NCBI RefSeq assembly: GCF_003945345.1
Contig: NZ_AP019308.1
Coordinates: 2,232,001-2,296,000, forward strand
Length of the DNA stretch: 64,000 nt
Direction: 5' to 3'
DNA from: Paenibacillus baekrokdamisoli
GTDB lineage: Bacteria; Bacillota; Bacilli; Paenibacillales; Paenibacillaceae
The translations under genes and the position numbers were made by a program. Positions 1 through 64,000 of the stretch are shown here, piece after piece; within the stretch, counting starts at the first letter, position 1; every line of letters begins with the position of its first letter. The notes beneath the pieces were generated by a model. That model made no database searches. It was not told the DNA's origin and saw only the letters and a list, made by a program, of their open reading frames with translations.

Positions 1-1137
1 CTTCTCCAGGCTGATGCTATATTCCGTTTTAATATGCTCTCTTATCCGATGGGACATGTGATGAAATTTCGTCTCCAGAAGGCCGACTTCGTCAATACGT
101 GTAATAATCGGCGCTTCCATTTCTTTAATCAGATTGAGGCCCTGCATCGATCTAGCTAGCTTTACGATAGGCTTCGCCGTTTTCCATGCAAAGAAAATGG
201 CGATCAAGATTGATACCAGGACGGAAACTGCACCCACAATGAATCCATAACGCATTGTCGCTTGCGCACTTTTATTGATAAAGCTCTTTGGAACGACTTT
301 CACAATCGTTAAACCGACGGAATCGATGGTATTGTAGAACAAATAATTGTTAGCTGTTCGGACTAATCCCTGGCCTCTTCCCAGCCGCTTAATCATTCGC
401 TTCGTTTCGTCAGATAACTGCGGTCCATTCGGCTGATAAAGTACGTTACCGTCCGGCCCCGCGATTATTACCGCCTGCTGTTCTCCTCGATCCAGTACAT
501 TCAACGTCTGATCCAACAATCCCCAACGGATATCAAGTGAAATGCCGCCAAGCTTTTCGCGATTCTCGAAACGGTTGATGCTGCGGATGAGTTGAAACTT
601 ACTCTTATCACTGCCATTCGTACGTATGATGAAGTCCTTGCTCTCTTCGAACAACTGGTCAAAAGGCGATGGTATGGCGGTAGTCGTTTTAATATCGCTT
701 TGTGAGGAGTTAATTGTGAAAAGTTTGTTATTCTCCTTGAGGTACAGCTCTACGCCCACGAGATGATTACCCCCTGAATAAAAGACGTTCGTCAGGGTAT
801 CAATAATATTCCTTTGTGCGGCAAACTCACTGGAAATACTGGATTCCTCCACCTTCTCCAAATAGCTGCTCAAATGAGGGCTGATGAGCACGGTATAGAT
901 TAGATTGTTCAATAGCGCAAATTGTTCATCGAGGTAAATACCCGTCCACTTCATGTTGGATACGTTGGTCTTAATGACTTCCTCTTCCATCGATCGGCGG
1001 CTGTTCTCCGCCGCGATGGCCGTGATGGTAATGATCGGTATAACCGACAGAATGATCATCGTTAGAATCAGCTTGTTGCGTATACTTCGACGGAATGGTC
1101 CAGTTAATGTCTCATATCCTTTGACGAACCTATTCAA
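1..1137 (-). CDS. Sensor histidine kinase, N-terminal part (cut by window edge)
   Basis: The frame stays open for 379 codons from a TTG at 1137 to the window edge, so only the sensor half is visible. The TTG is preceded by a strong GGAGG-type site (AAGGAGGGGG). A membrane segment lies near residues 23-43, an extracytoplasmic Cache-like region follows, a second membrane segment is near 295-318, and then a HAMP-like linker. The kinase core with its His box lies outside the window. The arrangement matches YesM-type kinases that pair with YesN/AraC regulators and often sit beside glycosidase genes in Paenibacillus; this family assignment is inference. It is separated from the upstream GH30 gene by a terminator. 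Confidence 0.8.
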   Translation of the reverse strand, partial: MNRFVKGYETLTGPFRRSIRNKLILTMIILSVIPIITITAIAAENSRRSMEEEVIKTNVSNMKWTGIYLDEQFALLNNLIYTVLISPHLSSYLEKVEESSISSEFAAQRNIIDTLTNVFYSGGNHLVGVELYLKENNKLFTINSSQSDIKTTTAIPSPFDQLFEESKDFIIRTNGSDKSKFQLIRSINRFENREKLGGISLDIRWGLLDQTLNVLDRGEQQAVIIAGPDGNVLYQPNGPQLSDETKRMIKRLGRGQGLVRTANNYLFYNTIDSVGLTIVKVVPKSFINKSAQATMRYGFIVGAVSVLVSILIAIFFAWKTAKPIVKLARSMQGLNLIKEMEAPIITRIDEVGLLETKFHHMSHRIREHIKTEYSISLEK

Positions 1138-1181
1138 TGCGGCCCCCTCCTTCCTTCACTGCAATTCGCACTCAAATAACA

Positions 1182-1212
1182 ACAAACGCCCCACTAAGCC
1201 GGAGGCGTTTGT
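1182..1212 (-). terminator. Terminator after the GH30 gene
   Basis: Inverted repeat ACAAACGCC / GGCGTTTGT (1182-1190 and 1204-1212) begins 17 bases past the GH30 stop; on the minus strand it is followed by a T-rich stretch. It separates GH30 from the downstream kinase. Confidence 0.7.
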
Positions 1213-1228
1213 CAGATTATATCATGAT

Positions 1229-2563
1229 TTAAAATACGATTGTATGAAACGATTCGGGCTCAAGCTCGAACGTCCTTACGCCAGTTCCATCCAATAAACG
1301 TAATATCCTCTTATCCGCAAACGGATTCGTAAGCACGATTACCCGTTCTCCATCTGGATTCTCGAACGCGAGCGCGCTGCCAGCCCAAGGACCTTTCAAG
1401 CCAATCCTTTTCGAGCCTGGGGTGACAAAATGGGCAAAATGCTGCATGACGTAATATTCCGGATTACGTATGGCTTGCTTAGCAGTTGGATCGACAGTGA
1501 TCATGGAGTTCTGCTCCCATCCCCATGTGCTTCGCCCCTTCGGCTCAAGCGCCATGTTCCAATAAATGTAGGCATTTACACCATTGATGAAATAATGATG
1601 ATATAAGTTAAAGACATACCGCGCATAAAACCATGTATTCTCTCCGTCTCCGCACTCGTTCTCCGTTTGCATGTAGCGAAGCTCTGGATAGCTTAGAACA
1701 GTACGTTGTATCGCATTTTTCCCGGCCCACTGATAACCGACACCTGATACATATTTATAGGCTTCCGGATCGCTAAGCACAGTATTCGCATAAGCATCGA
1801 AATCCGTCGCTTTTTTCTTCAGCCACTCATCCCAGGGTTCTGGCGCATTAATCGTACCCAGCCAAATTTCCGTATCGAGTCCATGCTTTTCAAAGGCAGG
1901 TCCCAGATAATCACGAATAAACTCACGAAGCTGTTCACCGGTCCATACGCAGGAAGGGAATTTCTGATCGGCTACCACTTCATTCTGAATATGGACTTGA
2001 TGAATCGTAATTCCCGCATCACGATAGGCTTGGACAAATTTGACGAAATAAAGGGCGTAGGCTTCCAGTATGTCTTTCTCCCAACGCAAGGTCCCGTAAT
2101 TATAAGATTTGGGAAACTTCATCCAAGTCGGCGGGCTCCATGGGGAGGCGAATAGCTTCAATTCCGGATTCAGCTTCAAAGCTTCTTTGATATAGGGAAT
2201 CAAATGTTTCTGATCACGTTCGATTGAGAAATGATCCATTGCCAAATCCCCATCCGTCTCGTTCAAACTATACCATTCGAGCGCGTAGTCGCTTGCCCCG
2301 ATTGGAAGCCTGCATATGCTAAACTTGTGGTCGCCCTCAGGATGGAACAGCGAATGCAGGACATCGGCTCGATCTTCTTCCGGCAGATGTTGGAGCGCCA
2401 CGAAACCAAGTTCATTGATACAGCCGCCGAAGCCGTCTACGGTTTGAAATGTCTCTGTGGTGATCACAAGATTAGCTTCCCCATCATGGGCAGCAGGTGC
2501 TTGCATCTGCTTCCAACTTGATGCTTCCGTACTGGAGATCCACTTTATGTTAGCTTGTTCCAC
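1229..2563 (-). CDS. GH30 family glycoside hydrolase (glucosylceramidase/beta-glucanase-like)
   Basis: 444-residue retaining glycosidase without a signal peptide, so probably cytoplasmic. Family landmarks are the GFGG motif near the N-terminus (FQTVDGFGG), SPWSPPTWMK, the acid/base Glu in HIQNE (about residue 195) and the nucleophile Glu in QTENE (about 301). The C-terminal 60 residues fit the usual small beta domain. GTG at 2563 is preferred because GGAGG lies 9 bases upstream; a TTG at 2569 is too close to it. It is downstream of the GH3 gene on the same strand, suggesting joint breakdown of imported beta-glucosides or related oligosaccharides. A cre-like site over its own promoter suggests CcpA control. 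The exact substrate (beta-1,6-glucan, xylan or glucosylceramide type) cannot be told. Confidence 0.9.
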   Translation of the reverse strand: MEQANIKWISSTEASSWKQMQAPAAHDGEANLVITTETFQTVDGFGGCINELGFVALQHLPEEDRADVLHSLFHPEGDHKFSICRLPIGASDYALEWYSLNETDGDLAMDHFSIERDQKHLIPYIKEALKLNPELKLFASPWSPPTWMKFPKSYNYGTLRWEKDILEAYALYFVKFVQAYRDAGITIHQVHIQNEVVADQKFPSCVWTGEQLREFIRDYLGPAFEKHGLDTEIWLGTINAPEPWDEWLKKKATDFDAYANTVLSDPEAYKYVSGVGYQWAGKNAIQRTVLSYPELRYMQTENECGDGENTWFYARYVFNLYHHYFINGVNAYIYWNMALEPKGRSTWGWEQNSMITVDPTAKQAIRNPEYYVMQHFAHFVTPGSKRIGLKGPWAGSALAFENPDGERVIVLTNPFADKRILRLLDGTGVRTFELEPESFHTIVF

Positions 2564-2621
2564 GTGCAAAAACCTCCATCTATTGTTATCTGAGCTGCAT
2601 AAGTAGGTGATGCAAAATTAA

Positions 2622-2640
2622 TGATTACGCTTTCATTATA
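2622..2640 (-). promoter_or_regulatory. cre-like site and -10 box upstream of GH30
   Basis: On the minus strand TGAAAGCGTAATCA (2635-2622) with flanking A and T fits the relaxed CcpA consensus WTGNNARCGNWWWCAW at every position. It directly follows a TATAAT (2640-2635). No good -35 box is visible, which would fit an activator-dependent promoter. Confidence 0.55.
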
Positions 2641-2652
2641 TGATACAGAAGA

Positions 2653-2682
2653 AAGCGTTTAATTGGACAGAATTAAACGCTT
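2653..2682 (-). terminator. 12-bp perfect hairpin in the GH3-GH30 gap
   Basis: AAGCGTTTAATT (2653-2664) and its exact complement AATTAAACGCTT (2671-2682) enclose a 6-base loop. In the transcribed minus strand it is followed by TTCTTCTG. It could be a weak terminator or processing signal between GH3 and GH30, upstream of the GH30 promoter. Confidence 0.5.
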
Positions 2683-2703
2683 GTATTGGACATTTTTAAA
2701 CCT

Positions 2704-2787
2704 GGCCTCTCTTCTCTCTGGATTGATTTCACCCTGAAGTGCAGGGGCATATTTGCTATCCAGAGAGACGCTTCCATGCAAGAGGCC
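2704..2787 (-). promoter_or_regulatory. Nested stem structure downstream of the GH3 gene
   Basis: Three nested inverted repeats share one axis: GGCCTCT/AGAGGCC (2704-2710 with 2781-2787), CTCTCTGGAT/ATCCAGAGAG (2714-2723 with 2758-2767) and CCCTG/CAGGG (2732-2736 with 2742-2746). On the minus strand it begins 19 bases after the GH3 stop. It may be a terminator-like or stabilising 3' structure; it matches no riboswitch I know. Confidence 0.5.
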
Positions 2788-2805
2788 GACTACTATACTT
2801 TTTCT

Positions 2806-5064
2806 TTACTTATTGTTAAATTGCTTCAAATCTTCTGCTAGCATGGCTTCTGTGTATTTGCCTTGTCCAAACCCAACCATTGCTCGAAGCGGCATGTTTC
2901 TCATCATAGCTGCGAGCATCTCTGGATTATCGCCAAGCGCAGCGCCAAGACCAAATATACTCATATAGATCTTGGCTTTCTCGGCAGTCCGCGGGTTCTC
3001 AAGTAAATCGCCCAGCGTAGAATTCCGATGATAGATGACTGTTGGCTCGATGGTCGAACTGACTTCAACCACGGCGGTCAGTTCAATTTCCCGTGAAGAT
3101 TTGCCAATTTGAATATCGAATAAGCCCGTTTCCACATACCAATCTTGAATAGCGACATTGTAGTAGGCAAAAGCACGCTTATCGAGCACGAAGGTAACGA
3201 TTGTACGTTCCCCGGGTTGAAGTTCGATTTTCTGAAAGCCCTTCAGCTCCTTCTGCGGCCGAATTACAGTACTCTTTTGGTCCCTGACGTATAATTGAAC
3301 AATTTCTTGACCGGACCTATTCCCTGTATTTTGCACGGTTACGCTCACTTGAACTGCCTCATTATCGGCCAAACTCTGTTTGTCTACTCTCAACTCGCTA
3401 TACTCGAAATTTGTATAGCTAAGACCGAATCCGAATGGAAATAATGGCTCGATTTCCTTCGTATCGTAATAACGATAGCCGACGAAGATACCCTCCCTGT
3501 AATCCACTCGGTCGCCCTCACCCGGAAAATTCAAGAAAGATGGGTTATCACTCAGCTTCTTCGGGAATGTCTCTGCAAGCTTACCGCTTGGATTGCTAGT
3601 GCCGAACAGCAGATCTGCAACCGCACCTCCGAACGCCTGTCCCCCCAGATAGCCTTCCAATATTCCTTTGGTCTTATTGATCCATGGCATCTCTACTGGT
3701 GAGCCATTGCTTAGCACAATAACGAGGTTCTTCTGAATGTCGGCCACCGCCTCAATTAGCGCTTGATGGTTAGCCGGAATCTTCATATGCGACCTGTCAT
3801 AGCCTTCCGATTCGTAGCGCTCGGGAAGACCGACAAATAATACTGCCACGTCTGCCTGTTCCGCCGCTTTCAGTGCTTCCTTCATTAGCTCTACGTCGAG
3901 CTCATCACTTGCCAGCTTATATCCTTGGGCGAACTTAAACTGTACAGCACTCCCGGCAGCTGACTTCATTTCTTCAAGGGCATCATCTAGTCGGGTTGGA
4001 TTAACATGCGAGCTTCCGCCACCTTGATAGCGAGGTTTTGTGGCAAATTCGCCTATAATGGCGATTGTGCCTTCTTTGCGAAGCGGCAATATGTCATCTT
4101 CATTTCTGAGCAGCACCATGCTCTCCCGCGCAATTTCCCGTGCCAAACGGTGATGCTCAGCTGCATCATATCTGGCATCACTCTTCCGGTTATCTGCCGC
4201 TTTGAAGACAAAGCTCAGCATCCGTTCGACTGCGAGATTCAGCGTTTCCTCCAATAACTCTCCGTTTTGAACCGCGGCCACGATTTTGGCATCGCCGATC
4301 CCAGCGCTTGAAGGCATCTCCAATTCCAGCCCTGCTTGCAGCGCTTTCACTCGCTCGTTCACTGCGCCCCAATCGGATACGACGAAGCCTTCGAAGCCCC
4401 ATTCATCTCTAAGCACTTTGGTAAGAAGAAACTCACTCTCCGAAGCATACTCGCCATTCACTTGGTTATAGGAGCACATGACACTCCAAGGCTGCGACTG
4501 CTTAACAGCACCTTCAAAGCTGGCCAGATAAATTTCACGAAGTGTGCGCTCATCAACAATCGCGTCCACAGACATTCTTCGATGCTCCTGATTATTCACG
4601 GCAAAATGCTTGAGCGATGTCCCCACACCTTGGCTTTGTACACCTTGGATATGGAATGCGGCCATCTCTGAGGATAAATAGGGATCTTCTGAGAAATATT
4701 CAAAATTCCGGCCATTCAAGGGTGAACGTTTAATATTGACGCCAGGACCGAGCAGTACGGCAACGTTCTCCGCCTGACTTTCCAAGCCCAATGCTTCACC
4801 CACACGTTTGATCAATTCCCGGTTCCATGAAGAAGCCATGCCAGCAGCAGAAGGAAAGCATGTCGCCGGCACACTGTTATGAAGACCCAGGTGGTCGGCG
4901 CCTTCGTTTTGTTTTCGCAGCCCATGCGGTCCATCCGTCACCATCACGGAAGGAATCCCTAATCGTTCTATACCCTTCGTGTTCCAGAAATCCAACCCCG
5001 AACATAGACCCGCTTTCTCTTCCAATGTCATTTGGTCGATAAGATTTCTAATGTTCTCTTTCAT
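2806..5064 (-). CDS. GH3 family beta-glucosidase
   Basis: 752 residues, no signal peptide, so an intracellular exo-glycosidase. The N-terminal TIM barrel carries [19 protein letters not shown] and the nucleophile Asp in FVVSDWG (about residue 231). The alpha/beta sandwich domain follows (GGGSSHV near 350), and a fibronectin III-like domain lies around 560-640 ([22 protein letters not shown]). The last ~80 residues form an extra helical tail seen in many Firmicutes GH3 enzymes. A GGAGG site lies upstream of ATG 5064. It is divergent from an AraC regulator and upstream of GH30 on the same strand, so the two probably act on one glucoside substrate. Specificity (beta-glucosidase against beta-xylosidase) is not resolved. 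Confidence 0.9.
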
Positions 5065-5177
5065 ACCATAACCTCCTCTGAATTTGACTGGCTTATGCTC
5101 TCATCTTAATGCACTTCAGGGAGGAATTATGGTACTCTGATTATATTAATTGTATTTTAGTTAGGAGAATGATAATC

Positions 5178-6416
5178 ATGAGCCAAATAACTGATGTCAC
5201 TCGAATCGAATACATTTGCAAAATATTGTTTGAATCGTTTCAAATCCCCGTCTTCTATATGAACCAGCACCAGCAGATCGAGATCGAATGGCCTTCGTCC
5301 TTCATAGCGAACCCTTTGTTTACTGAGACTGCTGCACTCTTAACCGACATTACCGCTTATGCCGACGAGACCTCGCTGCCGGTTATTCGATCAACCAACT
5401 TTCTGGAGAACTTTCTGGTGCTCCGTATGCCGCGAGACTGCTCTGTTTCCGGTACGATTATTATTGGCCCATCCGTTTATGGAGAGTTGTCGGAAGAAAC
5501 GAAGAAAAACCTCTTGAAAGATAACGATGTGCCACATAAACACTATGAGGAGTGGAAGGAATATTACGGGGAATTGCCGATCATGAACAAGATGCGGTTA
5601 TTTCACGCAGGCATGCTGCTCCATTACCTCGTTTCAGGTGAGCCTCTTGAAATTAGCGAAGTTCTGGAACACGCACACGCGCTGAAACCGAAGTTCATCC
5701 CAATCGATAATGTGGATATGCAGGTATCGAATCAGCGTAAAAACACTAACCTTCACCATGATCACATGCTAGAGAAAAACATCATGAAACATATCACCAA
5801 TGGAAATAAAAAAGGGCTGCTAGAGGCCCATACTTCATTCCCAAGTGACAAATATGGCGTTCTCTCTAAACGAAGCCACTTAAGAAGCCAAAAAAATCTA
5901 GCAATCTCAGCTATAACGCTGGCGACTCGCGCAGCTATTGACGGGGGTTTGTTTTGGGAGATTGCCTATACGCTCAGCGATTTTCATATCCAACATATGG
6001 AGGAACTGAAGGAGATTAAGCAAGTGGAACGCGCAGTTGCGGACGCGCTGGTGGATTTCGCAGATCGGGTTCGGATGAATAAAGATCAGAAGGTATCTAA
6101 GACCGTCGCCATTTGCCAAAATTACATTTTCAATCACTTGTATGAAGAAATTACATTATCCAGCCTTGCCTCACTAGCTGGATTAAACGCGAACTATTTG
6201 TCCCAGCTATTTAAGAAGGAAGTTGGCATTCCCATAAGTGACTATATCCAACGGGAGCGAATTGAAGAGGCGAAGAAACTGATCTCACTCTCGGATACCT
6301 CGCTATCAGACGTTTGCTCCAGTCTTGCTTTCAACGACCAGAGCTATTTCACCAAGGTGTTCAAGAAATTCACGGGCGTTACGCCAAAACAGTTCAGGAA
6401 TAACAAACATACCTGA
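5178..6416 (+). CDS. AraC family transcriptional regulator
   Basis: 412 residues from ATG 5178, chosen because AGGAG (5163-5167) lies 10 bases upstream; the open frame reaches back to 5109 without a better site. Residues 1-290 are a sensory region without clear motifs. The last ~100 residues hold two helix-turn-helix motifs of the AraC/XylS type (ITLSSLASLAGLNANYLSQL and the SLSDVCSSLAFNDQSYFTKV segment). It is divergent from the GH3-GH30 genes across a 113-base gap and is the likely activator of both. The visible kinase at the window start is not next to it, so a direct two-component role is not supported; it lacks a receiver domain. Confidence 0.85.
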   Translation: MSQITDVTRIEYICKILFESFQIPVFYMNQHQQIEIEWPSSFIANPLFTETAALLTDITAYADETSLPVIRSTNFLENFLVLRMPRDCSVSGTIIIGPSVYGELSEETKKNLLKDNDVPHKHYEEWKEYYGELPIMNKMRLFHAGMLLHYLVSGEPLEISEVLEHAHALKPKFIPIDNVDMQVSNQRKNTNLHHDHMLEKNIMKHITNGNKKGLLEAHTSFPSDKYGVLSKRSHLRSQKNLAISAITLATRAAIDGGLFWEIAYTLSDFHIQHMEELKEIKQVERAVADALVDFADRVRMNKDQKVSKTVAICQNYIFNHLYEEITLSSLASLAGLNANYLSQLFKKEVGIPISDYIQRERIEEAKKLISLSDTSLSDVCSSLAFNDQSYFTKVFKKFTGVTPKQFRNNKHT

Positions 6417-6441
6417 TTCTGGCTCGCCTGAGTGCACATGA

Positions 6442-7326
6442 TTAAGAGTTGAGAAAGCCCCGCACTATTCTCACAAATTCATCCGTTTCTTCCAAGTAGC
6501 TAACATGAGCACTATTCTCAAAGACATGGAACTCGGATTCCGGAACGAGCGATTGATAATATTGAGTGGATTCAGGTGTCGCTTCATCATACCTGCCGCA
6601 AACAAAGAGGGATGGAATTGAAATTTCATGCAGCTGCGGTGTGCAATCGAAGGTTTTTAAATTCCCTGTCGGACTAAATTCAGAAGGTCCCCACATTGTC
6701 ATATAGATATCTTTATTCGCTTTTGCTCTACTCTCAGTCATGATAGCGGGTCTTGGATCAAGTCTGCATACATACCTGTCATAGTACACTTTCATCGCCT
6801 CTTGGTACGCTTCCGAATTTGTTGTTGCTTGCTGCTCGTTATGAGCAATGATCCTTTGAACATCATCCGGTAACCTTGCCAATAGCTCATCCGCATCTTG
6901 TTTCCATCGCTCAGCACTCAGACATGGACTTGAAAAAATAACGCTGCGCACCCCCGAATGCTTATGATGAATCAAATAGGAAGCCGCCAGCATCGTCCCC
7001 CAGGAATGCCCTAAGATATGAACCTCTTTTAGATTCAGCGCATCGCGAACGCATGCCAACTCTTCTACAAACCGTTCTGTACGCCACAATGAAGGGTCTG
7101 TAGGTCCATCTGAATTCCCAGATCCGAGCTGATCATAGAAAATGACAGGTCTCTCCTCTGCGATAGCTTCTAATGCAGACTTGAGCGGATCATGTGTGTT
7201 TCCTGGTCCACCATGAAGCACAAGCAGAGGCGTCTGATCACTTTCACCCAATCGGATGTACCAAACCCTGCCTCCAGGGACATCTATATAACCTTCAACG
7301 CTTTTCAAATTCATTGCTCCTTCCAT
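6442..7326 (-). CDS. Alpha/beta hydrolase, proline iminopeptidase type (peptidase S33)
   Basis: About 290 residues. Oxyanion-hole motif HGGPG (about residue 39), nucleophile elbow GHSWG (Ser about 108), acid Asp in [11 protein letters not shown] and His in NSAHVSYLE give the complete S33 triad. The family removes N-terminal proline from peptides or hydrolyses amides. No signal peptide, so cytoplasmic. The start is ambiguous: ATG 7326, ATG 7314, or TTG 7308, which has AAGGAG 8 bases upstream and gives a slightly shorter protein. The next gene upstream is a small membrane protein on the same strand 13 bases away, so the two may be co-transcribed. Confidence 0.85.
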
Positions 7327-7339
7327 ACACCTTATTCAA

Positions 7340-7678
7340 TCAATTGGTTGCGACTTCTCTTCCCATCTGAACAGCAGAAACAAAATAAAGCAGCAGCACG
7401 ATCCCAAAGAGATTCCATAAGCTTGGCACCGACACAATTGCTAGATAAAGGCCGTAAGGAATGGACCAGATTAACGTAACATACATAAGGGATTGGATTC
7501 TAAACCATGCAGCTAAGATACCTAAGCAAGCGGGGAGAATCAACATAATCGATACGATAAGAATCGTACTACGATTTACAGGAAGCGATGAATAGGGATT
7601 CCAGAACAGGAAGATGACGCACAGAACAATGCAGCCCATAGAAGCGATCAAACCAATTTTAGAAGCATTCCATTTCAT
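7340..7678 (-). CDS. Small four-helix membrane protein
   Basis: 112 residues with about four hydrophobic segments (roughly 8-28, 38-60, 64-84 and 86-106). GGAGG precedes the ATG at 7678. No recognised domain or charged active site. It is upstream of the S33 peptidase gene on the same strand with a 13-base gap. Function unknown. Confidence 0.7.
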   Translation of the reverse strand: MKWNASKIGLIASMGCIVLCVIFLFWNPYSSLPVNRSTILIVSIMLILPACLGILAAWFRIQSLMYVTLIWSIPYGLYLAIVSVPSLWNLFGIVLLLYFVSAVQMGREVATN

Positions 7679-7719
7679 TACCTTACCTCCGTTTCACCGT
7701 ATTCCTATCATTTTATGCC

Positions 7720-7743
7720 AAAAAGGCATGCGCTAAGCATGCC
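7720..7743 (-). terminator. Terminator of the small-gene unit
   Basis: GGCATGC-GCTAA-GCATGCC (7725-7743) with a T tract on the minus strand (7724-7721). It lies just beyond a 9-bp tandem repeat and ends the 8.36-7.84 kb genes. Confidence 0.75.
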
Positions 7744-7749
7744 TTTCCG

Positions 7750-7839
7750 TTCATACTGTTCATACTGTTCATACTGCTCCTACTGTTCATACTGTTCATA
7801 CTGTTCATACTGCTCATACTGCTCCTACTGCTCCTACCT
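7750..7839. repeat. 9-bp minisatellite between stop codon and terminator
   Basis: Nine complete copies plus one degenerate copy of a 9-base unit, TTCATACTG with variants CTCATACTG and CTCCTACTG, read on the plus strand. It begins 5 bases past the stop codon of the 77-residue gene and ends before its terminator. On the minus strand one frame would read Gln-Tyr-Glu repeats, but it is interrupted by TAG and is not in frame with the gene. Confidence 0.9.
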
Positions 7840-7843
7840 GCAG

Positions 7844-8077
7844 TTACTTCTGCTCCGAGTTATTGCTTGGCTTTACTCGAACAGGTCGAGATACCCAATT
7901 CTCGCGATTCATTGGTTTAACTTGATTCTTCGGATCGGACATATCAATAATCGGAATCACCGGTTGTGCAGCTTCTGTCTCGCTCTTTGACTTATTTAAC
8001 GCTTTGATTGCCTTACCTGTCGCTGATACGCCGCCGCCATTGTGTTTTCCTTTATTCCACACTCTTCCTTTACTCAT
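7844..8077 (-). CDS. Hypothetical small basic protein (77 aa)
   Basis: 77 residues, Lys/Asn/Ser-rich, Gly-rich near residue 14 (HNGGGVSATG), no membrane segment and no recognised family. GGAG lies 7 bases upstream of ATG 8077. It follows the YqkE-like gene by 29 bases on the same strand and the pair shares one terminator. A short region IPIIDMSDPK is the only part that looks structured. Function unknown. Confidence 0.6.
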   Translation of the reverse strand: MSKGRVWNKGKHNGGGVSATGKAIKALNKSKSETEAAQPVIPIIDMSDPKNQVKPMNRENWVSRPVRVKPSNNSEQK

Positions 8078-8106
8078 CTCACAGCTCCATACTCTTCTTT
8101 TATTGT

Positions 8107-8364
8107 TTATTTGTTTTTACGCCAATCCATTTTGCTGTTGTTAAGCAGATGTTCAAAATCATTTTCGAGTCTTTTTTGCTCCGCTTGATGAGCTTCCTCC
8201 GCTTGCTTCCTAATATCTTCTTTGCGGGTCTCTTCAGCAGTCTTGAGCTCATTCGCCTTCGCCTTTAGCTTATCTAAAATTTCAGGTCTTAACAGATCCT
8301 GTAAAGTGGCAGGTTTATCATCTTTGGCTGCAGCCGGCGCAGGGTTCGTTCTTTTCTTCGCCAT
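8107..8364 (-). CDS. YqkE-like (DUF3886) protein
   Basis: 85 residues from ATG 8364, chosen because GAGGTG sits 6 bases upstream; an earlier start at 8388 lacks a site. An Ala-rich basic N-terminus is followed by DLLRPEILDKLKA, a highly charged helical stretch (about 30-70) and the C-terminal motif FEHLLNNSKMDWRKNK. This matches the layout of B. subtilis YqkE, whose end reads FEELLNESGLDW from memory. The family is of unknown function and restricted to Bacilli. Probably co-transcribed with the downstream 77-residue gene. Confidence 0.75.
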   Translation of the reverse strand: MAKKRTNPAPAAAKDDKPATLQDLLRPEILDKLKAKANELKTAEETRKEDIRKQAEEAHQAEQKRLENDFEHLLNNSKMDWRKNK

Positions 8365-8441
8365 AACAATCACCTCTATTTCCTTCAACTATTATAACAA
8401 GATTGAGCTGCGCATTCTATACTTGTGTCGATTCGTCATTC

Positions 8442-9887
8442 TTATTCATGCACCTTAAAATTCACTTCTGGGTATTTGGCGCTCAACTTTTGGAGCGCAG
8501 AATCGTCCTTTCCTTTTAAATACCGATCGAAAAAGGCAACACTGAATTCGTTCACGATACGGTGGTCCCGCCGCGGGTCTGCGCCGCCCAACCCTAGCAA
8601 TGGAGAGAATAACGCAAGATCGGAGTAGCTTGCATGCTTTGAACCCGGAATAAGTATAGATAAACCTCCGCCTGCTAAAGCATAGCCCGATTTTTGTATA
8701 TATTGTTTCCTAGGCGCTTCAAACTCTTCGCGGCTTCCCCCGCCTATCTGCTTAGCGACATCATCGTAAGAGATCATAACCTTATTGTATGTCTCCTCTG
8801 AATACATCATAAAGAATGGTTTTCCAAATCCTTTTTCGGAAACTGGTGGACCATAAAACCCGCCGTCCATACTTAGGGCAGCCTTCACACGCGAATCTTT
8901 CTTCATCATTTGCGCCGTAACGGCTCCCCCGAACGAATGTCCAAGCATGCCGATTCGTTCAATATCGATTTTGCCAGTAAAACGGCCTGTAGAATCGTTC
9001 CGATTAAGCTGCTCTACTTGATTGAGCACAAAGGTAGCATCTTCGGTCCAAAGCGGTATATGCTCATCGTACTTGGCGTTAGAAGTTAGATTAGGGCCGA
9101 TTTTGCTCATGGCTGCGCGTCCATCAGGATACACGGAGCCGGCAGCTTCATATGCATAATCGATGCCCACAACAATATAGCCATGGCTTGCAAGTTCCTC
9201 CACTTGGTACATATTTTGATTGCGATATCCATTCATCCCGTGAGAAAAAATCAATACGGGATAACGGCTTTCCGAGTCCAAAAGCTTGGCTTCCAACAAA
9301 GCATGCGTTTTGACCAGCCCTAGATGGCTGAACGTGAACGCTGGTAGGCCCAGCATTTTTGATGATATAGCTCCAGTCATTATCGATGCGTTTTGGAGAT
9401 AAGGGCTCTGCTTTTTCCCGTCGCCTTCGGCTGCAGGGTACCAAATTTGCACCATCAACTCGCGCCGATCGTCCGGGTTCTCCGTATAAGATTCTCCCCT
9501 CTGTTCATCTATCCAGTGAAAAATTGTCGTTCCGACTGCATAAGGCCCCGTCGGTTTCTCAAACGAGAATACAGGCATGACCGTAGGCAGTGCGACCGAG
9601 ACCAATAAATATACGGTCAATAGCACCGCTTGAACCGTAACCGCAACCCGGCTTCTGCCGCCCTCTCTCCGCTTACCTAAGAAGAAATAAGCCGTCAAAA
9701 TGAGTGGCGTCAAGTAAGCCGGAATCATCTGCCAACGCCCGCCTTCCACAGCAAACTGCACAATAACCAATCCAAAAGCTATCGTCAATGGCATGATGGG
9801 ACCCCGTCCGGACTTCCTATTCGCGATAAAGGCCCAATACAGCAGTCCAAAATTGATCACAATCAAACTTATTTCCAAAATCCTCAT
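8442..9887 (-). CDS. Membrane-anchored alpha/beta hydrolase (PAF-acetylhydrolase/lipase-like)
   Basis: 481 residues from ATG 9887, which has GAGGAAG upstream; the longer open frame back to 10064 only reads through repeat element A1 and is not native. Four membrane segments occupy residues 1-110. A catalytic domain follows with GTTIFHWID, LIFSHGMNGYRNQ (oxyanion region), the nucleophile elbow GHSFGG and SMDGGFYG, as in platelet-activating-factor acetylhydrolase II and related esterases; the active-site His is likely in GSKHASYSD. The orientation of the catalytic domain across the membrane is not determined. Substrate unknown: short-chain phospholipid or polyester hydrolysis are both possible. 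Confidence 0.8.
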   Translation of the reverse strand: MRILEISLIVINFGLLYWAFIANRKSGRGPIMPLTIAFGLVIVQFAVEGGRWQMIPAYLTPLILTAYFFLGKRREGGRSRVAVTVQAVLLTVYLLVSVALPTVMPVFSFEKPTGPYAVGTTIFHWIDEQRGESYTENPDDRRELMVQIWYPAAEGDGKKQSPYLQNASIMTGAISSKMLGLPAFTFSHLGLVKTHALLEAKLLDSESRYPVLIFSHGMNGYRNQNMYQVEELASHGYIVVGIDYAYEAAGSVYPDGRAAMSKIGPNLTSNAKYDEHIPLWTEDATFVLNQVEQLNRNDSTGRFTGKIDIERIGMLGHSFGGAVTAQMMKKDSRVKAALSMDGGFYGPPVSEKGFGKPFFMMYSEETYNKVMISYDDVAKQIGGGSREEFEAPRKQYIQKSGYALAGGGLSILIPGSKHASYSDLALFSPLLGLGGADPRRDHRIVNEFSVAFFDRYLKGKDDSALQKLSAKYPEVNFKVHE

Positions 9888-9914
9888 ATCTGTCTTCCTC
9901 CCCCTAAAATGAAC

Positions 9915-10108
9915 TATATAAGTTGAACTTAAGAAACGAACAATGGGCCGCTGCACAGATGGAATGTTCTTCCGATCGCTGTTGAGCCCGGATTTCTTGT
10001 TTTTTCCCCTGATAAGGGGGAAATCCGGTCTCAAAGGCGAACGCTGACGCTTCTCCAGAATCATCCATCTGCTCCGCTCACTTGTTATATCTCTAGTTCA
10101 ACTTATAT
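9915..10108 (+). repeat. Hairpin element family A, copy A1 (complete)
   Basis: About 194 bases with terminal inverted repeats TATAAGTTGAACT / AGTTCAACTTATA, and an internal long imperfect hairpin: a CAGATGG side pairs with CCATCTG, CCCGGATTTC with GAAATCCGG, and the tip is CCCC-TGATAA-GGGG. It lies upstream of the esterase gene. The flanks TGAAC and GTTCA are themselves inverted repeats. Confidence 0.9.
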
Positions 10109-10226
10109 GGTTCAATCTTATAAAAAAATTAAAAAGACAAAGTAGGGGTTATTCTGAATTTATTCTGAAGAATTCCAGTAAATATCTCATGGCATAGATC
10201 TCGTAAACACTATCCATAAAAAAAAG

Positions 10227-10242
10227 AGAGCCCTAAGGGCTC
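10227..10242. repeat. 16-bp target duplication of the IS (left copy)
   Basis: AGAGCCCTAAGGGCTC, identical to 11805-11820. The sequence is palindromic and is the stem of a terminator that was duplicated by the insertion. This copy keeps the T tract on the minus strand (8 T) and so remains a working terminator for the IS. Confidence 0.85.
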
Positions 10243-10346
10243 CAGATTGTCGAGAAAGCCTATGTTTTTGAGGCTTTCTTTTTTTATGCTGCATTTGGGC
10301 AGTATTCATACACCAATATATGTAAGTTCTGAGCAGGGATATCGCC

Positions 10347-11057
10347 CTACACCGTCTTACTGAGGTGCATGGCGATCTTCTTCATGTTCTGAACGGCTGC
10401 TGTCATCAGCGCCTGTTCTGTCACATTTTTAATCCCCCGTAACCTGCAATAGCGAAGCCCGTGGAGCTCTTTAGCATCCGCGAAGCTTCGCTCAATGGTT
10501 TCTTTCCTTCTCTTGTACAGCTTTTTACCTGCTGGGGTCAATCGGTTTTCACGCACCCATTCCTTGCTTTCTTCCCACACATGTCGTGTAATCACTTTTC
10601 GGTGGTTTTTAGAACGGGTGCACTGTGCAAGCATCGGACAGCTTTTGCAAACCTCCGCATCTGAAGCATAGTGGCGGTAACCGTGACGGTCTGTTGTACG
10701 GTAGGTAAGAATTTGGGCATTGGGACAGCTATACACATCATTTTGAGCATCATATTTAAATTTCCACTTTGCAAATAATCCTTGCGTGGGATGGAAGCGA
10801 CGGTGGGCAATAACGGCAAAGATCTTCTTTTCTTTAAGTTTCTTGCAAATCGGTGTGGTTAAATAGCCCGCATCCAGCGCGACAGCTTCTACCTTAAATT
10901 CGAATCGCTTTACTTGTCGTTCGAGTCGCTCCAAATAAGGCAAAGAATCATGAACATTTCCAGGTGTAACATACACGTCTGTAATCATATTGTACTTGAG
11001 GTCTACCGTCCGATGATCGAGATAAAAGAAGCCCTCTGGTTTACCATCTCGAACCAT
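10347..11057 (-). CDS. IS1182-like transposase, C-terminal frame (orfB)
   Basis: 236 residues from the first ATG at 11057, but the frame is open up to the A6 run at 11138-11133, so it is probably translated as a -1 frameshift fusion with orfA rather than from its own start (no good site precedes 11057). It carries the second catalytic Asp (VALDAGY) and the catalytic Glu in [18 protein letters not shown], which has the Y/R-E-K spacing of DDE transposases, plus a Cys cluster ([10 protein letters not shown]) typical of the IS1182 zinc-ribbon-like insertion. The fused product would be about 450 residues, normal for the family. Confidence 0.85.
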
Positions 11058-11125
11058 ATAACCACTATCCGGGTCCGTCGTACTGCGTTTTATTTCTTTC
11101 TTTTCTTCAACCTCCTCTTTGGGTT

Positions 11126-11698
11126 TTAGTTCTTTTTTCCTCTTTCTTTCCGCTCCTGTTCAACCGCTGCATTGAGTTCTTCCAAGTAGCTTTTCGTGTT
11201 TTGCAAGACTTCTTCACGCGTAAATTTATGTTTATTGGCATTGGCTTTTAAGTGGGTAGAATCCGAAATCAGTACGCGCCCGCCAACCATTCGATGCGCA
11301 ATGGCTTGAAGGACGATTTCATCAAAGATATCTTGAAATATCGTGGTGTCTTTGAAACGTTTGCGACGGTTCCAACTAATCGTGGAATGATCAGGAACAC
11401 GATCTGTTAAGCCTAAACCAAGAAACCAACGGTAAGCGACATTCGTTTGAATCTCTTGCTCCAATCGGCGTTCGGAGCGAATACCATAAAAATAGCCAAG
11501 GAAAACCATCTTGAACAAAACGAGAGGATCTATTGCAGGACGCCCATTATCTTCGCAGTATAACGGACGAACCTTTTCTAGAATAAAGGAGAAATCGACA
11601 TATTGATCAACCTTTCGAAGCATGTGATCTTGTGGCACAAGGCTTTCGAGGGATACTAATTCAAAGGCGGTTTGTTTATCTTTGTTGGTACGTAGCAT
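11126..11698 (-). CDS. IS1182-like transposase, N-terminal frame (orfA)
   Basis: 190 residues. A DUF772-type region is present ([40 protein letters not shown]), followed by the first catalytic Asp in [12 protein letters not shown]. The frame ends in a TAA at 11128-11126, ten bases after the run GGAAAAAAG. Read in frame, the run is GGA AAA AAG, a textbook A AAA AAG slippery heptamer; slipping by -1 continues directly into orfB. It may alternatively be an inactivating indel. Confidence 0.85.
11132..11138 (-). other. Putative -1 programmed frameshift site (A AAA AAG)
   Basis: On the minus strand bases 11138-11132 read A AAA AAG in phase with orfA. After slippage the frame reads Lys-Lys-Glu-Leu-Lys-Pro-Lys and runs without a stop into the catalytic half. 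An AGGAG lies about 20 bases upstream. Confidence 0.65.
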
Positions 11699-11804
11699 AC
11701 AATCACCATCCGTTATTATTATAGCTATATTATATCACGTTAAAGCGGTAATTGATTAAACAAAATGAGCAAAAAAATGACTGTCGAGGTTTCTCGACAG
11801 CCTG

Positions 11805-11820
11805 AGAGCCCTAAGGGCTC
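11805..11820. repeat. 16-bp target duplication of the IS (right copy)
   Basis: AGAGCCCTAAGGGCTC, identical to 10227-10242. On the minus strand this copy follows the oxidoreductase stop but has lost its T tract to the insertion. Confidence 0.85.
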
Positions 11821-11831
11821 TCCTAGAAAAA

Positions 11832-12953
11832 TTATACGACCGGGAACCAGCCCGGTGCGTTAACAATAGCCTGCCACAGTGGGGTCGGAACGACCAAACG
11901 TTCCTGATCCTCCTTGGTTAAGGTCGTTTGAATCTCCGATTCACGGCCTTCTGCAATCTTCTGTACCCAGTCTGGCTCTATTATTAGCTCGCGCCCTAAT
12001 GCGATCAAAGGAACGCCCGTTTGAAATACTTTCAGAGCATCATCGGCAGTATGAATCGAGCCTACCCCAATAACAGGAACTCGTTCCCCAACTGTTTCTT
12101 GAATCCATTGGAACCGAGTTTTACTGTCATCCGCTCCACGTCTTGGAAGAGACCAGAAATCCATGAGTGAAACATGAAGATAATCAAGCTCCCGATCTGC
12201 CAAAGCATCAACTAAGTAGCGTGTATCCTCCATAGTGATGCCTTCTTCATATTCTTCCTCAGGGGAGAATCGGTAGCCAACAAGGAAAGGCTGCTTCGCA
12301 TGCTCAGCGACAGTGCGTTTTACCTCATCCACGACAGCAAGTGGGAAGGTCAACCTTTTCTCTAAGCTTCCACCAAAGCGGTCCGTACGTCTATTCGAGT
12401 GTGCAGAGAAGAATTGCTGTACCAAGTATCCATTGGCTCCATGGATTTCAACACCATCATAGCCTGCCTCAATCGCCCGACGGGTTGCTTCTCCGAAGTC
12501 TCGGATGATGGATTCCACTTCAGCTTCTGACAAGGCTCGTGGGGTTACCGATGCATTCGATTGGGATGCTACTACACTTGCGCTAACTACATCTCCATTT
12601 GGGACCAAGCTAGGCGGACATTCACGACCACCGTGGAAAATCTGTAGAATGGCCTTTGCACCTTGCTCCTTAATTGCTGTGGCGAGCTGCTTTAGGCTTG
12701 GAACCATTTCATCGCGATCTGCCGCGAATTCACCGGGGAATCCTTTGCCATTCGGGGTCACATACGTACAAGCGGTTATGACCGTGCCCACACCAGCTGA
12801 TCTGCGTGCATAATATTGGACCTCAGCGTCCGTAACCGTTCCATCCTCATTAGAAGCGAAATTAGTCATCGGTGCCATCACAATACGGTTCTTTACCTCA
12901 ATCCCATTCTTAAATGCAAAGGAATCAAATAAAGGTTTATAGGTTGCGTTCAT
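11832..12953 (-). CDS. NADH:flavin oxidoreductase, old yellow enzyme family (YqiG-like)
   Basis: 373 residues, the full length of the family. A TIM barrel binds FMN: APMTNFASNEDG at the N-terminus, ILQIFHGGREC (FMN/substrate His-Gly-Gly), VEIHGANGYLVQQFFSAHSNRRTDRFGGS and PVIGVGSIHTADDA (phosphate binding). It closely resembles B. subtilis YqiG from memory. The family reduces electrophilic C=C bonds at the expense of NAD(P)H. It overlaps the upstream IDEAL-domain gene by 17 bases, so the two are translationally coupled. Its terminator has been split by the IS inserted just downstream, so transcripts may read into the transposase gene. Confidence 0.9.
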   Translation of the reverse strand: MNATYKPLFDSFAFKNGIEVKNRIVMAPMTNFASNEDGTVTDAEVQYYARRSAGVGTVITACTYVTPNGKGFPGEFAADRDEMVPSLKQLATAIKEQGAKAILQIFHGGRECPPSLVPNGDVVSASVVASQSNASVTPRALSEAEVESIIRDFGEATRRAIEAGYDGVEIHGANGYLVQQFFSAHSNRRTDRFGGSLEKRLTFPLAVVDEVKRTVAEHAKQPFLVGYRFSPEEEYEEGITMEDTRYLVDALADRELDYLHVSLMDFWSLPRRGADDSKTRFQWIQETVGERVPVIGVGSIHTADDALKVFQTGVPLIALGRELIIEPDWVQKIAEGRESEIQTTLTKEDQERLVVPTPLWQAIVNAPGWFPVV

Positions 12954-13341
12954 TTGCTCTGCTTCTCCATTTCATGCTGAAAGTATGGTTATTGCCGCTT
13001 CCCGCTTCACTAGTCCATCCAGTCAAAGGGTTGGTCGACAAGTAAGACTCGCTTATCAGGTCTTGGAACCATTCTTTATCCTTTGTCACTAGCGCCAAAT
13101 CCATTAAACTTATTAACTCTTCTTGGGTGTATGAAGGGTTTTCGGGCAGCTTTTTTATTCTAGAGAGCTTGGTTTGGACGAATTCTCCGACAATATTATC
13201 GTTGTCGCTCTGAGATACCCAGATCTTTACGATATTATCTTCTGTCCTTGAATCGACATACCCGATAAACTTCTCATCCAGATGCGAAGTCCCGATTATC
13301 CAATCACCAACTTGGATTGCAGTATGGTTAGTAGTAGTCAT
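12937..13341 (-). CDS. IDEAL-domain-like small protein
   Basis: 134 residues from ATG 13341, with GGGAGG 9 bases upstream; a TTG at 13350 is less likely. Residues 1-60 look like a small beta domain (QVGDWIIGTSHLDEKFIGYV). Residues near 77-107 (YTQEELISLMDLALVTKDKEWF... in two parts) fit the IDEAL domain pattern of ALxxxDKEWF with flanking helices, found in competence- and stress-related Bacilli proteins. Its end overlaps the oxidoreductase start by 17 bases. Function unknown. Confidence 0.7.
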   Translation of the reverse strand: MTTTNHTAIQVGDWIIGTSHLDEKFIGYVDSRTEDNIVKIWVSQSDNDNIVGEFVQTKLSRIKKLPENPSYTQEELISLMDLALVTKDKEWFQDLISESYLSTNPLTGWTSEAGSGNNHTFSMKWRSRANERNL

Positions 13342-13565
13342 GCCGTTCAACCTCCCTCTTCCGATTAGAATGTAACTTCCTGAACAAGTTAGTTATGCTG
13401 TGCCTCGTTCTTGTACTGTAAGTATATTTGTTACAGTTAAAAAAGTCAACAAAAACATATTAACTATATTATAGTTATTTGATAACCATTCATTCGTGAG
13501 CAGCTGCTTACAAAACAGAGTATCCCCTAAAAGATTTGCAACTCTGAAACAATTCGTTATTTTAA

Positions 13566-13592
13566 TGAAACAATCTAGGAGTAATATACGTT
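13566..13592 (+). promoter_or_regulatory. Possible ECF-sigma promoter of the secreted-protein gene
   Basis: TGAAAC (13566-13571), 17 bases, CGTT (13589-13592) resembles extracytoplasmic-function sigma promoters (TGAAAC-N16/17-CGT). It lies 38 bases before the ATG at 13630. Tentative. The rest of the 13342-13629 gap is AT-rich and shows nothing else I can name. Confidence 0.3.
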
Positions 13593-13629
13593 TATAGAAA
13601 CAACAAATATAACTTAGAGGAGATTACTT

Positions 13630-14580
13630 ATGAAACAATTACCTAAACATGCCAAATCATTTACGCTTGCTGCTCTTGCAGCTCTGACCCTTTCCATACA
13701 AGCCGGAACTGCTGGAGCTGCTCCAACGACCGTTAAACTAGCTCCCTATGCAGTGCAAGCTGTTGCAGCTGACAGCTCAGTTTCGACTCAGATCTTCAAC
13801 AAATATATGACCCTACTCAACGTGAAGGGCCAGTTGCCCAAAGCGATTACTTATCTCAATGCTCACATTGACGAAGTATCCGCTTATCAAGCAAGTCTCA
13901 TGGTCCTGCGTTTGGAAAATGCGATCGTTAAGGTTCAATCTACTTTCGATCAGAGTATCGCGAATACGAGCATCCAAGAAGCCATTAACAAGGTATATAA
14001 GATCGATGACAGCTTCGCTAATATCATTAGCCGAACGAAGGATAAGAAGCTAAAGACACTGCTGCAAGCCGCTTCTGACAATGGACTGAAGCTGGAAACA
14101 GCTGAAGGATTCTATTTCCCAATCGTTGATTATAAAGGTTTCCAGAAGTACCGTGCTTATGTAGGCGCTGATGTGAAAGCTTATATCGATATCATGACCG
14201 TGGAATCTGAGCAAGCTAACGTTAAAGATGCTGGACTTATGATTGGCTACCAGCAGCTTGCGAATCGGGCCTTGTCTCAAGAACAATTCGTCAAACAATT
14301 CCCGAATTCGAATAGAACCGCCGCAATCAAAACCCTATACAACAACTACAAGACTCTAACATTCTATGGCGTAAACAACACACCGCTGTTCGATTATGAA
14401 ACGAACGAAATGCAGCCGAATGCGATTAAAGGCTATACCATGATTTTAGATCGCAATAAAGATACAAAGAGTGATTACTTGAACCTACTTCAGAAATTCA
14501 TGGATCTAGCTAAAGATCATGGATATAAACAAACAGCTGAAGTCACTGCATTCCGCAAGGCAAACGTACCGATTAATTAG
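13630..14580 (+). CDS. Secreted protein of unknown function
   Basis: 316 residues with a typical signal peptide (KHAKSF, hydrophobic stretch TLAALAALTLSIQ, then AGTAGA-A; cleavage near residue 31). AGAGGAG precedes the ATG. The mature part is mostly helical (KYMTLLNVKGQLPKAITYLN, VKVQSTFDQSIANTSIQEAI) with an aromatic-rich middle (EGFYFPIVDYKGFQKY). No cysteine and no cell-wall anchor are visible. I do not recognise the family. Its terminator is interrupted by repeat element A2. Confidence 0.75.
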   Translation: MKQLPKHAKSFTLAALAALTLSIQAGTAGAAPTTVKLAPYAVQAVAADSSVSTQIFNKYMTLLNVKGQLPKAITYLNAHIDEVSAYQASLMVLRLENAIVKVQSTFDQSIANTSIQEAINKVYKIDDSFANIISRTKDKKLKTLLQAASDNGLKLETAEGFYFPIVDYKGFQKYRAYVGADVKAYIDIMTVESEQANVKDAGLMIGYQQLANRALSQEQFVKQFPNSNRTAAIKTLYNNYKTLTFYGVNNTPLFDYETNEMQPNAIKGYTMILDRNKDTKSDYLNLLQKFMDLAKDHGYKQTAEVTAFRKANVPIN

Positions 14581-14630
14581 GAATAGCTTAAGCACTAAGC
14601 TAAGCTCTCGTGCATAGATTTACAAAGAAA

Positions 14631-14866
14631 ACCGCTTGCTATATAAGTTGAACTTAAGAACGAACAATGAGCCGCTGTGCAGATGGAATGTTCTTCCGAT
14701 CGCTGTTGAGCCCGGATTTCTTATTTTGTCCCCTGATAAGGGGGAAATCCGGTCTCAAAGGCGAACGCTGACGCTTCTCCAGAATCATCCATCTGCTCCG
14801 CTCACTTGTTATATCTCTAGTTCAACTTATATAGTCATCCTAAGATGACAAGCAAGCGGTCTTTTT
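14631..14866 (+). terminator. Terminator split by repeat element A2
   Basis: The left arm ACCGCTTGC (14631-14639) and the right arm GCAAGCGGT plus CTTTTT (14852-14866) are separated by 190 bp of inserted repeat. Removing the insert and one TA restores a hairpin with an inner arm pair GTCATC/GATGAC (14834-14849). Confidence 0.8.
14642..14831 (+). repeat. Hairpin element family A, copy A2 (complete, with TA duplication)
   Basis: 190 bases, ends TATAAGTTGAACT / AGTTCAACTTATA, flanked by TA on both sides (14640-14641, 14832-14833). Same internal hairpin as A1. It sits inside a terminator hairpin, which gives direct evidence of past mobility. Confidence 0.95.
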
Positions 14867-14910
14867 CAATGTGGTGGCTGCATCTTCATAGATTCTGCTT
14901 ACTCTAGCTG

Positions 14911-15135
14911 TCAGTGAAGTGGAACCTTCTTGGGCAACGCTGCCTTACCTACCACTGGCATTCCATCCAGCTTCCCTTGTGAGCACCAGCGTCCTTCACG
15001 TGTTATGTAAATCGGATACACATCAAATTTGTTATAATCAATAGACTGAATTACTGTAAATGCCCTCTTCAATGAAACTTCGTTTGAACGGATTCCCACC
15101 GTATAGCACATATAATAAGGTTGTCATATAAAAAA
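14911..15135 (-). pseudogene. D-alanine-D-alanine ligase remnant (N-terminal ~70 codons)
   Basis: The minus strand reads EVSLKRAFTVIQSIDYNKF, then DVYPIYITREGRWCSQGKLD, a clear Ddl N-terminal region. Just upstream the usual GG(K/N)S loop appears in another frame (LYGGNP at about 15130-15112), so there is a frameshift, and everything after about residue 70 (ATP-grasp core) is missing. No ribosome binding site is seen. It is a degraded fragment and not functional. Confidence 0.75.
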
Positions 15136-15248
15136 TAGCCTCCCAGCATGTCGATTATCTAAACTAAAGATAACCAACAAAACTAACGAGGCTTCTAATA
15201 AAGCTAAGAAATAATTACGAATTATTAATGCTTAGTAATAACTGATGC

Positions 15249-15536
15249 TCAAACGACTTCCATCCATATGTCATCTTGCTGCTCGTCAAACCGGATCCTC
15301 AGATCTTTGTTCTCCAAGTACCATAGATTATCTTCTTCCAGATAGAAAATAATGCCTTCAACAACCTGCTCGAATGCGGGTTTTCTTGGGGAATCCTTCA
15401 TGATGCCGAGTGAATAGCCTGGTTGTACGCTGCCGGATCCACCAAGTCGAACGAATATTCGCAGGTAATCCCCTTCCACCAGTGACATTTCCCTCTTGTA
15501 CCATCGTGCAGCTGACTGCTCCACATGTATACTCAT
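15249..15536 (-). CDS. HesB/IscA-like protein (YneR-type)
   Basis: 95 residues from ATG 15536 (GGGAG 9 bases upstream; the open frame begins at 15581). It has the Fe-S biosynthesis fold pattern (YLRIFVRLGGSGSVQPGYSLGI, DLRIRFDEQQDDIWMEV) but no cysteine, so it cannot ligate an Fe-S cluster the way IscA does. This matches the YneR/HesB-like subgroup of Bacilli, of unknown role. It stands alone. Confidence 0.75.
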   Translation of the reverse strand: MSIHVEQSAARWYKREMSLVEGDYLRIFVRLGGSGSVQPGYSLGIMKDSPRKPAFEQVVEGIIFYLEEDNLWYLENKDLRIRFDEQQDDIWMEVV

Positions 15537-15616
15537 CGTCTTCATCTCCCTTTCAGATGGCATCATTGAAAGCGCACTCATCTTATATCTATACTATCAT
15601 GTTCGTTTCAAAATAT

Positions 15617-16813
15617 TCAATTCATTTTAAGGGCTACCCTTTTCCCCCACCTTACGGAAATAACGAAGCAAACCAGCATTGCGAATGCGGCAAATATATA
15701 AGGGAAATCGATATTCACATCAAACAATACACCAGTAATTGATGGGCCAGCAATGTTGCCAAGGCTCGTATAGGAAGAATTCATCCCAGCTATGAAACCC
15801 TGTTCTTCACCAGCCAATTTAGACAAAAGTGTGCTTATCGTTGGACGTAATATATCGGATGCTAAGAAAATAACGAACGTCACGACCACGATAGCCCAGT
15901 AGCTATTCGCATATAAAGTCAAGAAGAGGAATACTCCCGCTACTACTATACAGATACTAATCACCATTTTTTCACCAAACCTTTTCAGCAGGGCACCAAA
16001 TACAGTTATTTGAACAACAGCACCTAGAATCGTACCGAATGTTATGATCTTCGCGATATCCTGAGGGGTAAATCCATATTTAATATCGACATATAGTCCG
16101 AATACCGTTTCAAAACTTGATAATCCAAGAGCAAGAACAAACACAATAACAAGACCAATAAAATAAGGTGCTTTATAGGACTTAATCAATTGCCGTGCCA
16201 AGCTTTCGCTTTTATCTGCTTTTCTCCACTTCTTATTCCGTTCTTCTGCACTCATTGACTCTGGCAAAATAAACAATGTAAAGAGGCCAGCGATCCCAGC
16301 AGCTGCAGCAGCCGAATAAAAAGGAACGCGAATGCCATATTCAGCTACAAATCCACCTATCCCAGGGCCAATAATAAACCCCGTTGAGATTGCTGCTGAG
16401 ATATAACCCATGCCTTTGGCTCTTTCGTTTGTTGTGGTGATGTCAGCAATATAGGCCATAATGGAAGGCGTAATAAGTGCAGCACCCAGGCCTCCGAGCA
16501 ATCTGGATACGTAGAGCACAAGCATGGAGTTCGCTATCCCAAAAATAAACTCGGAGATTGCAAAAATAAACATACCTGCCACAATCATTTTCTTTCTTCC
16601 CCATCGATCAGATAATCTTCCCGAAAGCGGCGATAGTAATAGCTGCGTAAGTGAAAATGCGGCAACGAGAAATCCTACTGTTTGTCCACTAATCCCAAGC
16701 TCTCTCATATAAGTTGGCATAATAGGGATAACAAGCCCTACGCCAGCGAAAGCTAGGAAGATGTTAAACATAAGCAGAAACATGGTGCTTTTCTTTCTTG
16801 GTTGTACTTTCAT
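15617..16813 (-). CDS. MFS efflux transporter, DHA1 type
   Basis: 398 residues with 12 predicted membrane segments. Motif A between helices 2 and 3 (GRLSDRWGRKKM) and motif C in helix 5 (GFIIGPGIGGFVAEYG) are those of drug:proton antiporters such as Bmr, NorA and TetA. AGGAG lies upstream of ATG 16813. A TetR gene precedes it on the same strand with 64 bases between, and an operator-like palindrome overlaps its likely transcription start. It probably exports a toxic compound that is also the inducer; the substrate cannot be predicted. Confidence 0.88.
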   Translation of the reverse strand: MKVQPRKKSTMFLLMFNIFLAFAGVGLVIPIMPTYMRELGISGQTVGFLVAAFSLTQLLLSPLSGRLSDRWGRKKMIVAGMFIFAISEFIFGIANSMLVLYVSRLLGGLGAALITPSIMAYIADITTTNERAKGMGYISAAISTGFIIGPGIGGFVAEYGIRVPFYSAAAAAGIAGLFTLFILPESMSAEERNKKWRKADKSESLARQLIKSYKAPYFIGLVIVFVLALGLSSFETVFGLYVDIKYGFTPQDIAKIITFGTILGAVVQITVFGALLKRFGEKMVISICIVVAGVFLFLTLYANSYWAIVVVTFVIFLASDILRPTISTLLSKLAGEEQGFIAGMNSSYTSLGNIAGPSITGVLFDVNIDFPYIFAAFAMLVCFVISVRWGKRVALKMN

Positions 16814-16838
16814 AAGGTTTCTCCTGTTTTCTTATACT

Positions 16839-16883
16839 GAACGTTCGTTTTGTAATAATACCACAAAAAAGTGACTTTCACAA
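16839..16883 (-). promoter_or_regulatory. MFS promoter with TetR-type operator
   Basis: On the minus strand TTGTGA (16883-16878), 17 bases, TATTAT (16860-16855, extended by TGG) form a promoter. Just after it lies the palindrome GAACGTTC (16846-16839) within ACGAACGTTC, placed where a TetR repressor would block initiation. Confidence 0.5.
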
Positions 16884-17510
16884 TTTTGTTTTTGACTTCT
16901 TTGCAATCCCATGAAGGAAAACATCGATGGATTTCTTATATAGAACGAGTGCTTCATCTATATCGTATCTGCGCGTCGTCTCGCCAAGCCCAATAAATAA
17001 GCCATCCAGTATGATAGCAATTATCTTGGCATCATCCTCTTCAAACTCACCTTGGTCAATTCCTTGCTGCAGCACAATTTTATTAAAGCTAATTCGATTA
17101 TCCATGATTTGAGTGATTTGATCTTGGACCGTGCTTTTATCCTTCTCATTCCCAAAGAATTCATTCGTCGCCTTGGATAACGGATGATTGAAATCATTGA
17201 CCACCAAATGCTCAACTAGACCATAGAGCTTTTCAGTAACCGTATGGTAAAGATGTTCTTTCTCACTCCACTGCTCTTCCCAATCCCGATCCCATTCCTC
17301 TAACAAAAAGAGAAATAATCCTTCTTTGCTTTTAAAGTGGTAATAAATATTCCCTTTACTGCTTCCAGTTGCTGCGACAATGTCTTCAATAGAAGTTGCC
17401 GTATAGCCTTTATGTATAAACAAATTGCGGGCGGACTGTGCAATCCGTTTTCTAGTCAATTCACTTGCCTGTTGTTTTTTGTTCAATTGTTCTCGACCTC
17501 CATTGGACAT
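16878..17510 (-). CDS. TetR family repressor
   Basis: About 210 residues. N-terminal helix-turn-helix in the segment ATSIEDIVAATGSSKGNIYY followed by HFKSKEGLF, typical of TetR/AcrR proteins; the C-terminal ligand domain is divergent. The start may be ATG 17510 (AAAGG close by) or TTG 17486 (GGAGG 10 bases upstream). It is upstream of the MFS gene in the same direction and its stop overlaps the MFS -35 box. Probable local repressor of the efflux gene. Confidence 0.88.
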   Translation of the reverse strand: MSNGGREQLNKKQQASELTRKRIAQSARNLFIHKGYTATSIEDIVAATGSSKGNIYYHFKSKEGLFLFLLEEWDRDWEEQWSEKEHLYHTVTEKLYGLVEHLVVNDFNHPLSKATNEFFGNEKDKSTVQDQITQIMDNRISFNKIVLQQGIDQGEFEEDDAKIIAIILDGLFIGLGETTRRYDIDEALVLYKKSIDVFLHGIAKKSKTKL

Positions 17511-17662
17511 TCAACCTTTATTATACTCCTAATGTGGTTCCTATTGAAACGATATCATGGGATAATGAAAATTGTTATCTCTAAGAAAATATTGTATATT
17601 GACTGGACTGTACAAAACAAAGGGTCATCCTTTATGAACCCATAGATTAGTGAGGATTATAC

Positions 17663-18793
17663 ATGAACAAGCTCCATAAACCTAGAATCGAAGAAATCGA
17701 AATTTTGCGAGGCTTCGCTTTTTTAGCCGTCGTGCTGCAGCATTCCATTGCTCATTATTTCCCTCTTCCTAACACGAGACTTGAGGATGGTGTGATTCTT
17801 GGTCTCCTGCTGCTGCTGGCAAAGTTCGCCGTTCCACTATTTGTATTCATCACCGGAATGGTGCTTTTCTATAACTATGACGGAGATATCCGCTACGGCG
17901 TCTTCCTTCGTAAACGATTCAAGGATATTGTGCTGCCTTATTTACCCTGGGTTCTCTTATACGCGATTGCATTCCAGCATCTTAACCTATTCGCGCCCGA
18001 CTCCCTATATCGACTTGGAAGAATGGCTGTGACGGGAAAAGCCTCCTATCACCTTTGGTACATCGTGATGATTGTTCAGTTCTACTTGCTTTTCCCCCTT
18101 CTTCAACGAGCGGTCAAGAAATGGAAACCTCAATCTGCTTCCAAGGCTGCACTTCTTATCCTGGCTCTTGGACTCCTCTATTTACTGCTTATGGACAAGG
18201 CTGGCATTCTATACAGAGGTTCGATCCAGCTTCACCAGCCCTTCTGGACGGCCTTCTTTAACTCCTATTTGGATCGCAATGCCATCATGTACTTCTTTTA
18301 CTTTGCACTAGGCGCTGCCGCAGGTCTTTATCTTGATTATTGGCGGTCTTGGCTCATCCGTTATCGCTATATCCTTGCAGCAGCTTACGCAGCCCTAGTC
18401 ATCGTTATGCTGTTCATCGTTGTTGCACATTTCAAGCTTTATCCGACCATGTCTATTCGGTATGATGATCTGTCATTACTTCGTCCAATTATGGCCGTAT
18501 TCCTTACTTTCTCTATCTTTGCCATGTATCTATTCGCGATGAGTTTCAATCAAACTGCTCCAGCTCCCCTGCGCAAATTAATTATTATCGCTGGCTCCTA
18601 TTCTTACACTGCCTATCTTGCCCATGCTTATGTGCTCCGATATAGCTCACAAGCTGCTGACCTTATACTTCCTGAAGGATCGATTACTCTGCGAACCCTA
18701 ATCGCTTTCATATTCTGCGCGACTGGTGCAATATTGACTGCTTACCTCATAAGGAGAATAGCTAAACAGTTTGCAAAACGAAAAGTGACATAA
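17663..18793 (+). CDS. Acyltransferase 3 family membrane protein
   Basis: 376 residues with about ten membrane segments. It starts with the family signature (EIEILRGFAFLAVVLQHS) where the His is the proposed catalytic residue, and has SYHLWYIVMIVQFYLLFPLL in the middle. The family O-acylates sugars in capsules, teichoic acids or peptidoglycan. GTGAGGA precedes the ATG. It is a single gene, divergent from tetR. The polymer modified here is unknown. Confidence 0.85.
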   Translation: MNKLHKPRIEEIEILRGFAFLAVVLQHSIAHYFPLPNTRLEDGVILGLLLLLAKFAVPLFVFITGMVLFYNYDGDIRYGVFLRKRFKDIVLPYLPWVLLYAIAFQHLNLFAPDSLYRLGRMAVTGKASYHLWYIVMIVQFYLLFPLLQRAVKKWKPQSASKAALLILALGLLYLLLMDKAGILYRGSIQLHQPFWTAFFNSYLDRNAIMYFFYFALGAAAGLYLDYWRSWLIRYRYILAAAYAALVIVMLFIVVAHFKLYPTMSIRYDDLSLLRPIMAVFLTFSIFAMYLFAMSFNQTAPAPLRKLIIIAGSYSYTAYLAHAYVLRYSSQAADLILPEGSITLRTLIAFIFCATGAILTAYLIRRIAKQFAKRKVT

Positions 18794-18804
18794 AATCAAT
18801 CGTC

Positions 18805-19200
18805 AAAAAGTGGCTGTCCCAAAAGGGTACACCCGAGTGAGTCTATCCCATAAAAAGTGCAAAAGAAACCTTCGCTGAAAAAGTGGAAAAGAAGGTTCTT
18901 TTGTGGCTCTAAACCATAATCAGCATGATAAATTCGAAGTATTGTGCAATGAAGCCCGCTGCGCGTACGGATCATTCTTACGATCGCTGTTGTCTCCCTA
19001 TTTCCTGATTCTATCCCTTAGGGGTAGAAATAAGGAGACAAAGGCGAACGCTATCGCTTCTTCAGAACGATTCCGTCCGCTTCGCTTTTGTTAAGTAATG
19101 GCATGCACTTCATTTATTTTGATCCTCTTTTTCAACCTAATATCACGAGAAAAATGGGAGCTTTAATTTCCAAAAATGACTTGTGGGACAGCCCCTTTTT
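18805..19200. repeat. 396-bp element with 21-bp outer inverted repeats
   Basis: The ends (left AAAAAGTGGCTGTCCCAAAA, and on the right the complement of GGGACAGCCCCTTTTT) match at 19 of 21 positions. The left arm begins 11 bases after the acyltransferase stop. It may be the acyltransferase terminator opened by an insertion, or the two ends of an internally deleted IS. Family B copy B1 lies inside. No open frame of note. Confidence 0.6.
18905..19095 (+). repeat. Hairpin element family B, copy B1
   Basis: It starts with GGCTCTAAACCATAATCAG, whose complement ends copy B2. The core hairpin is TTGTCTCC...GGAGACAA plus TATTTC...GAAATA with a CCCTTAGGG tip. Flanking motifs CGATCGCTGTTG and AAAGGCGAACGCT are shared with family A. 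Its own right terminal repeat is missing. Confidence 0.8.
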
Positions 19201-19321
19201 GGGCAATTCACACCTGCCTATTCTCTTCGTTTGCTATACGTCATAGATATGTTCTGTTCAAATTAGGCTCTTATCCAGTAGATAACACATTGGGCACGCA
19301 TAAGATATACTTTCAAAGCTA

Positions 19322-19504
19322 TATGAGTTGAACTAGAGATATAACAAGTGAGTGGAGCAGATGGATGATTCTGGAGAAGCGTCAGCGTTCGCCTTTGAGA
19401 CCGGATTTCCCCCTTATCAGGGGACAAAACAAGAAATCCGGGCTCAACAGCGATCGGAAGAACATTCCATCTGTGCAGCGGCTCTTTGTTCGTTTCTTAA
19501 GTTC
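19322..19504 (-). repeat. Hairpin element family A, copy A3 (reverse, one end clipped)
   Basis: Reverse orientation. The left end TATGAGTTGAACT is intact; the right end stops at TTAAGTTC and lacks the last ~8 bases of the terminal repeat. It ends directly before the ribosome binding site of the 89-residue gene. The 19201-19321 stretch beside it shows nothing else. Confidence 0.9.
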
Positions 19505-19527
19505 GTAAGGAATAGGTGGATGATACG

Positions 19528-19794
19528 ATGTTCATGCCAAACCCGAATCAGACCAACCAGAATCCAAATCAGAATATAAGCAGTATGACGCCGATTCAGC
19601 AAAAAGCGATGCATTTGATCGGGCATCAGGTCGGCTTATCATTGAAGAACGGTCAAGGTGTCTCCGGTGTGCTCTGCAGCGTGCATTCCGGGGAGCTTTT
19701 TCTGCTTCAATATCTCTACGCTTCACAATTTGCCACTTTCCATTATCCATTCAGCGATGTAGCTGACATTCTCCCTTTCCCTTCATGTCAGTAG
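19528..19794 (+). CDS. Small protein with possible Sm-like fold
   Basis: 88 residues from ATG 19528 (AGGTGG 8 bases upstream); GTG 19516 is an alternative. An Asn/Gln-rich N-terminus is followed by HLIGHQVGLSLKNGQGVSGV, then the strand-like segments ELFLLQYLYA and FHYPFSDVADILPF. The alternation of short strands with an N-G turn recalls Sm/LSm domains, but this is inference. Its 3' end overlaps the convergent GNAT gene by 7 bases. The 5' region lies in or next to repeat element A3. Confidence 0.6.
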   Translation: MFMPNPNQTNQNPNQNISSMTPIQQKAMHLIGHQVGLSLKNGQGVSGVLCSVHSGELFLLQYLYASQFATFHYPFSDVADILPFPSCQ

Positions 19795-20252
19795 AAGTGA
19801 CAGTACTCTTCGGGCCGCCATAAAATCTGCCGATCAGCATCAATGGTAAACCCGAATTTGGTATAAAAATGTCGCAATCTGGCATCATGCTCCTGGCTTG
19901 TGGCATCCTGCATATGACCCTCGATGTAGTCAATCTTGTTTTGCTTCGCTCTAGCGAGCAGCTGATTCATCATGAGCGTACCATAGCCGCAGTTCATTTT
20001 GTCGCCGAGTATTCTTATGTATAGCAGCTTATAGGCATTATCATGGGGCTTCTTCTGAACAAACATAGCCAGATCATTAAGATATCTCCTAGTTGCTACG
20101 CCTGAAGGGTAAACAATTCTTGCGAAGATATCGCAGCCTTGCGAGGTTGTATAAAGAATTAGGGCATTACCTTCCCTTGTTCTTTCGATGTTCATCACTC
20201 TGCATCCATCTTCTTGAATGAGATTGATCTGCATATTGATGAGAGGAAGCAT
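19788..20252 (-). CDS. GNAT family N-acetyltransferase
   Basis: 154 residues. Motif A of the family is present (LYIRILGDKMNCGYGTLMM, acetyl-CoA loop CGYGTL) and a motif B-like end (RHFYTKFGFTID). The N-terminal ~60 residues are strand-rich and probably form the substrate side. The start at ATG 20252 is supported by a GGGTGG sequence. It is convergent with the Sm-like gene and follows the MBL hydrolase gene by 62 bases. Substrate unknown. Confidence 0.75.
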   Translation of the reverse strand: MLPLINMQINLIQEDGCRVMNIERTREGNALILYTTSQGCDIFARIVYPSGVATRRYLNDLAMFVQKKPHDNAYKLLYIRILGDKMNCGYGTLMMNQLLARAKQNKIDYIEGHMQDATSQEHDARLRHFYTKFGFTIDADRQILWRPEEYCHFY

Positions 20253-20314
20253 ACGTCAACACCACCCTATCGGTAATCATACTCACCATAAGAGAAGTCA
20301 TACTTGCCTCAGCT

Positions 20315-21133
20315 TTATTTCCTTTTCATATATATCCATATCTCACCAGGCTGGAAAACATGATATTTTTGTCCCTGATAACGCTGAAATAATTCATCCA
20401 CAAACTCAGCGATGCCTTCACTATTATTCGGAAAAAGATCAAAGTGGAGGGGAACGACCGTCTCCATCTTCAGTTCCCTTGCAAGACCTGCCGCTTCTCG
20501 CGCATTCATATTGCCATCAATGCCAAGACGGTTGCGGAACAAATCTCTCCCATTGATCGGCAAGAAACCAAGATCGATTGTAAAAGCATGCAGCGATTCA
20601 ATTAGCTTTTCTGTAACTAGTGTATCTCCTGCATGATAGACCATGATCCCGTCCCAATCCAATAGGTAACCAAGATAACGATCCCAGCCATCTTCATCTA
20701 CCTCTCTCTCTTCATGCCAAGCAGGAATCGGATGAATGATCAAGCTGCCTCCACATTCTAAAGGAGTACCTACCTTTAACGCTTGCAGTCTTTCAGTGGG
20801 TATTCCGATTTGCGCTAATAATGGTAAACAAGCACGCGGTGCTGCGAATTGACATGCAGGAGATGCGGCTGCAATCGCTTTCAATGTTTCGGGGTCCAAA
20901 TGATCCGAATGCTCATGTGTACATAGAACAAGATCAAGGTCTGTCAATGATTCTGCCTGAATAGGCGGTTCATAACGCCGAACCCAAAAGGAAGGCGGAG
21001 AGTCAGGGAGACGTTCTTCGGAGCCTGTTAAAAAAGGATCAATCGCGACATTAAATCCATTCCTGCGACAAATAAGACCAACCTGACCGATGTATTGGAT
21101 GGAAATCGATGAATAATCACGGTACTCTGACAT
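20315..21133 (-). CDS. Metallo-beta-lactamase-fold hydrolase (UlaG-like)
   Basis: 272 residues. The metal site motif LCTHEHSDHLDPETL gives HxHxDH; further ligands are His in VYHAGDTL and in VPLHFDLF. It lacks the insert of true beta-lactamases, and the pattern is that of UlaG-type lactonases (L-ascorbate 6-phosphate lactonase) and related cytoplasmic MBL enzymes. It is a stand-alone gene without other ula genes, so the lactonase name is only a family hint. Confidence 0.82.
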   Translation of the reverse strand: MSEYRDYSSISIQYIGQVGLICRRNGFNVAIDPFLTGSEERLPDSPPSFWVRRYEPPIQAESLTDLDLVLCTHEHSDHLDPETLKAIAAASPACQFAAPRACLPLLAQIGIPTERLQALKVGTPLECGGSLIIHPIPAWHEEREVDEDGWDRYLGYLLDWDGIMVYHAGDTLVTEKLIESLHAFTIDLGFLPINGRDLFRNRLGIDGNMNAREAAGLARELKMETVVPLHFDLFPNNSEGIAEFVDELFQRYQGQKYHVFQPGEIWIYMKRK

Positions 21134-21401
21134 CCTACATTACCCCCTATTTTATACCATATCTATGAACCATCATTCCTACTTGAAGTCAAACTTTATG
21201 CAAAACTTCTATACTCTTGTAGTATAAACCAACGACTTCGTTTATGGCGAATCATTCTTCAGCTCAGGAGTGTCACTCACATATCCGTTTTTTCACACAT
21301 TGGCAAATCATACCTTTTGTTTTAGCATCATCCCTCATTGATCTTTAGGAGAAACGGCTGTAAAATAAGCTAGCTACAGCCATTATGAAGGAGTTTTAGC
21401 T

Positions 21402-22313
21402 TTGAAATCATCTTCTCAATCGATCTCGCCTATCCTCCCCTTGCTTGTTGGGATGATTGCGATCTCGTTTGCACCTATTCTTGTCCGTTATTCTGATGCA
21501 CCTGTATCGGTTCAAGGAATGTACCGTATGCTCTTCACTGTCATTATCATGCTTCCGTTTGGAACCAAGCAGTTCAAATCGATCGGTGCTATATCGAGAA
21601 AAGACTGGCTCCTGCTGGGCGCTGCAGGATTCTTCTTGGCAGTCCATTTTCTGCTATGGATGGCTTCTCTGAACTATACGTCAATCGCTAGCTCAACCAT
21701 TATTCTATCCTTGGAGCCTGTCTTCGTAATGGTCGGTGCTTACTTTATATTCAAGGACAAACCAAATAAGCTGATGTTAATCGGAATGGTGGTCGCGCTG
21801 ATCGGAGCGTTCTTCGTAGGATCTGGAGACATCGGTATTACGCGGAGTGCATTCAACGGTGACGTGTTATCCTTTCTCGGCGCACTGGCTGTTGCTGTGA
21901 ATATGCTCATTGCCAAGCGAATTATTACTCGTGTGCCTTCTTATCTGTATAGCATAATTGTATTTGCGATCACCTTCCTTTGCTTCCTCGTCTACAACCT
22001 GGCTATGGGGATTTCAATGCTGCAGTACCCCGTCAAGGAATGGTTCGTATTCCTGCTGTTAGCCATTGTACCGACCGTATTCGGCCATATGATCTTTAAT
22101 TGGCTGCTCCAGTATGTGAAAGCAACCACGATATCGATGTCAGTACTGGCTGAACCGATTGGCTCTAGCTTGCTTGGTATGCTGCTATTTCACGAAATGG
22201 TGACTGGCTTCCAGCTCATCGGAGGCGCTTTTGTGATCATCGGACTGCTCCTCTACTTAAGATCGGAGCAATCAGGGCCAGCGCCTGAGCCCTTTAGTCA
22301 GTCGATGCCTTAG
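21402..22313 (+). CDS. EamA/DMT family transporter
   Basis: 303 residues with ten membrane helices in two EamA repeats (about 5-138 and 150-290), with the usual motifs RYSDAPVSVQGMYRMLFTVI, SLEPVFVMVGAYF and SVLAEPIGSSLLGMLLFHEM. The family exports metabolites such as amino acids. The start is a TTG with AAGGAG 7 bases upstream; no ATG fits. The 3' end overlaps the convergent histidine kinase by 20 bases. Confidence 0.88.
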   Translation: MKSSSQSISPILPLLVGMIAISFAPILVRYSDAPVSVQGMYRMLFTVIIMLPFGTKQFKSIGAISRKDWLLLGAAGFFLAVHFLLWMASLNYTSIASSTIILSLEPVFVMVGAYFIFKDKPNKLMLIGMVVALIGAFFVGSGDIGITRSAFNGDVLSFLGALAVAVNMLIAKRIITRVPSYLYSIIVFAITFLCFLVYNLAMGISMLQYPVKEWFVFLLLAIVPTVFGHMIFNWLLQYVKATTISMSVLAEPIGSSLLGMLLFHEMVTGFQLIGGAFVIIGLLLYLRSEQSGPAPEPFSQSMP

Positions 22314-23655
22314 GCAGCTTAATAATAACCTCAGTACCGTCGCCTTCTCCGCTTACAATTTGAATCGTTCCGTGATGCTCGAGAACAATCGATTTGGCGA
22401 TTGGTAGTCCAAGACCGGTCCCTCCGGTCTTGCGCTGACGGGCTTGATCCACTCGATAGAAGCGTTCAAAAACAAGGGCCGTTTGATCCTTGGGGATGCC
22501 AATACCTTTATCCTTCACATGAATTTCAACGATATTCTTCTCCGTTCGAACAGACAATTCGATTCGATCCTCGCTATATTTCAGCGCATTATCCAATAGA
22601 ATAAGCAAGAGCTGCTTTATTTTCATAGGATCAGCTATTAGAATTGGACGATGCCCGGATGTGGACAGATCAATGTCTCGATTCTCATGCAATTTGGTAA
22701 CAAGGGATAGAACCTGCTCGCAGCAATCTACGAGATCCATGGGTACAGTTTCCAGCTTTAAGCCTTTACCTGATGAAGCGAGCTCCAGCAGCTGCTCCGT
22801 CATTTTACGCATACGTTTGGATTCATCGTAGATGTTATCAATGGATTCCTTCTGAATACGTGCATCTTTAGTCCCCCAGCGTCGAAGCATATTCGCGTAC
22901 CCTTCAACGATCGTAAGGGTTGTGTTCAGCTCATGCGAGGCATCCGATACGAATTGCTGCTGCTTGGCGAAGCTTTCCTCTAGACGGTCAATCATTCGGT
23001 TAAATGTTTCTGTCATCTGGAACATCTCGTCCTTAGCCGCGCCAGCTGAAGGAATTTTCTTGAAGGTTAAGCTCTCCTCAATCTCCTGCATCGTTTGAAT
23101 ACTCGTAGAGATCGGCTTAATGACCGTTCTCGAGATGAAAGTCCCTCCAAGTATACTAAGAAGTACGGCTCCCCCAGTTGAGGCGAGCAGCAAGGTAATG
23201 AGTAAACTAATGCTGGAATCGAGTGCTTCCATTCTTTCTGCCATTTCGAAGGTTCCGATAATTTGATTGTTGGATATAATCGGCATGCGAACGATGACTA
23301 CTTTACTTCCATTACCTTCTACCAGCTCCGATTCGGCTTCCGAAACTGTCTTGATAGGCGGTAAATTCATATTTTCTTCGTCCTTAATCAAGTTGACGAT
23401 TGCCGATTGGGGACTGACAATTCGAATGACCGTGTCCTGGGGCAGAAGCAGCATAAGCTCCTTTAGATTTTTGCGCTGTAGAAGAGCATCAGGTCCGATT
23501 TTCTCAATAATCTGTTCCGATTTGGATAATAAGGATTCCTTCTCGTTCTCGGTAGCGATACGAATGAAAAGGAGATATACGGTACAATCAACAAGCAGTA
23601 GAATGCAAACGACCCATAGTGAGGTCAATAACGTGATTTTATTCTTGAGCTTCAC
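22294..23655 (-). CDS. Sensor histidine kinase (ArlS/CssS-like)
   Basis: 453 residues. Membrane segments near 9-31 and 150-172 enclose an extracytoplasmic sensor; a HAMP domain follows (TVIKPISTSIQTMQEIEE), then a HisKA box with His241 and an HATPase region with N, G1, F and G2 boxes (LLDNALKY, DKGIGIPKD, RQRKTGGTGLGL). The His box reads SHELNTTLT instead of the usual SHELRTPLT, so the conserved Arg and Pro are both replaced. It overlaps the response regulator gene by 17 bases. Probable cell-envelope or secretion stress sensor by similarity of layout; the signal is unknown. Confidence 0.9.
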   Translation of the reverse strand: MKLKNKITLLTSLWVVCILLLVDCTVYLLFIRIATENEKESLLSKSEQIIEKIGPDALLQRKNLKELMLLLPQDTVIRIVSPQSAIVNLIKDEENMNLPPIKTVSEAESELVEGNGSKVVIVRMPIISNNQIIGTFEMAERMEALDSSISLLITLLLASTGGAVLLSILGGTFISRTVIKPISTSIQTMQEIEESLTFKKIPSAGAAKDEMFQMTETFNRMIDRLEESFAKQQQFVSDASHELNTTLTIVEGYANMLRRWGTKDARIQKESIDNIYDESKRMRKMTEQLLELASSGKGLKLETVPMDLVDCCEQVLSLVTKLHENRDIDLSTSGHRPILIADPMKIKQLLLILLDNALKYSEDRIELSVRTEKNIVEIHVKDKGIGIPKDQTALVFERFYRVDQARQRKTGGTGLGLPIAKSIVLEHHGTIQIVSGEGDGTEVIIKLPKASTD

Positions 23656-24346
23656 GCTTATCCTCCTTCATACAATAGCCGACTCCACGAATCGTTTGAA
23701 TTAATTTGGAAGGGTAATCACTGTCCACCTTTTTTCGAATATAGCGAATGTAGACATCCACAATATTGGTGTCACCTAGAAAGTCATAACCCCATACCTG
23801 CTTAATAATCTGCTCTCGATCCAGAACATGATTCTTATTCTCCATGAGGAATAGGAGGAGATCGTATTCCTTAGGTGTTAGTTCAATCGGAATGCCATCA
23901 CGAATGACTTCTCGTGTATTCCGATCCAGAGACAGATCATCAAGCTGAATCTGTGCAGAATTCTCAGCTTCCGTTTCGTCGGCACGCGTACGAATACACG
24001 CTCTTATTCTGGCTAGCAGCTCCTCGATTTCAAAAGGCTTTGTTACATAATCATTCGCTCCCTGATCAAGTCCATTCACTTTGTCTGGTGTTGAATTCCT
24101 AGCTGTCAGCATGATAATCGGTGTTAGCGTATCGACCTTTCGTATTCTTCTTAGCACCTCAATGCCCGTCATCTCTGGCAGCATGACATCTAATAAAATG
24201 ACATCCCATGCTCTTGTCGTTGCTTTCTCGAGTGCTTCTCTTCCGTCAGCTGCAATTTCAACCTCATAACCTTCATAGGAAAGCTCTAATTGGAGCAATC
24301 GCGATATTTTTTCCTCATCCTCAACAACCAACACCTGCGTACCCAT
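23639..24346 (-). CDS. Response regulator, OmpR/PhoB family
   Basis: About 235 residues. Receiver domain with acidic pocket VVEDEE, phospho-acceptor Asp about 53 in VILLDVMLPEM, Thr in MLTARN and Lys in VTKPF; winged-helix output domain at the end (VWGYDFLGDTNIVDVYIRYI). ATG 24346 (GGGG 9 bases upstream) or ATG 24355 is the likely start, not the upstream ATG at 24373. Partner of the overlapping kinase gene. Confidence 0.9.
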   Translation of the reverse strand: MGTQVLVVEDEEKISRLLQLELSYEGYEVEIAADGREALEKATTRAWDVILLDVMLPEMTGIEVLRRIRKVDTLTPIIMLTARNSTPDKVNGLDQGANDYVTKPFEIEELLARIRACIRTRADETEAENSAQIQLDDLSLDRNTREVIRDGIPIELTPKEYDLLLFLMENKNHVLDREQIIKQVWGYDFLGDTNIVDVYIRYIRKKVDSDYPSKLIQTIRGVGYCMKEDKREAQE

Positions 24347-24458
24347 CGTTATCATCCCCATCCTGCCTCTCATGAAACTCTATCCTATTATGCACAATTC
24401 TTACTGATATCATGGTTTGCAAAAGATAATAAACCGGTTCAAAACTAAAATAAGTGCT

Positions 24459-24660
24459 TGATAAATTCGAAGTCTTGTGCGTAGAAGCCCGCTTTGCTGA
24501 CGGATCATTCTTACGATCGCTGTTGTCTCCCTATTTCTTGATTCTATCCCTTAGGGGTAGAAATAAGGGGACAAAGGCGAACGCTATCGCTTCTTCAGAA
24601 CGATTCCATCTGCTTCGCTATTGTTATTCTTGGTGGCTGTACTGATTATGGTTTAGAGCC
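24459..24660 (+). repeat. Hairpin element family B, copy B2
   Basis: Same core as B1 (TTGTCTCC / GGGGACAA, TATTTC / GAAATA, CCCTTAGGG tip). It ends with CTGATTATGGTTTAGAGCC, the complement of the B1 start; its own left terminal repeat is missing. Confidence 0.85.
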
Positions 24661-24687
24661 AAAAAACCTAAGCAATTTCTGCTTAGG
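24661..24687 (-). terminator. Terminator of the PepSY gene
   Basis: CCTAAGCA / TGCTTAGG (24667-24674 and 24680-24687) with six T on the minus strand. Element B2 abuts it. Confidence 0.85.
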
Positions 24688-24712
24688 TCATCGTATTCCT
24701 TATCTGCAAAGC

Positions 24713-25321
24713 TTAATCATTCTCAGGGATAACAGTTCCGCCCGCAGCATCGATCGTAATTTCATGCTCCGTACCTTTGGCGTCTGTTATTGTAATCGCA
24801 TAAGCGGATTTCCCATTCTCGGATTCAAGTTTTGCTGTTTTCACTGTACCGCCTGGATATTGTTTCTTAGCAAGCTCAATACTCTGTTCCTTTGTAATAG
24901 CAGCAGCGCTTGGAGCAGCGTTAGCGCTTTGGTCGTCAGCAACTTCTTTGTCTGTATCTGCTTGACCTGCTTGACCTGCTTGACCTGCTTGATCATCAGC
25001 AACTTCTTTGTCTGTATTTGCCTTACCTGCTTGGTCGTCAGCAACTTCCTTGTCTGTATCTGCCTTACCTGCTTGATCATCAGCAACTTCTTTGTCTGTA
25101 TTTGCCTGACCCGCTTGATCGTCAGCAACTTCTTTGTCTGTATTTGCTTGACCTGCTTGGTCGTCAGCAACTTCCTTGTCTGTGTCGGGCTGTGTCGTCG
25201 TCGACTGTGTAACCTGCTTAGTCTGGGAATCAGCATTTGCTGATGGAAGCAAAGCAGACCCTGCTATTCCTCCTCCAATAAGAGTTACGGCTAGTGCAGC
25301 GATCATCAGTTTCTTGTTCAT
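24713..25321 (-). CDS. Exported PepSY-domain protein with acidic 14-residue repeats
   Basis: 202 residues. Signal sequence (LMIAALAVTLIGGGIAGSAL, then LPSANA-D; cleavage near 30). Residues 45-134 are six copies of a 14-residue repeat, core (D/N)TDKEVADDQAG, with one extra AGQAGQ insert. Residues 142-202 form a PepSY domain (ITKEQSIELAKKQYPGGTVK; HEITIDAAGGTV). PepSY domains bind or restrain proteases and are common beside two-component genes. The repeats would form a very acidic, flexible arm. GGAGGAAC precedes the ATG. Copy number is likely variable. Confidence 0.85.
   Translation of the reverse strand: MNKKLMIAALAVTLIGGGIAGSALLPSANADSQTKQVTQSTTTQPDTDKEVADDQAGQANTDKEVADDQAGQANTDKEVADDQAGKADTDKEVADDQAGKANTDKEVADDQAGQAGQAGQADTDKEVADDQSANAAPSAAAITKEQSIELAKKQYPGGTVKTAKLESENGKSAYAITITDAKGTEHEITIDAAGGTVIPEND
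24920..25189 (-). repeat. 42-bp coding minisatellite in the PepSY gene
   Basis: Six in-frame copies of a 42-base unit encoding the (D/N)TDKEVADDQAG(Q/K)A repeat, plus an 18-base insert coding AGQAGQ between copies five and six. Copies differ at few, mostly silent or conservative positions. Confidence 0.9.
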
Positions 25322-25423
25322 TTCTTGTTCCTCCTAATGTTTTTGTGATGCTTTGCCTGAGAGCAACGTATTGCGTTTCTTCCAAACAAAACTACATCGT
25401 AAGCATTTGCCTCGTGTATGATG

Positions 25424-25453
25424 GATTGCTTACAATTGCTATTGTAACCAATC
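25424..25453. promoter_or_regulatory. Long perfect inverted repeat, probable operator
   Basis: Arms GATTG and TTACAAT on the left are mirrored exactly by ATTGTAA and CAATC on the right, around a TGCT centre, with one C bulge on each side. No T tract, so it is not a terminator. It lies about 103 bases upstream of the PepSY start and downstream of fetB. Confidence 0.5.
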
Positions 25454-25527
25454 GTTCTGAGAGCCTAAGGAGAATCACATTAGAATGAGATGAGAAATGG
25501 GAATACTGGAATTTCACCGCCAAATTT

Positions 25528-25549
25528 CACGGCTAACATACTAACCGTG
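25528..25549 (-). terminator. Hairpin directly after fetB
   Basis: CACGGCTAA / TAACCGTG, immediately past the fetB stop. On the minus strand it is followed by AAATTTGG, so it is at best a weak terminator. Confidence 0.45.
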
Positions 25550-26299
25550 TTAGACCTTTATTAACGAATCCTGTTTCGTAAACCAGAGGCGATAGGTCAG
25601 CATGCTAAGCATGATACTAGTTAACGCAGCGGATGAAGCAAAGGCAAACACGATTAAGATTTGATACCTCACCGCTTCAAGCGGGCTGGCTCCCGCAATA
25701 ATCATGCCTGTCATCATGCCTGGAAGCTGAACTAAGCCAACGGTCTTCATGCCATCTATCGTTGGAATCATGCTGGACTTCGTTGCTCGCTTCATCAGAG
25801 GATGAATCGCTTGCTTCGCTCCTGCCCCAAGCGCAAGCAGCGTTTCAACTTCTCCATGATTGGCTGTTATTTCACGGTTCATCTGATTGAGGTAGAGACT
25901 GGCTACCACCATGGAATTGCCAATTGTCATCCCGCTGATGGGAATGATATAGGTCGAGGAAAAAGGAATAATTCTAAGGACAAGCAGCAGGCCTACCGTA
26001 ATTATTTCTGTCATACACAGCGCTGCACCAATTCGAATAGCAGCTCCTTTGAGCGTTTTATTCCGTCTGAATACATTCCATGTCGCAACAGCAATCATAA
26101 GAAGCAGGATGAAGAGGATGATGAGAGGGTTATCCGATTGAAAGACATATTGAAGCACATAACCAACTAATAAGAGCTGTATGGCCGATCGTACCGTTCC
26201 AATGAAGAGGTCTTTCTCTAGGCCGAGTTTTTGCCAGATCGAGATAAATATGGCGAAGGCCACAAATATAAGTGTCATGGATAGCGCAAAAAGTGACAT
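25550..26299 (-). CDS. fetB: Iron export ABC permease FetB-like (UPF0014)
   Basis: 249 residues with about seven membrane helices. UPF0014 motifs are present: VGYVLQYVFQSDNP, IPISGMTIGNSMVVASLYL and LVQLPGMMTGMIIAGASPLEAVRYQ. In E. coli the FetAB pair exports iron and protects from peroxide. AAGGAG is 11 bases upstream of the ATG. It follows fetA by 26 bases and closes a seven-gene co-directional run that includes a two-component system, so its export may be controlled by that system. Confidence 0.85.
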   Translation of the reverse strand: MSLFALSMTLIFVAFAIFISIWQKLGLEKDLFIGTVRSAIQLLLVGYVLQYVFQSDNPLIILFILLLMIAVATWNVFRRNKTLKGAAIRIGAALCMTEIITVGLLLVLRIIPFSSTYIIPISGMTIGNSMVVASLYLNQMNREITANHGEVETLLALGAGAKQAIHPLMKRATKSSMIPTIDGMKTVGLVQLPGMMTGMIIAGASPLEAVRYQILIVFAFASSAALTSIMLSMLTYRLWFTKQDSLIKV

Positions 26300-26325
26300 C
26301 AGCTAAACGGCTCCTTCCCAGAACA

Positions 26326-27039
26326 TTATTCCTCCACGCCCTCTTTGAGAGATAAGGTTGAGAAGAATTTTTGAGTATCCTTATGTATCGTCAAGCTTCC
26401 ATCTTCTATCACCCAGATCTGGTTCGCAACCCTAGCCGCTTGTTCCATATCATGCGTAATCCAAATCCAAGCTGCACCGGTTGCAGCCTGCCACTCCTCC
26501 AACACCTGTTCGACAGCTAGTTTATGATGATGGTCTAAGGAGGCCGTGATTTCATCCAACAGAATAATCTCTGCACGCAGCAGCAGCGATCGGATCAGAG
26601 AGATTCGCTGCTTCTCTCCACCAGACAGTGTGGCTGCATGAGTCGACTTATCTATCCCGGCAAGACCGAGCTTCGAGAGAAGCTCTTCCGCGGCTTGACT
26701 GTCATATTCGGAGCGATGAAGCTTGCTTACAGCTCTTAGATTATCCTCAACAGAACCCTCCAGCATGAAGGGCTGCTGAGCGACATAGCAGACTTTCTTC
26801 CTCCAATCCTTGGGCTGCCATGCCGTGGAGCAAACTTCCTGCAAATAAATAGTTCCGGCATCATGGAGCTCAAGAAGCGATAAAATACGAAGCAGCGTGC
26901 TTTTCCCTTGTCCTGACGGACCTACGATCGCAATTTTGTCAGACGGCATGACACTAGCTGCTATTTCTTTGAACAGCAGCCTAGGTGTATGGCCGGCAAT
27001 TGTTTTGGATAACCGTTCGAACCGGAGTAGCGGCTCCAT
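26326..27039 (-). CDS. fetA: Iron export ABC ATP-binding protein FetA-like
   Basis: 237 residues from ATG 27039 (GGAGGAGGG about 7 bases upstream; the open frame runs back to 27096 inside the regulator gene). Walker A GPSGQGKSTLL, Q-loop VAQQPF, signature TLSGGEKQRISL, Walker B ILLDEITASLD and the switch His in WITHDMEQ are all intact. Partner of FetB. It begins 26 bases after the response regulator stop. Confidence 0.85.
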   Translation of the reverse strand: MEPLLRFERLSKTIAGHTPRLLFKEIAASVMPSDKIAIVGPSGQGKSTLLRILSLLELHDAGTIYLQEVCSTAWQPKDWRKKVCYVAQQPFMLEGSVEDNLRAVSKLHRSEYDSQAAEELLSKLGLAGIDKSTHAATLSGGEKQRISLIRSLLLRAEIILLDEITASLDHHHKLAVEQVLEEWQAATGAAWIWITHDMEQAARVANQIWVIEDGSLTIHKDTQKFFSTLSLKEGVEE

Positions 27040-27065
27040 CCTGCATCCCTCCTCCATCATTTCTT

Positions 27066-27752
27066 TTAGACTCTGAATCGGTAGCCAGCCCCCCATAACG
27101 TCTCGATATATTGTGGATCAGCAGCGTTAAGCTCAATTTTCTCTCGCACTTTGCGAATATGGACCGTAACCGTCTGTGTATCGCCTAAAGCATCTATTCC
27201 CCATACCTTCTCGAATAATTGATCTTTACTAAATACTCGGTTTGGGTGAATCGCGAGAAAATAGAGCAGCTCGAACTCTTTAGTCGTGAGTATAATCTCA
27301 CTGTCGTGAACATACACGCTTCGCGTATCATAATCCATGAACAGGCCACGAATATGGACTTCGTTTCTTGTTTCCTTCACTCCGATTAATCGTTCATAAC
27401 GGGCTAGATGAGCTTTGACCCTAGCAACAAGCTCTGCAGGCTTAAACGGCTTCGTTACGTAGTCATCCGCTCCAAGGCCTAGGCCACGGATAATATCAAT
27501 ATCCTCCGTACGCGCAGACACCATCAGAATCGGTATATCTTTCTTTTCCCTAATCTTCTTGCAAATATCAAAGCCATTCATCTTGGGAAGCATAACATCC
27601 AGAATAATTAAATCATAATTACCGTTCAAGCCCATGTGAAGTCCGATCTCGCCATTGGAAGCCATATCGACGTGATAACCGACCACTTCCAAGTAATCTC
27701 GCTGCAATTCAGCGATGCTCTGTTCATCCTCGATTAATAAAATCGTTTGCAT
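27066..27752 (-). CDS. Response regulator, OmpR family
   Basis: 228 residues. Receiver: IEDE pocket, phospho-acceptor Asp52 in LIILDVMLPKM, Ser in MVSART, Lys in VTKPFKP. Winged-helix DNA-binding domain at the C-terminus (KVWGIDALGDTQTVTVHIRK). ATG 27752 lies one base after the kinase stop, so translation is tightly coupled. Sits between the kinase and fetA. Confidence 0.92.
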   Translation of the reverse strand: MQTILLIEDEQSIAELQRDYLEVVGYHVDMASNGEIGLHMGLNGNYDLIILDVMLPKMNGFDICKKIREKKDIPILMVSARTEDIDIIRGLGLGADDYVTKPFKPAELVARVKAHLARYERLIGVKETRNEVHIRGLFMDYDTRSVYVHDSEIILTTKEFELLYFLAIHPNRVFSKDQLFEKVWGIDALGDTQTVTVHIRKVREKIELNAADPQYIETLWGAGYRFRV

Positions 27753-27753
27753 A

Positions 27754-29226
27754 TTAGTTATCCCTCATTGGCAGCAGCGGAAGCGTCAGCTTGATCACCG
27801 TACCCCTTTCTAACTCACTAGAGGCAGCAATCTCTCCGCCATGCCCATCCATAATCTGTTTGGCAATAGCAAGCCCTAATCCAGTACCGCCCGTAAGCGA
27901 GCTTCTCGATTCCTCCGCACGATAAAACCGTTCAAAAATATGAGCAAGAGACTCCGGCTCAATACCTTGACCGTTATCAGAAATTTCCATCTCTATTGAC
28001 ATAGGATCCATGTATGCCGTCAAATGAATCTGTTTATCCTCTTTATCCATATATTTGACACTGTTCTCAATGACATTATTAAGTACCCGTTTAAATTTGT
28101 CACGGTCCATAGAAACCTTCACATCAGGGTCCAATCGAATATTGGCCTGAAATCGAACCTGTTGTTTCTCTAATTCAAATTGCTGATCCTCCGCCCAGTC
28201 TGTTACAAAAGCGAGCATATCAACGGTTTCGAAGGAGAATGGCAATCGTTTCATATCAAGCTTTGAATAGAGAAATAATTCATCAATCAAATGATCCATT
28301 TCCTCCGCTTTGGTTGATAGGGTGCGCATATATTTTTGGGATTTCTCCGGTGTATCGGCAACGCCATCCAATATGCCATCGATATAACCCTTGATTGCTG
28401 TTATAGGTGTTTTGAGATCATGAGAGATATTTGAGATCAGCTCTTTCCGATTCTCCTCATCCTGGAGCTTCATTCGGATCGACTGCTTGAGCTGATACCT
28501 CATTTCTTCAAAGGCAATGCCAAGCTGGCCAATCTCATCCTTCCCTCGTACTTGTACTTCAAAATCCAAATGTCCCTCTTTAATTTGCTGGGCAGCTTTT
28601 CTTAGAAGCTGAAGCGGCTTAATAATATTTTTGGACATGAAATAAGTAAGCAAAACGTGAGTCAGAATCAATATGATCAGTAAGGAGATGAACAGTATCG
28701 GGAAAAATTTACGAACATAATACGTTCCCGGGTTAACTTTCGTAATAATAAACATGCTAATCGCTTGTTTAGCGTTCGGTGAGAAATCAAACTGCGTCAA
28801 GACGTACAAGGCATTATCCATTCGCTTAGCGGGTTTCTGTTCCCGATATTCATTATGCTGATATTTCGGCAAATCCGTCATTAATGTCTTTATTCCAACA
28901 AGGCTGCTGGAAGAGTAGATTATGCGATCATTCGAACGGATAACGAGACCCGCTTTCTTCTTCTCAATCTCTAGGCTAATATCATTTAAATAACTGGCAT
29001 CCATCAGCAAGGACGGATTACGTTCGATCGTACGGTTCACTTCTTTGGACAAATGGTAGAAATTCTCTTGATCAAATGATTGCTCCGAGGATTCATAAAA
29101 GCTTTTGAGATTCTGCAAATCACCACGGAAGACGACAACCATAAGCAATGAAATCAATACGATCAGTACTAACGGTACAACTAACATGGCCGCATAGGAA
29201 AGCAGCAGCTTCAGCCGAATGGACAT
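27754..29226 (-). CDS. Sensor histidine kinase
   Basis: 490 residues. Membrane segments near 9-33 and 174-197 with a ~140-residue extracytoplasmic domain; HAMP at about 198-250 (NIIKPLQLLRKAAQQIKEGH); HisKA with His269 in ISNISHDLKTPITAIKGYI; HATPase boxes NVIENSVKYM, DNGQGIEPE, GGTGLGLAIAK. The class resembles kinases that respond to cell-wall antibiotics, but this one has a large outer domain. GAGGAG is 11 bases upstream of the ATG. It lies 20 bases after the ABC permease gene. Confidence 0.92.
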   Translation of the reverse strand: MSIRLKLLLSYAAMLVVPLVLIVLISLLMVVVFRGDLQNLKSFYESSEQSFDQENFYHLSKEVNRTIERNPSLLMDASYLNDISLEIEKKKAGLVIRSNDRIIYSSSSLVGIKTLMTDLPKYQHNEYREQKPAKRMDNALYVLTQFDFSPNAKQAISMFIITKVNPGTYYVRKFFPILFISLLIILILTHVLLTYFMSKNIIKPLQLLRKAAQQIKEGHLDFEVQVRGKDEIGQLGIAFEEMRYQLKQSIRMKLQDEENRKELISNISHDLKTPITAIKGYIDGILDGVADTPEKSQKYMRTLSTKAEEMDHLIDELFLYSKLDMKRLPFSFETVDMLAFVTDWAEDQQFELEKQQVRFQANIRLDPDVKVSMDRDKFKRVLNNVIENSVKYMDKEDKQIHLTAYMDPMSIEMEISDNGQGIEPESLAHIFERFYRAEESRSSLTGGTGLGLAIAKQIMDGHGGEIAASSELERGTVIKLTLPLLPMRDN

Positions 29227-29246
29227 GTCGATGTCGACTCCTCTTT

Positions 29247-29999
29247 CTATGCTTCTTTTCGATCAAACATAAGATATCCCAATGAAAAAAACAAGACAAG
29301 ACCGGAAAGCACAAACAATGAGGAAGAAAAAAGCCTTCCCACCGATACATTGCTGCTTAGCCAAAGGACATACCAATCTGTATAAGAGGTGATCGAAAAA
29401 GCAGAAAACGATTTGACGAAGAAAGGAAGTACTTTTGCCACCGCATAAATAACAATCGAGAAGACGAGAAAGCCTGATGCACTTTGAAAAAACTGGGCGA
29501 TGAAAACAAATAAAGCGGCAAGTGCCAGCATGGCTACAAAACCGGCAAAATAGGCTTTCCCATAACCAAACCAATCTGCTGCGCCCAAGCCAGATGTATG
29601 CCCTAGAAACAAATTACACAGCAAGGTAACGATGAACAACACCACAAGCACCAGAGCGATCGCACTTCCTAAGGCCATCATTTTCGCCGTAAAAGCTTGA
29701 AATCGCGTAATCGGTCTGAGCAAGGATAGCTTCAGCGTTCGAGTCGAAATCTCCTGTGGGAATAAATCAGCAGCCGTTAGAAATATAAAGAGCGGAATCC
29801 AGAATAACGTATACATGCTTAGCATTTCTATCGGAAATGCCGTTCCTACTGTGACAAAAGCGGCAATGGGCTGAATCGCATGAAAAGAAATGGCTAGCAA
29901 AATGGGCAATAGGGCTGAAACGATTGTAAATAGAAGTGTCTTTCTTCGATATCCAAGTAACAGCAGCTCATTGCGGTATCCGGCTTTTAGACTGTTCAT
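29247..29999 (-). CDS. ABC-2 type transporter permease
   Basis: 250 residues with six membrane helices. The segment STRTLKLSLLRPITRFQAFT between helices 2 and 3 is the signature of the ABC-2 permeases that pair with NatA/BcrA-like ATPases (bacitracin, lantibiotic or Na+ export). It starts 6 bases after the ATPase gene and precedes the kinase. Confidence 0.87.
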   Translation of the reverse strand: MNSLKAGYRNELLLLGYRRKTLLFTIVSALLPILLAISFHAIQPIAAFVTVGTAFPIEMLSMYTLFWIPLFIFLTAADLFPQEISTRTLKLSLLRPITRFQAFTAKMMALGSAIALVLVVLFIVTLLCNLFLGHTSGLGAADWFGYGKAYFAGFVAMLALAALFVFIAQFFQSASGFLVFSIVIYAVAKVLPFFVKSFSAFSITSYTDWYVLWLSSNVSVGRLFSSSLFVLSGLVLFFSLGYLMFDRKEA

Positions 30000-30005
30000 A
30001 ACTCA

Positions 30006-30728
30006 CTATGCCTCCTTTGCCATTCGTAATTGCTCGATATAATAGTGCTCTAATGTTAAACCATCCTGCAGTAAATCAGATACGCTGCCTTCTTGGATAA
30101 GCGCCCCTCCATAAATAATGCCAACACGGTTGCATAACTGCTCCAGCTCGTGAATCATATGGCTGGAGAGGATGAAGGTCATTCCCTTTTCCTCTGAAAG
30201 ACGCCTAACAACCTCTCGAAATAACACAATTCCTTCAATATCCAAGCCATTCGTCGGTTCATCAAGGATGATAAGCTCCGGCTCCGGTAAGATCGCTGCA
30301 GCTAACGCCAGCTTCTGCTTCATACCAGTTGAGAAATGCTTAATCCTCTCTTTGGCAACGCCTTGTAAGCCAACAAGCTCAAGTACATCGAAGATCTGCT
30401 TATCACTAATAGAAGGATAGAAGTTCGCTACCAGCTTCAGATGCTGGTAAGCACTAATAAAGTCGTAAAAGTCGGCAGATTCAATCATACAGCCCACTCG
30501 TTGAAGTGCCACACCGCCAACTTCATCGATACGTTGGCCGAATAAGGCTACCGTTCCTTCGTCTGCTCGAATCAAGCCTGTGATCGTTTTGAGCAGGGTC
30601 GTTTTCCCAGAGCCATTAGGACCGAGTAAGCCATATACATCGCCCTTCTTCAACGAGAGGTCGATCTGGCGGATACCTCTTTGATTGCGATATTGCTTGC
30701 TCACCTTGTTGATCTCCAATATGGACAT
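30006..30728 (-). CDS. ABC transporter ATP-binding protein (BcrA/NatA-like)
   Basis: 240 residues. Walker A LLGPNGSGKTTLLK, signature FSTGMKQKLALA, Walker B LIILDEPTNGLD, H-loop ILSSHMIHELE. The S-T-G-M-K-Q-K signature is typical for the BcrA/antibiotic-resistance and CcmA groups. Pairs with the downstream ABC-2 permease. GGGGGAT lies upstream of the ATG. Confidence 0.9.
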   Translation of the reverse strand: MSILEINKVSKQYRNQRGIRQIDLSLKKGDVYGLLGPNGSGKTTLLKTITGLIRADEGTVALFGQRIDEVGGVALQRVGCMIESADFYDFISAYQHLKLVANFYPSISDKQIFDVLELVGLQGVAKERIKHFSTGMKQKLALAAAILPEPELIILDEPTNGLDIEGIVLFREVVRRLSEEKGMTFILSSHMIHELEQLCNRVGIIYGGALIQEGSVSDLLQDGLTLEHYYIEQLRMAKEA

Positions 30729-30753
30729 GTCCCTATCCCCCTTAATACTTTTA

Positions 30754-30785
30754 CAGCAGATAAGGCCTAATCGCCCTATCTGCTG
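30754..30785 (-). promoter_or_regulatory. Intercistronic hairpin before the ABC ATPase gene
   Basis: CAGCAGAT with ATCTGCTG and an inner GGC/GCC pair form a hairpin between the exported-protein gene and the ABC genes. It has no clear T tract. It may reduce read-through or stabilise the upstream message. Confidence 0.45.
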
Positions 30786-30817
30786 CTGTTCGTTACCTAT
30801 TCGCTGTATGCAATGAA

Positions 30818-31759
30818 TTAATCTTGTTCATCGAAGGAATGACCGTGATCATTCTTAACCTGCTGTACATTCTTCCCTTTCAGGTCAATCGTATCAGGCG
30901 TTGTTGCATTGTAGTTCGACAGCTGGGCATTCACGTTAATGGTCACGTCATGATTGACGCTGCTCGCATCTTTCCCGGAGAAAGTGACGCTGAACTGCTG
31001 ATTCTTAATGAAGTTATTGGCATCGATATCCGCTTGTAAGGATACATTCGTAATTTGGATATCCTGAGTCAATGACAATTGACTTGGTTTAAATAAGCTC
31101 GACTCGAGCAGCTTGTCCGGCTCCGCTGACCCCTCTTTGGCATCCGAAGCCCGTTTGCCCTCGTGATGGTTCTCAGACAATTGTTTAAACGCTAGAGGTG
31201 CCAACGCTTGAAGCACAGCTGGAATTTGAGCATTACTTAGCTTCATGGAAATATGCTCAGAGCCATCGGTATTCTTATCCGAAACGACTTCATTTTGCAA
31301 ATTACCGACTAAAGCATCGATGACCGTCTCGGCTTGTTTGCTCATCCACGCCGAATCCTGCTCATTCGGATCATTATTCTTCTCGCGTTTCTTCTCCTTC
31401 TTCTCCGACTTGACATAATAAACGTCCTTATCGCTTGCTTTCCATACCGTTTGATTCGATTGCTTGAAGAGATCGAGCGATTGCTTCTTGTTTTGACCTG
31501 CAATCGCAACCGTTCCACTAGCTGTCTCATTTGTAAGATTGATTTTCAAGCTTCCTGTGGCATTGTTAAGCGTTGTTCCATTGTCTTGAAGGACAACCTC
31601 TGCTTGCACACTCACACTTTTTGCCGTTTTGGAATTCTTCAAGGCCTCTTTGTAGTTCTCATAACCTGAAGTACCCGCTAATGCTGTGATCCCTGTCGTA
31701 GCCATAACCACCGTACTAATCCCAATCGCACTTCCCAATACAACCCATTTCTTCTTCAT
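30818..31759 (-). CDS. Exported protein with His-rich tail, upstream of ABC/two-component genes
   Basis: 313 residues. Signal sequence (KKKWVVLGSAIGISTVVMAT, TGITALAG). The mature part is made of beta-strand repeats (VSVQAEVVLQDNGTT, TASGTVAIAG, HDVTINVNAQLSNYN), like periplasmic or cell-surface lipid- or ligand-binding proteins. A charged stretch KSEKKEKKREKNNDPNEQD lies in the middle, and His-containing segments NHHEGK and NDHGHSF suggest possible metal binding. No family recognised. It heads the co-directional cluster and may be the sensor or substrate-capture part. A 63-bp-period direct repeat lies just upstream. Confidence 0.7.
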   Translation of the reverse strand: MKKKWVVLGSAIGISTVVMATTGITALAGTSGYENYKEALKNSKTAKSVSVQAEVVLQDNGTTLNNATGSLKINLTNETASGTVAIAGQNKKQSLDLFKQSNQTVWKASDKDVYYVKSEKKEKKREKNNDPNEQDSAWMSKQAETVIDALVGNLQNEVVSDKNTDGSEHISMKLSNAQIPAVLQALAPLAFKQLSENHHEGKRASDAKEGSAEPDKLLESSLFKPSQLSLTQDIQITNVSLQADIDANNFIKNQQFSVTFSGKDASSVNHDVTINVNAQLSNYNATTPDTIDLKGKNVQQVKNDHGHSFDEQD

Positions 31760-31773
31760 TTGTTACCTCCTAA

Positions 31774-31885
31774 AAGTTTTTGCGATTCTTCTTGGCATAC
31801 ATCCTGCGAGCGAAAACTACTTCGGAAGCATATGCTAAGTTTTTGCGACTCTTCTTGGCATACATCCTGCGAGCGAAAACTACTT
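31774..31885. repeat. Pair of 49-bp direct repeats, 63-bp period
   Basis: 31774-31822 and 31837-31885 are identical but for one base (GCGATTC against GCGACTC) and contain CATACATCCTGCGAGCGAAA. They lie in the 5' region of the exported-protein gene, 15 bases beyond its ATG. Confidence 0.9.
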
Positions 31886-32038
31886 TCCCCCTTATTAAGG
31901 GTAGCCCAAAGTTCTAAACTCCTTATGAAGCAGTTATTAAAAAAAGATTAACTTTTCGAAAAAGGGTTGTTCCTGTCCACAAAAATCCTTATACTCTATG
32001 ACATTGAACGACAACATCATAGATTGGAGTGAGAAGAG

Positions 32039-32920
32039 ATGCGCCGCCTGCTGCAACCAACTAAGATTTCTCTTATACTCCTTGTCTTAATTGGGACTGT
32101 ATTAGGGATTTACAGCTATCGCACGAATCAAGTAAATGGAGAATCTCTTGTCAAGATCGTCAAGAAACCAACGATCGATCATATTGTCATCATCGTGGAG
32201 GAGAACCATTCCTTCAAAGAAATTGTCGGTAATAAATCTGCACCATTCATGAATCAATTATTCAAGGAAGGCGCTAGTCTGGCTAATCATTATGCCATTG
32301 AACATCCTAGTCAGCCGAATTACCTCGATCTATTCGCTGGATCGAATCTTGGCGTTACTACAGACGGCAAGCCCAAGAAAACTTTTCAAACCGCTAATTT
32401 AGCTTCTGAATTAATTCATCATGGGTTCACATTCGCCGGTTATTCGGAGGGACTTCCCAAGATCGGCTATACAGGCCCCTATGATTTGAGAACAGGCTAT
32501 GCCAGAAAACATAACCCTTGGGTTAATTTTTCCAATGTATCTCCTAAGCTAAACCTGCCGTTCACAAGCTTCCCAAAAGATTATGCTAAGCTTCCAACTG
32601 TATCTTTCGTCGTACCCAACATGGATCACGATATTCACGATGGGACGATAAAAGAAGCCGACGACTGGTTGAAAGCTAATTTATCCGGTTACATCCAATG
32701 GGCCAAGCAGCATAATAGCTTATTCATCCTAACTTGGGATGAAGATGATCTTAGTGCGAAGAACCGAATTCCTACCGTCCTTGTTGGGCCCATGGTGAAA
32801 CCAACGAAATACATGGCGAAAACGAATCATTATTCCCTACTTCGAACGATTGAAGAACAATACGGACTGAATTACGTAGGTCACAGTAAAGATGCCAAAG
32901 CCATACCTGTTTTGAAATAG
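32039..32920 (+). CDS. Membrane-anchored phosphoesterase / acid phosphatase-like protein
   Basis: 293 residues. A single hydrophobic segment at 9-27 acts as membrane anchor or uncleaved signal. The phosphoesterase family (PF04185-type) motifs are present: HIVIIVEENHSFKEI (metal Glu-Asn), HYAIEHPSQPNYLDLFAG, VVPNMDHDIHDG and LTWDEDD. Relatives hydrolyse phosphate monoesters or phospholipids outside the cell. GTGAGAAGAG precedes the ATG. It is a single gene, followed by a family C repeat and a bidirectional terminator. Confidence 0.85.
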   Translation: MRRLLQPTKISLILLVLIGTVLGIYSYRTNQVNGESLVKIVKKPTIDHIVIIVEENHSFKEIVGNKSAPFMNQLFKEGASLANHYAIEHPSQPNYLDLFAGSNLGVTTDGKPKKTFQTANLASELIHHGFTFAGYSEGLPKIGYTGPYDLRTGYARKHNPWVNFSNVSPKLNLPFTSFPKDYAKLPTVSFVVPNMDHDIHDGTIKEADDWLKANLSGYIQWAKQHNSLFILTWDEDDLSAKNRIPTVLVGPMVKPTKYMAKTNHYSLLRTIEEQYGLNYVGHSKDAKAIPVLK

Positions 32921-32928
32921 ATTGGAAC

Positions 32929-32976
32929 AAGAAGAAACGGCTAACGCCGTCCTTGGCGGCAAAGTTAGTTTCTTCT
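32929..32976 (+). repeat. Repeat family C, copy C1
   Basis: Shares AAGAAACGGCTAACGCCGT and CTTGGCGGC with C2 and C3. The outer stem AGAAGAAAC / GTTTCTTCT encloses an ACGGC/GCCGT hairpin. It begins 9 bases after the phosphoesterase stop. Confidence 0.8.
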
Positions 32977-32983
32977 ATATGTT

Positions 32984-33039
32984 AAAAAAGACTAGCAAGA
33001 GTAAGGAAATGCTCCTTACTTGATCTGCTGGTCTTTTTT
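32984..33039. terminator. Bidirectional terminator
   Basis: GACTAGCA...TGCTGGTC with inner AGTAAGGA / TCCTTACT, A6 on the left and T6 on the right. It serves the phosphoesterase gene and the convergent small membrane protein, whose last codons lie within it. Confidence 0.85.
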
Positions 33040-33198
33040 ATTCGTCATTTGTAATAGATAGTAACCGCTGTAAAATATGATGAATGAGCCAGCTTCTGAA
33101 ACAACCAGCTTTATTGCTGTCGATTCATTTCCAGCTAACATTAGTCCGTATAGGGATACACCGCTTACTAAAGCGGCAGCAAGTATGACTATTCTCAT
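33016..33198 (-). CDS. Two-helix small membrane protein
   Basis: 60 residues from ATG 33198, with GGAG 9 bases upstream; the frame opens at 33207. Two hydrophobic segments (about 3-22 and 32-50) and a basic C-terminal tail. Not recognised. It stands alone and is convergent to the phosphoesterase gene. Confidence 0.6.
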   Translation of the reverse strand: MRIVILAAALVSGVSLYGLMLAGNESTAIKLVVSEAGSFIIFYSGYYLLQMTNKKDQQIK

Positions 33199-33302
33199 GG
33201 GGCACATCTCCTTTCATTTCTCCATTTGAATTTCTTCAAGATGAAGATGCCTACTTGAAAAGTATAGCAAGTTTAAATGAGAACACGCTGTGAGAATGTG
33301 CC

Positions 33303-33375
33303 AAGTTGAACTTAAGAAACGAACAATGAGCCGCTGCACAGATGGAATGTTCTTCCGATCGCTGTTGAGCCCGGA
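33303..33375 (+). repeat. Hairpin element family A, copy A4 (left half only)
   Basis: Carries the left terminal repeat AAGTTGAACT and the left arm up to GAGCCCGGA, then breaks off 6 bases before the uppP stop. The right half is missing. Confidence 0.9.
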
Positions 33376-33381
33376 CTTTTG

Positions 33382-34197
33382 TTAAGAAGAGATTAAGTAA
33401 ATGAAGAAGACTGCTGCCAGTACAAAACGGTAATAAGCAAATGGCGCGAGCTTGAAGCGCTCTAGCAGCTTCAGGAATGTAAGCACAGCCAACAAGGCAA
33501 CAACAAAGGCAACTACGAAACCAGTTAAGAAAAACATCGCATCATCTGCGGTTAATAATTTATAACTCTTCAGCAGCTCGTAACCACTCGCAGCGATCAT
33601 CATTGGAATCGCAACAAGAAACGAGAAATTAGTTGCTGCCCTATAGCTAGCTCCGATCAACAAGCCTCCTGCAATCGTCGCTCCTGATCGGGAGAAGCCA
33701 GGCCATAGAGCAAGACATTGAAACAGGCCGATCAAGAACGCTTGCTTGTACGATAGCTCATCGATTCCTTCTGCTTGTACAGTCGCTTGTCGTTTCTGAC
33801 CATACAGCATGAATACCCCCCCAACAACAAGACCAATCAGTACCGTGTAGGGTGAGAATAAATAATTCTTAATGACCGAATGCAAGACTAGCCCAAGCAC
33901 CATTGCAGGAAGACAAGCTAAGATAATGTGAATCAGGTTTAACTTATGACTCGTTGCCGGTGCGCTGGATTCTTTCGAGCTGGCAAGACCAAACAAAGCG
34001 AGAATTCTCCGGTAATAGATAACTGCTACTGCAAGAATGGCACCCAACTGAATAATGATTTCGAAGGTATCTGCCTTCTCACCTGTGAATCCTAACAATT
34101 TGCCGCTCAAAATCAAATGCCCTGTCGATGAAACGGGTAAAAACTCAGTCAACCCTTCTACAATCCCTTGAATAATAGCCGTAATAATTGAATCCAA
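33382..34197 (-). CDS. uppP: Undecaprenyl-diphosphatase UppP (BacA)
   Basis: 271 residues, eight membrane helices. The two signature regions are intact: GIVEGLTEFLPVSSTGHLIL near the N-terminus and WPGFSRSGATI in the middle, containing the catalytic Glu and Ser/Arg residues. The enzyme recycles undecaprenyl pyrophosphate for peptidoglycan synthesis and confers bacitracin resistance. Its 3' end abuts the truncated repeat A4, without visible loss of coding sequence. Confidence 0.95.
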   Translation of the reverse strand: MDSIITAIIQGIVEGLTEFLPVSSTGHLILSGKLLGFTGEKADTFEIIIQLGAILAVAVIYYRRILALFGLASSKESSAPATSHKLNLIHIILACLPAMVLGLVLHSVIKNYLFSPYTVLIGLVVGGVFMLYGQKRQATVQAEGIDELSYKQAFLIGLFQCLALWPGFSRSGATIAGGLLIGASYRAATNFSFLVAIPMMIAASGYELLKSYKLLTADDAMFFLTGFVVAFVVALLAVLTFLKLLERFKLAPFAYYRFVLAAVFFIYLISS

Positions 34198-34235
34198 TGC
34201 TCCTCACTCCATCTATGTTATTTGATAGGTAATCC

Positions 34236-34832
34236 TTATTTGATTTTCCTTGTGTAATCTTTGATCGCTTGATAAGCAATGACTCCAATGACTAGCAGGA
34301 GGACAGAGAAGGTTAGAATTCCGATGGTTTGCCAAACCCGATTAGAGGACGATGGCTCAGCGTTCATGATCGTTTGATGGTGTTTCTTCAAGTTCCATTT
34401 TGCTTGATCGGCCTCTTGTCCACTTACCGTGAAATCAAAGCTATTCACAAAATTGCTATGCGAATCCTTCATTCTTATTAGAGCTTTGTAATCTCCAGCT
34501 TCCAGGAGTGTGTCTGCATATAGAGAAACGACTGCACTCTTGTGGGGCAAAATATGAACCTTTCCTTTTGGCTTAGCTGTCCCAATCTGTTCTTCCTCAT
34601 ACGAATTTTGCGAGCTGGATTCCGCTTTGGTTAATGTCACATCGATGGCTGGAGTCTGCACCGAATCACCAGAATTAGTGAGTGTTAGGGTCACTAGCGG
34701 CAGTCCTGTCTGTTCGTATCCATAACTAAAATGATGGATGAGAAGCTGCTGTGCATTGGCTTCCGCTGCAATCTGCTGGCTGTACAAGAGAGATAGCAGG
34801 AGCAGCATAGAAAAGAGCCCTCTCACCCTCAT
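34236..34832 (-). CDS. Exported single-pass protein with Ig-like domain
   Basis: About 198 residues. ATG 34832 is preferred (GAGGGAG 9 bases upstream) over the frame start at 34841. N-terminal signal (LFSMLLLLSLLYSQQIAAEA), a beta-rich outer domain (LPLVTLTLTNSGDSVQTPAI, AGDYKALIRMKD), and a C-terminal membrane segment (TIGILTFSVLLLVIGVIAYQ) with a basic tail. It precedes uppP on the same strand with a 38-base gap, so the two may form an operon. Function unknown. Confidence 0.7.
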   Translation of the reverse strand: MRVRGLFSMLLLLSLLYSQQIAAEANAQQLLIHHFSYGYEQTGLPLVTLTLTNSGDSVQTPAIDVTLTKAESSSQNSYEEEQIGTAKPKGKVHILPHKSAVVSLYADTLLEAGDYKALIRMKDSHSNFVNSFDFTVSGQEADQAKWNLKKHHQTIMNAEPSSSNRVWQTIGILTFSVLLLVIGVIAYQAIKDYTRKIK

Positions 34833-34953
34833 CCTGACCATCTCCCTCTTCGCATTCCTGCCGAAGTAAATTAATGTACCCGTTTGGTTTCTATCTTACT
34901 TGTTCAACATTAGAATACGATGAGATTTAGATGAATAATTTCAACTGCACGGT

Positions 34954-35820
34954 CTATTGGCGTTTACGAATACGATATTCGGTAGGAGACACGCCATAGA
35001 ATAGAGTAAATTGCTTACTGAAATGATGAATGGAGGAATAGTCAAGGTATTCCGCGATTTCGGTAATCGATTCATTACTCTCTTGCAGATAAATTGCCGC
35101 TTGCTTCATGACCGTCTTAGTCCAATAAGCTTTCGGAGACAGCCCCGTTGCCTGCTTGAAGAGCTCATGAAATTGTGTTTTCTGAAGCCCAGTTTGCGTC
35201 AACCACTCTTCGTAACGGCAGCCCTTTGCACCCTCGCGATTAATGCGATCTACAATAACTTGGATTCGCGGATCGGTTACTGTCCTTTGCTCGGAAATTT
35301 GGGCAAATTCAATAATAAATGCTTTTAGCAAATGGCTTGTAATAATAACTGAACCCTTATCTTGTTTGACATGGTGCTTCACGATATGAGCAAAGATCTC
35401 AACCATCGTCTCCTGATGTTGTAAAGGGAAGTAGGGCGGCAGTTGGTCGATATTCGTTTCGGGATTGGTCGGGGTCATCCATTCCAGATTATACTCCGAT
35501 TCATCCCATACCAAATGAATAGCCGTTTGAATCGGTTTATCGTTCCAGAGCTCACAATAAATATTAAAGGTGGATAGCGGATAATCCGGATTGGAGTAGA
35601 ACGAGTGATGAACACCAGGCGGAATAAATAACAAATCCCCCTTTTTAACGATAAATTTACTACTCGAGATCGAAACTTCACCTTTTCCTCCATGAACCAG
35701 ATGGAAGGCATAACAATAACCATATCGATGGGACTCACTTTCATTACGATTGGTAGGAAACGAATAGAAATGTGCTACTCGAATGTATGGCTGTAAGGTT
35801 AATGCTTGTTCCATATTCAT
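34954..35820 (-). CDS. AraC family regulator with cupin sensor
   Basis: 288 residues. The N-terminal cupin-like domain (KFIVKKGDLLFIPPGVHHSF) is followed by a C-terminal AraC DNA-binding domain (SITEIAEYLDYSSIHHFSKQ, then SPTEYRI). The ribosome binding site (GGTAG) is weak. Divergent from the phyH-like gene across a 177-base gap, so it is its likely regulator. Confidence 0.87.
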   Translation of the reverse strand: MNMEQALTLQPYIRVAHFYSFPTNRNESESHRYGYCYAFHLVHGGKGEVSISSSKFIVKKGDLLFIPPGVHHSFYSNPDYPLSTFNIYCELWNDKPIQTAIHLVWDESEYNLEWMTPTNPETNIDQLPPYFPLQHQETMVEIFAHIVKHHVKQDKGSVIITSHLLKAFIIEFAQISEQRTVTDPRIQVIVDRINREGAKGCRYEEWLTQTGLQKTQFHELFKQATGLSPKAYWTKTVMKQAAIYLQESNESITEIAEYLDYSSIHHFSKQFTLFYGVSPTEYRIRKRQ

Positions 35821-35997
35821 CTACCGACCATCCTTTCCCGATTACATGACTATTTATATAATATCAGATTCTAAGCATCGCAAAGAAACTAATCGGAAGT
35901 AATGACCAACAATCGAACATCTATCTAAATACCAAATCGATTGAGACTGCTATACTTTCAATAATAAATCCAGATCTGAGGAAGGTGAACAGCAATA

Positions 35998-36867
35998 ATG
36001 GAAACGATACACAGCGGAAGTTTAAGTAAAGAACAAATTGATTTTTACAAGGAAGAGGGGTACATTGTTCTTCCAAATTTGCTGAATGAATCGGACATAG
36101 CAGGGGTAAAAGAAGCGATGAACCAGAAGGTATCACAAATTGCGGAGGAATTAATGAAGTCTTCTTTAATAGAAGATAAGCTGGAGGATCGACCTTTCAA
36201 ATACCGTTTGGCTGAATTGTTTGCGGACCTCCAAGCTGATGATTTTCTCAAGTATGGACGAAGCTGGCGTGATCGACTCCCAGGCTATTACGACCTGATG
36301 AGTAATGCCAAGATCATTGATGCCGTTGAATCCCTGATCGGCGGCGAAATCTTCTCCAATCCGGTCTATAATGTGCGCCCCAAAATCCCTAAAGTGGCTG
36401 CTGGTGCTGTCCCTTGGCATCAAGACAAATCGTATTGGCCTGATGCCAATGCCAATCCTGTCATTACGGTCTGGATTCCCCTCGTAGATGCTAATGAAGT
36501 CAATGGCTGCCTATGTATTAAACCCAAAACACATCGAAAGCGTTTATTAAAGTGGCATCAAGAAACGACAACTGGAACAGGCTATACGGCTCTCAGTGAG
36601 AAGCAGCTGGGCAAAACAGAAACCGTTGTCCTGCCCGTATCCGCTGGCAGCGCTATTCTGTTTAATGATCGCTGTCTGCATATGTCAACGCCTAATAACT
36701 CTGATGAGGTACGCTGGAGCGTCGACCTGCGTTACCAACCAACGGATCAGGATCCAATGGCTGCACATGGAGCAGGCTTTCTTGCTAGAAGCTATAATCA
36801 TCCCGAACGCGTCGCCACACTAGAGGATTGGTTGGCGGAACGACCTGAACACGAGAATCTTAGCTAA
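35998..36867 (+). CDS. Phytanoyl-CoA dioxygenase (PhyH) family protein
   Basis: 289 residues. An Fe(II)/2-oxoglutarate oxygenase of the PhyH group: N-terminal EQIDFYKEEGYIVLPNLL, the metal ligands His and Asp in PWHQDKSYWP, and a distal His in RCLHMSTPNN with an Arg (WSVDLRYQP) for 2-oxoglutarate. The family hydroxylates small molecules. GAAGGTG lies 10 bases upstream. Controlled probably by the divergent AraC regulator, which suggests a role in using a specific carbon source or an osmolyte. Substrate unknown. Confidence 0.85.
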   Translation: METIHSGSLSKEQIDFYKEEGYIVLPNLLNESDIAGVKEAMNQKVSQIAEELMKSSLIEDKLEDRPFKYRLAELFADLQADDFLKYGRSWRDRLPGYYDLMSNAKIIDAVESLIGGEIFSNPVYNVRPKIPKVAAGAVPWHQDKSYWPDANANPVITVWIPLVDANEVNGCLCIKPKTHRKRLLKWHQETTTGTGYTALSEKQLGKTETVVLPVSAGSAILFNDRCLHMSTPNNSDEVRWSVDLRYQPTDQDPMAAHGAGFLARSYNHPERVATLEDWLAERPEHENLS

Positions 36868-36873
36868 AATAGT

Positions 36874-36923
36874 AAAAAGGTTGTCTATAAAGGTGAAGGA
36901 TACACCTAGGTAGACAACCTTTT
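36874..36923. terminator. Bidirectional terminator between phyH-like and GNAT genes
   Basis: AAAAAGGTTGTCTA / TAGACAACCTTTT with an inner AGGTG/CACCT hairpin. A tract on the left, T tract on the right. Confidence 0.9.
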
Positions 36924-36968
36924 GTCGTTATATGAATCGACCTTCATAGCTCGCAGTGATCAGCTTCA

Positions 36969-37727
36969 CTATTTCGTTACTTCGAGCTTCTTGACTCGGT
37001 ACCAATAAGAATAGCTCTCTTGATAATTTAATTTATCATACAGCTTGTTGGCAGGGAGATTGTTCTGGACGACGAGCAGATAGCTTTTGGTTGCCCCATT
37101 CATCTTCGCCCAATTAAGGATGTGAAGGATCAACTGCTCACCAAAACCTTGATTGCGCTGCACTTCCGCAGTGATAATATCGTACAAACCTACATAATGA
37201 TCTTCCAATACGCCAAGGCCGCATGCCACAGGCTCCGACTGGTGATAGAGAATGAAATAGCCATGTTTTAGATAAGAATCTGACAATAATTGATTAGTGA
37301 TCGCTTTATTCTTATCACTAAGCTTGTGCATGACCGCCAGCGTGTCCAACCATTTAGAAGTTAGGGTCTCTTCCACTTCAATTTCTGTTACATCGGGAAG
37401 CGTTATGTCATTCAAGTTGTCGAGAACCTTAACGCTGGAAGGGTCTACGATGGTGTAGCCTCTTTCCTCTAACAATTGATCCAAGCCATTTGGTGCAAAA
37501 GGAGTCATTTTGAACACCGTATCTAATCCGGCATTTGCATAACAGGCTTCACATCGCATGATCTTGTTAATCATATCCTCTTCATACTGATTGTATAAAG
37601 GACTGATCGAATTCGATCGCTTCGTATAGCCATCCGCGAATCGGAGCAGCCAACCGTCATCCAGCATCGTCTTGAATGCCGGCCAGCCATTCAGCGCATA
37701 TTCTTCTAATCTTCGCAGTTTTTCTAT
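36969..37727 (-). CDS. GNAT family N-acetyltransferase, probable non-AUG start
   Basis: 252 residues if initiated at the ATA codon 37727. The first ATG (37667) gives 232 residues but would drop a family-typical N-terminus, LRRLEEYALNGWPAF followed by MLDDGWLLRFADGYTKR. Between the in-frame TGA at 37775 and that ATG there is no ATG, GTG or TTG, while GGGGAG (37742-37737) is exactly 9 bases before ATA. GNAT motif A is VQRNQGFGEQLILHIL; the end LYDKLNYQESYSYWYRVK is family-typical. It follows trpA by 22 bases and is probably co-transcribed with it. Confidence 0.8.
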   Translation of the reverse strand: MEKLRRLEEYALNGWPAFKTMLDDGWLLRFADGYTKRSNSISPLYNQYEEDMINKIMRCEACYANAGLDTVFKMTPFAPNGLDQLLEERGYTIVDPSSVKVLDNLNDITLPDVTEIEVEETLTSKWLDTLAVMHKLSDKNKAITNQLLSDSYLKHGYFILYHQSEPVACGLGVLEDHYVGLYDIITAEVQRNQGFGEQLILHILNWAKMNGATKSYLLVVQNNLPANKLYDKLNYQESYSYWYRVKKLEVTK

Positions 37728-37749
37728 AACGATCAGCTCCCCTACCGAT

Positions 37750-38574
37750 TCATAGAGCAGCGTGAATGGATTTCAAAAATCTATCCACGCCGATTAAGCC
37801 TTCCTTCTCCAGCACATTCAGCAATTGAGTTCCAATAATAGCGATATCGCATTTCCCCTGTAGGAAAGCCACATCCTCGCCACTTTGGATACCGAATCCG
37901 ACAGCGATCGGTGTCTTTGCGAATTCACGAACACGACTTAAGAATTCACTCGTCTCATCACCGAATGACGTTTTTGAGCCCGTCACACCCTTACGCGCTG
38001 CGCAGTAGAGGAATCCTCCAGTCTGTGCCGACAAATAAACGAGGCGCTGATCCGGTGTATAAGGAGTAGCAATAAGAATCGGCTCCACATCATGCTGGCG
38101 GCAAGCCTCCATAAATGTTCCACTTTCCTCTGGATATGCATCCGGTACAATCAAGCCGCGTATGCCGATATCGGCACATTCCTTCACGAATGCCTCCGTA
38201 CCGAATTGAAGGACAACATTATAATATGTCATAAACAAGAAAGAGATGGCTGGGAAATCGGTCACCACACGCCGGGCAAAATCCAGGCATTGCCGTGTCG
38301 TTGTCCCTCTTGCTAGAGAAGTCTGATTCGCTTTCAAGAATACAGGACCATCCGCTATAGGCTCCGAAAAGGGAAGCTGCAGCTCAACAAGATCAACACC
38401 GTTCTCATTGAACAGCCTAAGCATCTCGTAATTGGTATCGAAATCGGGATAACCGAGAATTTGATGCGTCATCAGCTGGATGGATTTTCCTGCTTGGTTA
38501 CGACTGATTAGCTCCGTGAGCTTGATCTTCGAATTGCTTATTTTTTCGGTGGATAAATGATTTCCATTCTTCAT
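37750..38574 (-). CDS. trpA: Tryptophan synthase alpha subunit, divergent
   Basis: 274 residues. TIM-barrel landmarks: catalytic Glu64 in DLVELQLPFSEP and Asp75 in PIADGP, SFLFMTYYNV, GLIVPDAYPEES, and the phosphate-binding PIAVGFGIQSGED. Catalytic residues are present but the surroundings deviate (ELQLPFSEP for the usual ELGxPFSDP). GGAGG is 9 bases upstream of ATG 38574, so it truly overlaps the trpB end by 77 bases. It belongs to a regulator-trpB-trpA unit outside any visible trp operon. Confidence 0.88.
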   Translation of the reverse strand: MKNGNHLSTEKISNSKIKLTELISRNQAGKSIQLMTHQILGYPDFDTNYEMLRLFNENGVDLVELQLPFSEPIADGPVFLKANQTSLARGTTTRQCLDFARRVVTDFPAISFLFMTYYNVVLQFGTEAFVKECADIGIRGLIVPDAYPEESGTFMEACRQHDVEPILIATPYTPDQRLVYLSAQTGGFLYCAARKGVTGSKTSFGDETSEFLSRVREFAKTPIAVGFGIQSGEDVAFLQGKCDIAIIGTQLLNVLEKEGLIGVDRFLKSIHAAL

Positions 38575-39805
38575 CCTGCAATCCCTCCGCTATATTAAAG
38601 ATGTCTTTGTCCCCGCGCCCTGACATGTTAATGGTGAAGATATCCGACTTTGAGGACTTCGTAATATCTTGAAACGCTCCTGCAAAAGCATGAGTGGATT
38701 CGAGTGCAGGAATCAAGCCTTCTGTCTTCATCACGATCTCGAGCGCTTCAACTACCTCTTCGTCAGTAGCCGCCAAGAATTGAACACGACCCTTTTCAGA
38801 TAAATCCGCCAAAATCGGTGAAACGCCCACATAGTCCAGCCCAGCAGCAATGCTGTAAGTATCATTCATTTGACCATCGTTGTTTTGCAGGAATAAGGTT
38901 TTATAGCCTTGCGCTACGCCGGGTTTTCCCACTCCATAGGCAATACGTGCAGCATGATTGCCAGATTCTTGGCCGTGTCCACCTGCTTCGACACCAACAA
39001 GCTTCACCTCATCATGAGGGAAGAAAGCCTGGAATATGCCAAGCGCATTCGATCCCCCGCCCACACAGGCATAGACACGACTTGGCAGCTGACCCGCCGC
39101 TTTCATAATCTGTTCCTTGGCTTCAATGCCAATGATCGATTGGAAGAAGGAGACAATAGCTGGAAACGGATGGGCACCTGAAGCCGTTCCCAAGACATAA
39201 TGCGTCGTCTCAAAGCTCGATACCCAGTCTCTCAACGTCTCATTGATGGCATCCTTCAATGTCTGCGAGCCATAATCGACTGCAACCACTTCCGCTCCAA
39301 GCCGTCTCATCCAGAACACATTGGCATACTGACGTTCCATATCCTCGCGTCCCATATAGATAGTCGCGGATAGCCCCAGCTTAGCCGCAACCGTAGCCGT
39401 CGCTACACCATGCTGGCCTGCTCCTGTCTCTGCTATGATCCGTGTCTTGCCCATTCGCTTGGCAAGCATCGCTTGACCGAGTGCATTGTTCAGCTTGTGC
39501 GCTCCGGTATGGTTCAAATCCTCACGCTTGATGTAGATCTTTGCTCGGCCAAAATGCTCCGTCAGCCGATCCGCATAAGTAAGCGGTGTAGGCCGGCCTG
39601 AATAATTGGCAAGCAGTGTGCAATATTCCTGCCAGAAAGCTTCATCATGCCGAATCGCCTCGAAATGCTCGCTGATCTCCGCGAAAGCAGGAACCAGAAT
39701 TTCCGGAATAAATGAACCTCCATAATTACCATAGTAGCCGCCCTCCGAAACCAAAGAGTTAGCTGCAGCTGGTATAGCATGGGATGCCAATTTCTTATCA
39801 ACCAT
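38498..39805 (-). CDS. trpB: Tryptophan synthase beta subunit, divergent
   Basis: 435 residues, about 35 longer than typical. PLP Lys104 in NHTGAHKLNNALG, the ETGAGQHGVATATV loop, the phosphate-binding GGGSNALG, and the C-terminal SGRGDKD are all present. The usual SAGLDYPGVGPEH is replaced by AAGLDYVGVSPIL, in the region that communicates with TrpA. The long C-terminal tail overlaps trpA. It starts 17 bases after the SorC regulator. Converts indole or indole-glycerol phosphate plus serine to tryptophan, or a related reaction. Confidence 0.9.
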   Translation of the reverse strand: MVDKKLASHAIPAAANSLVSEGGYYGNYGGSFIPEILVPAFAEISEHFEAIRHDEAFWQEYCTLLANYSGRPTPLTYADRLTEHFGRAKIYIKREDLNHTGAHKLNNALGQAMLAKRMGKTRIIAETGAGQHGVATATVAAKLGLSATIYMGREDMERQYANVFWMRRLGAEVVAVDYGSQTLKDAINETLRDWVSSFETTHYVLGTASGAHPFPAIVSFFQSIIGIEAKEQIMKAAGQLPSRVYACVGGGSNALGIFQAFFPHDEVKLVGVEAGGHGQESGNHAARIAYGVGKPGVAQGYKTLFLQNNDGQMNDTYSIAAGLDYVGVSPILADLSEKGRVQFLAATDEEVVEALEIVMKTEGLIPALESTHAFAGAFQDITKSSKSDIFTINMSGRGDKDIFNIAEGLQDEEWKSFIHRKNKQFEDQAHGANQS

Positions 39806-39822
39806 GGAACCCTATCCCCTTC

Positions 39823-40794
39823 CTACATACTTTCATTACTTGTGTGATACGCAATGATTGCCCGTGCTGTTGCTGCGTCTGTGACTAGGATATCGATCCA
39901 TTTGCCGCGAAGTGCCGCCGTTATGGCCTCAACCTTCCTGGCACCTCCCGCAATTCCAATCACATTTGGTACAGCGCGCAGCTCTCTTGCAGTCAAGCCG
40001 ATAAATCTCTGTTTTCCCGGAAAATCAATCTCACAGCCGCTGCGATCAAGAAAGGAAGCACATAGGTTTGCTACCGCCCCTCTCTCTTCCAGAAAAGCCA
40101 TATCAGCAGAGCAGAAATTACCGGATTGCACCATGGTTGCCTCTTCGTTCACCTCGCCAATACTCACTACAGCAACACGACTTTGCTTCCCAAGCTGAAG
40201 CACCCGCTCGATCTCCGGTTCCTGACGCAGTAGAATACCTGTCTCCTCACTAGCGACAATAGCTGGTGCATGCATAATCCAATAGTTGGATTTGAGCTTA
40301 TTCGCGAAAGCCATCGTGTTGGAGCTTGCATGCCACGAAGCACCTACGGGACCCCAACCTCCAACCAATGGAACAAACTGCAGCCCCTCTCTTGCAAAAA
40401 AATCGAGTTCTTCTGCTGCACTCGCTACCGTTCTCCCAGCCATGATCCCGACGATATCCCTATCCCGCAGCATGGATTCGATAAGCGCCGCACTAGTACG
40501 GCCTAGCTCAGCATAGAGTCTATTCAGATCCGTTTCCCCAGAATCTATGATAAGTGCATCATGAATGCCGAAGATCTCAATAATTTTCTTCTCAAGCTCC
40601 TGTTCCGTGGAGAATGGATTGTTAATTGAGATCTTGACAATCCCTTCATTCTTCGCGGTTGTCAGCATTCGGCTGACATGGGGGCGAGAAAGACCGAGCC
40701 TCCCTGCAATATCCTGTTGATTCAAGCCATCCTCGTAATAAAGCTGGCATATTTTCACTAATAACCGAAAACGTTCATGGTTAATCTCAGACAT
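39823..40794 (-). CDS. SorC/DeoR-type sugar-binding transcriptional regulator
   Basis: 323 residues from ATG 40794 (GGAGG 12 bases upstream; the frame opens at 40833 within the operator). HTH in YYEDGLNQQDIAGRLGLSRP then HVSRMLTTAKNEG; the effector domain holds GIMAGRTVASAA, PLVGGWGP and VPNVIGIAGGARKVEAI, as in SorC, CggR and DeoR-type proteins that bind phosphorylated sugars. It is the first gene of the trpB-trpA unit, so a sugar phosphate rather than tryptophan may be the effector (inference). Confidence 0.87.
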   Translation of the reverse strand: MSEINHERFRLLVKICQLYYEDGLNQQDIAGRLGLSRPHVSRMLTTAKNEGIVKISINNPFSTEQELEKKIIEIFGIHDALIIDSGETDLNRLYAELGRTSAALIESMLRDRDIVGIMAGRTVASAAEELDFFAREGLQFVPLVGGWGPVGASWHASSNTMAFANKLKSNYWIMHAPAIVASEETGILLRQEPEIERVLQLGKQSRVAVVSIGEVNEEATMVQSGNFCSADMAFLEERGAVANLCASFLDRSGCEIDFPGKQRFIGLTARELRAVPNVIGIAGGARKVEAITAALRGKWIDILVTDAATARAIIAYHTSNESM

Positions 40795-40817
40795 GCGATC
40801 TGTAAACCTCCAATCCC

Positions 40818-40850
40818 ATGTACATATGTACATAATAGGAGAATATGTAC
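40818..40850. promoter_or_regulatory. Palindromic operator upstream of the SorC-type regulator
   Basis: ATGTACATATGTACAT (40818-40833) is a perfect 16-bp palindrome. A further half site ATGTAC lies at 40845-40850, and a TATTAT -10-like box lies between them on the minus strand. Fits autoregulation. Confidence 0.65.
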
Positions 40851-40941
40851 CTCTTGTTATGAGTATAACGATAGATCTGATTTTTGTAAACCAGCTAGAA
40901 CGAGCGATTTCGTCATTTCGGTATCTATCGCATGTCTCACT

Positions 40942-41331
40942 TTATTCCATGATTGCTTCTACTTCGATTTCAATCAACAGTCGTGGATCAATTAACGCCT
41001 TAACTTCTACCATCGTCGCTGCTGGTTTGATCGAATGGAAGAACTCACCATGAGCCTTACCGATCTCTTCCCATCTCGATATATCTGTAACAAACATCCT
41101 CGTTCTTACAACATCGCTCATTCCAGCGCCTAATTCAGCCAACGCTTTCTCTATGATTTGAAGAATACACTTTGTTTGCTCATAGGGATTATCGATTCCG
41201 ACAATTTCTCCATCTTTAATGGCCGTCGTCCCTGCCACCTCAATTCGGTTCCCCACTCGAACTGCACGGCAGTAACCGACTAAATCCTCCCAAGGTGAAC
41301 CTGTAAATACCTGTCTTCGAGTCGTAGTCAT
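40942..41331 (-). CDS. RidA family (YjgF/YER057c/UK114) protein
   Basis: 129 residues from ATG 41331 (GGAG 8 bases upstream; the frame opens at 41340). Family motifs: NRIEVAGTTAIKDGEIVG, YEQTKCILQIIEKALAELGA, VVRTRMFVTDI and VEVKALIDPRLLIEIE, with the Arg needed to bind the imine/enamine carboxylate in VVRTR. Family members deaminate reactive 2-aminoacrylate and similar intermediates. A stand-alone gene between the SorC regulator and a terminator. Confidence 0.88.
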   Translation of the reverse strand: MTTTRRQVFTGSPWEDLVGYCRAVRVGNRIEVAGTTAIKDGEIVGIDNPYEQTKCILQIIEKALAELGAGMSDVVRTRMFVTDISRWEEIGKAHGEFFHSIKPAATMVEVKALIDPRLLIEIEVEAIME

Positions 41332-41398
41332 TGCTAACACTCCATTTCGTAACCATATTAATATTTCAATCCTTTCATTATAAGGTTATTTCCATAAC

Positions 41399-41431
41399 AA
41401 AAAAAACCCCATATCATCTTCTGAAATGAGG
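41399..41431 (-). terminator. Terminator now separated from the YhcN gene by repeat A5
   Basis: On the minus strand CCTCAT pairs with ATGGGG (one G-U pair), followed by eight T. The next gene upstream on that strand is the YhcN/YlaJ gene, with element A5 in between. Confidence 0.6.
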
Positions 41432-41457
41432 CATTATTCATGTCTAAACATTATCTA

Positions 41458-41641
41458 TATAAGTTGAACTAGAGAAATAACAAGTGAGCGGAGCAGATGG
41501 ATGATTCTGGAGAAGCGTCAGCGTTCGCCTTTGAGACCGGATTTCCCCCTTATCAGGGGACAAAATAAGAAATCCGGGCTCAACAGCGATCGGAAGAACA
41601 TTCCATTTGTGCAGCGGCTCAGGTGTTCGTTTCTTAAGTTC
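41458..41641 (-). repeat. Hairpin element family A, copy A5 (reverse, one end clipped)
   Basis: TATAAGTTGAACT at the left end; the right end stops at TTAAGTTC. TA lies on both outer sides (41456-41457, 41642-41643). It is 13 bases past the YhcN/YlaJ stop. Confidence 0.92.
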
Positions 41642-41654
41642 TAGCTTGGACCAC

Positions 41655-42353
41655 CTATCGCCCGCTTTTCGCCGCAAGCTCTAATAATAATTGTATATCC
41701 TGACCGAAATGTCTGGCATGTGCGGTTGGATCATCGGTATAGCTTCTCATTCGAGTAATCGTTTCTACTGCTTTCGGACTGACTATCTTTAGAACATGCA
41801 CTTTACCTCCCAAGATGGTCTGGAGCTCCTTAGCAGCCATATCCAGATTGTCCCCTGTGACTTTATCGCCGGTGCCGTAAGTTCCAACCCGTTTGCCTGG
41901 CTCTTTCCCTCTTCCAGAGAAGCCCGCCGTTCCGCTCAATACCTTTTCCTGCATCGGGTCATAACGCGTCGCAGTCAGCTCCCGCTTCACCGTTGCTAAG
42001 ATTAGCGTATCATCGAAAACAAACACCTTTACATCCTTGATCCCCTTACTGCTGAGGCGTGATTCCAAATGATTAGAAATACCATCCCCATGCAGTCCTG
42101 AGCTGCCAATCTGGCTGTAAACGGAGCTTCCCAAACCATAGGTTGTCAAGCCATGCTCATTCGTTGTTTGTTTTTTGATTCGATCGGTGCTTGGAATGAC
42201 ACTCGCATCCTGTAATAACTTCATTTGGTGCGCGGGAGTATGCCCTGGTAGGACAGTCTTCACCTCAACTTGTTTACGATTCACATTGGTCTGACAGCCT
42301 GTCATAAGAAACGCGCCAATAGTGAGCACCGATAGCAATTTCAACCCTTTCAT
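41655..42353 (-). CDS. YhcN/YlaJ family sporulation lipoprotein
   Basis: 232 residues. Lipoprotein signal with lipobox MTGC (Cys about 20). The conserved lipoprotein domain includes HLESRLSSKGIKDVKVFVFD, DDTLILATVKRE and a C-terminal ARHFGQDIQLLLELA. YhcN and YlaJ are found on the inner forespore membrane or spore in B. subtilis. GGAGC precedes the ATG. A stand-alone gene, supporting a spore-forming host. Confidence 0.85.
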   Translation of the reverse strand: MKGLKLLSVLTIGAFLMTGCQTNVNRKQVEVKTVLPGHTPAHQMKLLQDASVIPSTDRIKKQTTNEHGLTTYGLGSSVYSQIGSSGLHGDGISNHLESRLSSKGIKDVKVFVFDDTLILATVKRELTATRYDPMQEKVLSGTAGFSGRGKEPGKRVGTYGTGDKVTGDNLDMAAKELQTILGGKVHVLKIVSPKAVETITRMRSYTDDPTAHARHFGQDIQLLLELAAKSGR

Positions 42354-42477
42354 AGCAGCTCCTCCGATTCCTATTTACATGACTTATTTAACGATAAGGT
42401 TCTCCATTTTACCGGAAATGTATAAAGGTATATTTTTGGAAAAATACTAACAAAGAATATAAGCAGGGAGTGAGCAA

Positions 42478-43272
42478 ATGGCTAATGATAATAACAAAAC
42501 GAATAACAACAAACCGACAAAGCAGGGCAATGTTCCTGAGCCTTCCAGACGGAAATTTCTAGTCAATACTGGCTATGCAATTGGTGGTGTTGTTGTAGGC
42601 GGTGCACTAGGCAGCTTAATTCGCGGCAAAACCAAAACGACAGTACCCGCTAAACCGGCAACGCCTGCACCAACACCAGCAGCGGCGGCTAACTTCAACC
42701 GGGCATTAATGTTCTTCACGTCCGAACAGTTTGCGATCGTGGATGCTGCGACAGAGCGAATTTTTCCCGCAGATAGTAACGGGGCGGGTGCTCGCGAGCT
42801 AGGAGTTGCTTTCTTTATCGATCACCAGCTTGCAGGTGATTATGGGTTTAATGGACGTGAGTACATGTCTCCCCCCTTCTACACTGGTGAGAAGGTTCAA
42901 GGCTATCAAGGTCGCTTGAAACGTAGAGAAATGTATGAGATTGCGCTAAGGGAAGTTCAAAACTACAGCCAAGTGAAATATAAAGAAAATTTTCCCCAAT
43001 TAACGGGTGAACAGCAGAATGCTGTACTGAAGGCTTTTGAGTCCGACGAGGTTAAACTTACGACAATTTCCCCAAGCGGCTTCTTCAAAATGCTCCGGGG
43101 CAACACCATCGAGGGCGCTTACAGCGATCCATTATATGGTGGGAATGCCAATATGCTCGGTTGGAAAATGCGTAATTATCCGGGCAATCAGATGAGCTAC
43201 ACCGCCGTCGTCGACAAAGATTTTACGAAAATTGCTGCGAGCAGCCTCCAAGAACATATGGCGACGCATTAG
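42478..43272 (+). CDS. Gluconate 2-dehydrogenase subunit 3 family protein (Tat-exported)
   Basis: 264 residues. Twin-arginine signal SRRKFLVNTGYAIGGVVVGG with a hydrophobic segment, then a Pro/Ala-rich linker. The mature domain (FTSEQFAIVDAATERIFPAD, FFIDHQLAGDYG, MYEIALREVQNY, FKMLRGNTIEGAYSDPLYGG) is that of the small subunit of gluconate or fructose dehydrogenases. It is exported folded, in complex with the flavoprotein encoded 19 bases downstream, which has no signal of its own. AGGGAG is upstream of the ATG. Confidence 0.88.
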   Translation: MANDNNKTNNNKPTKQGNVPEPSRRKFLVNTGYAIGGVVVGGALGSLIRGKTKTTVPAKPATPAPTPAAAANFNRALMFFTSEQFAIVDAATERIFPADSNGAGARELGVAFFIDHQLAGDYGFNGREYMSPPFYTGEKVQGYQGRLKRREMYEIALREVQNYSQVKYKENFPQLTGEQQNAVLKAFESDEVKLTTISPSGFFKMLRGNTIEGAYSDPLYGGNANMLGWKMRNYPGNQMSYTAVVDKDFTKIAASSLQEHMATH

Positions 43273-43291
43273 GGAAACGAGGGAAAAAGTA

Positions 43292-45007
43292 ATGACTAAG
43301 AGACTACCAAAAACAGATGTCGTCATTGTTGGAGTAGGATGGGCTGGCGGTATCATCGCATCCGAACTTACGAAGAGCGGCCTCAATGTTGTCGGGCTGG
43401 AGAAAGGTCGGGAGAGGAAGACTGAGGATTACTTCATGGTTCATGATGAGCTGCGTTATGGCGTTCGTTATGACCTAATGCAGGATTTATCCAAGGAAAC
43501 CATCACCTTCCGCAGTACGGAGAAAATTCGCGCACTGCCGATGAGGCAGTATGGTTCTTTCCTCATTGGTGATGGTCTCGGTGGATCAGGGGTTCACTGG
43601 AACGGTCAAACGTATCGCTTCCTGCCTTACGACTTTGAAATTCGCAGTAAAACAATTGAGCGTTATGGGAAGAATAAAATCCCCGCCGATATGTCCATCC
43701 AAGACTGGGGTATCACTTACGATACGCTGGAGAAATATTACGACAAATTCGAGAAAACGGCAGGTATTTCCGGTGAGGCGAATCCGCTAGGGGGTAAACG
43801 ATCCGCTCCTTATCCAACGCCTCCGATGAAGAAATCGCCTGCCATGCAGATGTTCATCGACTCGACAACCAAGATGAACCTTCATCCCTACATGCTGCCA
43901 TCGGCGAATCTATCTGAACCGTATACGAATCCGGATGGCATCTCTCGTGCGGCCTGTCAATATTGCGGCTACTGTGAAAGGTTCGGCTGTGAATACGGTG
44001 CGAAGGCTGACCCAGTTGTGACGGTTATCCCTGTGGCGAAGAAGACTGGCAAGTTCGAAATTCGCACCCATTCGCAGGTAAGACGTATTTTACATAATGG
44101 GAATAAGGCAACCGGCGTACTCTATACCGATGTCACGACAGGCGAGGAAATCGAGCAGCCTGCAGATATTGTTGTAATGACCAGCTATGTATTCAATAAC
44201 GTTCGGCTGCTGCTCATGTCGGGAGTCGGCAAGCCTTACGACGCTGCTTCAGGTAAAGGTGTAATTGGCAAAAACTATGCGTATCAGGTCATCAAAGGAA
44301 ATGCAGTCGGCTTCTTCGAAAAGCAGCAGTTCAACAATTTTGCCGGGGCAGGTGCGCTAGGCGTTACCTTGGATGACTATAATGGCGATAATTTTGACCA
44401 CTCTAACTTGAAATTTATCCATGGGGGCTCTCTCTCCATTACTCAAACTGGACTTCGTCCAATTCTGAACAATCCTACTCCAGCGGGTACACCTGCATGG
44501 GGCCCGGAATTCAAAGCGAATTCGATTAAGTATGCGAACCGGGCCTTATCCGTTGGCGGACAAGGGAGCTCGATGTCGTATAAGCATCATTTTCTGGACT
44601 TAGATACGACCTTTAAAGATGCTTATGGCGATCCCCTGTTGAGGATCACCTTTGACTTCGAAGAACAAGATCGGGAGTTAGCCAAGTATCTAGCCACAAA
44701 ATCTGCAGATATCCTAAAGGAAATGGGCGCCGATCATATTGACCAGCTCAAGGAGCTTGGACCTTACGATATATCAACCTACCAGTCCACACATAATACC
44801 GGAGGTGTCATTATGGGATCAAAACCTGAATCATCAGCTGTTAACACCTATTCGCAAATGTGGGATTACGATAATCTGTTTGTAGTTGGAGCCAGTTCAT
44901 TCCCGCAAAATGCAGGCTACAACCCAACTGGCACCGTAGGGGCAATGGCTTACCGCGCGGCAGAGGGGATTCTAACCTATCGAAGCAAGGGCGGGTCGCT
45001 GGTATAG
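43292..45007 (+). CDS. GMC oxidoreductase, gluconate/fructose dehydrogenase flavoprotein subunit
   Basis: 571 residues from ATG 43292 (GAGGG upstream; the frame opens at 43232). N-terminal FAD-binding VIVGVGWAGGIIASEL, the GMC signature GDGLGGSGVHWNGQTYR, and C-terminal NTGGVIMGSKPESSAVN with NPTGTVGAMAYRAAEG. A cysteine cluster, CQYCGYCERFGC, resembles the Fe-S motif of bacterial FAD-glucose and fructose dehydrogenases, which pass electrons to a cytochrome c. Lacks a signal, so it probably piggybacks on the Tat-borne small subunit. Oxidises a sugar, sugar acid or polyol; the substrate is unknown. Confidence 0.88.
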   Translation: MTKRLPKTDVVIVGVGWAGGIIASELTKSGLNVVGLEKGRERKTEDYFMVHDELRYGVRYDLMQDLSKETITFRSTEKIRALPMRQYGSFLIGDGLGGSGVHWNGQTYRFLPYDFEIRSKTIERYGKNKIPADMSIQDWGITYDTLEKYYDKFEKTAGISGEANPLGGKRSAPYPTPPMKKSPAMQMFIDSTTKMNLHPYMLPSANLSEPYTNPDGISRAACQYCGYCERFGCEYGAKADPVVTVIPVAKKTGKFEIRTHSQVRRILHNGNKATGVLYTDVTTGEEIEQPADIVVMTSYVFNNVRLLLMSGVGKPYDAASGKGVIGKNYAYQVIKGNAVGFFEKQQFNNFAGAGALGVTLDDYNGDNFDHSNLKFIHGGSLSITQTGLRPILNNPTPAGTPAWGPEFKANSIKYANRALSVGGQGSSMSYKHHFLDLDTTFKDAYGDPLLRITFDFEEQDRELAKYLATKSADILKEMGADHIDQLKELGPYDISTYQSTHNTGGVIMGSKPESSAVNTYSQMWDYDNLFVVGASSFPQNAGYNPTGTVGAMAYRAAEGILTYRSKGGSLV

Positions 45008-45024
45008 AAGACTGCAAACTTAAC

Positions 45025-45060
45025 AGGGCTTTCCTAATTTCTACTTAGGAGAGCTCTTTT
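45025..45060 (+). terminator. Terminator after the GMC gene
   Basis: AGGGCTTTCCTAA / TTAGGAGAGCTCT followed by TTT. The 45061-45215 stretch behind it holds short GCATATTGCTT-like direct repeats (45168-45203) and no gene. Confidence 0.8.
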
Positions 45061-45215
45061 GTTGCTCTTTGTCGCTCTTTTGTTGTGGCAGGTTGAAATT
45101 CACCTTATAAATGGAAAAAGAGCTTGTCCATTGGTCCATGAAGACCCTCCGGATAGCTCCTTATTGCTTGCATATTTCTGGCATATTGCTTGCATATTGC
45201 TTGCCTTTGCCAAAG

Positions 45216-45419
45216 CTATAGCAGTTTAGGCTGCTCTTCTTTAACAATAACCTTCGTTTCCACTTCATCGTCATCTGCAATTCCTTTTGTGGAATTACGG
45301 AATTCGCGCAATGTATCGCCAAAGGCTCTACCGAGCTGAGGAAGCTTGGCCGGACCAAATACGATCAGCGCAATGAGCAGGATGATTACAAGCCCAGATA
45401 TCCCAATATTGTTGAACAT
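45216..45419 (-). CDS. tatA: Sec-independent translocase subunit TatA
   Basis: 67 residues from ATG 45419 (AAGGAG 10 bases upstream). N-terminal membrane helix (ISGLVIILLIALIVFG), the FGPAKLPQLGRAFG hinge and amphipathic helix, and an acidic tail. With TatC it forms the pore for folded proteins. It lies 25 bases after tatC and convergent to the GMC genes, so a dedicated Tat system for that dehydrogenase is likely. Confidence 0.93.
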   Translation of the reverse strand: MFNNIGISGLVIILLIALIVFGPAKLPQLGRAFGDTLREFRNSTKGIADDDEVETKVIVKEEQPKLL

Positions 45420-45444
45420 AAATTTCATTCTCCTTTATTTCATA

Positions 45445-46182
45445 TTAATTAGCTGTCGGTATGGCCGCCATTCCTCTTCGATGATAGTATCTCACGGAAA
45501 TGAGGACGCTGATCTCAAAGAGGATCAGCAAGGGAACCGTTACCGATAAATGGGAAACAAAATCTGGCGGTGAAATGCACGAGCCTACGATAGCAAGTCC
45601 CACATAGGCAAACTTCCGAGTGCTGCGCAGTCTGCTTGGGTTCAGTAAGCCCAGCCTTGTCAGAAACAAAATGATAAGCGGCATTTCAAACGCAATTCCG
45701 AGCGGGAAAACCACATTAAACAGAAACGAGAAGTACCGATCAATGCCATAAGTCTCTACTGCTCCGATGCTTTGGTTCATTTGTTCCATAAAACGCAGCA
45801 TCATCGGGAATACGAGGAAGTAGCTAAAGGATATCCCTACAAGAAACAGAAGGAACGATATCGGTACATAAGACAACGTTCCTTTGGCCTCACTATCGCT
45901 TAAGCCTGGACGAATAAACGCCCATATCTGATAAAGGAGCAGCGGTAGTGTGAAAAGAACGGCGAATAAGCATGCGCAGCGCAGATAGATGAAGAGGCCA
46001 TCTGTAAAAGAAAAGACATTCCACTCCACTGGTGCTGTGCTTGGCCGTGATTTAATAAATCGCAGAATTGACGGCGAGAGATACAATCCCCCGCAAAGGG
46101 TTACCGCAAAGCAGCTCGCCACATAAATGAGCCGTTTCCGAAGCTCGGTCAAATGACGAACGAGATCTTCGCTATTGTCCAT
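45445..46182 (-). CDS. tatC: Sec-independent translocase subunit TatC
   Basis: 245 residues from ATG 46182 (GGAGG 11 bases upstream). Six membrane helices. Signature HLTELRKRLIYVA near the N-terminus, and FALL-like RPGLSDSEAKGTLSYVPISF plus FEMPLIILFLTRLGLL later. TatC recognises twin-arginine signals. Upstream of tatA on the same strand; divergent from the cytochrome c gene. Confidence 0.95.
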   Translation of the reverse strand: MDNSEDLVRHLTELRKRLIYVASCFAVTLCGGLYLSPSILRFIKSRPSTAPVEWNVFSFTDGLFIYLRCACLFAVLFTLPLLLYQIWAFIRPGLSDSEAKGTLSYVPISFLLFLVGISFSYFLVFPMMLRFMEQMNQSIGAVETYGIDRYFSFLFNVVFPLGIAFEMPLIILFLTRLGLLNPSRLRSTRKFAYVGLAIVGSCISPPDFVSHLSVTVPLLILFEISVLISVRYYHRRGMAAIPTAN

Positions 46183-46370
46183 ATTGTTGCCTGCCTCCAC
46201 CAGAAATTGAAACGGAATATCCCAACATTTTCATCCATGGGATACCCTTACTATATCCAAACATGCCCATGTTATTCGTTTCAACCTCGTTTTCACTTCT
46301 CATGCATGTACACAAAAAAATAGGGAAATCTTATACAGAAGTCCCATCGACGTAATCACTAATATAGCAG

Positions 46371-46562
46371 TCCGGTACCGCTTGGCAGAGCCACGCAATA
46401 ACTTTGCTTATGCTTTCGATGTGAGTTTTTGCTTTGCGTTACCGTTTGTCCGGTACCGCCTGGCAGAGCCACGCAATAACTTTGCTTATGCTTTCGATGT
46501 GAGTTTTTGCTCTGCGTTACCGTTTGTCCGGTACCGCCTGGCAGAGCCACGCAATAACTTTG
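46371..46562. repeat. 78-bp tandem repeat, 2.5 copies, before the cytochrome c gene
   Basis: 46371-46448 and 46449-46526 are almost identical, and the first 36 bases recur at 46527-46562, ending against the GGAGG of the cytochrome gene. Each unit contains CCGGTACCGCCTGGCAGAGC and GCGTTACCG; the latter pairs with CGGTACCGC across the unit junction. The period equals 26 codons and both strands lack stops through it, but neither frame looks like protein. Confidence 0.93.
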
Positions 46563-46576
46563 AGGAGGTTCCAAAA

Positions 46577-46975
46577 ATGACAAGGAAGCGATTATCCATG
46601 CTTCTGATTGCAGCGGCATTTATTGCTTTAGCTGCGACGGGATGTGGGAACAAAACCAACACGAATACGAATGTGCCTGCACCTGCACCTGCACCTTCTA
46701 CTGGCACAGGAACCACGAACAACACCGGCAATACAACTACAACAACTACTACTGCGACAGCTGAATCCGTCTACAAAGCACAATGTGTCGGCTGTCATGC
46801 GGCAAATCTGAGTGGAGGCGTTGGGCCGAATCTGCAGAAGGTTGGTGGTAAACTTACAACTGCACAAATCACAACGCAGATTCAAAATGGCGGTGGCGGC
46901 ATGCCAGCCTTCAAAGGAACATTGACCGCGGATGAAATTACCAATTTAACAAATTGGCTAGCATCTAAAAAGTAA
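46577..46975 (+). CDS. Lipid-anchored monohaem cytochrome c
   Basis: 132 residues from ATG 46577 with GAGGAGG upstream. Lipoprotein signal (LSMLLIAAAFIALAATGC, Cys 23), a Thr/Pro/Asn linker, and a class I cytochrome c domain: haem site CVGCH, axial Met in GGGGMPAFKG and a C-terminal LTNWLASK helix. Similar in layout to B. subtilis CccB. It sits in the GMC/Tat neighbourhood, so it is a good candidate for the electron acceptor of the dehydrogenase. The 78-bp repeats lead directly into its ribosome binding site. Confidence 0.9.
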   Translation: MTRKRLSMLLIAAAFIALAATGCGNKTNTNTNVPAPAPAPSTGTGTTNNTGNTTTTTTTATAESVYKAQCVGCHAANLSGGVGPNLQKVGGKLTTAQITTQIQNGGGGMPAFKGTLTADEITNLTNWLASKK

Positions 46976-46977
46976 TG

Positions 46978-47060
46978 AAGAAGAAACGGCTTACGTCGTC
47001 CTTCGCGGCGAGGCAAGTTTCTCCCCTCTGAAATACAAGCCAAGTATAGAGGAAACTAGA
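46978..47060 (+). repeat. Repeat family C, copy C2
   Basis: GAAGAAACGGCTTACGTCGT followed by CTTCGCGGCG, then CCCTCTGAAATACAAGC and AAGTATAGAGGAAACT. Begins 3 bases after the cytochrome stop. Confidence 0.85.
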
Positions 47061-47062
47061 AG

Positions 47063-47098
47063 GACCGTCCAATTTCTGGGCGGTCCTTTCATTTTTCT
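47063..47098 (+). terminator. Terminator after the cytochrome c gene
   Basis: GGACCGTCC / GGGCGGTCC followed by a T-rich tract. It is placed directly after repeat C2. Confidence 0.85.
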
Positions 47099-47217
47099 CC
47101 TAGCCTCCGCGTCCAACGCTAGCCTCAATTTCAGTATGTTTTATTGTTACCGCGACCTCCAGGGTATCTTCTTAATGGTATTTTGCAAACAGAAGCAATG
47201 CTTCTCGGCCGTTATTG

Positions 47218-48057
47218 TTACAAAGAAATGCCCAGCTCTCCCGCTTTGCTGCGAATGTAGTTAGCCGCCTTTCGATATTCTTCCTGGTTGGGCAGATGCT
47301 CCAACATCAGGGGAACGTCGCGATTCAGATCATGAAGCAAGCTAAGGTAGGCACGGTAATCCAAATGCCCTAATCCTGGGCGTGTTTCATCTAGATGCAC
47401 AGTTAATTGCTGCTGTATGGTAATGTCTTTAGCATGACAGCTTTGAATCCATGCTCCCAGTTTGCCGATGATATCTTTCAGTAGATTCGCAGTCCCATAC
47501 AATAGGCGTGGTCCAGTCACCACATTAACGGGATCGATGTGCACCCCGAATGCGCTGCGGTCAATGGCCTTGATCAGTCTGATGTATGTATCAGCGCTAT
47601 CCGGAAGCATCCAAGGCATCATTTCGAGGGTATAGAATGTATCAGAGGGCTTCACAGCATCAATAATCTCCCGTACGCTATCGACGATAAGGGCGAAAGT
47701 TTCATCGGTAAAATGGTCCGGATGAGGTCCATCCCACGTACTGCCTAGGGAACCTGCGATGTTCACGCAGCACCGTGCCCCAACCTCTTGAGCAAGGGAC
47801 AATCTTTCTTGACAGAGACGAATGGCAGCGGCGCGCTCGACCTCATCCCTGCTAAGAGGATTGCTCCATGCCCCTACTTCAGCAATGACAATATCCGCAT
47901 TCTCCGCAGCCTGACGAAACAATTTCAATTGCTCAGGCCGTTCTAGCGATAATTCAGGGCAAAAGGCAGCCCTATATCCAAGCATCTTAAGTTCTTCTAT
48001 CCAAGCTTGTGGATCCTCCGTTTGACTGCTTTCGACAGGTCCTCCCAATCGAATCAT
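47218..48057 (-). CDS. Sugar phosphate isomerase/epimerase (xylose isomerase-like TIM barrel)
   Basis: 279 residues. AP endonuclease family 2 fold. Segments of the family: LGYRAAFCPELSLERPEQLK, VIAEVGAWSNP, FYTLEMMPWMLPDS (metal Glu), GVHIDPVNV, IQSCHAKDI, HLDETRPGLGHLDY. Members isomerise or epimerise sugars and inositols. It overlaps the dehydrogenase gene by 4 bases (ATGA), so both are in one operon, probably under the divergent AraC regulator. Confidence 0.82.
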   Translation of the reverse strand: MIRLGGPVESSQTEDPQAWIEELKMLGYRAAFCPELSLERPEQLKLFRQAAENADIVIAEVGAWSNPLSRDEVERAAAIRLCQERLSLAQEVGARCCVNIAGSLGSTWDGPHPDHFTDETFALIVDSVREIIDAVKPSDTFYTLEMMPWMLPDSADTYIRLIKAIDRSAFGVHIDPVNVVTGPRLLYGTANLLKDIIGKLGAWIQSCHAKDITIQQQLTVHLDETRPGLGHLDYRAYLSLLHDLNRDVPLMLEHLPNQEEYRKAANYIRSKAGELGISL

Positions 48058-49028
48058 ATTCCTTCACTCCAATCAAATAGATTGAACAGCTCTGTGATCC
48101 GACGCTGGGCTAATCCGGCATAGACTTCCTGTGCTTGTCTTGGAGACCAATGACGAGACATGGGAGCCGCTTGAAGCAACCCCTCAGACAACAGTTTGAG
48201 CCCATAGGATAAATTATTAAAAATGCTGTGCGGTGAAAATGGATCTGCATGGTTAGGAATATCCCATTCCCATCCGCTGCGAACAATAGCATATTGGTGA
48301 AAAATCGCATGAAGTAATTCCTGCGCGGTCAAATCCGTATAACGTTTCCACGGTACACCACATAGTACTACCTCTCCGCGACGTCTAATGACTTGACAAC
48401 CCTTATACACAGCAGCTTCATGGCCTGAGCAATCCAACACCAGCGCTGTACGACCATTCCATTCCGGATCCTGGATCGGGAATTCCGCCCAAGTCTGCTT
48501 AATTCCAGCTAGCTCTGCAATATTACGGCGTTCTTCACTTGGTTCAACAATGCCCGTAACGTAGCCATGTTTTTGAAACAGAAACGCAGCTAACAACCCT
48601 ACCGGCCCCGCGCCACTGACAATCACATGATCCCCGGGCTTAGCCGCTGTTGTAGTAAGTGCTGTCAAACCGATGCTCATCAGACGTACGACAACCGCAT
48701 CTTCCGCCTTTAATCCTTCCGGAACGGACAGCGTATCATTACTCTGCACATGTTGGAAGCTTCGGTGAGGTCCCATACAGAACCGTTGCTCACCCAGCCT
48801 TACATTCTCGACACCTTCACCGATGCTCTCGACAATAAATACCGAGGCATAGCCGGGGTAATAGCTATTCGAATGCTCCTGCAGGTAACCGTGGTTCAGC
48901 TCTGTTCCTGGGCTGATTAACGAATACAATGTGCGGCCTAGTATAAATCCCGGGGCTGCTTCGAGCGGTTTGAGAATCTCTACACACTCAGCTTGTTCTT
49001 TCTTGGTAAAACAAATTGAATACTCCAT
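48054..49028 (-). CDS. Zinc-type alcohol dehydrogenase-like protein (MDR family)
   Basis: 324 residues. N-terminal GroES-like part (LISPGTELNHGYL, YPGYASVFIVESIGEGVENV) and a Rossmann fold (VIVSGAGPVGLLAAFLFQKH). Typical catalytic zinc ligands are not obvious, so it may be a zinc-free reductase or a sugar dehydrogenase variant such as those in inositol and sugar-acid pathways. GGAGG precedes ATG 49028. Forms an operon with the downstream isomerase; divergent from an AraC gene. Confidence 0.82.
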   Translation of the reverse strand: MEYSICFTKKEQAECVEILKPLEAAPGFILGRTLYSLISPGTELNHGYLQEHSNSYYPGYASVFIVESIGEGVENVRLGEQRFCMGPHRSFQHVQSNDTLSVPEGLKAEDAVVVRLMSIGLTALTTTAAKPGDHVIVSGAGPVGLLAAFLFQKHGYVTGIVEPSEERRNIAELAGIKQTWAEFPIQDPEWNGRTALVLDCSGHEAAVYKGCQVIRRRGEVVLCGVPWKRYTDLTAQELLHAIFHQYAIVRSGWEWDIPNHADPFSPHSIFNNLSYGLKLLSEGLLQAAPMSRHWSPRQAQEVYAGLAQRRITELFNLFDWSEGI

Positions 49029-49167
49029 CTTATCGTCCTCCTCCGACTTGACTAGCTTTTCTAACTATATTAATAATAGGAGTGTACTCAATTTCACCTG
49101 TAATGAGAGTACCTGTAGGTTTCTAATTTTTATCTGTGCGTATAGCTAGCTGTCAGTTGGGGGGCCT

Positions 49168-50013
49168 ATGAACATTTTTCAGAATTTCCCAGATCATGCC
49201 ATACAGTTAAAATTTTTTGATGTCGGCTTTGGGAAGGGAGCTCACGGATGGGTGCATGAGAAATCAGTACCCTACACGATCATCGCCCAGGCCGTGGACG
49301 GCTTCTACGAAGTGGTGTCACCCCAAGGCAATGTAGTCGTAAGAGGAGATGAGTTCTTTTTGGCTACCGCTCATGTTCCCCTCCATATTACACACCACGC
49401 CACATCTAACGAACGAGAGATGACTTATCGATATTTTCATTGTCAATATTACATTTATGAAACGATTGATGTGTTTTCCCTATACACCCTGCCCCCAAAG
49501 ACTGACTCCGAGACAGGAGCCTTATTAAGCGGGTGGATGCAGGAGCTGCTGCTGCTGAAAGAGAAGACTCTCAGCATTCCGAAGATCGCTCAGCGCCAAA
49601 CGCTCACTCATTTGATATTGTCGACTCTACTTCGTATTAGCACTCCCGTCGCCGACAGCAATGTCAATGTTGCTCTATCCATGGAGCTGCTGCCGATTGT
49701 CGCATTCATTCGAGAGCATATGGCAGATCCATTAACTATTGAAGTATTGCTCCGGCGATTTCCATACTCTCGCTCTGCGTTATTCACAATATTCAAGAGG
49801 CATTTCAACCAGACCCCTATGGCCTATTTGAAGACAGTTAGGCTCAATGAAGCCTATCGGCTCCTATGTGGAACGTCGGCATCCGTCTCACTCATTGCCG
49901 AACAATGCGGGTTTGTAAACAGTCAACATTTTAGCCGAGAGTTTCAAATTAAGTTCCAGGCTTCCCCCCTAAATGCCCGTAAGCAGTATCAGCTAAGACT
50001 GACTCATTCATAA
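49168..50013 (+). CDS. AraC family regulator
   Basis: 281 residues. N-terminal cupin-like region (QGNVVVRGDEFFLATAHVPL, HITHHATSNEREMTYRYFHC). C-terminal double HTH (LTIEVLLRRFPYSRSALFTI, VSLIAEQCGFVNSQHFSREF). Divergent from the dehydrogenase-isomerase operon with 139 bases between, so it is the likely regulator of it. Confidence 0.87.
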   Translation: MNIFQNFPDHAIQLKFFDVGFGKGAHGWVHEKSVPYTIIAQAVDGFYEVVSPQGNVVVRGDEFFLATAHVPLHITHHATSNEREMTYRYFHCQYYIYETIDVFSLYTLPPKTDSETGALLSGWMQELLLLKEKTLSIPKIAQRQTLTHLILSTLLRISTPVADSNVNVALSMELLPIVAFIREHMADPLTIEVLLRRFPYSRSALFTIFKRHFNQTPMAYLKTVRLNEAYRLLCGTSASVSLIAEQCGFVNSQHFSREFQIKFQASPLNARKQYQLRLTHS

Positions 50014-50039
50014 TGAATAGTCTTTTAGCGGTCTGAATC

Positions 50040-50125
50040 AAGAAGAAACGGCTAGCGCCGTCCTTGGCGGCGAAGCAAGCTTCTTCCCTCTGAAATATAA
50101 GCAAAGTATAGAGGAAACTTATACT
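50040..50125 (+). repeat. Repeat family C, copy C3
   Basis: AAGAAACGGCTAGCGCCGTC, CTTGGCGGCG, CCCTCTGAAATATAAGC, AAGTATAGAGGAAACT and TATACT. Begins 26 bases after the AraC stop. The last part can form AGTATA/TATACT. Confidence 0.87.
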
Positions 50126-50140
50126 TTCTTATATTTGAAC

Positions 50141-50180
50141 AAAAAAGCTCTCTCTACCTTATTGAAAGGCAGGGAGAGCT
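50141..50180 (-). terminator. Terminator of the M42 peptidase gene
   Basis: AGCTCTCTCTACCTT with AAAGGCAGGGAGAGCT; six T on the minus strand. Lies 38 bases past the peptidase stop. Confidence 0.85.
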
Positions 50181-50218
50181 TCTATGAACTCCAATATTAA
50201 ACTCGATATTTATCCATT

Positions 50219-51274
50219 CTACCAGATGGATGGCTCCATCACATAGGCAAGCAGCAAAGCAGCAGTATTCACAATAGCATCCGTATTTGTCCGCTCCATA
50301 CTGTGAGAGGCATGCACACCCGGACCTATTAATGCAGCCCGTATATTACTTCCTCCTCGGAGTGCCGCTGAAGCGTCAGATCCATAATGAGGATAAATGT
50401 CGACCGCGAAAGGGATTTGTTCCCGTTTGGCAAGCTCTATGAGCTTCGATGTCATCCTATAGTCATATGGCCCTGAAGAATCCTTCGCACAAATCGAAAC
50501 ATCATGCTCCGTCGTGGCGAGATCATCCCCAATTGTTCCCATATCTACTGCAATTAATTCCGTAATATCAGGCGGTATATGGGACATGCCATGCCCAACT
50601 TCTTCATATGTCGATAAAAGCAGCTTAATGGTACGTTCAGGTTTAACGCCTTCACGCTTCCACCACTCCAGCATCCCGAACAATGCAGCTACACTAGCTT
50701 TATCATCTAAATGCCGTGATTTAATCCATCCGTTGTTGAGTATTCTAGTGCGTGGATCCCAAGAGATGAAATCGCCAGCAGCAATGCCAAGCTTCGTGAC
50801 ATCTTCCTTGGTCAGCACAAGTTCATCCAGTCGAATCTCCATGTTGGCCTCTTCGCGCTTCCAATCCCGTGCATCTGCATAGACATGGACCGATGGCTTA
50901 GTGCTTAGAACCGTACCCTCATAAGTGCGGCCTTCTCTGGTATGAATGAGGCAGTATTCACTTTCTACTGTTTGCATCGCGTAGCCGCCTATTGGCGTAA
51001 ACCTAAGGGTACCATTTGACTTAATCGAACGGACCATCGCACCAAGCGTATCCACATGAGCCGATAAACCAATTACTTCTGTAGATTCCAAATGTGTGCC
51101 GGGAATTGTTATGATCCCATTCCCTTTTGGAGTCAGCTCAACTTCATAACCAAGCTTTGCTGCCTCCTCCTGAACGATCTTCATGATCTGCATACAATAA
51201 CCGCTTGGACTTGGAGTGCGTAGAAGCAGCTCCAACAGCTGAATGATATACGCCCGGTTCAATTCAGGCTTCAT
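50219..51274 (-). CDS. M42 family metallopeptidase (glutamyl aminopeptidase-like)
   Basis: 351 residues. Metal ligands and catalytic residues as in M42 enzymes: SAHVDTLGAM (His), RHLDDKAS (bridging Asp), STYEEVGHG (Glu-Glu), AVDMGTIGD (Asp) and PHYGSDASAA (His). These di-metal aminopeptidases form large cytosolic tetrahedral or dodecameric particles that trim peptides. Its ATG overlaps the stop of the 46-residue upstream gene (ATGA), so it is translationally coupled to it. Confidence 0.92.
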   Translation of the reverse strand: MKPELNRAYIIQLLELLLRTPSPSGYCMQIMKIVQEEAAKLGYEVELTPKGNGIITIPGTHLESTEVIGLSAHVDTLGAMVRSIKSNGTLRFTPIGGYAMQTVESEYCLIHTREGRTYEGTVLSTKPSVHVYADARDWKREEANMEIRLDELVLTKEDVTKLGIAAGDFISWDPRTRILNNGWIKSRHLDDKASVAALFGMLEWWKREGVKPERTIKLLLSTYEEVGHGMSHIPPDITELIAVDMGTIGDDLATTEHDVSICAKDSSGPYDYRMTSKLIELAKREQIPFAVDIYPHYGSDASAALRGGSNIRAALIGPGVHASHSMERTNTDAIVNTAALLLAYVMEPSIW

Positions 51275-51411
51275 TTATGATCCTTATCAATCTGATGCTC
51301 GTGGTCTTCCCATCTTTTTGAATAAGCTTTATTCGTAATCCAAATGGTCATCCAAGCAAGCAAGACAACGATAATCGCTGCTACAACCCAAACCCCTACT
51401 GGTACCCCCAT
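51271..51411 (-). CDS. 46-residue membrane protein coupled to the M42 gene
   Basis: Reads M-G-V-P-V-G-V-W-V-V then AAIIVVLLAWMTIWITNKAY and SKRWEDHEHQIDKDHK. One membrane helix (about 6-26), and a charged His/Asp-rich C-terminal tail. GGGGAG lies 7 bases upstream of ATG 51411, and its TGA overlaps the M42 start codon. Too short for routine gene calls. Function unknown. Confidence 0.75.
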   Translation of the reverse strand: MGVPVGVWVVAAIIVVLLAWMTIWITNKAYSKRWEDHEHQIDKDHK

Positions 51412-51567
51412 TATAATTCTCCCCTTTTTCATAAAAGTTTCTTAGCATCTATGCCATGCCTTTTAGAGCAATGTTCTTTATTAAGACGCTGCTATCGCGC
51501 ATATTAATCGTACCATGATATTTCCAATTAAGACGAAGATATTGTTACGATTTCGTTACTTAACAAA

Positions 51568-51591
51568 GGAAAAAGCCTGATTGCTCAGGCT
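51568..51591 (-). terminator. Terminator of the 208-residue protein gene
   Basis: AGCCTGA-TTGC-TCAGGCT (51574-51591), with TTTTTCC on the minus strand. The rest of 51412-51643 shows no gene. Confidence 0.85.
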
Positions 51592-51643
51592 GTCCCTTTA
51601 GTATGGATGAATCTTTCGGTTTCATTCACTTGAGGCTTGGACA

Positions 51644-52270
51644 CTATTCAAGTCCATGCTCCTCACGAATGCGATAAAGGCCCTGGATGAGCAGCTCAGC
51701 AGGATCGCGGTTAAGCAAATAGTGCGAAATTAAAATGTGAAGCGGTATGGCACATACGTTGTTGCCATCTTGAATGGAAGTGAATCCTGCTTCAAGCACT
51801 GGACCATGCTCTTCATGGAACTCCAAATCCACATACACTTGCTCCTGATTGAACTCTTCGCGAATCGTTCTCGCACAGTAAGGAACAATCGTTCCATCAA
51901 TCAGAACCTTTGCCTCATCCTCCGACTCTGGAGGCTTCGGCAGCAGCTTACCGCCTTCCTGCTGCATAAGATCAGAGAAAAAGGAAGCAAGCCACAGGGC
52001 TGGATTTGCATTGTTTTGGAATTTCTCAAGCAACTCACGCATGAAAAAGCCGCAAACATAACCGTCACCATTTTGAAGCTGAACCCTGTAAGTGAAGATT
52101 GGACCATACAGCTCGTGGGTCAATATTTGCCCATCCACTTGGTCGCCTTCAAACATAATGTTGAGCGCATGCCTGGCATTACTGTCAAGCACTTCAATTA
52201 AGCGTGCAATTTCCTCTTCATTCGTTTGCTGTTCATTTTGATTGTCATTGACTGTGTTGTTATTTGTCAT
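51644..52270 (-). CDS. Hypothetical acidic protein (208 aa)
   Basis: 208 residues, Asn/Gln/Glu-rich N-terminus then an acidic body. No signal or membrane segment. Segments such as LYGPIFTYRVQLQNGDGYVC and VDLEFHEEHGPVLEAGFTSI suggest two similar alpha/beta halves. I do not recognise the family. It lies 88 bases after kimA on the same strand and has its own terminator. Confidence 0.65.
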   Translation of the reverse strand: MTNNNTVNDNQNEQQTNEEEIARLIEVLDSNARHALNIMFEGDQVDGQILTHELYGPIFTYRVQLQNGDGYVCGFFMRELLEKFQNNANPALWLASFFSDLMQQEGGKLLPKPPESEDEAKVLIDGTIVPYCARTIREEFNQEQVYVDLEFHEEHGPVLEAGFTSIQDGNNVCAIPLHILISHYLLNRDPAELLIQGLYRIREEHGLE

Positions 52271-52358
52271 TGTTTGTTTTCACCCGTTATTAATCATATC
52301 ATTCCTCGGCTCAAAGAAAAAGTATAGATTCCTATGAAATCTATCCTTTCCCTCTTCC

Positions 52359-54176
52359 TTATCGTTGCAAACGGTAAGGAACCGTCGCAATTACGACATG
52401 CTTTTGATTGAATAAATAGGCTCGAAGAAGCAGGCTGGTCTGATTATGCAGAATGTGCTGCCACCAGTGCTTTGTAATAAATTGAGGGATAAGCACCGTA
52501 ATATGGTCTGTCTCAGCTGTTTTCCACTCAATCGTATCAATGAACTTCAACAAAGGCTTAATAATGCTTCGATAGCTGGACCGCAGCGTGATCAAGCGGA
52601 CACCAGGATTCCACTCCTCCCACTTCTTCTCCATCCGCTCGATTCCTTCATCATCAAAGCCAACATAAACGGCAACCACATTATCCGTCAGTGACAACGC
52701 GTAACTAAGTGAATTCATCACGACTCGCGTAATACCAGCGACAGGAACAACAATCGTACTGCCTTTCAGGTGTGGCTGATCGGTTTGGACGTTGATCCTT
52801 AATTGATCAGCCGTATTCATGTAATGCTGATGGATATAGTAGAAAATAAAAATAACAACAGGCAGGAACAAAAATACCAGCCATACCTGTGAGAATTTCG
52901 TGAAAATAAAGATCAGTGTAATGACCAGTGTTGTTAACATGCCAATTGTATTCACAAGGAATCGGCTCCCCCATCGAGGTGGCCTCCGCTTCAGCCAGTA
53001 GACCATCATTCCAAGCTGAGAAAGGGTGAATGGAATGAACACGCCAACTGCATATAAGGGGATCAGATTCTCAGTCTCCCCCTTCGAAGCAATGACGAGA
53101 ACAGCCGAGAATAGACCTAGAACGATAATACCGTTAGAGAAACCAAGGCGGTCTCCCCTCACCATGAACATGTTGGGCATATATTTGTCTTTCGCCAACA
53201 TAAAAGCGAGTAGTGGAAAAGCTGCATAAGCCGTATTAGCGGCAAGGAAGAGAATCAAAGCGGTTATGCCTTGAATGATATAATAAAAGATGCCGCGTCC
53301 GAAGGTGATCGCTGCAATTTGGGACACAACCGTCTCTTTGGGATTCGGCTTGATACCATACCAGTAAGCCAGCAGGCTGATGCCGATGAACATAATCCCC
53401 AGAAGGGAGCCCATCATAATAAGTGTAGCGGCAGCGTTGCGATCAGCAGGCTTCCTGAAGTTGGGTATCGCATTCGACACCGCTTCGACGCCTGTTAAGG
53501 CAGAACAACCGGAGCTGAATGCTTTTAGAAGAAGAAATAAACTAATATTGTTAACCACGGTACCTATCTCAGGCACATCCGCATGAATCCCGCCTGTTGC
53601 ATATTTGATAACCCCGGAGAGAATGAGAAGGAAGATCGCCGCCACAAATAAATACACCGGTATCGCTAGTACAGACGCGGATTCCGTTATTCCGCGTAAA
53701 TTCATAATGGTCAGGAAAAGAATCATCATTAAAGCGATAAGAACCCGATGATCATGTAAGGATGGAAAAGCTGAAGTGATCGCATCTGTTCCCGCAGAGG
53801 AGCTAACCGCGACGGTTAATAGGTAATCGATAAGAAGCGAGCCACCAGCAAGCAAGCCGGAGGATACGCCGAGGTTATCCTTTGCCACAATATAAGCGCC
53901 GCCTCCGGCCGGATAGGTGAAGATCGTCTGCCGGTAGGACAGAATCAGAATAAAAAGAAGGCCTAGAACAGCAATAGAGATGGGAATAGAGTACCAGACG
54001 GCCGTGAAGCCCGCGACCATCAATACAATAAGGATTTGTTCGGTACCATAAGCTACGGAGGATAACGCATCGGATGATAAGACGGCAAGCGCCTTCAGCT
54101 TGCTCAGCTTCTCTCCTTCAATCTCGGCACTCTTCATTGGCCGACCAATTAATAATCGCTTGAATCTGTTGATCAT
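52359..54176 (-). CDS. kimA: KimA-type high-affinity potassium importer (APC superfamily)
   Basis: 605 residues with twelve membrane helices and a ~150-residue cytosolic C-terminal domain. The N-terminal IEGEKLSKLKALAVLSSDAL, then SSVAYGTEQILIVLM, and ISAGTDAITSAFPSLHD-like segments match B. subtilis KimA (YdaO), as do LLKAFSSGCSALTGVEAVSN and YRTIVPL-like segments in the C-terminal part. KimA is a K+/H+ symporter. In B. subtilis its expression is controlled by a c-di-AMP riboswitch; I see no such element in the 120 bases upstream here. GGAG precedes the ATG. Confidence 0.88.
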   Translation of the reverse strand: MINRFKRLLIGRPMKSAEIEGEKLSKLKALAVLSSDALSSVAYGTEQILIVLMVAGFTAVWYSIPISIAVLGLLFILILSYRQTIFTYPAGGGAYIVAKDNLGVSSGLLAGGSLLIDYLLTVAVSSSAGTDAITSAFPSLHDHRVLIALMMILFLTIMNLRGITESASVLAIPVYLFVAAIFLLILSGVIKYATGGIHADVPEIGTVVNNISLFLLLKAFSSGCSALTGVEAVSNAIPNFRKPADRNAAATLIMMGSLLGIMFIGISLLAYWYGIKPNPKETVVSQIAAITFGRGIFYYIIQGITALILFLAANTAYAAFPLLAFMLAKDKYMPNMFMVRGDRLGFSNGIIVLGLFSAVLVIASKGETENLIPLYAVGVFIPFTLSQLGMMVYWLKRRPPRWGSRFLVNTIGMLTTLVITLIFIFTKFSQVWLVFLFLPVVIFIFYYIHQHYMNTADQLRINVQTDQPHLKGSTIVVPVAGITRVVMNSLSYALSLTDNVVAVYVGFDDEGIERMEKKWEEWNPGVRLITLRSSYRSIIKPLLKFIDTIEWKTAETDHITVLIPQFITKHWWQHILHNQTSLLLRAYLFNQKHVVIATVPYRLQR

Positions 54177-54308
54177 GGATCTCCTTCACCTCGCCTCTCT
54201 TATACCCATTCTCAGCCCTTCATACCCATTCCTGTAGATAGGAATTAGGTTACCCCTTATCGGTTCATTTATGTTGAATGGCTGTTCTGCCTTTTTGTTC
54301 CAAGACGA

Positions 54309-54335
54309 TAAAAAAGCCGCGCATTAGCGCGGCTT
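54309..54335 (-). terminator. Terminator after the ECF fusion gene
   Basis: AAGCCGCGC-ATTA-GCGCGGCTT (54314-54335), with six T on the minus strand. Perfect 9-bp stem. Confidence 0.9.
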
Positions 54336-54399
54336 GATCCCTATTCCAAATAAGAAAGTTTCTTGAATCTGTCCAGCAAGCTAAGTCCAACACAGCAGC

Positions 54400-56136
54400 C
54401 TACACAGCCGAATGGAACGCCCACCACCACAATAATAAACATAGAACAATGATGACAGCAAGCAGTAATGAATCACGTTTTCTCCAATTGTTCCCCTTCA
54501 TTAACGTTGGATTTCGAGACATGCTAACTCCCCTGCTCTCCAGTGCATTAGCCACATTATCACCTAAACGAAAGAGAGACAGCATGAAGGGAATGGCGAT
54601 ATCCCGAATTCTCGTTATATTCCCCCTCCAATTGTTACGGGTAACCTTACCCCTAGCGATCGAAACTCGCGAGAAGCGTTCCCACTCCATAAGAAGAACA
54701 GGTACGAACCGAAGCAGCAGCGTTATAGTCAGAATAATCTTCATCCCGAGCACCGGAACACGACCACGTCTGGAAAACAGCTGTTCAAGTGAACGTCGAA
54801 GGCGCAAAGGAGTGACAGCAAGCGGAAGACCTAATCCAACCAGCATCGCAAGCCATGGCTTCAAGAGGGAACGGATTGAGATGAGAAAGGCTTGTGTGTT
54901 CCACAGGGTTCCATCTCCTGGCGCTGTGAAGCCGGCGAAGATCGCCATCATGATCGTAAAGAAACTAAGTGTGATAATCGGCCCTCGCCAGCGCTGCAAT
55001 CGAATGCGTCCTACTATAATGATAAGTCCAGTTAATGCGGTGATTATAGCGATTCCTGACCAGCTTCGCTGCATTAACATGAAGGAAGAGAGAAGCAAGT
55101 AAGATAACCAGACTGCACGTGGATCAAACGAAGCAAGAGGTGACGAGCTTGGAACTCTTGTCTTATAGAAGTTCGAACGATCATCTACCAATAGCTTCGA
55201 ATTCGTAAAGGGTTCCTTCTTCACTTGTTCCTTGAACCTCTCATCTTGCCTTGTGTCATCGCGATGGGAAGCGGAAGCAATTCCTAAGGCCAATACAGCA
55301 GGATTCCAGATCTGATCCGCAGGAATACCTTTTTTCCATAAGGCATGGGCAATTTGCAGCCATGCTGGCACAGTCATCCCCGCTTGTTCTAGCCATTCGG
55401 GATGCGCTAATATCTGTTCTCGGCTACATTTCCGAATTCTCCCGTCCATTTGCATTAATAGGATGGAATCAGCAATTCCTAGTGCCCAATCACTTTCGTG
55501 TGAAATCAATAGTACACCTTGCCCAGCCGCTGCACATTTCTGGAGCTGGGCGCTTAGCTGGGCATGACCGCCAGCATCAAGTCCAGCCGTTGGCTCATCC
55601 AGCAGCAGCCAAGCCGCCGGCGCTGCGAATAAACAAGCCAGAGCTGTACGTCTTCGCTCCCCCCCACTCATCCGATAAGGATCACGAGACAGCTTGGAGA
55701 CGTCCCACCCTACTGCCTGCAGTGCTTCCTCCATCCGCTGCTTCTTTTCATCCGTTTCTATTTCATAAGGTTTTAGCACATAATTAAGCTCGTCCTCTAC
55801 GGATCGAGCAAATAACTGCTCCTCAGGAGATTGGCAGGAGTAGCTGTATGCAAGCAAGGCTTTCGGGTTTCGCTGGTTTATCCTCAGATAATTACGGACC
55901 CAGAGACGTTCATTGCCATAGTGGATGTCAAGATCCTCTGAGGGGTTTCTCAAACCTGCTGTAATCTCCATCAATCTTGTCTTGCCCACACCATTGGGCC
56001 CCATTAATACCGTAATGGACCCCGTTTCCAAACGCAGCTCCAATTGACCCTTTTCAGGTGGAATACCAGTATCTGCTTGATCCTCGATCAGCTTCAAGCC
56101 ACGAATTCGTAATGTCATGTTCATGGAATTATTCAT
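54400..56136 (-). CDS. ECF transporter ATPase-transmembrane (EcfA-EcfT) fusion
   Basis: 578 residues from ATG 56136, which overlaps the upstream ATPase stop (ATGA); the frame opens at 56253. Residues ~1-230 are an ABC ATPase: Walker A GPNGVGKTRLM (Lys52), signature RMSGGERRRTALA, Walker B WLLLDEPTAGLD, H-loop LLISHESD. Residues ~340-578 are the T component, with five helices and the coupling motif NALESRG. ECF importers usually have A and T as separate proteins. Partner of the adjacent ATPase and of BioY (biotin binding) across the gap, so this is a biotin-type ECF module. Confidence 0.88.
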   Translation of the reverse strand: MNNSMNMTLRIRGLKLIEDQADTGIPPEKGQLELRLETGSITVLMGPNGVGKTRLMEITAGLRNPSEDLDIHYGNERLWVRNYLRINQRNPKALLAYSYSCQSPEEQLFARSVEDELNYVLKPYEIETDEKKQRMEEALQAVGWDVSKLSRDPYRMSGGERRRTALACLFAAPAAWLLLDEPTAGLDAGGHAQLSAQLQKCAAAGQGVLLISHESDWALGIADSILLMQMDGRIRKCSREQILAHPEWLEQAGMTVPAWLQIAHALWKKGIPADQIWNPAVLALGIASASHRDDTRQDERFKEQVKKEPFTNSKLLVDDRSNFYKTRVPSSSPLASFDPRAVWLSYLLLSSFMLMQRSWSGIAIITALTGLIIIVGRIRLQRWRGPIITLSFFTIMMAIFAGFTAPGDGTLWNTQAFLISIRSLLKPWLAMLVGLGLPLAVTPLRLRRSLEQLFSRRGRVPVLGMKIILTITLLLRFVPVLLMEWERFSRVSIARGKVTRNNWRGNITRIRDIAIPFMLSLFRLGDNVANALESRGVSMSRNPTLMKGNNWRKRDSLLLAVIIVLCLLLWWWAFHSAV

Positions 56137-56993
56137 CCTACGTTCAACGCCCTTCGCCACTCCTCTACAGTTATGGGAAGCGGAGACTGTAATTGACCCA
56201 ACCGCTTCAGCTCCATAGCTAAAGAAGCCAAATAAGGCAAACGAAGACCGCACTGCTCACAAGGCGTTGAGCTAGACATAGCAGAAGGCAAAGAGGGTGT
56301 TGGCTCACCATATAGAAAATGCTCACTCGACCCATCGAAGATAATCCTGCCTTCTGCTAATGCGATCACACGTGAGGAAGACTCCAGCTCATCCAAGCGC
56401 TGGGTGACCCAGACCACTGAACTGCCCGCTGCGTTCAGCTCTTTTGCAATGTGATAGACCCGCTCGCGAGATCGGTCATCCAGCATAGAGGTTGCCTCAT
56501 CAAAAACAATTAGAGGTGCATTCCCAGCTGTAGCTGCTGCGATCGCGGCGAGTTGGCGTTGTCCACCGGAGAGATTTGCCCAAGGAAAATACGCGATTGA
56601 CTGTAGTCCCGACAGCATCAAGATGGCATCAGTCTTCACAGGAATATCGGCTGCAGGCAGCTGAAGCCACTCCAAAGCAAAAGTGATTTCCTCACGCGGT
56701 GTCTCACCGAATAACTGTGCATCGGGCTGCTGCATGACATAAGGAGCAGGCCGATCACCTGCAAAACCACGGTTCATATAGCCTCCTGCTTCCTCTACTG
56801 TTAACCCTGCCATAATCCGAGCTAGCGTGGTTTTTCCACTGCCGTTCACGCCTACGATTGTTATCCATTCACCGGGTGATACAGTTAAATTCATACGATC
56901 CAATCTTAATGCGGAAGACTTGCCGCTTGATTCAGCTGAACCTGCCACAGTGACCGCAGCTAAAACAAAGTCATCGTTATTTTTTTGATTCAT
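56133..56993 (-). CDS. ECF transporter ATP-binding protein
   Basis: 286 residues from ATG 56993 (AGAGG about 10 bases upstream; the frame opens at 57014). Walker A VGVNGSGKTTLARI, Q-loop VMQQPDAQLFG (typical ECF Q-loop), signature NLSGGQRQLAAI, Walker B LIVFDEATSML. It pairs with the ATPase-T fusion. Divergent from bioY across a BirA-like operator. Residues 235-286 carry a CEQC motif of unknown use. Confidence 0.9.
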   Translation of the reverse strand: MNQKNNDDFVLAAVTVAGSAESSGKSSALRLDRMNLTVSPGEWITIVGVNGSGKTTLARIMAGLTVEEAGGYMNRGFAGDRPAPYVMQQPDAQLFGETPREEITFALEWLQLPAADIPVKTDAILMLSGLQSIAYFPWANLSGGQRQLAAIAAATAGNAPLIVFDEATSMLDDRSRERVYHIAKELNAAGSSVVWVTQRLDELESSSRVIALAEGRIIFDGSSEHFLYGEPTPSLPSAMSSSTPCEQCGLRLPYLASLAMELKRLGQLQSPLPITVEEWRRALNVG

Positions 56994-57041
56994 TGCGAAT
57001 TTCCCTCTTCCCAAACCGCTAATCCCGTGATAGAATTCGAT

Positions 57042-57076
57042 ATGTTAACCAAAGCATAATGATATAAGTTAACAAT
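57042..57076. promoter_or_regulatory. BirA-like biotin operator between ecf genes and bioY
   Basis: ATGTTAACC (57042-57050) and GTTAACAAT (57068-57076) form an inverted repeat with GTTAAC half sites 18 bases apart. This fits the known Firmicutes BirA box of TTGTTAAC-spacer-GTTAACAA. Placed between two divergent transport units, it would control both by biotin. Confidence 0.72.
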
Positions 57077-57113
57077 TATTTTATTAAGATAACATGATAA
57101 AGGAGATTTAACA

Positions 57114-57725
57114 ATGTCTATACCATCACAAACAACAACCCCTCTCTCCACGCAAACAAGCTCTGTTTACTGGATTCGAGGTATCGTCTTTACAGCGCTG
57201 TTCTCCGCTTTGTTCATCGCATTCAGCTGGATCAAGGTTCCGCTTGGATACACGAGTGTTCCTATCACACTGCAGACATTAGCGGTTATGCTGGCTGGCG
57301 GTCTTCTTGGAGCTGTATATGGATTCTGGAGTATTCTCATTGTTTTGCTATTAACGGCAACTGGACTTCCACTCTTGCACGGTAATGGCGGACTGCCCTT
57401 GATATTTGGAGCAACAGGCGGGTTTATATGGATGTTTCCTATTGCCGCCCTGTTAATCGGACTTGTTAGTGATAAATTGTTCCGCAGCAGCAAGACACTA
57501 AACGCGAAGTCGATTGTCATTCTATTTATTAGTATAATCGCATTTGGTATCGTATTGGTATACATAACCGGGGTACCTTGGCTCGCTTATAAAGCCAATT
57601 ATACGCTATCGGCAGCACTCAAGGGCGGCTGTTACCCTTTCCTGCTTGGAGATATCATTAAAGCTGTGGTCGCTGTAGTGCTCATACGCACACTTCGTCC
57701 TTTACTCCCTAAGTTCCGTAAATAG
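57114..57725 (+). CDS. bioY: Biotin transporter substrate-binding subunit BioY
   Basis: 203 residues, six membrane helices. Typical BioY segments: FSWIKVPLGYTSVPITLQTL, VMLAGGLLGAVYGFWSILIV, FGATGGFIWMFPIAALLIGL, LKGGCYPFLLGDIIKAVVAV. It is the S component that binds biotin and hands it to the ECF module. AAGGAG is upstream of the ATG. Divergent from the ECF ATPase genes and sharing the BirA-like operator. Confidence 0.93.
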   Translation: MSIPSQTTTPLSTQTSSVYWIRGIVFTALFSALFIAFSWIKVPLGYTSVPITLQTLAVMLAGGLLGAVYGFWSILIVLLLTATGLPLLHGNGGLPLIFGATGGFIWMFPIAALLIGLVSDKLFRSSKTLNAKSIVILFISIIAFGIVLVYITGVPWLAYKANYTLSAALKGGCYPFLLGDIIKAVVAVVLIRTLRPLLPKFRK

Positions 57726-57740
57726 TCAACCTATTGAACA

Positions 57741-57785
57741 GAAGAAGGCGATACCCGTTTCGTTTCGACGGGTATCGCCTTCTTC
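57741..57785. terminator. Strong terminator after bioY
   Basis: GAAGAAGGCGATACCCGT paired perfectly with ACGGGTATCGCCTTCTTC, an 18-bp stem; T-rich on the right. Confidence 0.9.
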
Positions 57786-57851
57786 AATTATTCATTTCAC
57801 TTATGGCTTCTAACATGGAATGAACAACTGCGTTCATTAAGGCTTGCAGCC

Positions 57852-57991
57852 TTAGTCCAAGTTTTTAAAATTCTTTTTTACCAATAGCTTCGTTATATCA
57901 TCAATGACCTTCTCACAAGCAATTTTACCGGAATATAGCCAGCTGCTCTTCGAATCCAACTCATAGACATGACCAGCTTTAACCATTGGAA
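57852..57991 (-). pseudogene. Remnant of an iron-siderophore binding protein (C-terminal ~46 codons)
   Basis: The minus strand reads IPMVKAGHVYELDSKSSWLY and then SGKIACEKVIDDITKLLVKK before a stop at 57852. This is the conserved C-terminus of FecB/FhuD-type substrate-binding proteins. A TGA precedes it in frame and nothing of the N-terminal 250 residues is present nearby. It lies next to zur. Confidence 0.65.
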
Positions 57992-58007
57992 TTCATTTCC
58001 ATATCGG

Positions 58008-58035
58008 AAAAGAACAGCGCTAAGAGCTGTTCTTT
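58008..58035 (-). terminator. Terminator of zur
   Basis: GAACAGC / GCTGTTC (58012-58018, 58026-58032), with TTTT on the minus strand. Confidence 0.75.
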
Positions 58036-58070
58036 CGATTCATATTTGATGAATTTGAGGATAGAGGAGT

Positions 58071-58511
58071 CTAATTAGCTGATGCAGCTTCTTGCTGGCA
58101 GCTCTCACAGATCCCATAAACTTCGAATCGATGATTTACTATTTTGAAATCACCCGGTAATTCCAGCTTTTGCTCCATCGGACAATATTCGAAGGTTAAT
58201 GTTTTCTCGCAATTGATGCAGATTAGATGGTGATGATGGTGGTTCGAGCAGCTGCCTCTAAATTTCAATCCGCCATCCATAAAATAAAACTGCTCTAGGG
58301 CGCCCATCTCACTAAGCAGCCGCAAATTACGATAAACAGTATCAAAGCTTACGCTTGGATAGGACACCGACATTTGGTCGTATACATCCTTTGGGGACAA
58401 ATACCCCTCCGATTTGGAGAAAATTTCTGCGAGCATCCGACGCTGCTCCGTAATTCTCCAGCCGCTCTTGGACATGACATCAATCATTTGTTTAACCATA
58501 TTATCAGCCAT
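58071..58511 (-). CDS. zur: Zinc uptake repressor Zur (Fur family)
   Basis: 146 residues from ATG 58511 (AAAGGA 7 bases upstream; the frame opens at 58589). DNA-binding part GWRITEQRRMLAEIFSKSEG and PSVSFDTVYRNLRLLSEMGA; metal part NHHHHHLICINCEKTLTFEY with C-x2-C and a second C-x2-C (GICESCQ). The layout, including the His run and SCPM/EYCPM, matches B. subtilis Zur rather than Fur or PerR. Represses zinc uptake when zinc is sufficient. No ABC zinc genes are adjacent. Confidence 0.85.
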   Translation of the reverse strand: MADNMVKQMIDVMSKSGWRITEQRRMLAEIFSKSEGYLSPKDVYDQMSVSYPSVSFDTVYRNLRLLSEMGALEQFYFMDGGLKFRGSCSNHHHHHLICINCEKTLTFEYCPMEQKLELPGDFKIVNHRFEVYGICESCQQEAASAN

Positions 58512-58615
58512 GGATAAATTCCTTTCGCTTACATCATAAGAACATGATGCTTCAATTCGAACGAATATGTCAAGATGGGAACGCTTCATAGTGAATATAG
58601 TAGGCGATTCCGTCC

Positions 58616-58656
58616 AAAAAATAGACCGACAACCTACTACTTGGCTGTCGGTCTAT
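58616..58656 (-). terminator. Terminator of the mqnB-mqnD operon
   Basis: ATAGACCGACA / TGTCGGTCTAT with six T on the minus strand, 23 bases past the mqnD stop. Confidence 0.9.
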
Positions 58657-58679
58657 TCCACCTCTTATCTTAAACCGAC

Positions 58680-59540
58680 CTAAGGAGTTAAGCGGAATTT
58701 CGCGAGGTCAAACGAAGGCACAAGACCTTCCTGAGAGGCTCGTCCAAGCAGTGCCTCGATCGCAGCGTATCCATCATCACCGAGGTTTGCAGAGAATTCA
58801 TTCACATAAAGATCAATATGTGCTTGTGCAACTTCAGGTGAAAGCTCCTGCGCATGATCGAGTACATAAGCCTTAGAAAGTTCAGGATGCGCCCAGGCAT
58901 ATTCCACCGAAGCCCTAATCCACTGCGCAAGCTGGTCCAAATTCAACGAACGCTTCGCTATAATCGCACCCAGCGGGATTGGCAAACCCGTATCCGATTC
59001 CCACCAACTGCCGAGATCCGTAAGCAGGTGCAGTCCAAAGTTCTGATACGTAAACCGAGCCTCGTGAATAACTAGTCCAGCATCTACAAGACCGTCTCTT
59101 ACCGCAGGCATGATCTCATGGAACGGCATAACAATAATTTCGCCCACTCCGCCTGGCACCTGCTGCGCAGCCCATAGTCGGAATAATAGATACGCCGTGG
59201 ATTTCTCGCTTGGTACAGCTACACGCTTGCCTGCCAGCGCTGACAAATCCGTACTGCTCGATGAACCGTTCTGTGTTAACACAAGCGGACCGCAGCCTCG
59301 GCCGAGCGCACCTCCGCACGGCAGCAGCGCATAATCGGACAAGACGTAGGGTAAAGCTGCATAAGAAATTTTCATGACTTCCGGCACTTCAGCATCGCCT
59401 TCGCTCCCGGTCGCCCATTGATTCGTTATATCAATGTCCGCATACGTTACTTCAAGCTCGGGCGCATCTGGTATAAGTCCATGGACCAAGGCATGAAAGA
59501 TAAACGTGTCATTCGGACAAGGTGAGAAAGCAATTCTCAT
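58680..59540 (-). CDS. mqnD: 1,4-dihydroxy-6-naphthoate synthase MqnD
   Basis: 286 residues. Periplasmic-binding-protein-like fold used as an enzyme. Segments MRIAFSPCPNDTFIFHALVH, KRVAVPSEKSTAYLLFRLWA, GLVIHEARFTYQNFGLHLLT and LPIPLGAIIAKRSL are those of MqnD of the futalosine menaquinone pathway, converting cyclic dehypoxanthinyl futalosine. It overlaps mqnB by 4 bases (ATGA). Other pathway genes (mqnA, mqnC, mqnE) are not in the window. Confidence 0.9.
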   Translation of the reverse strand: MRIAFSPCPNDTFIFHALVHGLIPDAPELEVTYADIDITNQWATGSEGDAEVPEVMKISYAALPYVLSDYALLPCGGALGRGCGPLVLTQNGSSSSTDLSALAGKRVAVPSEKSTAYLLFRLWAAQQVPGGVGEIIVMPFHEIMPAVRDGLVDAGLVIHEARFTYQNFGLHLLTDLGSWWESDTGLPIPLGAIIAKRSLNLDQLAQWIRASVEYAWAHPELSKAYVLDHAQELSPEVAQAHIDLYVNEFSANLGDDGYAAIEALLGRASQEGLVPSFDLAKFRLTP

Positions 59541-60238
59541 AATAATACCTCCGCTAGAACTGAACTAGCTGCTTCAAGCGCCTTCAGTGCATCTCCGATA
59601 CGCCAAGCATCCCGATCTCTTGGACCTACTTGATTCGAAATCGTACGTATTTCGAGAACGGGTATCCCTCGATTACTAGCTGCGGTTGCTACGCCATACC
59701 CTTCCATCGCCTCTACTGCTGCACCTGGAATACGTAAAGCCAATCGTGCAGCATGGTCAGCCGTACCCGTTGCGGTCGATACCGTCAGTATCGGGCCGGT
59801 AAGGACAATTAATCCTATTGTTTGCAGCGCAGCAGCAAGCTTACTTACAAGAGCCGGATTGACTCGAAATTTAGTTGTTCCGAACCCAAGCTCTTCAAAG
59901 CTGAGGAAAGCATCACTTGTCTGAACACCCAGATCACCTGATACGATATCTGTAGCAAGGACTACAGAACCTACTTCCGCTTGACCGACGAAGCCGCCCC
60001 CAATTCCAGCGCTTATGACCAAGCTGTATTCGGTGCCTGCTAATGCTGCAGCTGTACTTGCTGCCGTGGCAATGGGACCGACACCACCTGCAAGCACGTC
60101 CACGCCAGCATGGCCTTGAAGCCCCCGCAGTACAGCATCCTTCTCTGCTTGAACAGCGGTAACGATGAGAATGCGCCCAGCAGAAGCCCTTTGCCCTGCA
60201 TTTGAAGCAGAGAGTTGAGCATTCTTATCTGTATTCAT
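59537..60238 (-). CDS. mqnB: Futalosine hydrolase MqnB
   Basis: 233 residues. Nucleoside phosphorylase-type fold: RILIVTAVQAEKDAVLRGLQ, SLVISAGIGGGFVGQAEVGS, DAFLSFEELGFG, PGAAVEAMEGYGVATAASNR (ribose-binding MEG) and LEIRTISNQVGPRDRDAW. Removes hypoxanthine from futalosine. First gene of the pair with mqnD. A family A repeat (A6) lies 29 bases upstream of the start. Confidence 0.9.
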   Translation of the reverse strand: MNTDKNAQLSASNAGQRASAGRILIVTAVQAEKDAVLRGLQGHAGVDVLAGGVGPIATAASTAAALAGTEYSLVISAGIGGGFVGQAEVGSVVLATDIVSGDLGVQTSDAFLSFEELGFGTTKFRVNPALVSKLAAALQTIGLIVLTGPILTVSTATGTADHAARLALRIPGAAVEAMEGYGVATAASNRGIPVLEIRTISNQVGPRDRDAWRIGDALKALEAASSVLAEVLL

Positions 60239-60268
60239 GGTCGATCTCCTTCACTGGCAGGTCATCTA

Positions 60269-60459
60269 TATAAGTTGAACTTAAGAAACGAACAATGAGC
60301 CGCTGCACAGATGGTATGTTCTTCCGATCGCTGTTGAGCCCGGATTTCTTGTTTTGGTCCCTGATAAGGGGGAAATCCGGTCTCAAAGGCGAACGCTAAC
60401 GCTTCTCCAGAATCATCCATCTGCTCCGCTCACTTGTTGTATCTCTAGTTCAACTCATC
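60269..60459 (+). repeat. Hairpin element family A, copy A6 (complete)
   Basis: Left end TATAAGTTGAACT; right end AGTTCAACTCATC, diverged in its last bases; TA on both outer sides (60267-60268, 60460-60461). Inserted in the loop of a small GTCAT/ATGAC palindrome between galU and mqnB. Confidence 0.92.
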
Positions 60460-60526
60460 TAAAATGACGTTACACCAAAAATAATGTTACTTACAATTCA
60501 TTTATTGTACCAGCTTCTCGATCTAA

Positions 60527-61432
60527 TTACGAATGAACCGCTGCTGGATTGACCAGCTTAGACCAGCTAACAAGTCCCCTTAAATACGGAACAAGCAAGT
60601 GGCTCAGCTCCTCACGTTGAAGCCCAATCTCAAGTATCGCTTTAATATAACCGAACTTATCACCTATATCGTAACGACTTCCCTGCAGCTCAAGCGCCAT
60701 AAGACCTCCTCCCTCTCTTTGGCAGATCGTATTCAAGGCATCGGTCAGCTGATACTCGCCGCCCGCTCCCTTCTCCATTTTCTCGATAACCGCAAAGATG
60801 GAAGGTTCTAGAATGTATCGACCCATAATGGCCATATTGGACGGGGCCTCGGCAAGTGTAGGCTTCTCAATCAATCCCGTCACTTCGTGGACACTATCCC
60901 ATTTGGATAACGAATCGATGATCCCATATTTATTAACTTCCGAATCAGGGACATGCTTTACACCTATGACCTGTTTGCCGAATTCTTCGTAGACATGTAT
61001 CATCTGCTTCAGCGCAGGCGGTTCAGCTACCATGATATCATCGCCAAGAAGGACGGCGAATGGCTCGTCCCCGATAAACTGCTGAGCACACAGAATGGCA
61101 TGTCCAAGTCCAAGTGGCTCCCTTTGGCGGATAAAATGGATACTCGCCATATCACTGATCGCTTGTACCTCGCCTAATAGCTGAAGCTTCCCTTTATCAA
61201 GCAAGGCTTGCTCTAACTCGACTGATTTATCAAAGTGATCCTCAATGGATTTCTTATTGCGGCCCGTCACGATAATGATGCTCTCGATTCCGGATTTCAC
61301 CGCTTCTTCGACGATATATTGGATAGCCGGTTTATCTACAATCGGCAGCATTTCCTTTGGTTGAGCTTTGGTTGCCGGAAGGAATCGTGTTCCAAAGCCC
61401 GCGGCAGGGATAACAGCTTTTCGAATCTTCAT
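60527..61432 (-). CDS. galU: UTP-glucose-1-phosphate uridylyltransferase GalU
   Basis: 301 residues from ATG 61432, with AGGAG 8 bases upstream; the frame opens at 61546 inside gtrA. Nucleotidyltransferase motifs: PAAGFGTRFLPATKAQPKEM, PLGLGHAILCA, VLLGDDI, VTGLIEKP and GGEYQLTDAL. Makes UDP-glucose for glycolipid, teichoic acid and polysaccharide synthesis. Last gene of a GT2-GT-gtrA-galU unit. Confidence 0.93.
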   Translation of the reverse strand: MKIRKAVIPAAGFGTRFLPATKAQPKEMLPIVDKPAIQYIVEEAVKSGIESIIIVTGRNKKSIEDHFDKSVELEQALLDKGKLQLLGEVQAISDMASIHFIRQREPLGLGHAILCAQQFIGDEPFAVLLGDDIMVAEPPALKQMIHVYEEFGKQVIGVKHVPDSEVNKYGIIDSLSKWDSVHEVTGLIEKPTLAEAPSNMAIMGRYILEPSIFAVIEKMEKGAGGEYQLTDALNTICQREGGGLMALELQGSRYDIGDKFGYIKAILEIGLQREELSHLLVPYLRGLVSWSKLVNPAAVHS

Positions 61433-61437
61433 AGGTA

Positions 61438-61863
61438 TCACTCCTGAAGCATATTTGGTTTGTTGTTCGCTCGCGAACCGAATGCCCAATATCGGCTGCC
61501 TATATAATTCAAGACGACGCTGAAGGCCGTCGCGATTAGCTTGCAAAAGAATAAAGGTAATTCTGTATGCTCATGTAAGAGTGATAGCAGCACTGTGATT
61601 ACCGCAAGGGAAATTAAATTAACTACCAGAAACTTCAACCACTGCCCGCGCACTTGCTTTTTCTTCTGGAAGGTCCAGCTTCTATTCATATAATAGCTGT
61701 TGAGCACACCGCAGCTATAGGAAATGACTTGTGCCACGATCGCTGTTACACCGAGTGTCGTTAACAGTGTGAATACCGCTATGTCAACAACCGTATTGAT
61801 TAATCCTACCGAGCCAAACTTTAGCATAGGGACGAGTCCGGCTAGCTTGGTTACTCTCATCAT
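61438..61863 (-). CDS. GtrA family membrane protein
   Basis: 141 residues, four membrane helices. Family pattern: FGSVGLINTVVDIAVFTLL and the basic loop SYYMNRSWTFQKKKQ. GtrA-like proteins are thought to flip undecaprenyl-phosphate-linked sugars. Overlaps the glycosyltransferase gene by 4 bases and precedes galU by 5 bases. Confidence 0.88.
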   Translation of the reverse strand: MMRVTKLAGLVPMLKFGSVGLINTVVDIAVFTLLTTLGVTAIVAQVISYSCGVLNSYYMNRSWTFQKKKQVRGQWLKFLVVNLISLAVITVLLSLLHEHTELPLFFCKLIATAFSVVLNYIGSRYWAFGSRANNKPNMLQE

Positions 61864-63113
61864 CGTTCACCAACTTCTTTTACAACGGATGGCTTGCAGC
61901 TCCTCTTAACTCCCATCCATAGCGACCCAAACATCCCAATCAGGACAAGAACATTCACGATTGCCATCCATATGCCGTTGCCGGCCGTGACATCGTTATT
62001 AAGCACGATCACTAAGTTCATAAGTATGGTAAGGGTTAATAGTCCCGCAGACCATGTCCATTGTTTGTCATGTTTAATAACTAGTAAAGTAAACACGAGT
62101 GCTGGAATGCTGTAACGCTCATGAATTTCCGTTGGCAGCATGAAGAAGGAAAAACAGAGGGTCGCTGAAGCTTTTAACAGCATGGTGGTACGATCCTCAC
62201 GCGAATAATACATATAGAGACATATGCCAATTACAGCTGCGAATAATAAGAGAAAACCAAAATTTCGCATAGATATTCCAGCTGCTATTGTTTGCGTGTC
62301 ATTCGTACCTGGGTCGACTCCAATGATATGGAACCAAATATTCATCGCATTCATTGATGCCGAGGAGTAGAAGCCGACAGCGTCTGTATAAGCTTGGCGG
62401 ATCATCTTCGTCAAACTGCCGGTTGCTCCAAAGTAGATAATCGTCAAAATCCAAGGGCCAGCGAATCCACTCACCCATAATAGAAGCGGACGGTATTGCT
62501 TTTCTCGGATAAGAATAAGAAGAAGCCACAGTCCCATAACCGGCAGAACCGTTATCGCTTGAAATTTGGTTAACAGGGCAAAAGCGAACAAAATGCCGCT
62601 CCAAAGTGGACGATTCGTTAGTCCGATTACGGCGAGCAGCATCAGTATACTATGCAGCAAATCGACTTGACCCCAGACCGCACTATCCGTCATAAGTGCC
62701 GGATTAAGCGCGAAGAGGAGAATAACGAAGGCCCGCCAATTATAATTGGCTATTCCCGCTGTCAGTCTGACCACAAGTAGAATGGCCACCAAATCGATCA
62801 TGATGAGAATAAACTTAAAGGAAACCGCTCCCGCTTGCGTCGAAATGCCCAGTAGGTGAAGAAGATCGCCATACAATCCAAGCATTCCTAGAAAAAGCGG
62901 GGGATAATTGATACTCCCGTTTACCGCGAAAGCACCGCCAAGTCCGTTTTCCCGAACCGATTCCATCCATTGTACGAATAAGCCTTGATCCGATATAAAT
63001 CCGGAATATTGCTCCGCAAGCAGGAGCCTTACGACCCCCGCACAGAAGAGGAGCAATATCACATAAATGGTAAAGGTACGTTTATCAGCGCTTCCGACAG
63101 TGATTTCACTCAT
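61860..63113 (-). CDS. Multi-pass membrane glycosyltransferase (GT87/PIG-M-like)
   Basis: 417 residues with about ten membrane helices. An acidic loop after helix 1 (QYSGFISDQGLFVQWMESV) and NYPPLFLGMLGLYGDLLHLL are characteristic of GT-C-type enzymes that use polyprenol-phosphate sugars outside the membrane. ALNPALMTDSAVWGQVDLLH is the second family-typical segment. It overlaps both neighbours (8 bases with GT2, 4 with gtrA). It probably transfers the sugar prepared by the GT2/GtrA pair to a surface polymer. Confidence 0.85.
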   Translation of the reverse strand: MSEITVGSADKRTFTIYVILLLFCAGVVRLLLAEQYSGFISDQGLFVQWMESVRENGLGGAFAVNGSINYPPLFLGMLGLYGDLLHLLGISTQAGAVSFKFILIMIDLVAILLVVRLTAGIANYNWRAFVILLFALNPALMTDSAVWGQVDLLHSILMLLAVIGLTNRPLWSGILFAFALLTKFQAITVLPVMGLWLLLILIREKQYRPLLLWVSGFAGPWILTIIYFGATGSLTKMIRQAYTDAVGFYSSASMNAMNIWFHIIGVDPGTNDTQTIAAGISMRNFGFLLLFAAVIGICLYMYYSREDRTTMLLKASATLCFSFFMLPTEIHERYSIPALVFTLLVIKHDKQWTWSAGLLTLTILMNLVIVLNNDVTAGNGIWMAIVNVLVLIGMFGSLWMGVKRSCKPSVVKEVGER

Positions 63114-64000
63114 AACGGCTTATCCGATGCAGTACCGGCTTATCTTTACTACTCTGGATGCCATAGCTCTCACGCACGATGTAGAGCGGACGCGCTTTCG
63201 TTTCATCATATATTCGCCCGACATATTCACCTAGCACACCCAGCATCAGCAATACGAAGCCGTTGAAGATAAGCATGACACCAATCATAGATGGCCAGCC
63301 TTTAATCGTTGCGTCTGTAAATATCGCCTGGTAAAGCACGTACAAGAAATAGAGAAATCCTGAACCAGACAGCATGGCACCAAGGTAGCCTGCTAATTTA
63401 AGCGGCTTATAGGAAAAGGAAGTAATGCCGTCCAAGCAAAGTTTGATCATCCGTTTGAGCGGGTATTTCGTTTCACCTGCCAGTCGTTCATCCCGCTCAT
63501 ATTCAAGCGCAGTCTGACGAAAGCCTACCCAGCTGACCAAACCTCGGACAAATCGGTTATTCTCGGGCAGCCGTTTCAACTCATCCACCACTCTTCGATC
63601 CATCAATCGGAAGTCTCCGGTATCCACTGGAATCGGTATTTCTGTAGAGGCTCTGAGTACACGATAGAACAAGCTGGCGGACCATTTCTTAAATTTAGAT
63701 TCGCCATTTCGTTTGGTTCGCTGTGCATACACGACCTCAAAGCCATCTTTCCATTTGGCAATCATATCAAGAATAAGCTCAGGCGGGTCCTGAAGGTCCG
63801 CATCAATAACAATGATCGCATCCCCAACGGTATAATCCATGCCTGCTGTAATTGCGATTTGATGTCCAAAGTTTCGCGAGAAATCAATTAATTTCACGGT
63901 TGGATCCCAGTAGCTGAACTCCCTAACGATCTCCGCGCTGCGATCCTTGCTGCCATCGTTCACGAAGAGAAGCTCATAGGCTTCTCCCGTCTTACTCATA
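63106..64000 (-). CDS. Polyprenyl-phosphate glycosyltransferase (GT2, GtrB/DPM1-like), N-terminus cut
   Basis: About 297 residues are visible; the first ~30 are beyond the window. GT2 motifs LLFVNDGSKDRSAEIVREFS, IVIDADLQDPPEL (DxD-like), DTGDFRLMDRRVVD, and the two C-terminal membrane segments (YLGAMLSGSGFLYFLYVLYQ and VMLIFNGFVLLMLGVLGEYV), ending ETKARPLYIVRE. Such enzymes charge undecaprenyl phosphate with a hexose. Forms an operon with the next three genes. Confidence 0.9.
   Translation of the reverse strand, partial: MSKTGEAYELLFVNDGSKDRSAEIVREFSYWDPTVKLIDFSRNFGHQIAITAGMDYTVGDAIIVIDADLQDPPELILDMIAKWKDGFEVVYAQRTKRNGESKFKKWSASLFYRVLRASTEIPIPVDTGDFRLMDRRVVDELKRLPENNRFVRGLVSWVGFRQTALEYERDERLAGETKYPLKRMIKLCLDGITSFSYKPLKLAGYLGAMLSGSGFLYFLYVLYQAIFTDATIKGWPSMIGVMLIFNGFVLLMLGVLGEYVGRIYDETKARPLYIVRESYGIQSSKDKPVLHRISRYE

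Follow-up and report, generated by a model that had tools for sequence, protein, structure and literature searches.

Two families of short dispersed repeats, A and B, are in their own genome two unrelated MITEs carrying one RNA fold. The shared element is likely a structured RNA of ~130 nt consisting of an outer stem, an invariant core, a variable side arm and a long stem-loop, although its transcription is inferred. The fold, its strand, selection on the fold in place, the sense orientation outside the own genome and the carriage by two MITEs are established. The explanation that we favor, with a probability of about 0.6, is a mobile, cis-acting element of mRNA leaders and intercistronic regions with a role in processing or stability; in the absence of expression data, transcription, factor binding and effect are all inferred.

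Copies of the element in the window

An earlier note, drawn from sequence alone, had described eight copies of a hairpin in the window (the whole stretch of DNA that was analysed, 64,000 nucleotides), with two conserved boxes enclosing a stem that differs between families A and B. Both boxes and both stems are present as written. CGATCGCTGTTG lies at 18981-18992 and AAAGGCGAACGCT at 19040-19052, the B stem is formed by TTG-TCTCCCTATTTC and GAAATAAGGAGA-CAA (18990-19004 pairing with 19027-19041), and the A stem includes TTGAG/CTCAA. The claim that the terminal repeats of A and B are unrelated also held. The copy number held in part, as the eight copies are seven full ones (five A and two B) and one half A, and the strand had to be corrected, since the wobble pairs belong to the strand opposite to the reported one.

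A covariance model (R1) recovered the seven full copies with scores of 111.5 to 116.1 bits, each echoed weakly on the reverse strand at 18 to 23 bits (Table 1). R1 was built from 68 sequences, mostly relatives found elsewhere; two of them are the window copies starting at 9946 and 18954.

Several other repeats were observed in the window. An inverted repeat, GTGGCTGTCCCAAAAGGG / GTGGGACAGCCCCTTTTT, surrounds B copy 1 at 18805-18827 and 19183-19200, and this copy looks as if it could possibly have inserted into another small element. Positions 7749-7837 hold a 9-mer tandem repeat (e.g. TGTTCATAC and TGCTCCTAC), positions 46370-46603 two head-to-tail 78-base units followed by a third that diverges part-way, and positions 24917-25191 a repeat of 42-base period that overlaps open reading frames.

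Table 1. Coordinates of the element, its parts and related features. Plain positions refer to the window.
Feature	Position	Strand	Remarks
RNA element, family B copy 1 (reported copy)	18954..19080	-	R1 116.1 bits, E 4.3e-37; training-set member; parts: P1 (outer stem), P3 (side arm) and P2 (long stem ending in the apical loop)
P2 stem and apical loop, B copy 1	18990..19041	-	From sequence and covariation; loop 19005-19026
P3 mini hairpin, B copy 1	19047..19056	-	RNA GCGATAGCGT, GNNA loop; covariation in alignment columns 108-115, GC and AU types
RNA element, family B copy 2	24487..24613	-	R1 111.5 bits
RNA element, family A copy 1	9946..10073	-	R1 113.1 bits; training-set member
RNA element, family A copy 2	14670..14797	-	R1 111.7 bits
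RNA element, family A copy 3	19356..19483	+	R1 112.6 bits; inverted relative to neighbouring B copy 1
RNA element, family A copy 4	41492..41619	+	R1 112.3 bits
RNA element, family A copy 5	60298..60425	-	R1 112.5 bits
Truncated family A copy	33303..33383	.	One half only; 96% identity to query bases 21-102
Family A MITE around copy 1	9914..10113	.	Ends CTATATAAGTTGAACTT / AGTTCAACTTATATGG; right boundary approximate
Tandem arrays	G000:C1:914726-915322 (L093); L388:2024-2579; L095:601-1300		Cut fifth copy in L095
Loci with long two-hairpin side arm	L066, L071, L112, L114, L119, L121, L134
Viral-contig loci with the element	L347-L367

The complement of the reported strand folds into a three-arm structure, probably an RNA

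On the RNA strand the element follows the plan 5'-P1 stem - GRAGAA - small side arm P3 - GUUCGCCUUUG - variable P2 stem/loop - CAACAGCGAUCGKAAGAA - P1', with the consensus 5'-P1-GRAGAAGC(GNNA)GCGUUCGCCUUUG-P2-loop-CAACAGCGAUCGKAAGAA-P1'-3' and the core sequence CAACAGCGAUCG. The P3 side arm is a short hairpin with a GNNA-type loop. A number of copies carry a longer arm, and a long two-hairpin replacement (AAGCUUUC..GAAAGCU and GCUUCGGAAGC) was found at the same site of the fold. Outside P1, the sequences AGYGGAG and CGNARCGG recur on the 5' and 3' sides, respectively.

The covariation check proposed in the earlier note was run, and its claim that pairing is kept while the sequence changes was supported. 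Among 97 diverse copies, 526 double-change cells were counted; shuffling gave 163.7 ± 12.3, and none of 500 shuffles attained the observed count. The covariation score was 0.375, a value likewise attained by 0 of 500 shuffles (0.138), and sliding the partners raised it to no more than 0.176. Changes on both sides were seen in 26 of 36 pairs, a number attained by 3 of 500 shuffles; the covarying pairs comprise 12 of 12 in the outer stem, 12 of 20 in the long stem and 2 of 2 in the side hairpin. A second alignment of 64 sequences gave support by covariation to 21 of 30 pairs. Related sequences may beat shuffles without any structure, a caveat to which the slid control is a partial answer. The core segments UCGC/GCGA and UUG/CAA showed no variation among the 97 copies and are hence uninformative on pairing; these copies were picked via the exact core pattern, so that the selection itself fixes the core.

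We then determined which strand folds from the non-canonical cells of the stems. On the reported strand, A.C outnumbered G.T by 134 to 28 in 210 distinct copies (the distinct inner sequences among 263, after removal of one rejected match, L180), by 107 to 28 when counted per distinct stem, and by 22 to 12 per cluster of <72% identity. Transitions in DNA would yield A.C and G.T equally; the excess of A.C therefore indicates the complementary strand, where these cells read as G.U. The separate alignment of 64 sequences gave, on the RNA strand, 73 G.U against 22 A.C over 22 pair columns (selected out of 30, invariant pairs being omitted), with 14 columns leaning one way and 3 the other (p 7e-8 for the G.U excess on the assumption of independent cells, which holds only in part). 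Alifold energies also favor the RNA strand (-62.2 vs -60.1). The folded molecule is thus the strand opposite to the reported one, and the plus-strand reading was dropped on the A.C and G.T counts.

The element is abundant in its own genome and widespread in its bacterial family

A search for the gapped core GATCGCTGTTG-N32..62-AAAGGCGA returned 121 exact matches in the 7.26-Mb genome (60 and 61 by strand), compared to none in the whole genome for the reversed-pattern control; the number of matches is therefore far from chance. Family B is the large family in this genome, family A occupies 18 places with at least 95% identity over at least 126 bases, and a third stem type, TTGCAGCC..GATTC / GAATC..GGCTGCAA, is also present. 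Within the bacterial family to which this genome belongs, 245 genomes were sampled; the exact core is present in 157 of them, representing 11 of 19 genera, with up to 157 copies per genome, while the reversed control gave 0 in every one of the 245 rows.

A scan of named genomes gave loci from at least Paenibacillus, Fontibacillus, Saccharibacillus and Gorillibacterium, along with one match from Desulfobacterales. The latter (L180), whose letters we take to be mutL coding sequence, was taken as a chance match. With the covariance model, at least 40 of 398 genomes of the class matched at E 1e-4, of which 37 belong to the own family. These are lower bounds, as eight candidates were scored per genome under strict filters. 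One genome from a second family of the order gave 12 matches at E 0.01, and for ten of these E was at most 6e-12. Genomes G402 and G306, from two other families of Bacilli, matched only weakly and were not counted as members; judged by eye, their folds have in common only the CUUUG-stem-CAAC core, or less. The palindromes at four loci of G402 (L262, L264, L266 and L268) are very long and have a core of the form CUUUUG-long stem-CAAC.

Further observations concern the arrangement of the copies. In different species, three or four copies follow one another in tandem, at a period of 177 to 216 bases, and some copies form inverted neighbouring pairs. Diverged copies of the B core were seen on three Paenibacillus plasmid records (NZ_CP054613, NZ_CP013204 and NZ_CP054609), none covering 80% of the query.

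Two unrelated MITEs carry the same fold

Families A and B are both short, bear terminal inverted repeats, are associated with a target duplication and exist as many similar copies, thereby meeting the criteria for MITEs. Family A ends in CTATATAAGTTGAACTT / AGTTCAACTTATATAG, and TA was present at both ends in 10 of the 12 copies in which both ends were found (the total number scanned is not given); in copy 1 of the window, TA is absent at the right end. In family B the ends are GGCTC..GAGCC and the duplication spans 8 bp; it is perfect in 4 of 14 copies, with a mean identity of 6.2 of 8 vs 3.6 in shuffles; these 14 are the copies, out of 42, with both ends recognised. The ends of A resemble those of IS630-type elements and the ends of B those of ISL3-type elements.

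No autonomous partner of A was found in the one IS-sized interval fetched, of 1363 bp in genome G232, which holds a gene between two element copies that is an AA_kinase by Pfam and that we take to be argB-like. Another interval searched, of 800 bp, contains unidentified open frames. As for B, the single ISL3 transposase of the own genome is broken and without matching ends. A-type ends enclose other stem types in another genus; they are absent from the whole of genome G032, which has 19 copies of the element, and most other copies inspected lack them.

The fold is maintained in place across species

Several species share the element before the same gene, including mnmE, def, dxr (assigned by Pfam), argB-like, alaS-like and ylbF genes, among others. 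The ylbF leaders were studied using 30 loci; these were fetched from a set of 40 genomes, all belonging to one genus and all having a match. In one clade, all 22 assessable loci carry the element in sense orientation at nearly the same distance. These belong to the 23 loci with at least 93% protein identity, the remaining one (L383) not being assessable because its contig ends. No element match at E 1e-8 was found at the 7 loci with 61-74% protein identity. One species has three tandem copies before ylbF.

Among the 24 copies of the ylbF set, double-change cells numbered 37 compared to 11.1 ± 3.5 in shuffles (0 of 500), and both-side changes occurred in 10 pairs compared to 5.2 ± 1.5 (2 of 500 shuffles); the number of pair types was not raised in this set (389 of 500 shuffles as high). 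Here the core is nearly invariant as well, in copies that were found with the model. Two species (L378 and L386) have a different outer stem that by eye still pairs, with one mismatch in L386, and some orthologous sets contain copies with broken pairs. Because covariation holds among orthologous ylbF copies, the fold is under selection after its arrival at the site. The earlier note had stated that neutral decay of one ancestor would refute its claim; this refutation failed, as the covariation in place at ylbF speaks against it.

Outside its own genome the element lies in sense with the surrounding genes

Outside the own genome, 74 copies are codirectional with both flanking genes, 23 are antisense, 22 lie between convergent genes and 18 between divergent genes, the contrast of 74 to 23 corresponding to a p value of 1e-7 if copies were independent. 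Orientation is even in the own genome, which is rich in A and B copies (18 codirectional vs 19 antisense). The contrast from which these counts come excludes 30 edge, 31 overlapping, 47 convergent and 21 divergent copies. A second sample of 60 loci, picked by us from the list of the model before the genes were viewed and coming from 12 genomes (11 of one contig, one of two), gave 45 codirectional vs 3 antisense copies, or 42 to 3 with one hit per locus; it comprised 69 hits, with 13 overlapping, 5 divergent, 1 convergent and 2 edge hits outside the contrast. In both samples, genes are the longest open frames of at least 100 residues rather than annotated genes, and orthologous loci as well as some places fetched twice are included, hence the counts are not independent. 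The median gap to the next start codon is 72 to 84 nt.

Gene direction and replication direction are confounded, since 54 of 62 copies are also aligned with the presumed replication fork (assuming an origin at base 1 and a terminus at mid-length). Eight copies lie between genes that oppose the fork; 6 have the direction of the genes (although 3 of the 6 are close to the assumed terminus) and 2 that of the fork. These copies lean toward transcription without deciding it.

At locus L148, the element is directly preceded on its 5' side by a T-box, which scores 61.7 bits (E 5.1e-13) where Rfam's threshold is 93, and is followed on its 3' side by an alaS-like gene. Because it sits between the two, the element is very likely inside a leader at this locus. 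The same arrangement was recognised by eye in the orthologous locus L215. Downstream genes share no function (their 89 proteins contain 123 Pfam families, of which none occurs in more than 4), which argues against a riboswitch of one pathway and for a general effect on mRNA.

Furthermore, the core was found in 21 viral contigs, several with a length of about 26 kb. In 15 of the 21, the element is located 3' of, and in sense with, a common open frame (MKAVPKVN..); the one sequence of it that was tested matched nothing in Pfam. Holin (PF05105) and endolysin (PF01832, PF01183) genes adjoin the element in L347, L356 and L361, the contigs that were tested for them.

A cis-acting element of mRNA is the most likely explanation

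We propose that the element, situated in leaders or between cistrons, in sense with the surrounding genes and commonly tens of bases before the next start codon, would be transcribed as part of the mRNA. Its invariant core may then be bound by a host factor, such as an RNase, the ribosome or RNA polymerase, and the bound factor would set processing, stability or read-through of the message; these steps are inferred, and both the partner and the direction of the effect remain unidentified. Being self-contained, the element may have been picked up and scattered by MITEs, some of the landed copies being kept. A bolder version would see in it a plug-in RNA, i.e. a self-contained cis-acting domain spread over many genera, travelling in unrelated MITEs and recruited beside housekeeping and phage lysis genes. 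We find this version a little easier to doubt than to accept; if true, unrelated genes would be wired to one RNA-binding factor or catalytic activity.

Should the element act on mRNA, these bacteria would possess an unseen layer of control, and transposons would disperse a regulatory RNA of which selection then keeps copies. In any case, this is a putative RNA present in most of the genomes sampled from a large bacterial family, sometimes exceeding 100 copies per genome, without a match in the standard RNA library. As its strand, fold and invariant bases are known, its partner can be fished for.

Alternative explanations

Processive antitermination signals, such as put RNA and EAR, are one alternative: the element would pass RNA polymerase through later terminators. 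The sense orientation, the leader and intercistronic sites of unrelated genes and, in viral contigs, the proximity to holin and endolysin genes are all in its favor. We consider it unlikely, as an effect on termination has not been shown.

Dispersed small RNAs acting in trans, each copy with its own promoter, would account for the compact fold with its invariant core, the tandem arrays and the copies between divergent and convergent genes. However, the sense orientation with flanking genes and the site behind a T-box in an alaS-like leader speak against this alternative, which is also unlikely. The earlier note had offered a small RNA among its readings; an RNA is indeed favored, with the cis-acting form preferred over a separate small RNA without the matter being settled.

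That note had also suggested REP-like substrates and a check for the associated transposase. Under this explanation, the hairpin would act as single-stranded DNA on the lagging-strand template during transposition of the REP/RAYT or IS200/IS605 kind. Alignment of 54 of 62 copies with the presumed fork, tolerance of G.T wobbles in single-stranded DNA too and the inverted neighbouring pairs are compatible with it. However, no Y1_Tnp match exists in the own genome despite its 121 copies, and 13 of 20 picked element-bearing genomes (11 to 157 copies) also lack one at E 0.001, the other 7 having a match, as do 5 of 14 control genomes. REP/RAYT or IS200/IS605 substrates are not known to have inverted ends or a target duplication, whereas A and B both carry inverted ends and duplications (TA or 8 bp). 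Moreover, the fold is kept in place between species and covaries, and within the own genome neither orientation predominates. We therefore regard this explanation as very unlikely.

A self-cleaving ribozyme would fit the small three-arm fold, the invariant internal core, the unrelated gene contexts and the many copies. No Rfam family was matched at threshold, there is no evidence of cleavage, and we give this possibility very little weight. A riboswitch or another ligand-responsive regulator, supported by the leader position, the sense orientation and the tandem copies, is similarly improbable, as the downstream genes have no common pathway. Finally, passive MITE cargo whose stems merely record a palindromic ancestor in neutral decay would agree with the MITE-like nature of A and B in the own genome, but it is all but excluded by covariation beyond the shuffled and slid controls, also in place, and by a core that is near-invariant across genera.

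Relation to known systems

Searches of the window and of 14 loci against Rfam 15 returned no match at threshold; among the 12 poor hits below threshold, 9 were miRNA families, and a known Rfam family was rejected. We found no description of the element in the open-licence literature searched. In a transcriptome study of Paenibacillus riograndensis, 11 elements were identified by comparing 209 long leaders against Rfam; as the element is missing from Rfam, it could not surface in that comparison.

Like REP/REPIN sequences with RAYT, the element forms high-copy intergenic hairpins, although it is longer, has inverted ends and TA or 8-bp duplications, and resides in a genome without a Y1_Tnp match. 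T-box and riboswitch leaders are likewise structured leader RNAs with an invariant core and variable stems, whereas the element is mobile, has no common downstream function and goes unmatched in Rfam at threshold. BOX, NEMIS/Correia and ERIC, from other hosts, are also small and dispersed, and the RNA hairpins to which they give rise in UTRs can change how mRNA is processed. The nearest described things are the interspersed repeats bcr1-bcr18 of the Bacillus cereus group, some of which are MITE-like (bcr1-3) and some of which have a conserved RNA structure (bcr10, bcr18). For 40 to 51% of the bcr copies, transcripts were detected that include them, for instance as UTRs or intercistronic segments (PMC3446304). 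The bcr repeats and the element are both intergenic repeats of a Bacillales group. In contrast to the bcr repeats, which have other hosts, the element described here is one fold in two unrelated MITEs, kept at orthologous places.
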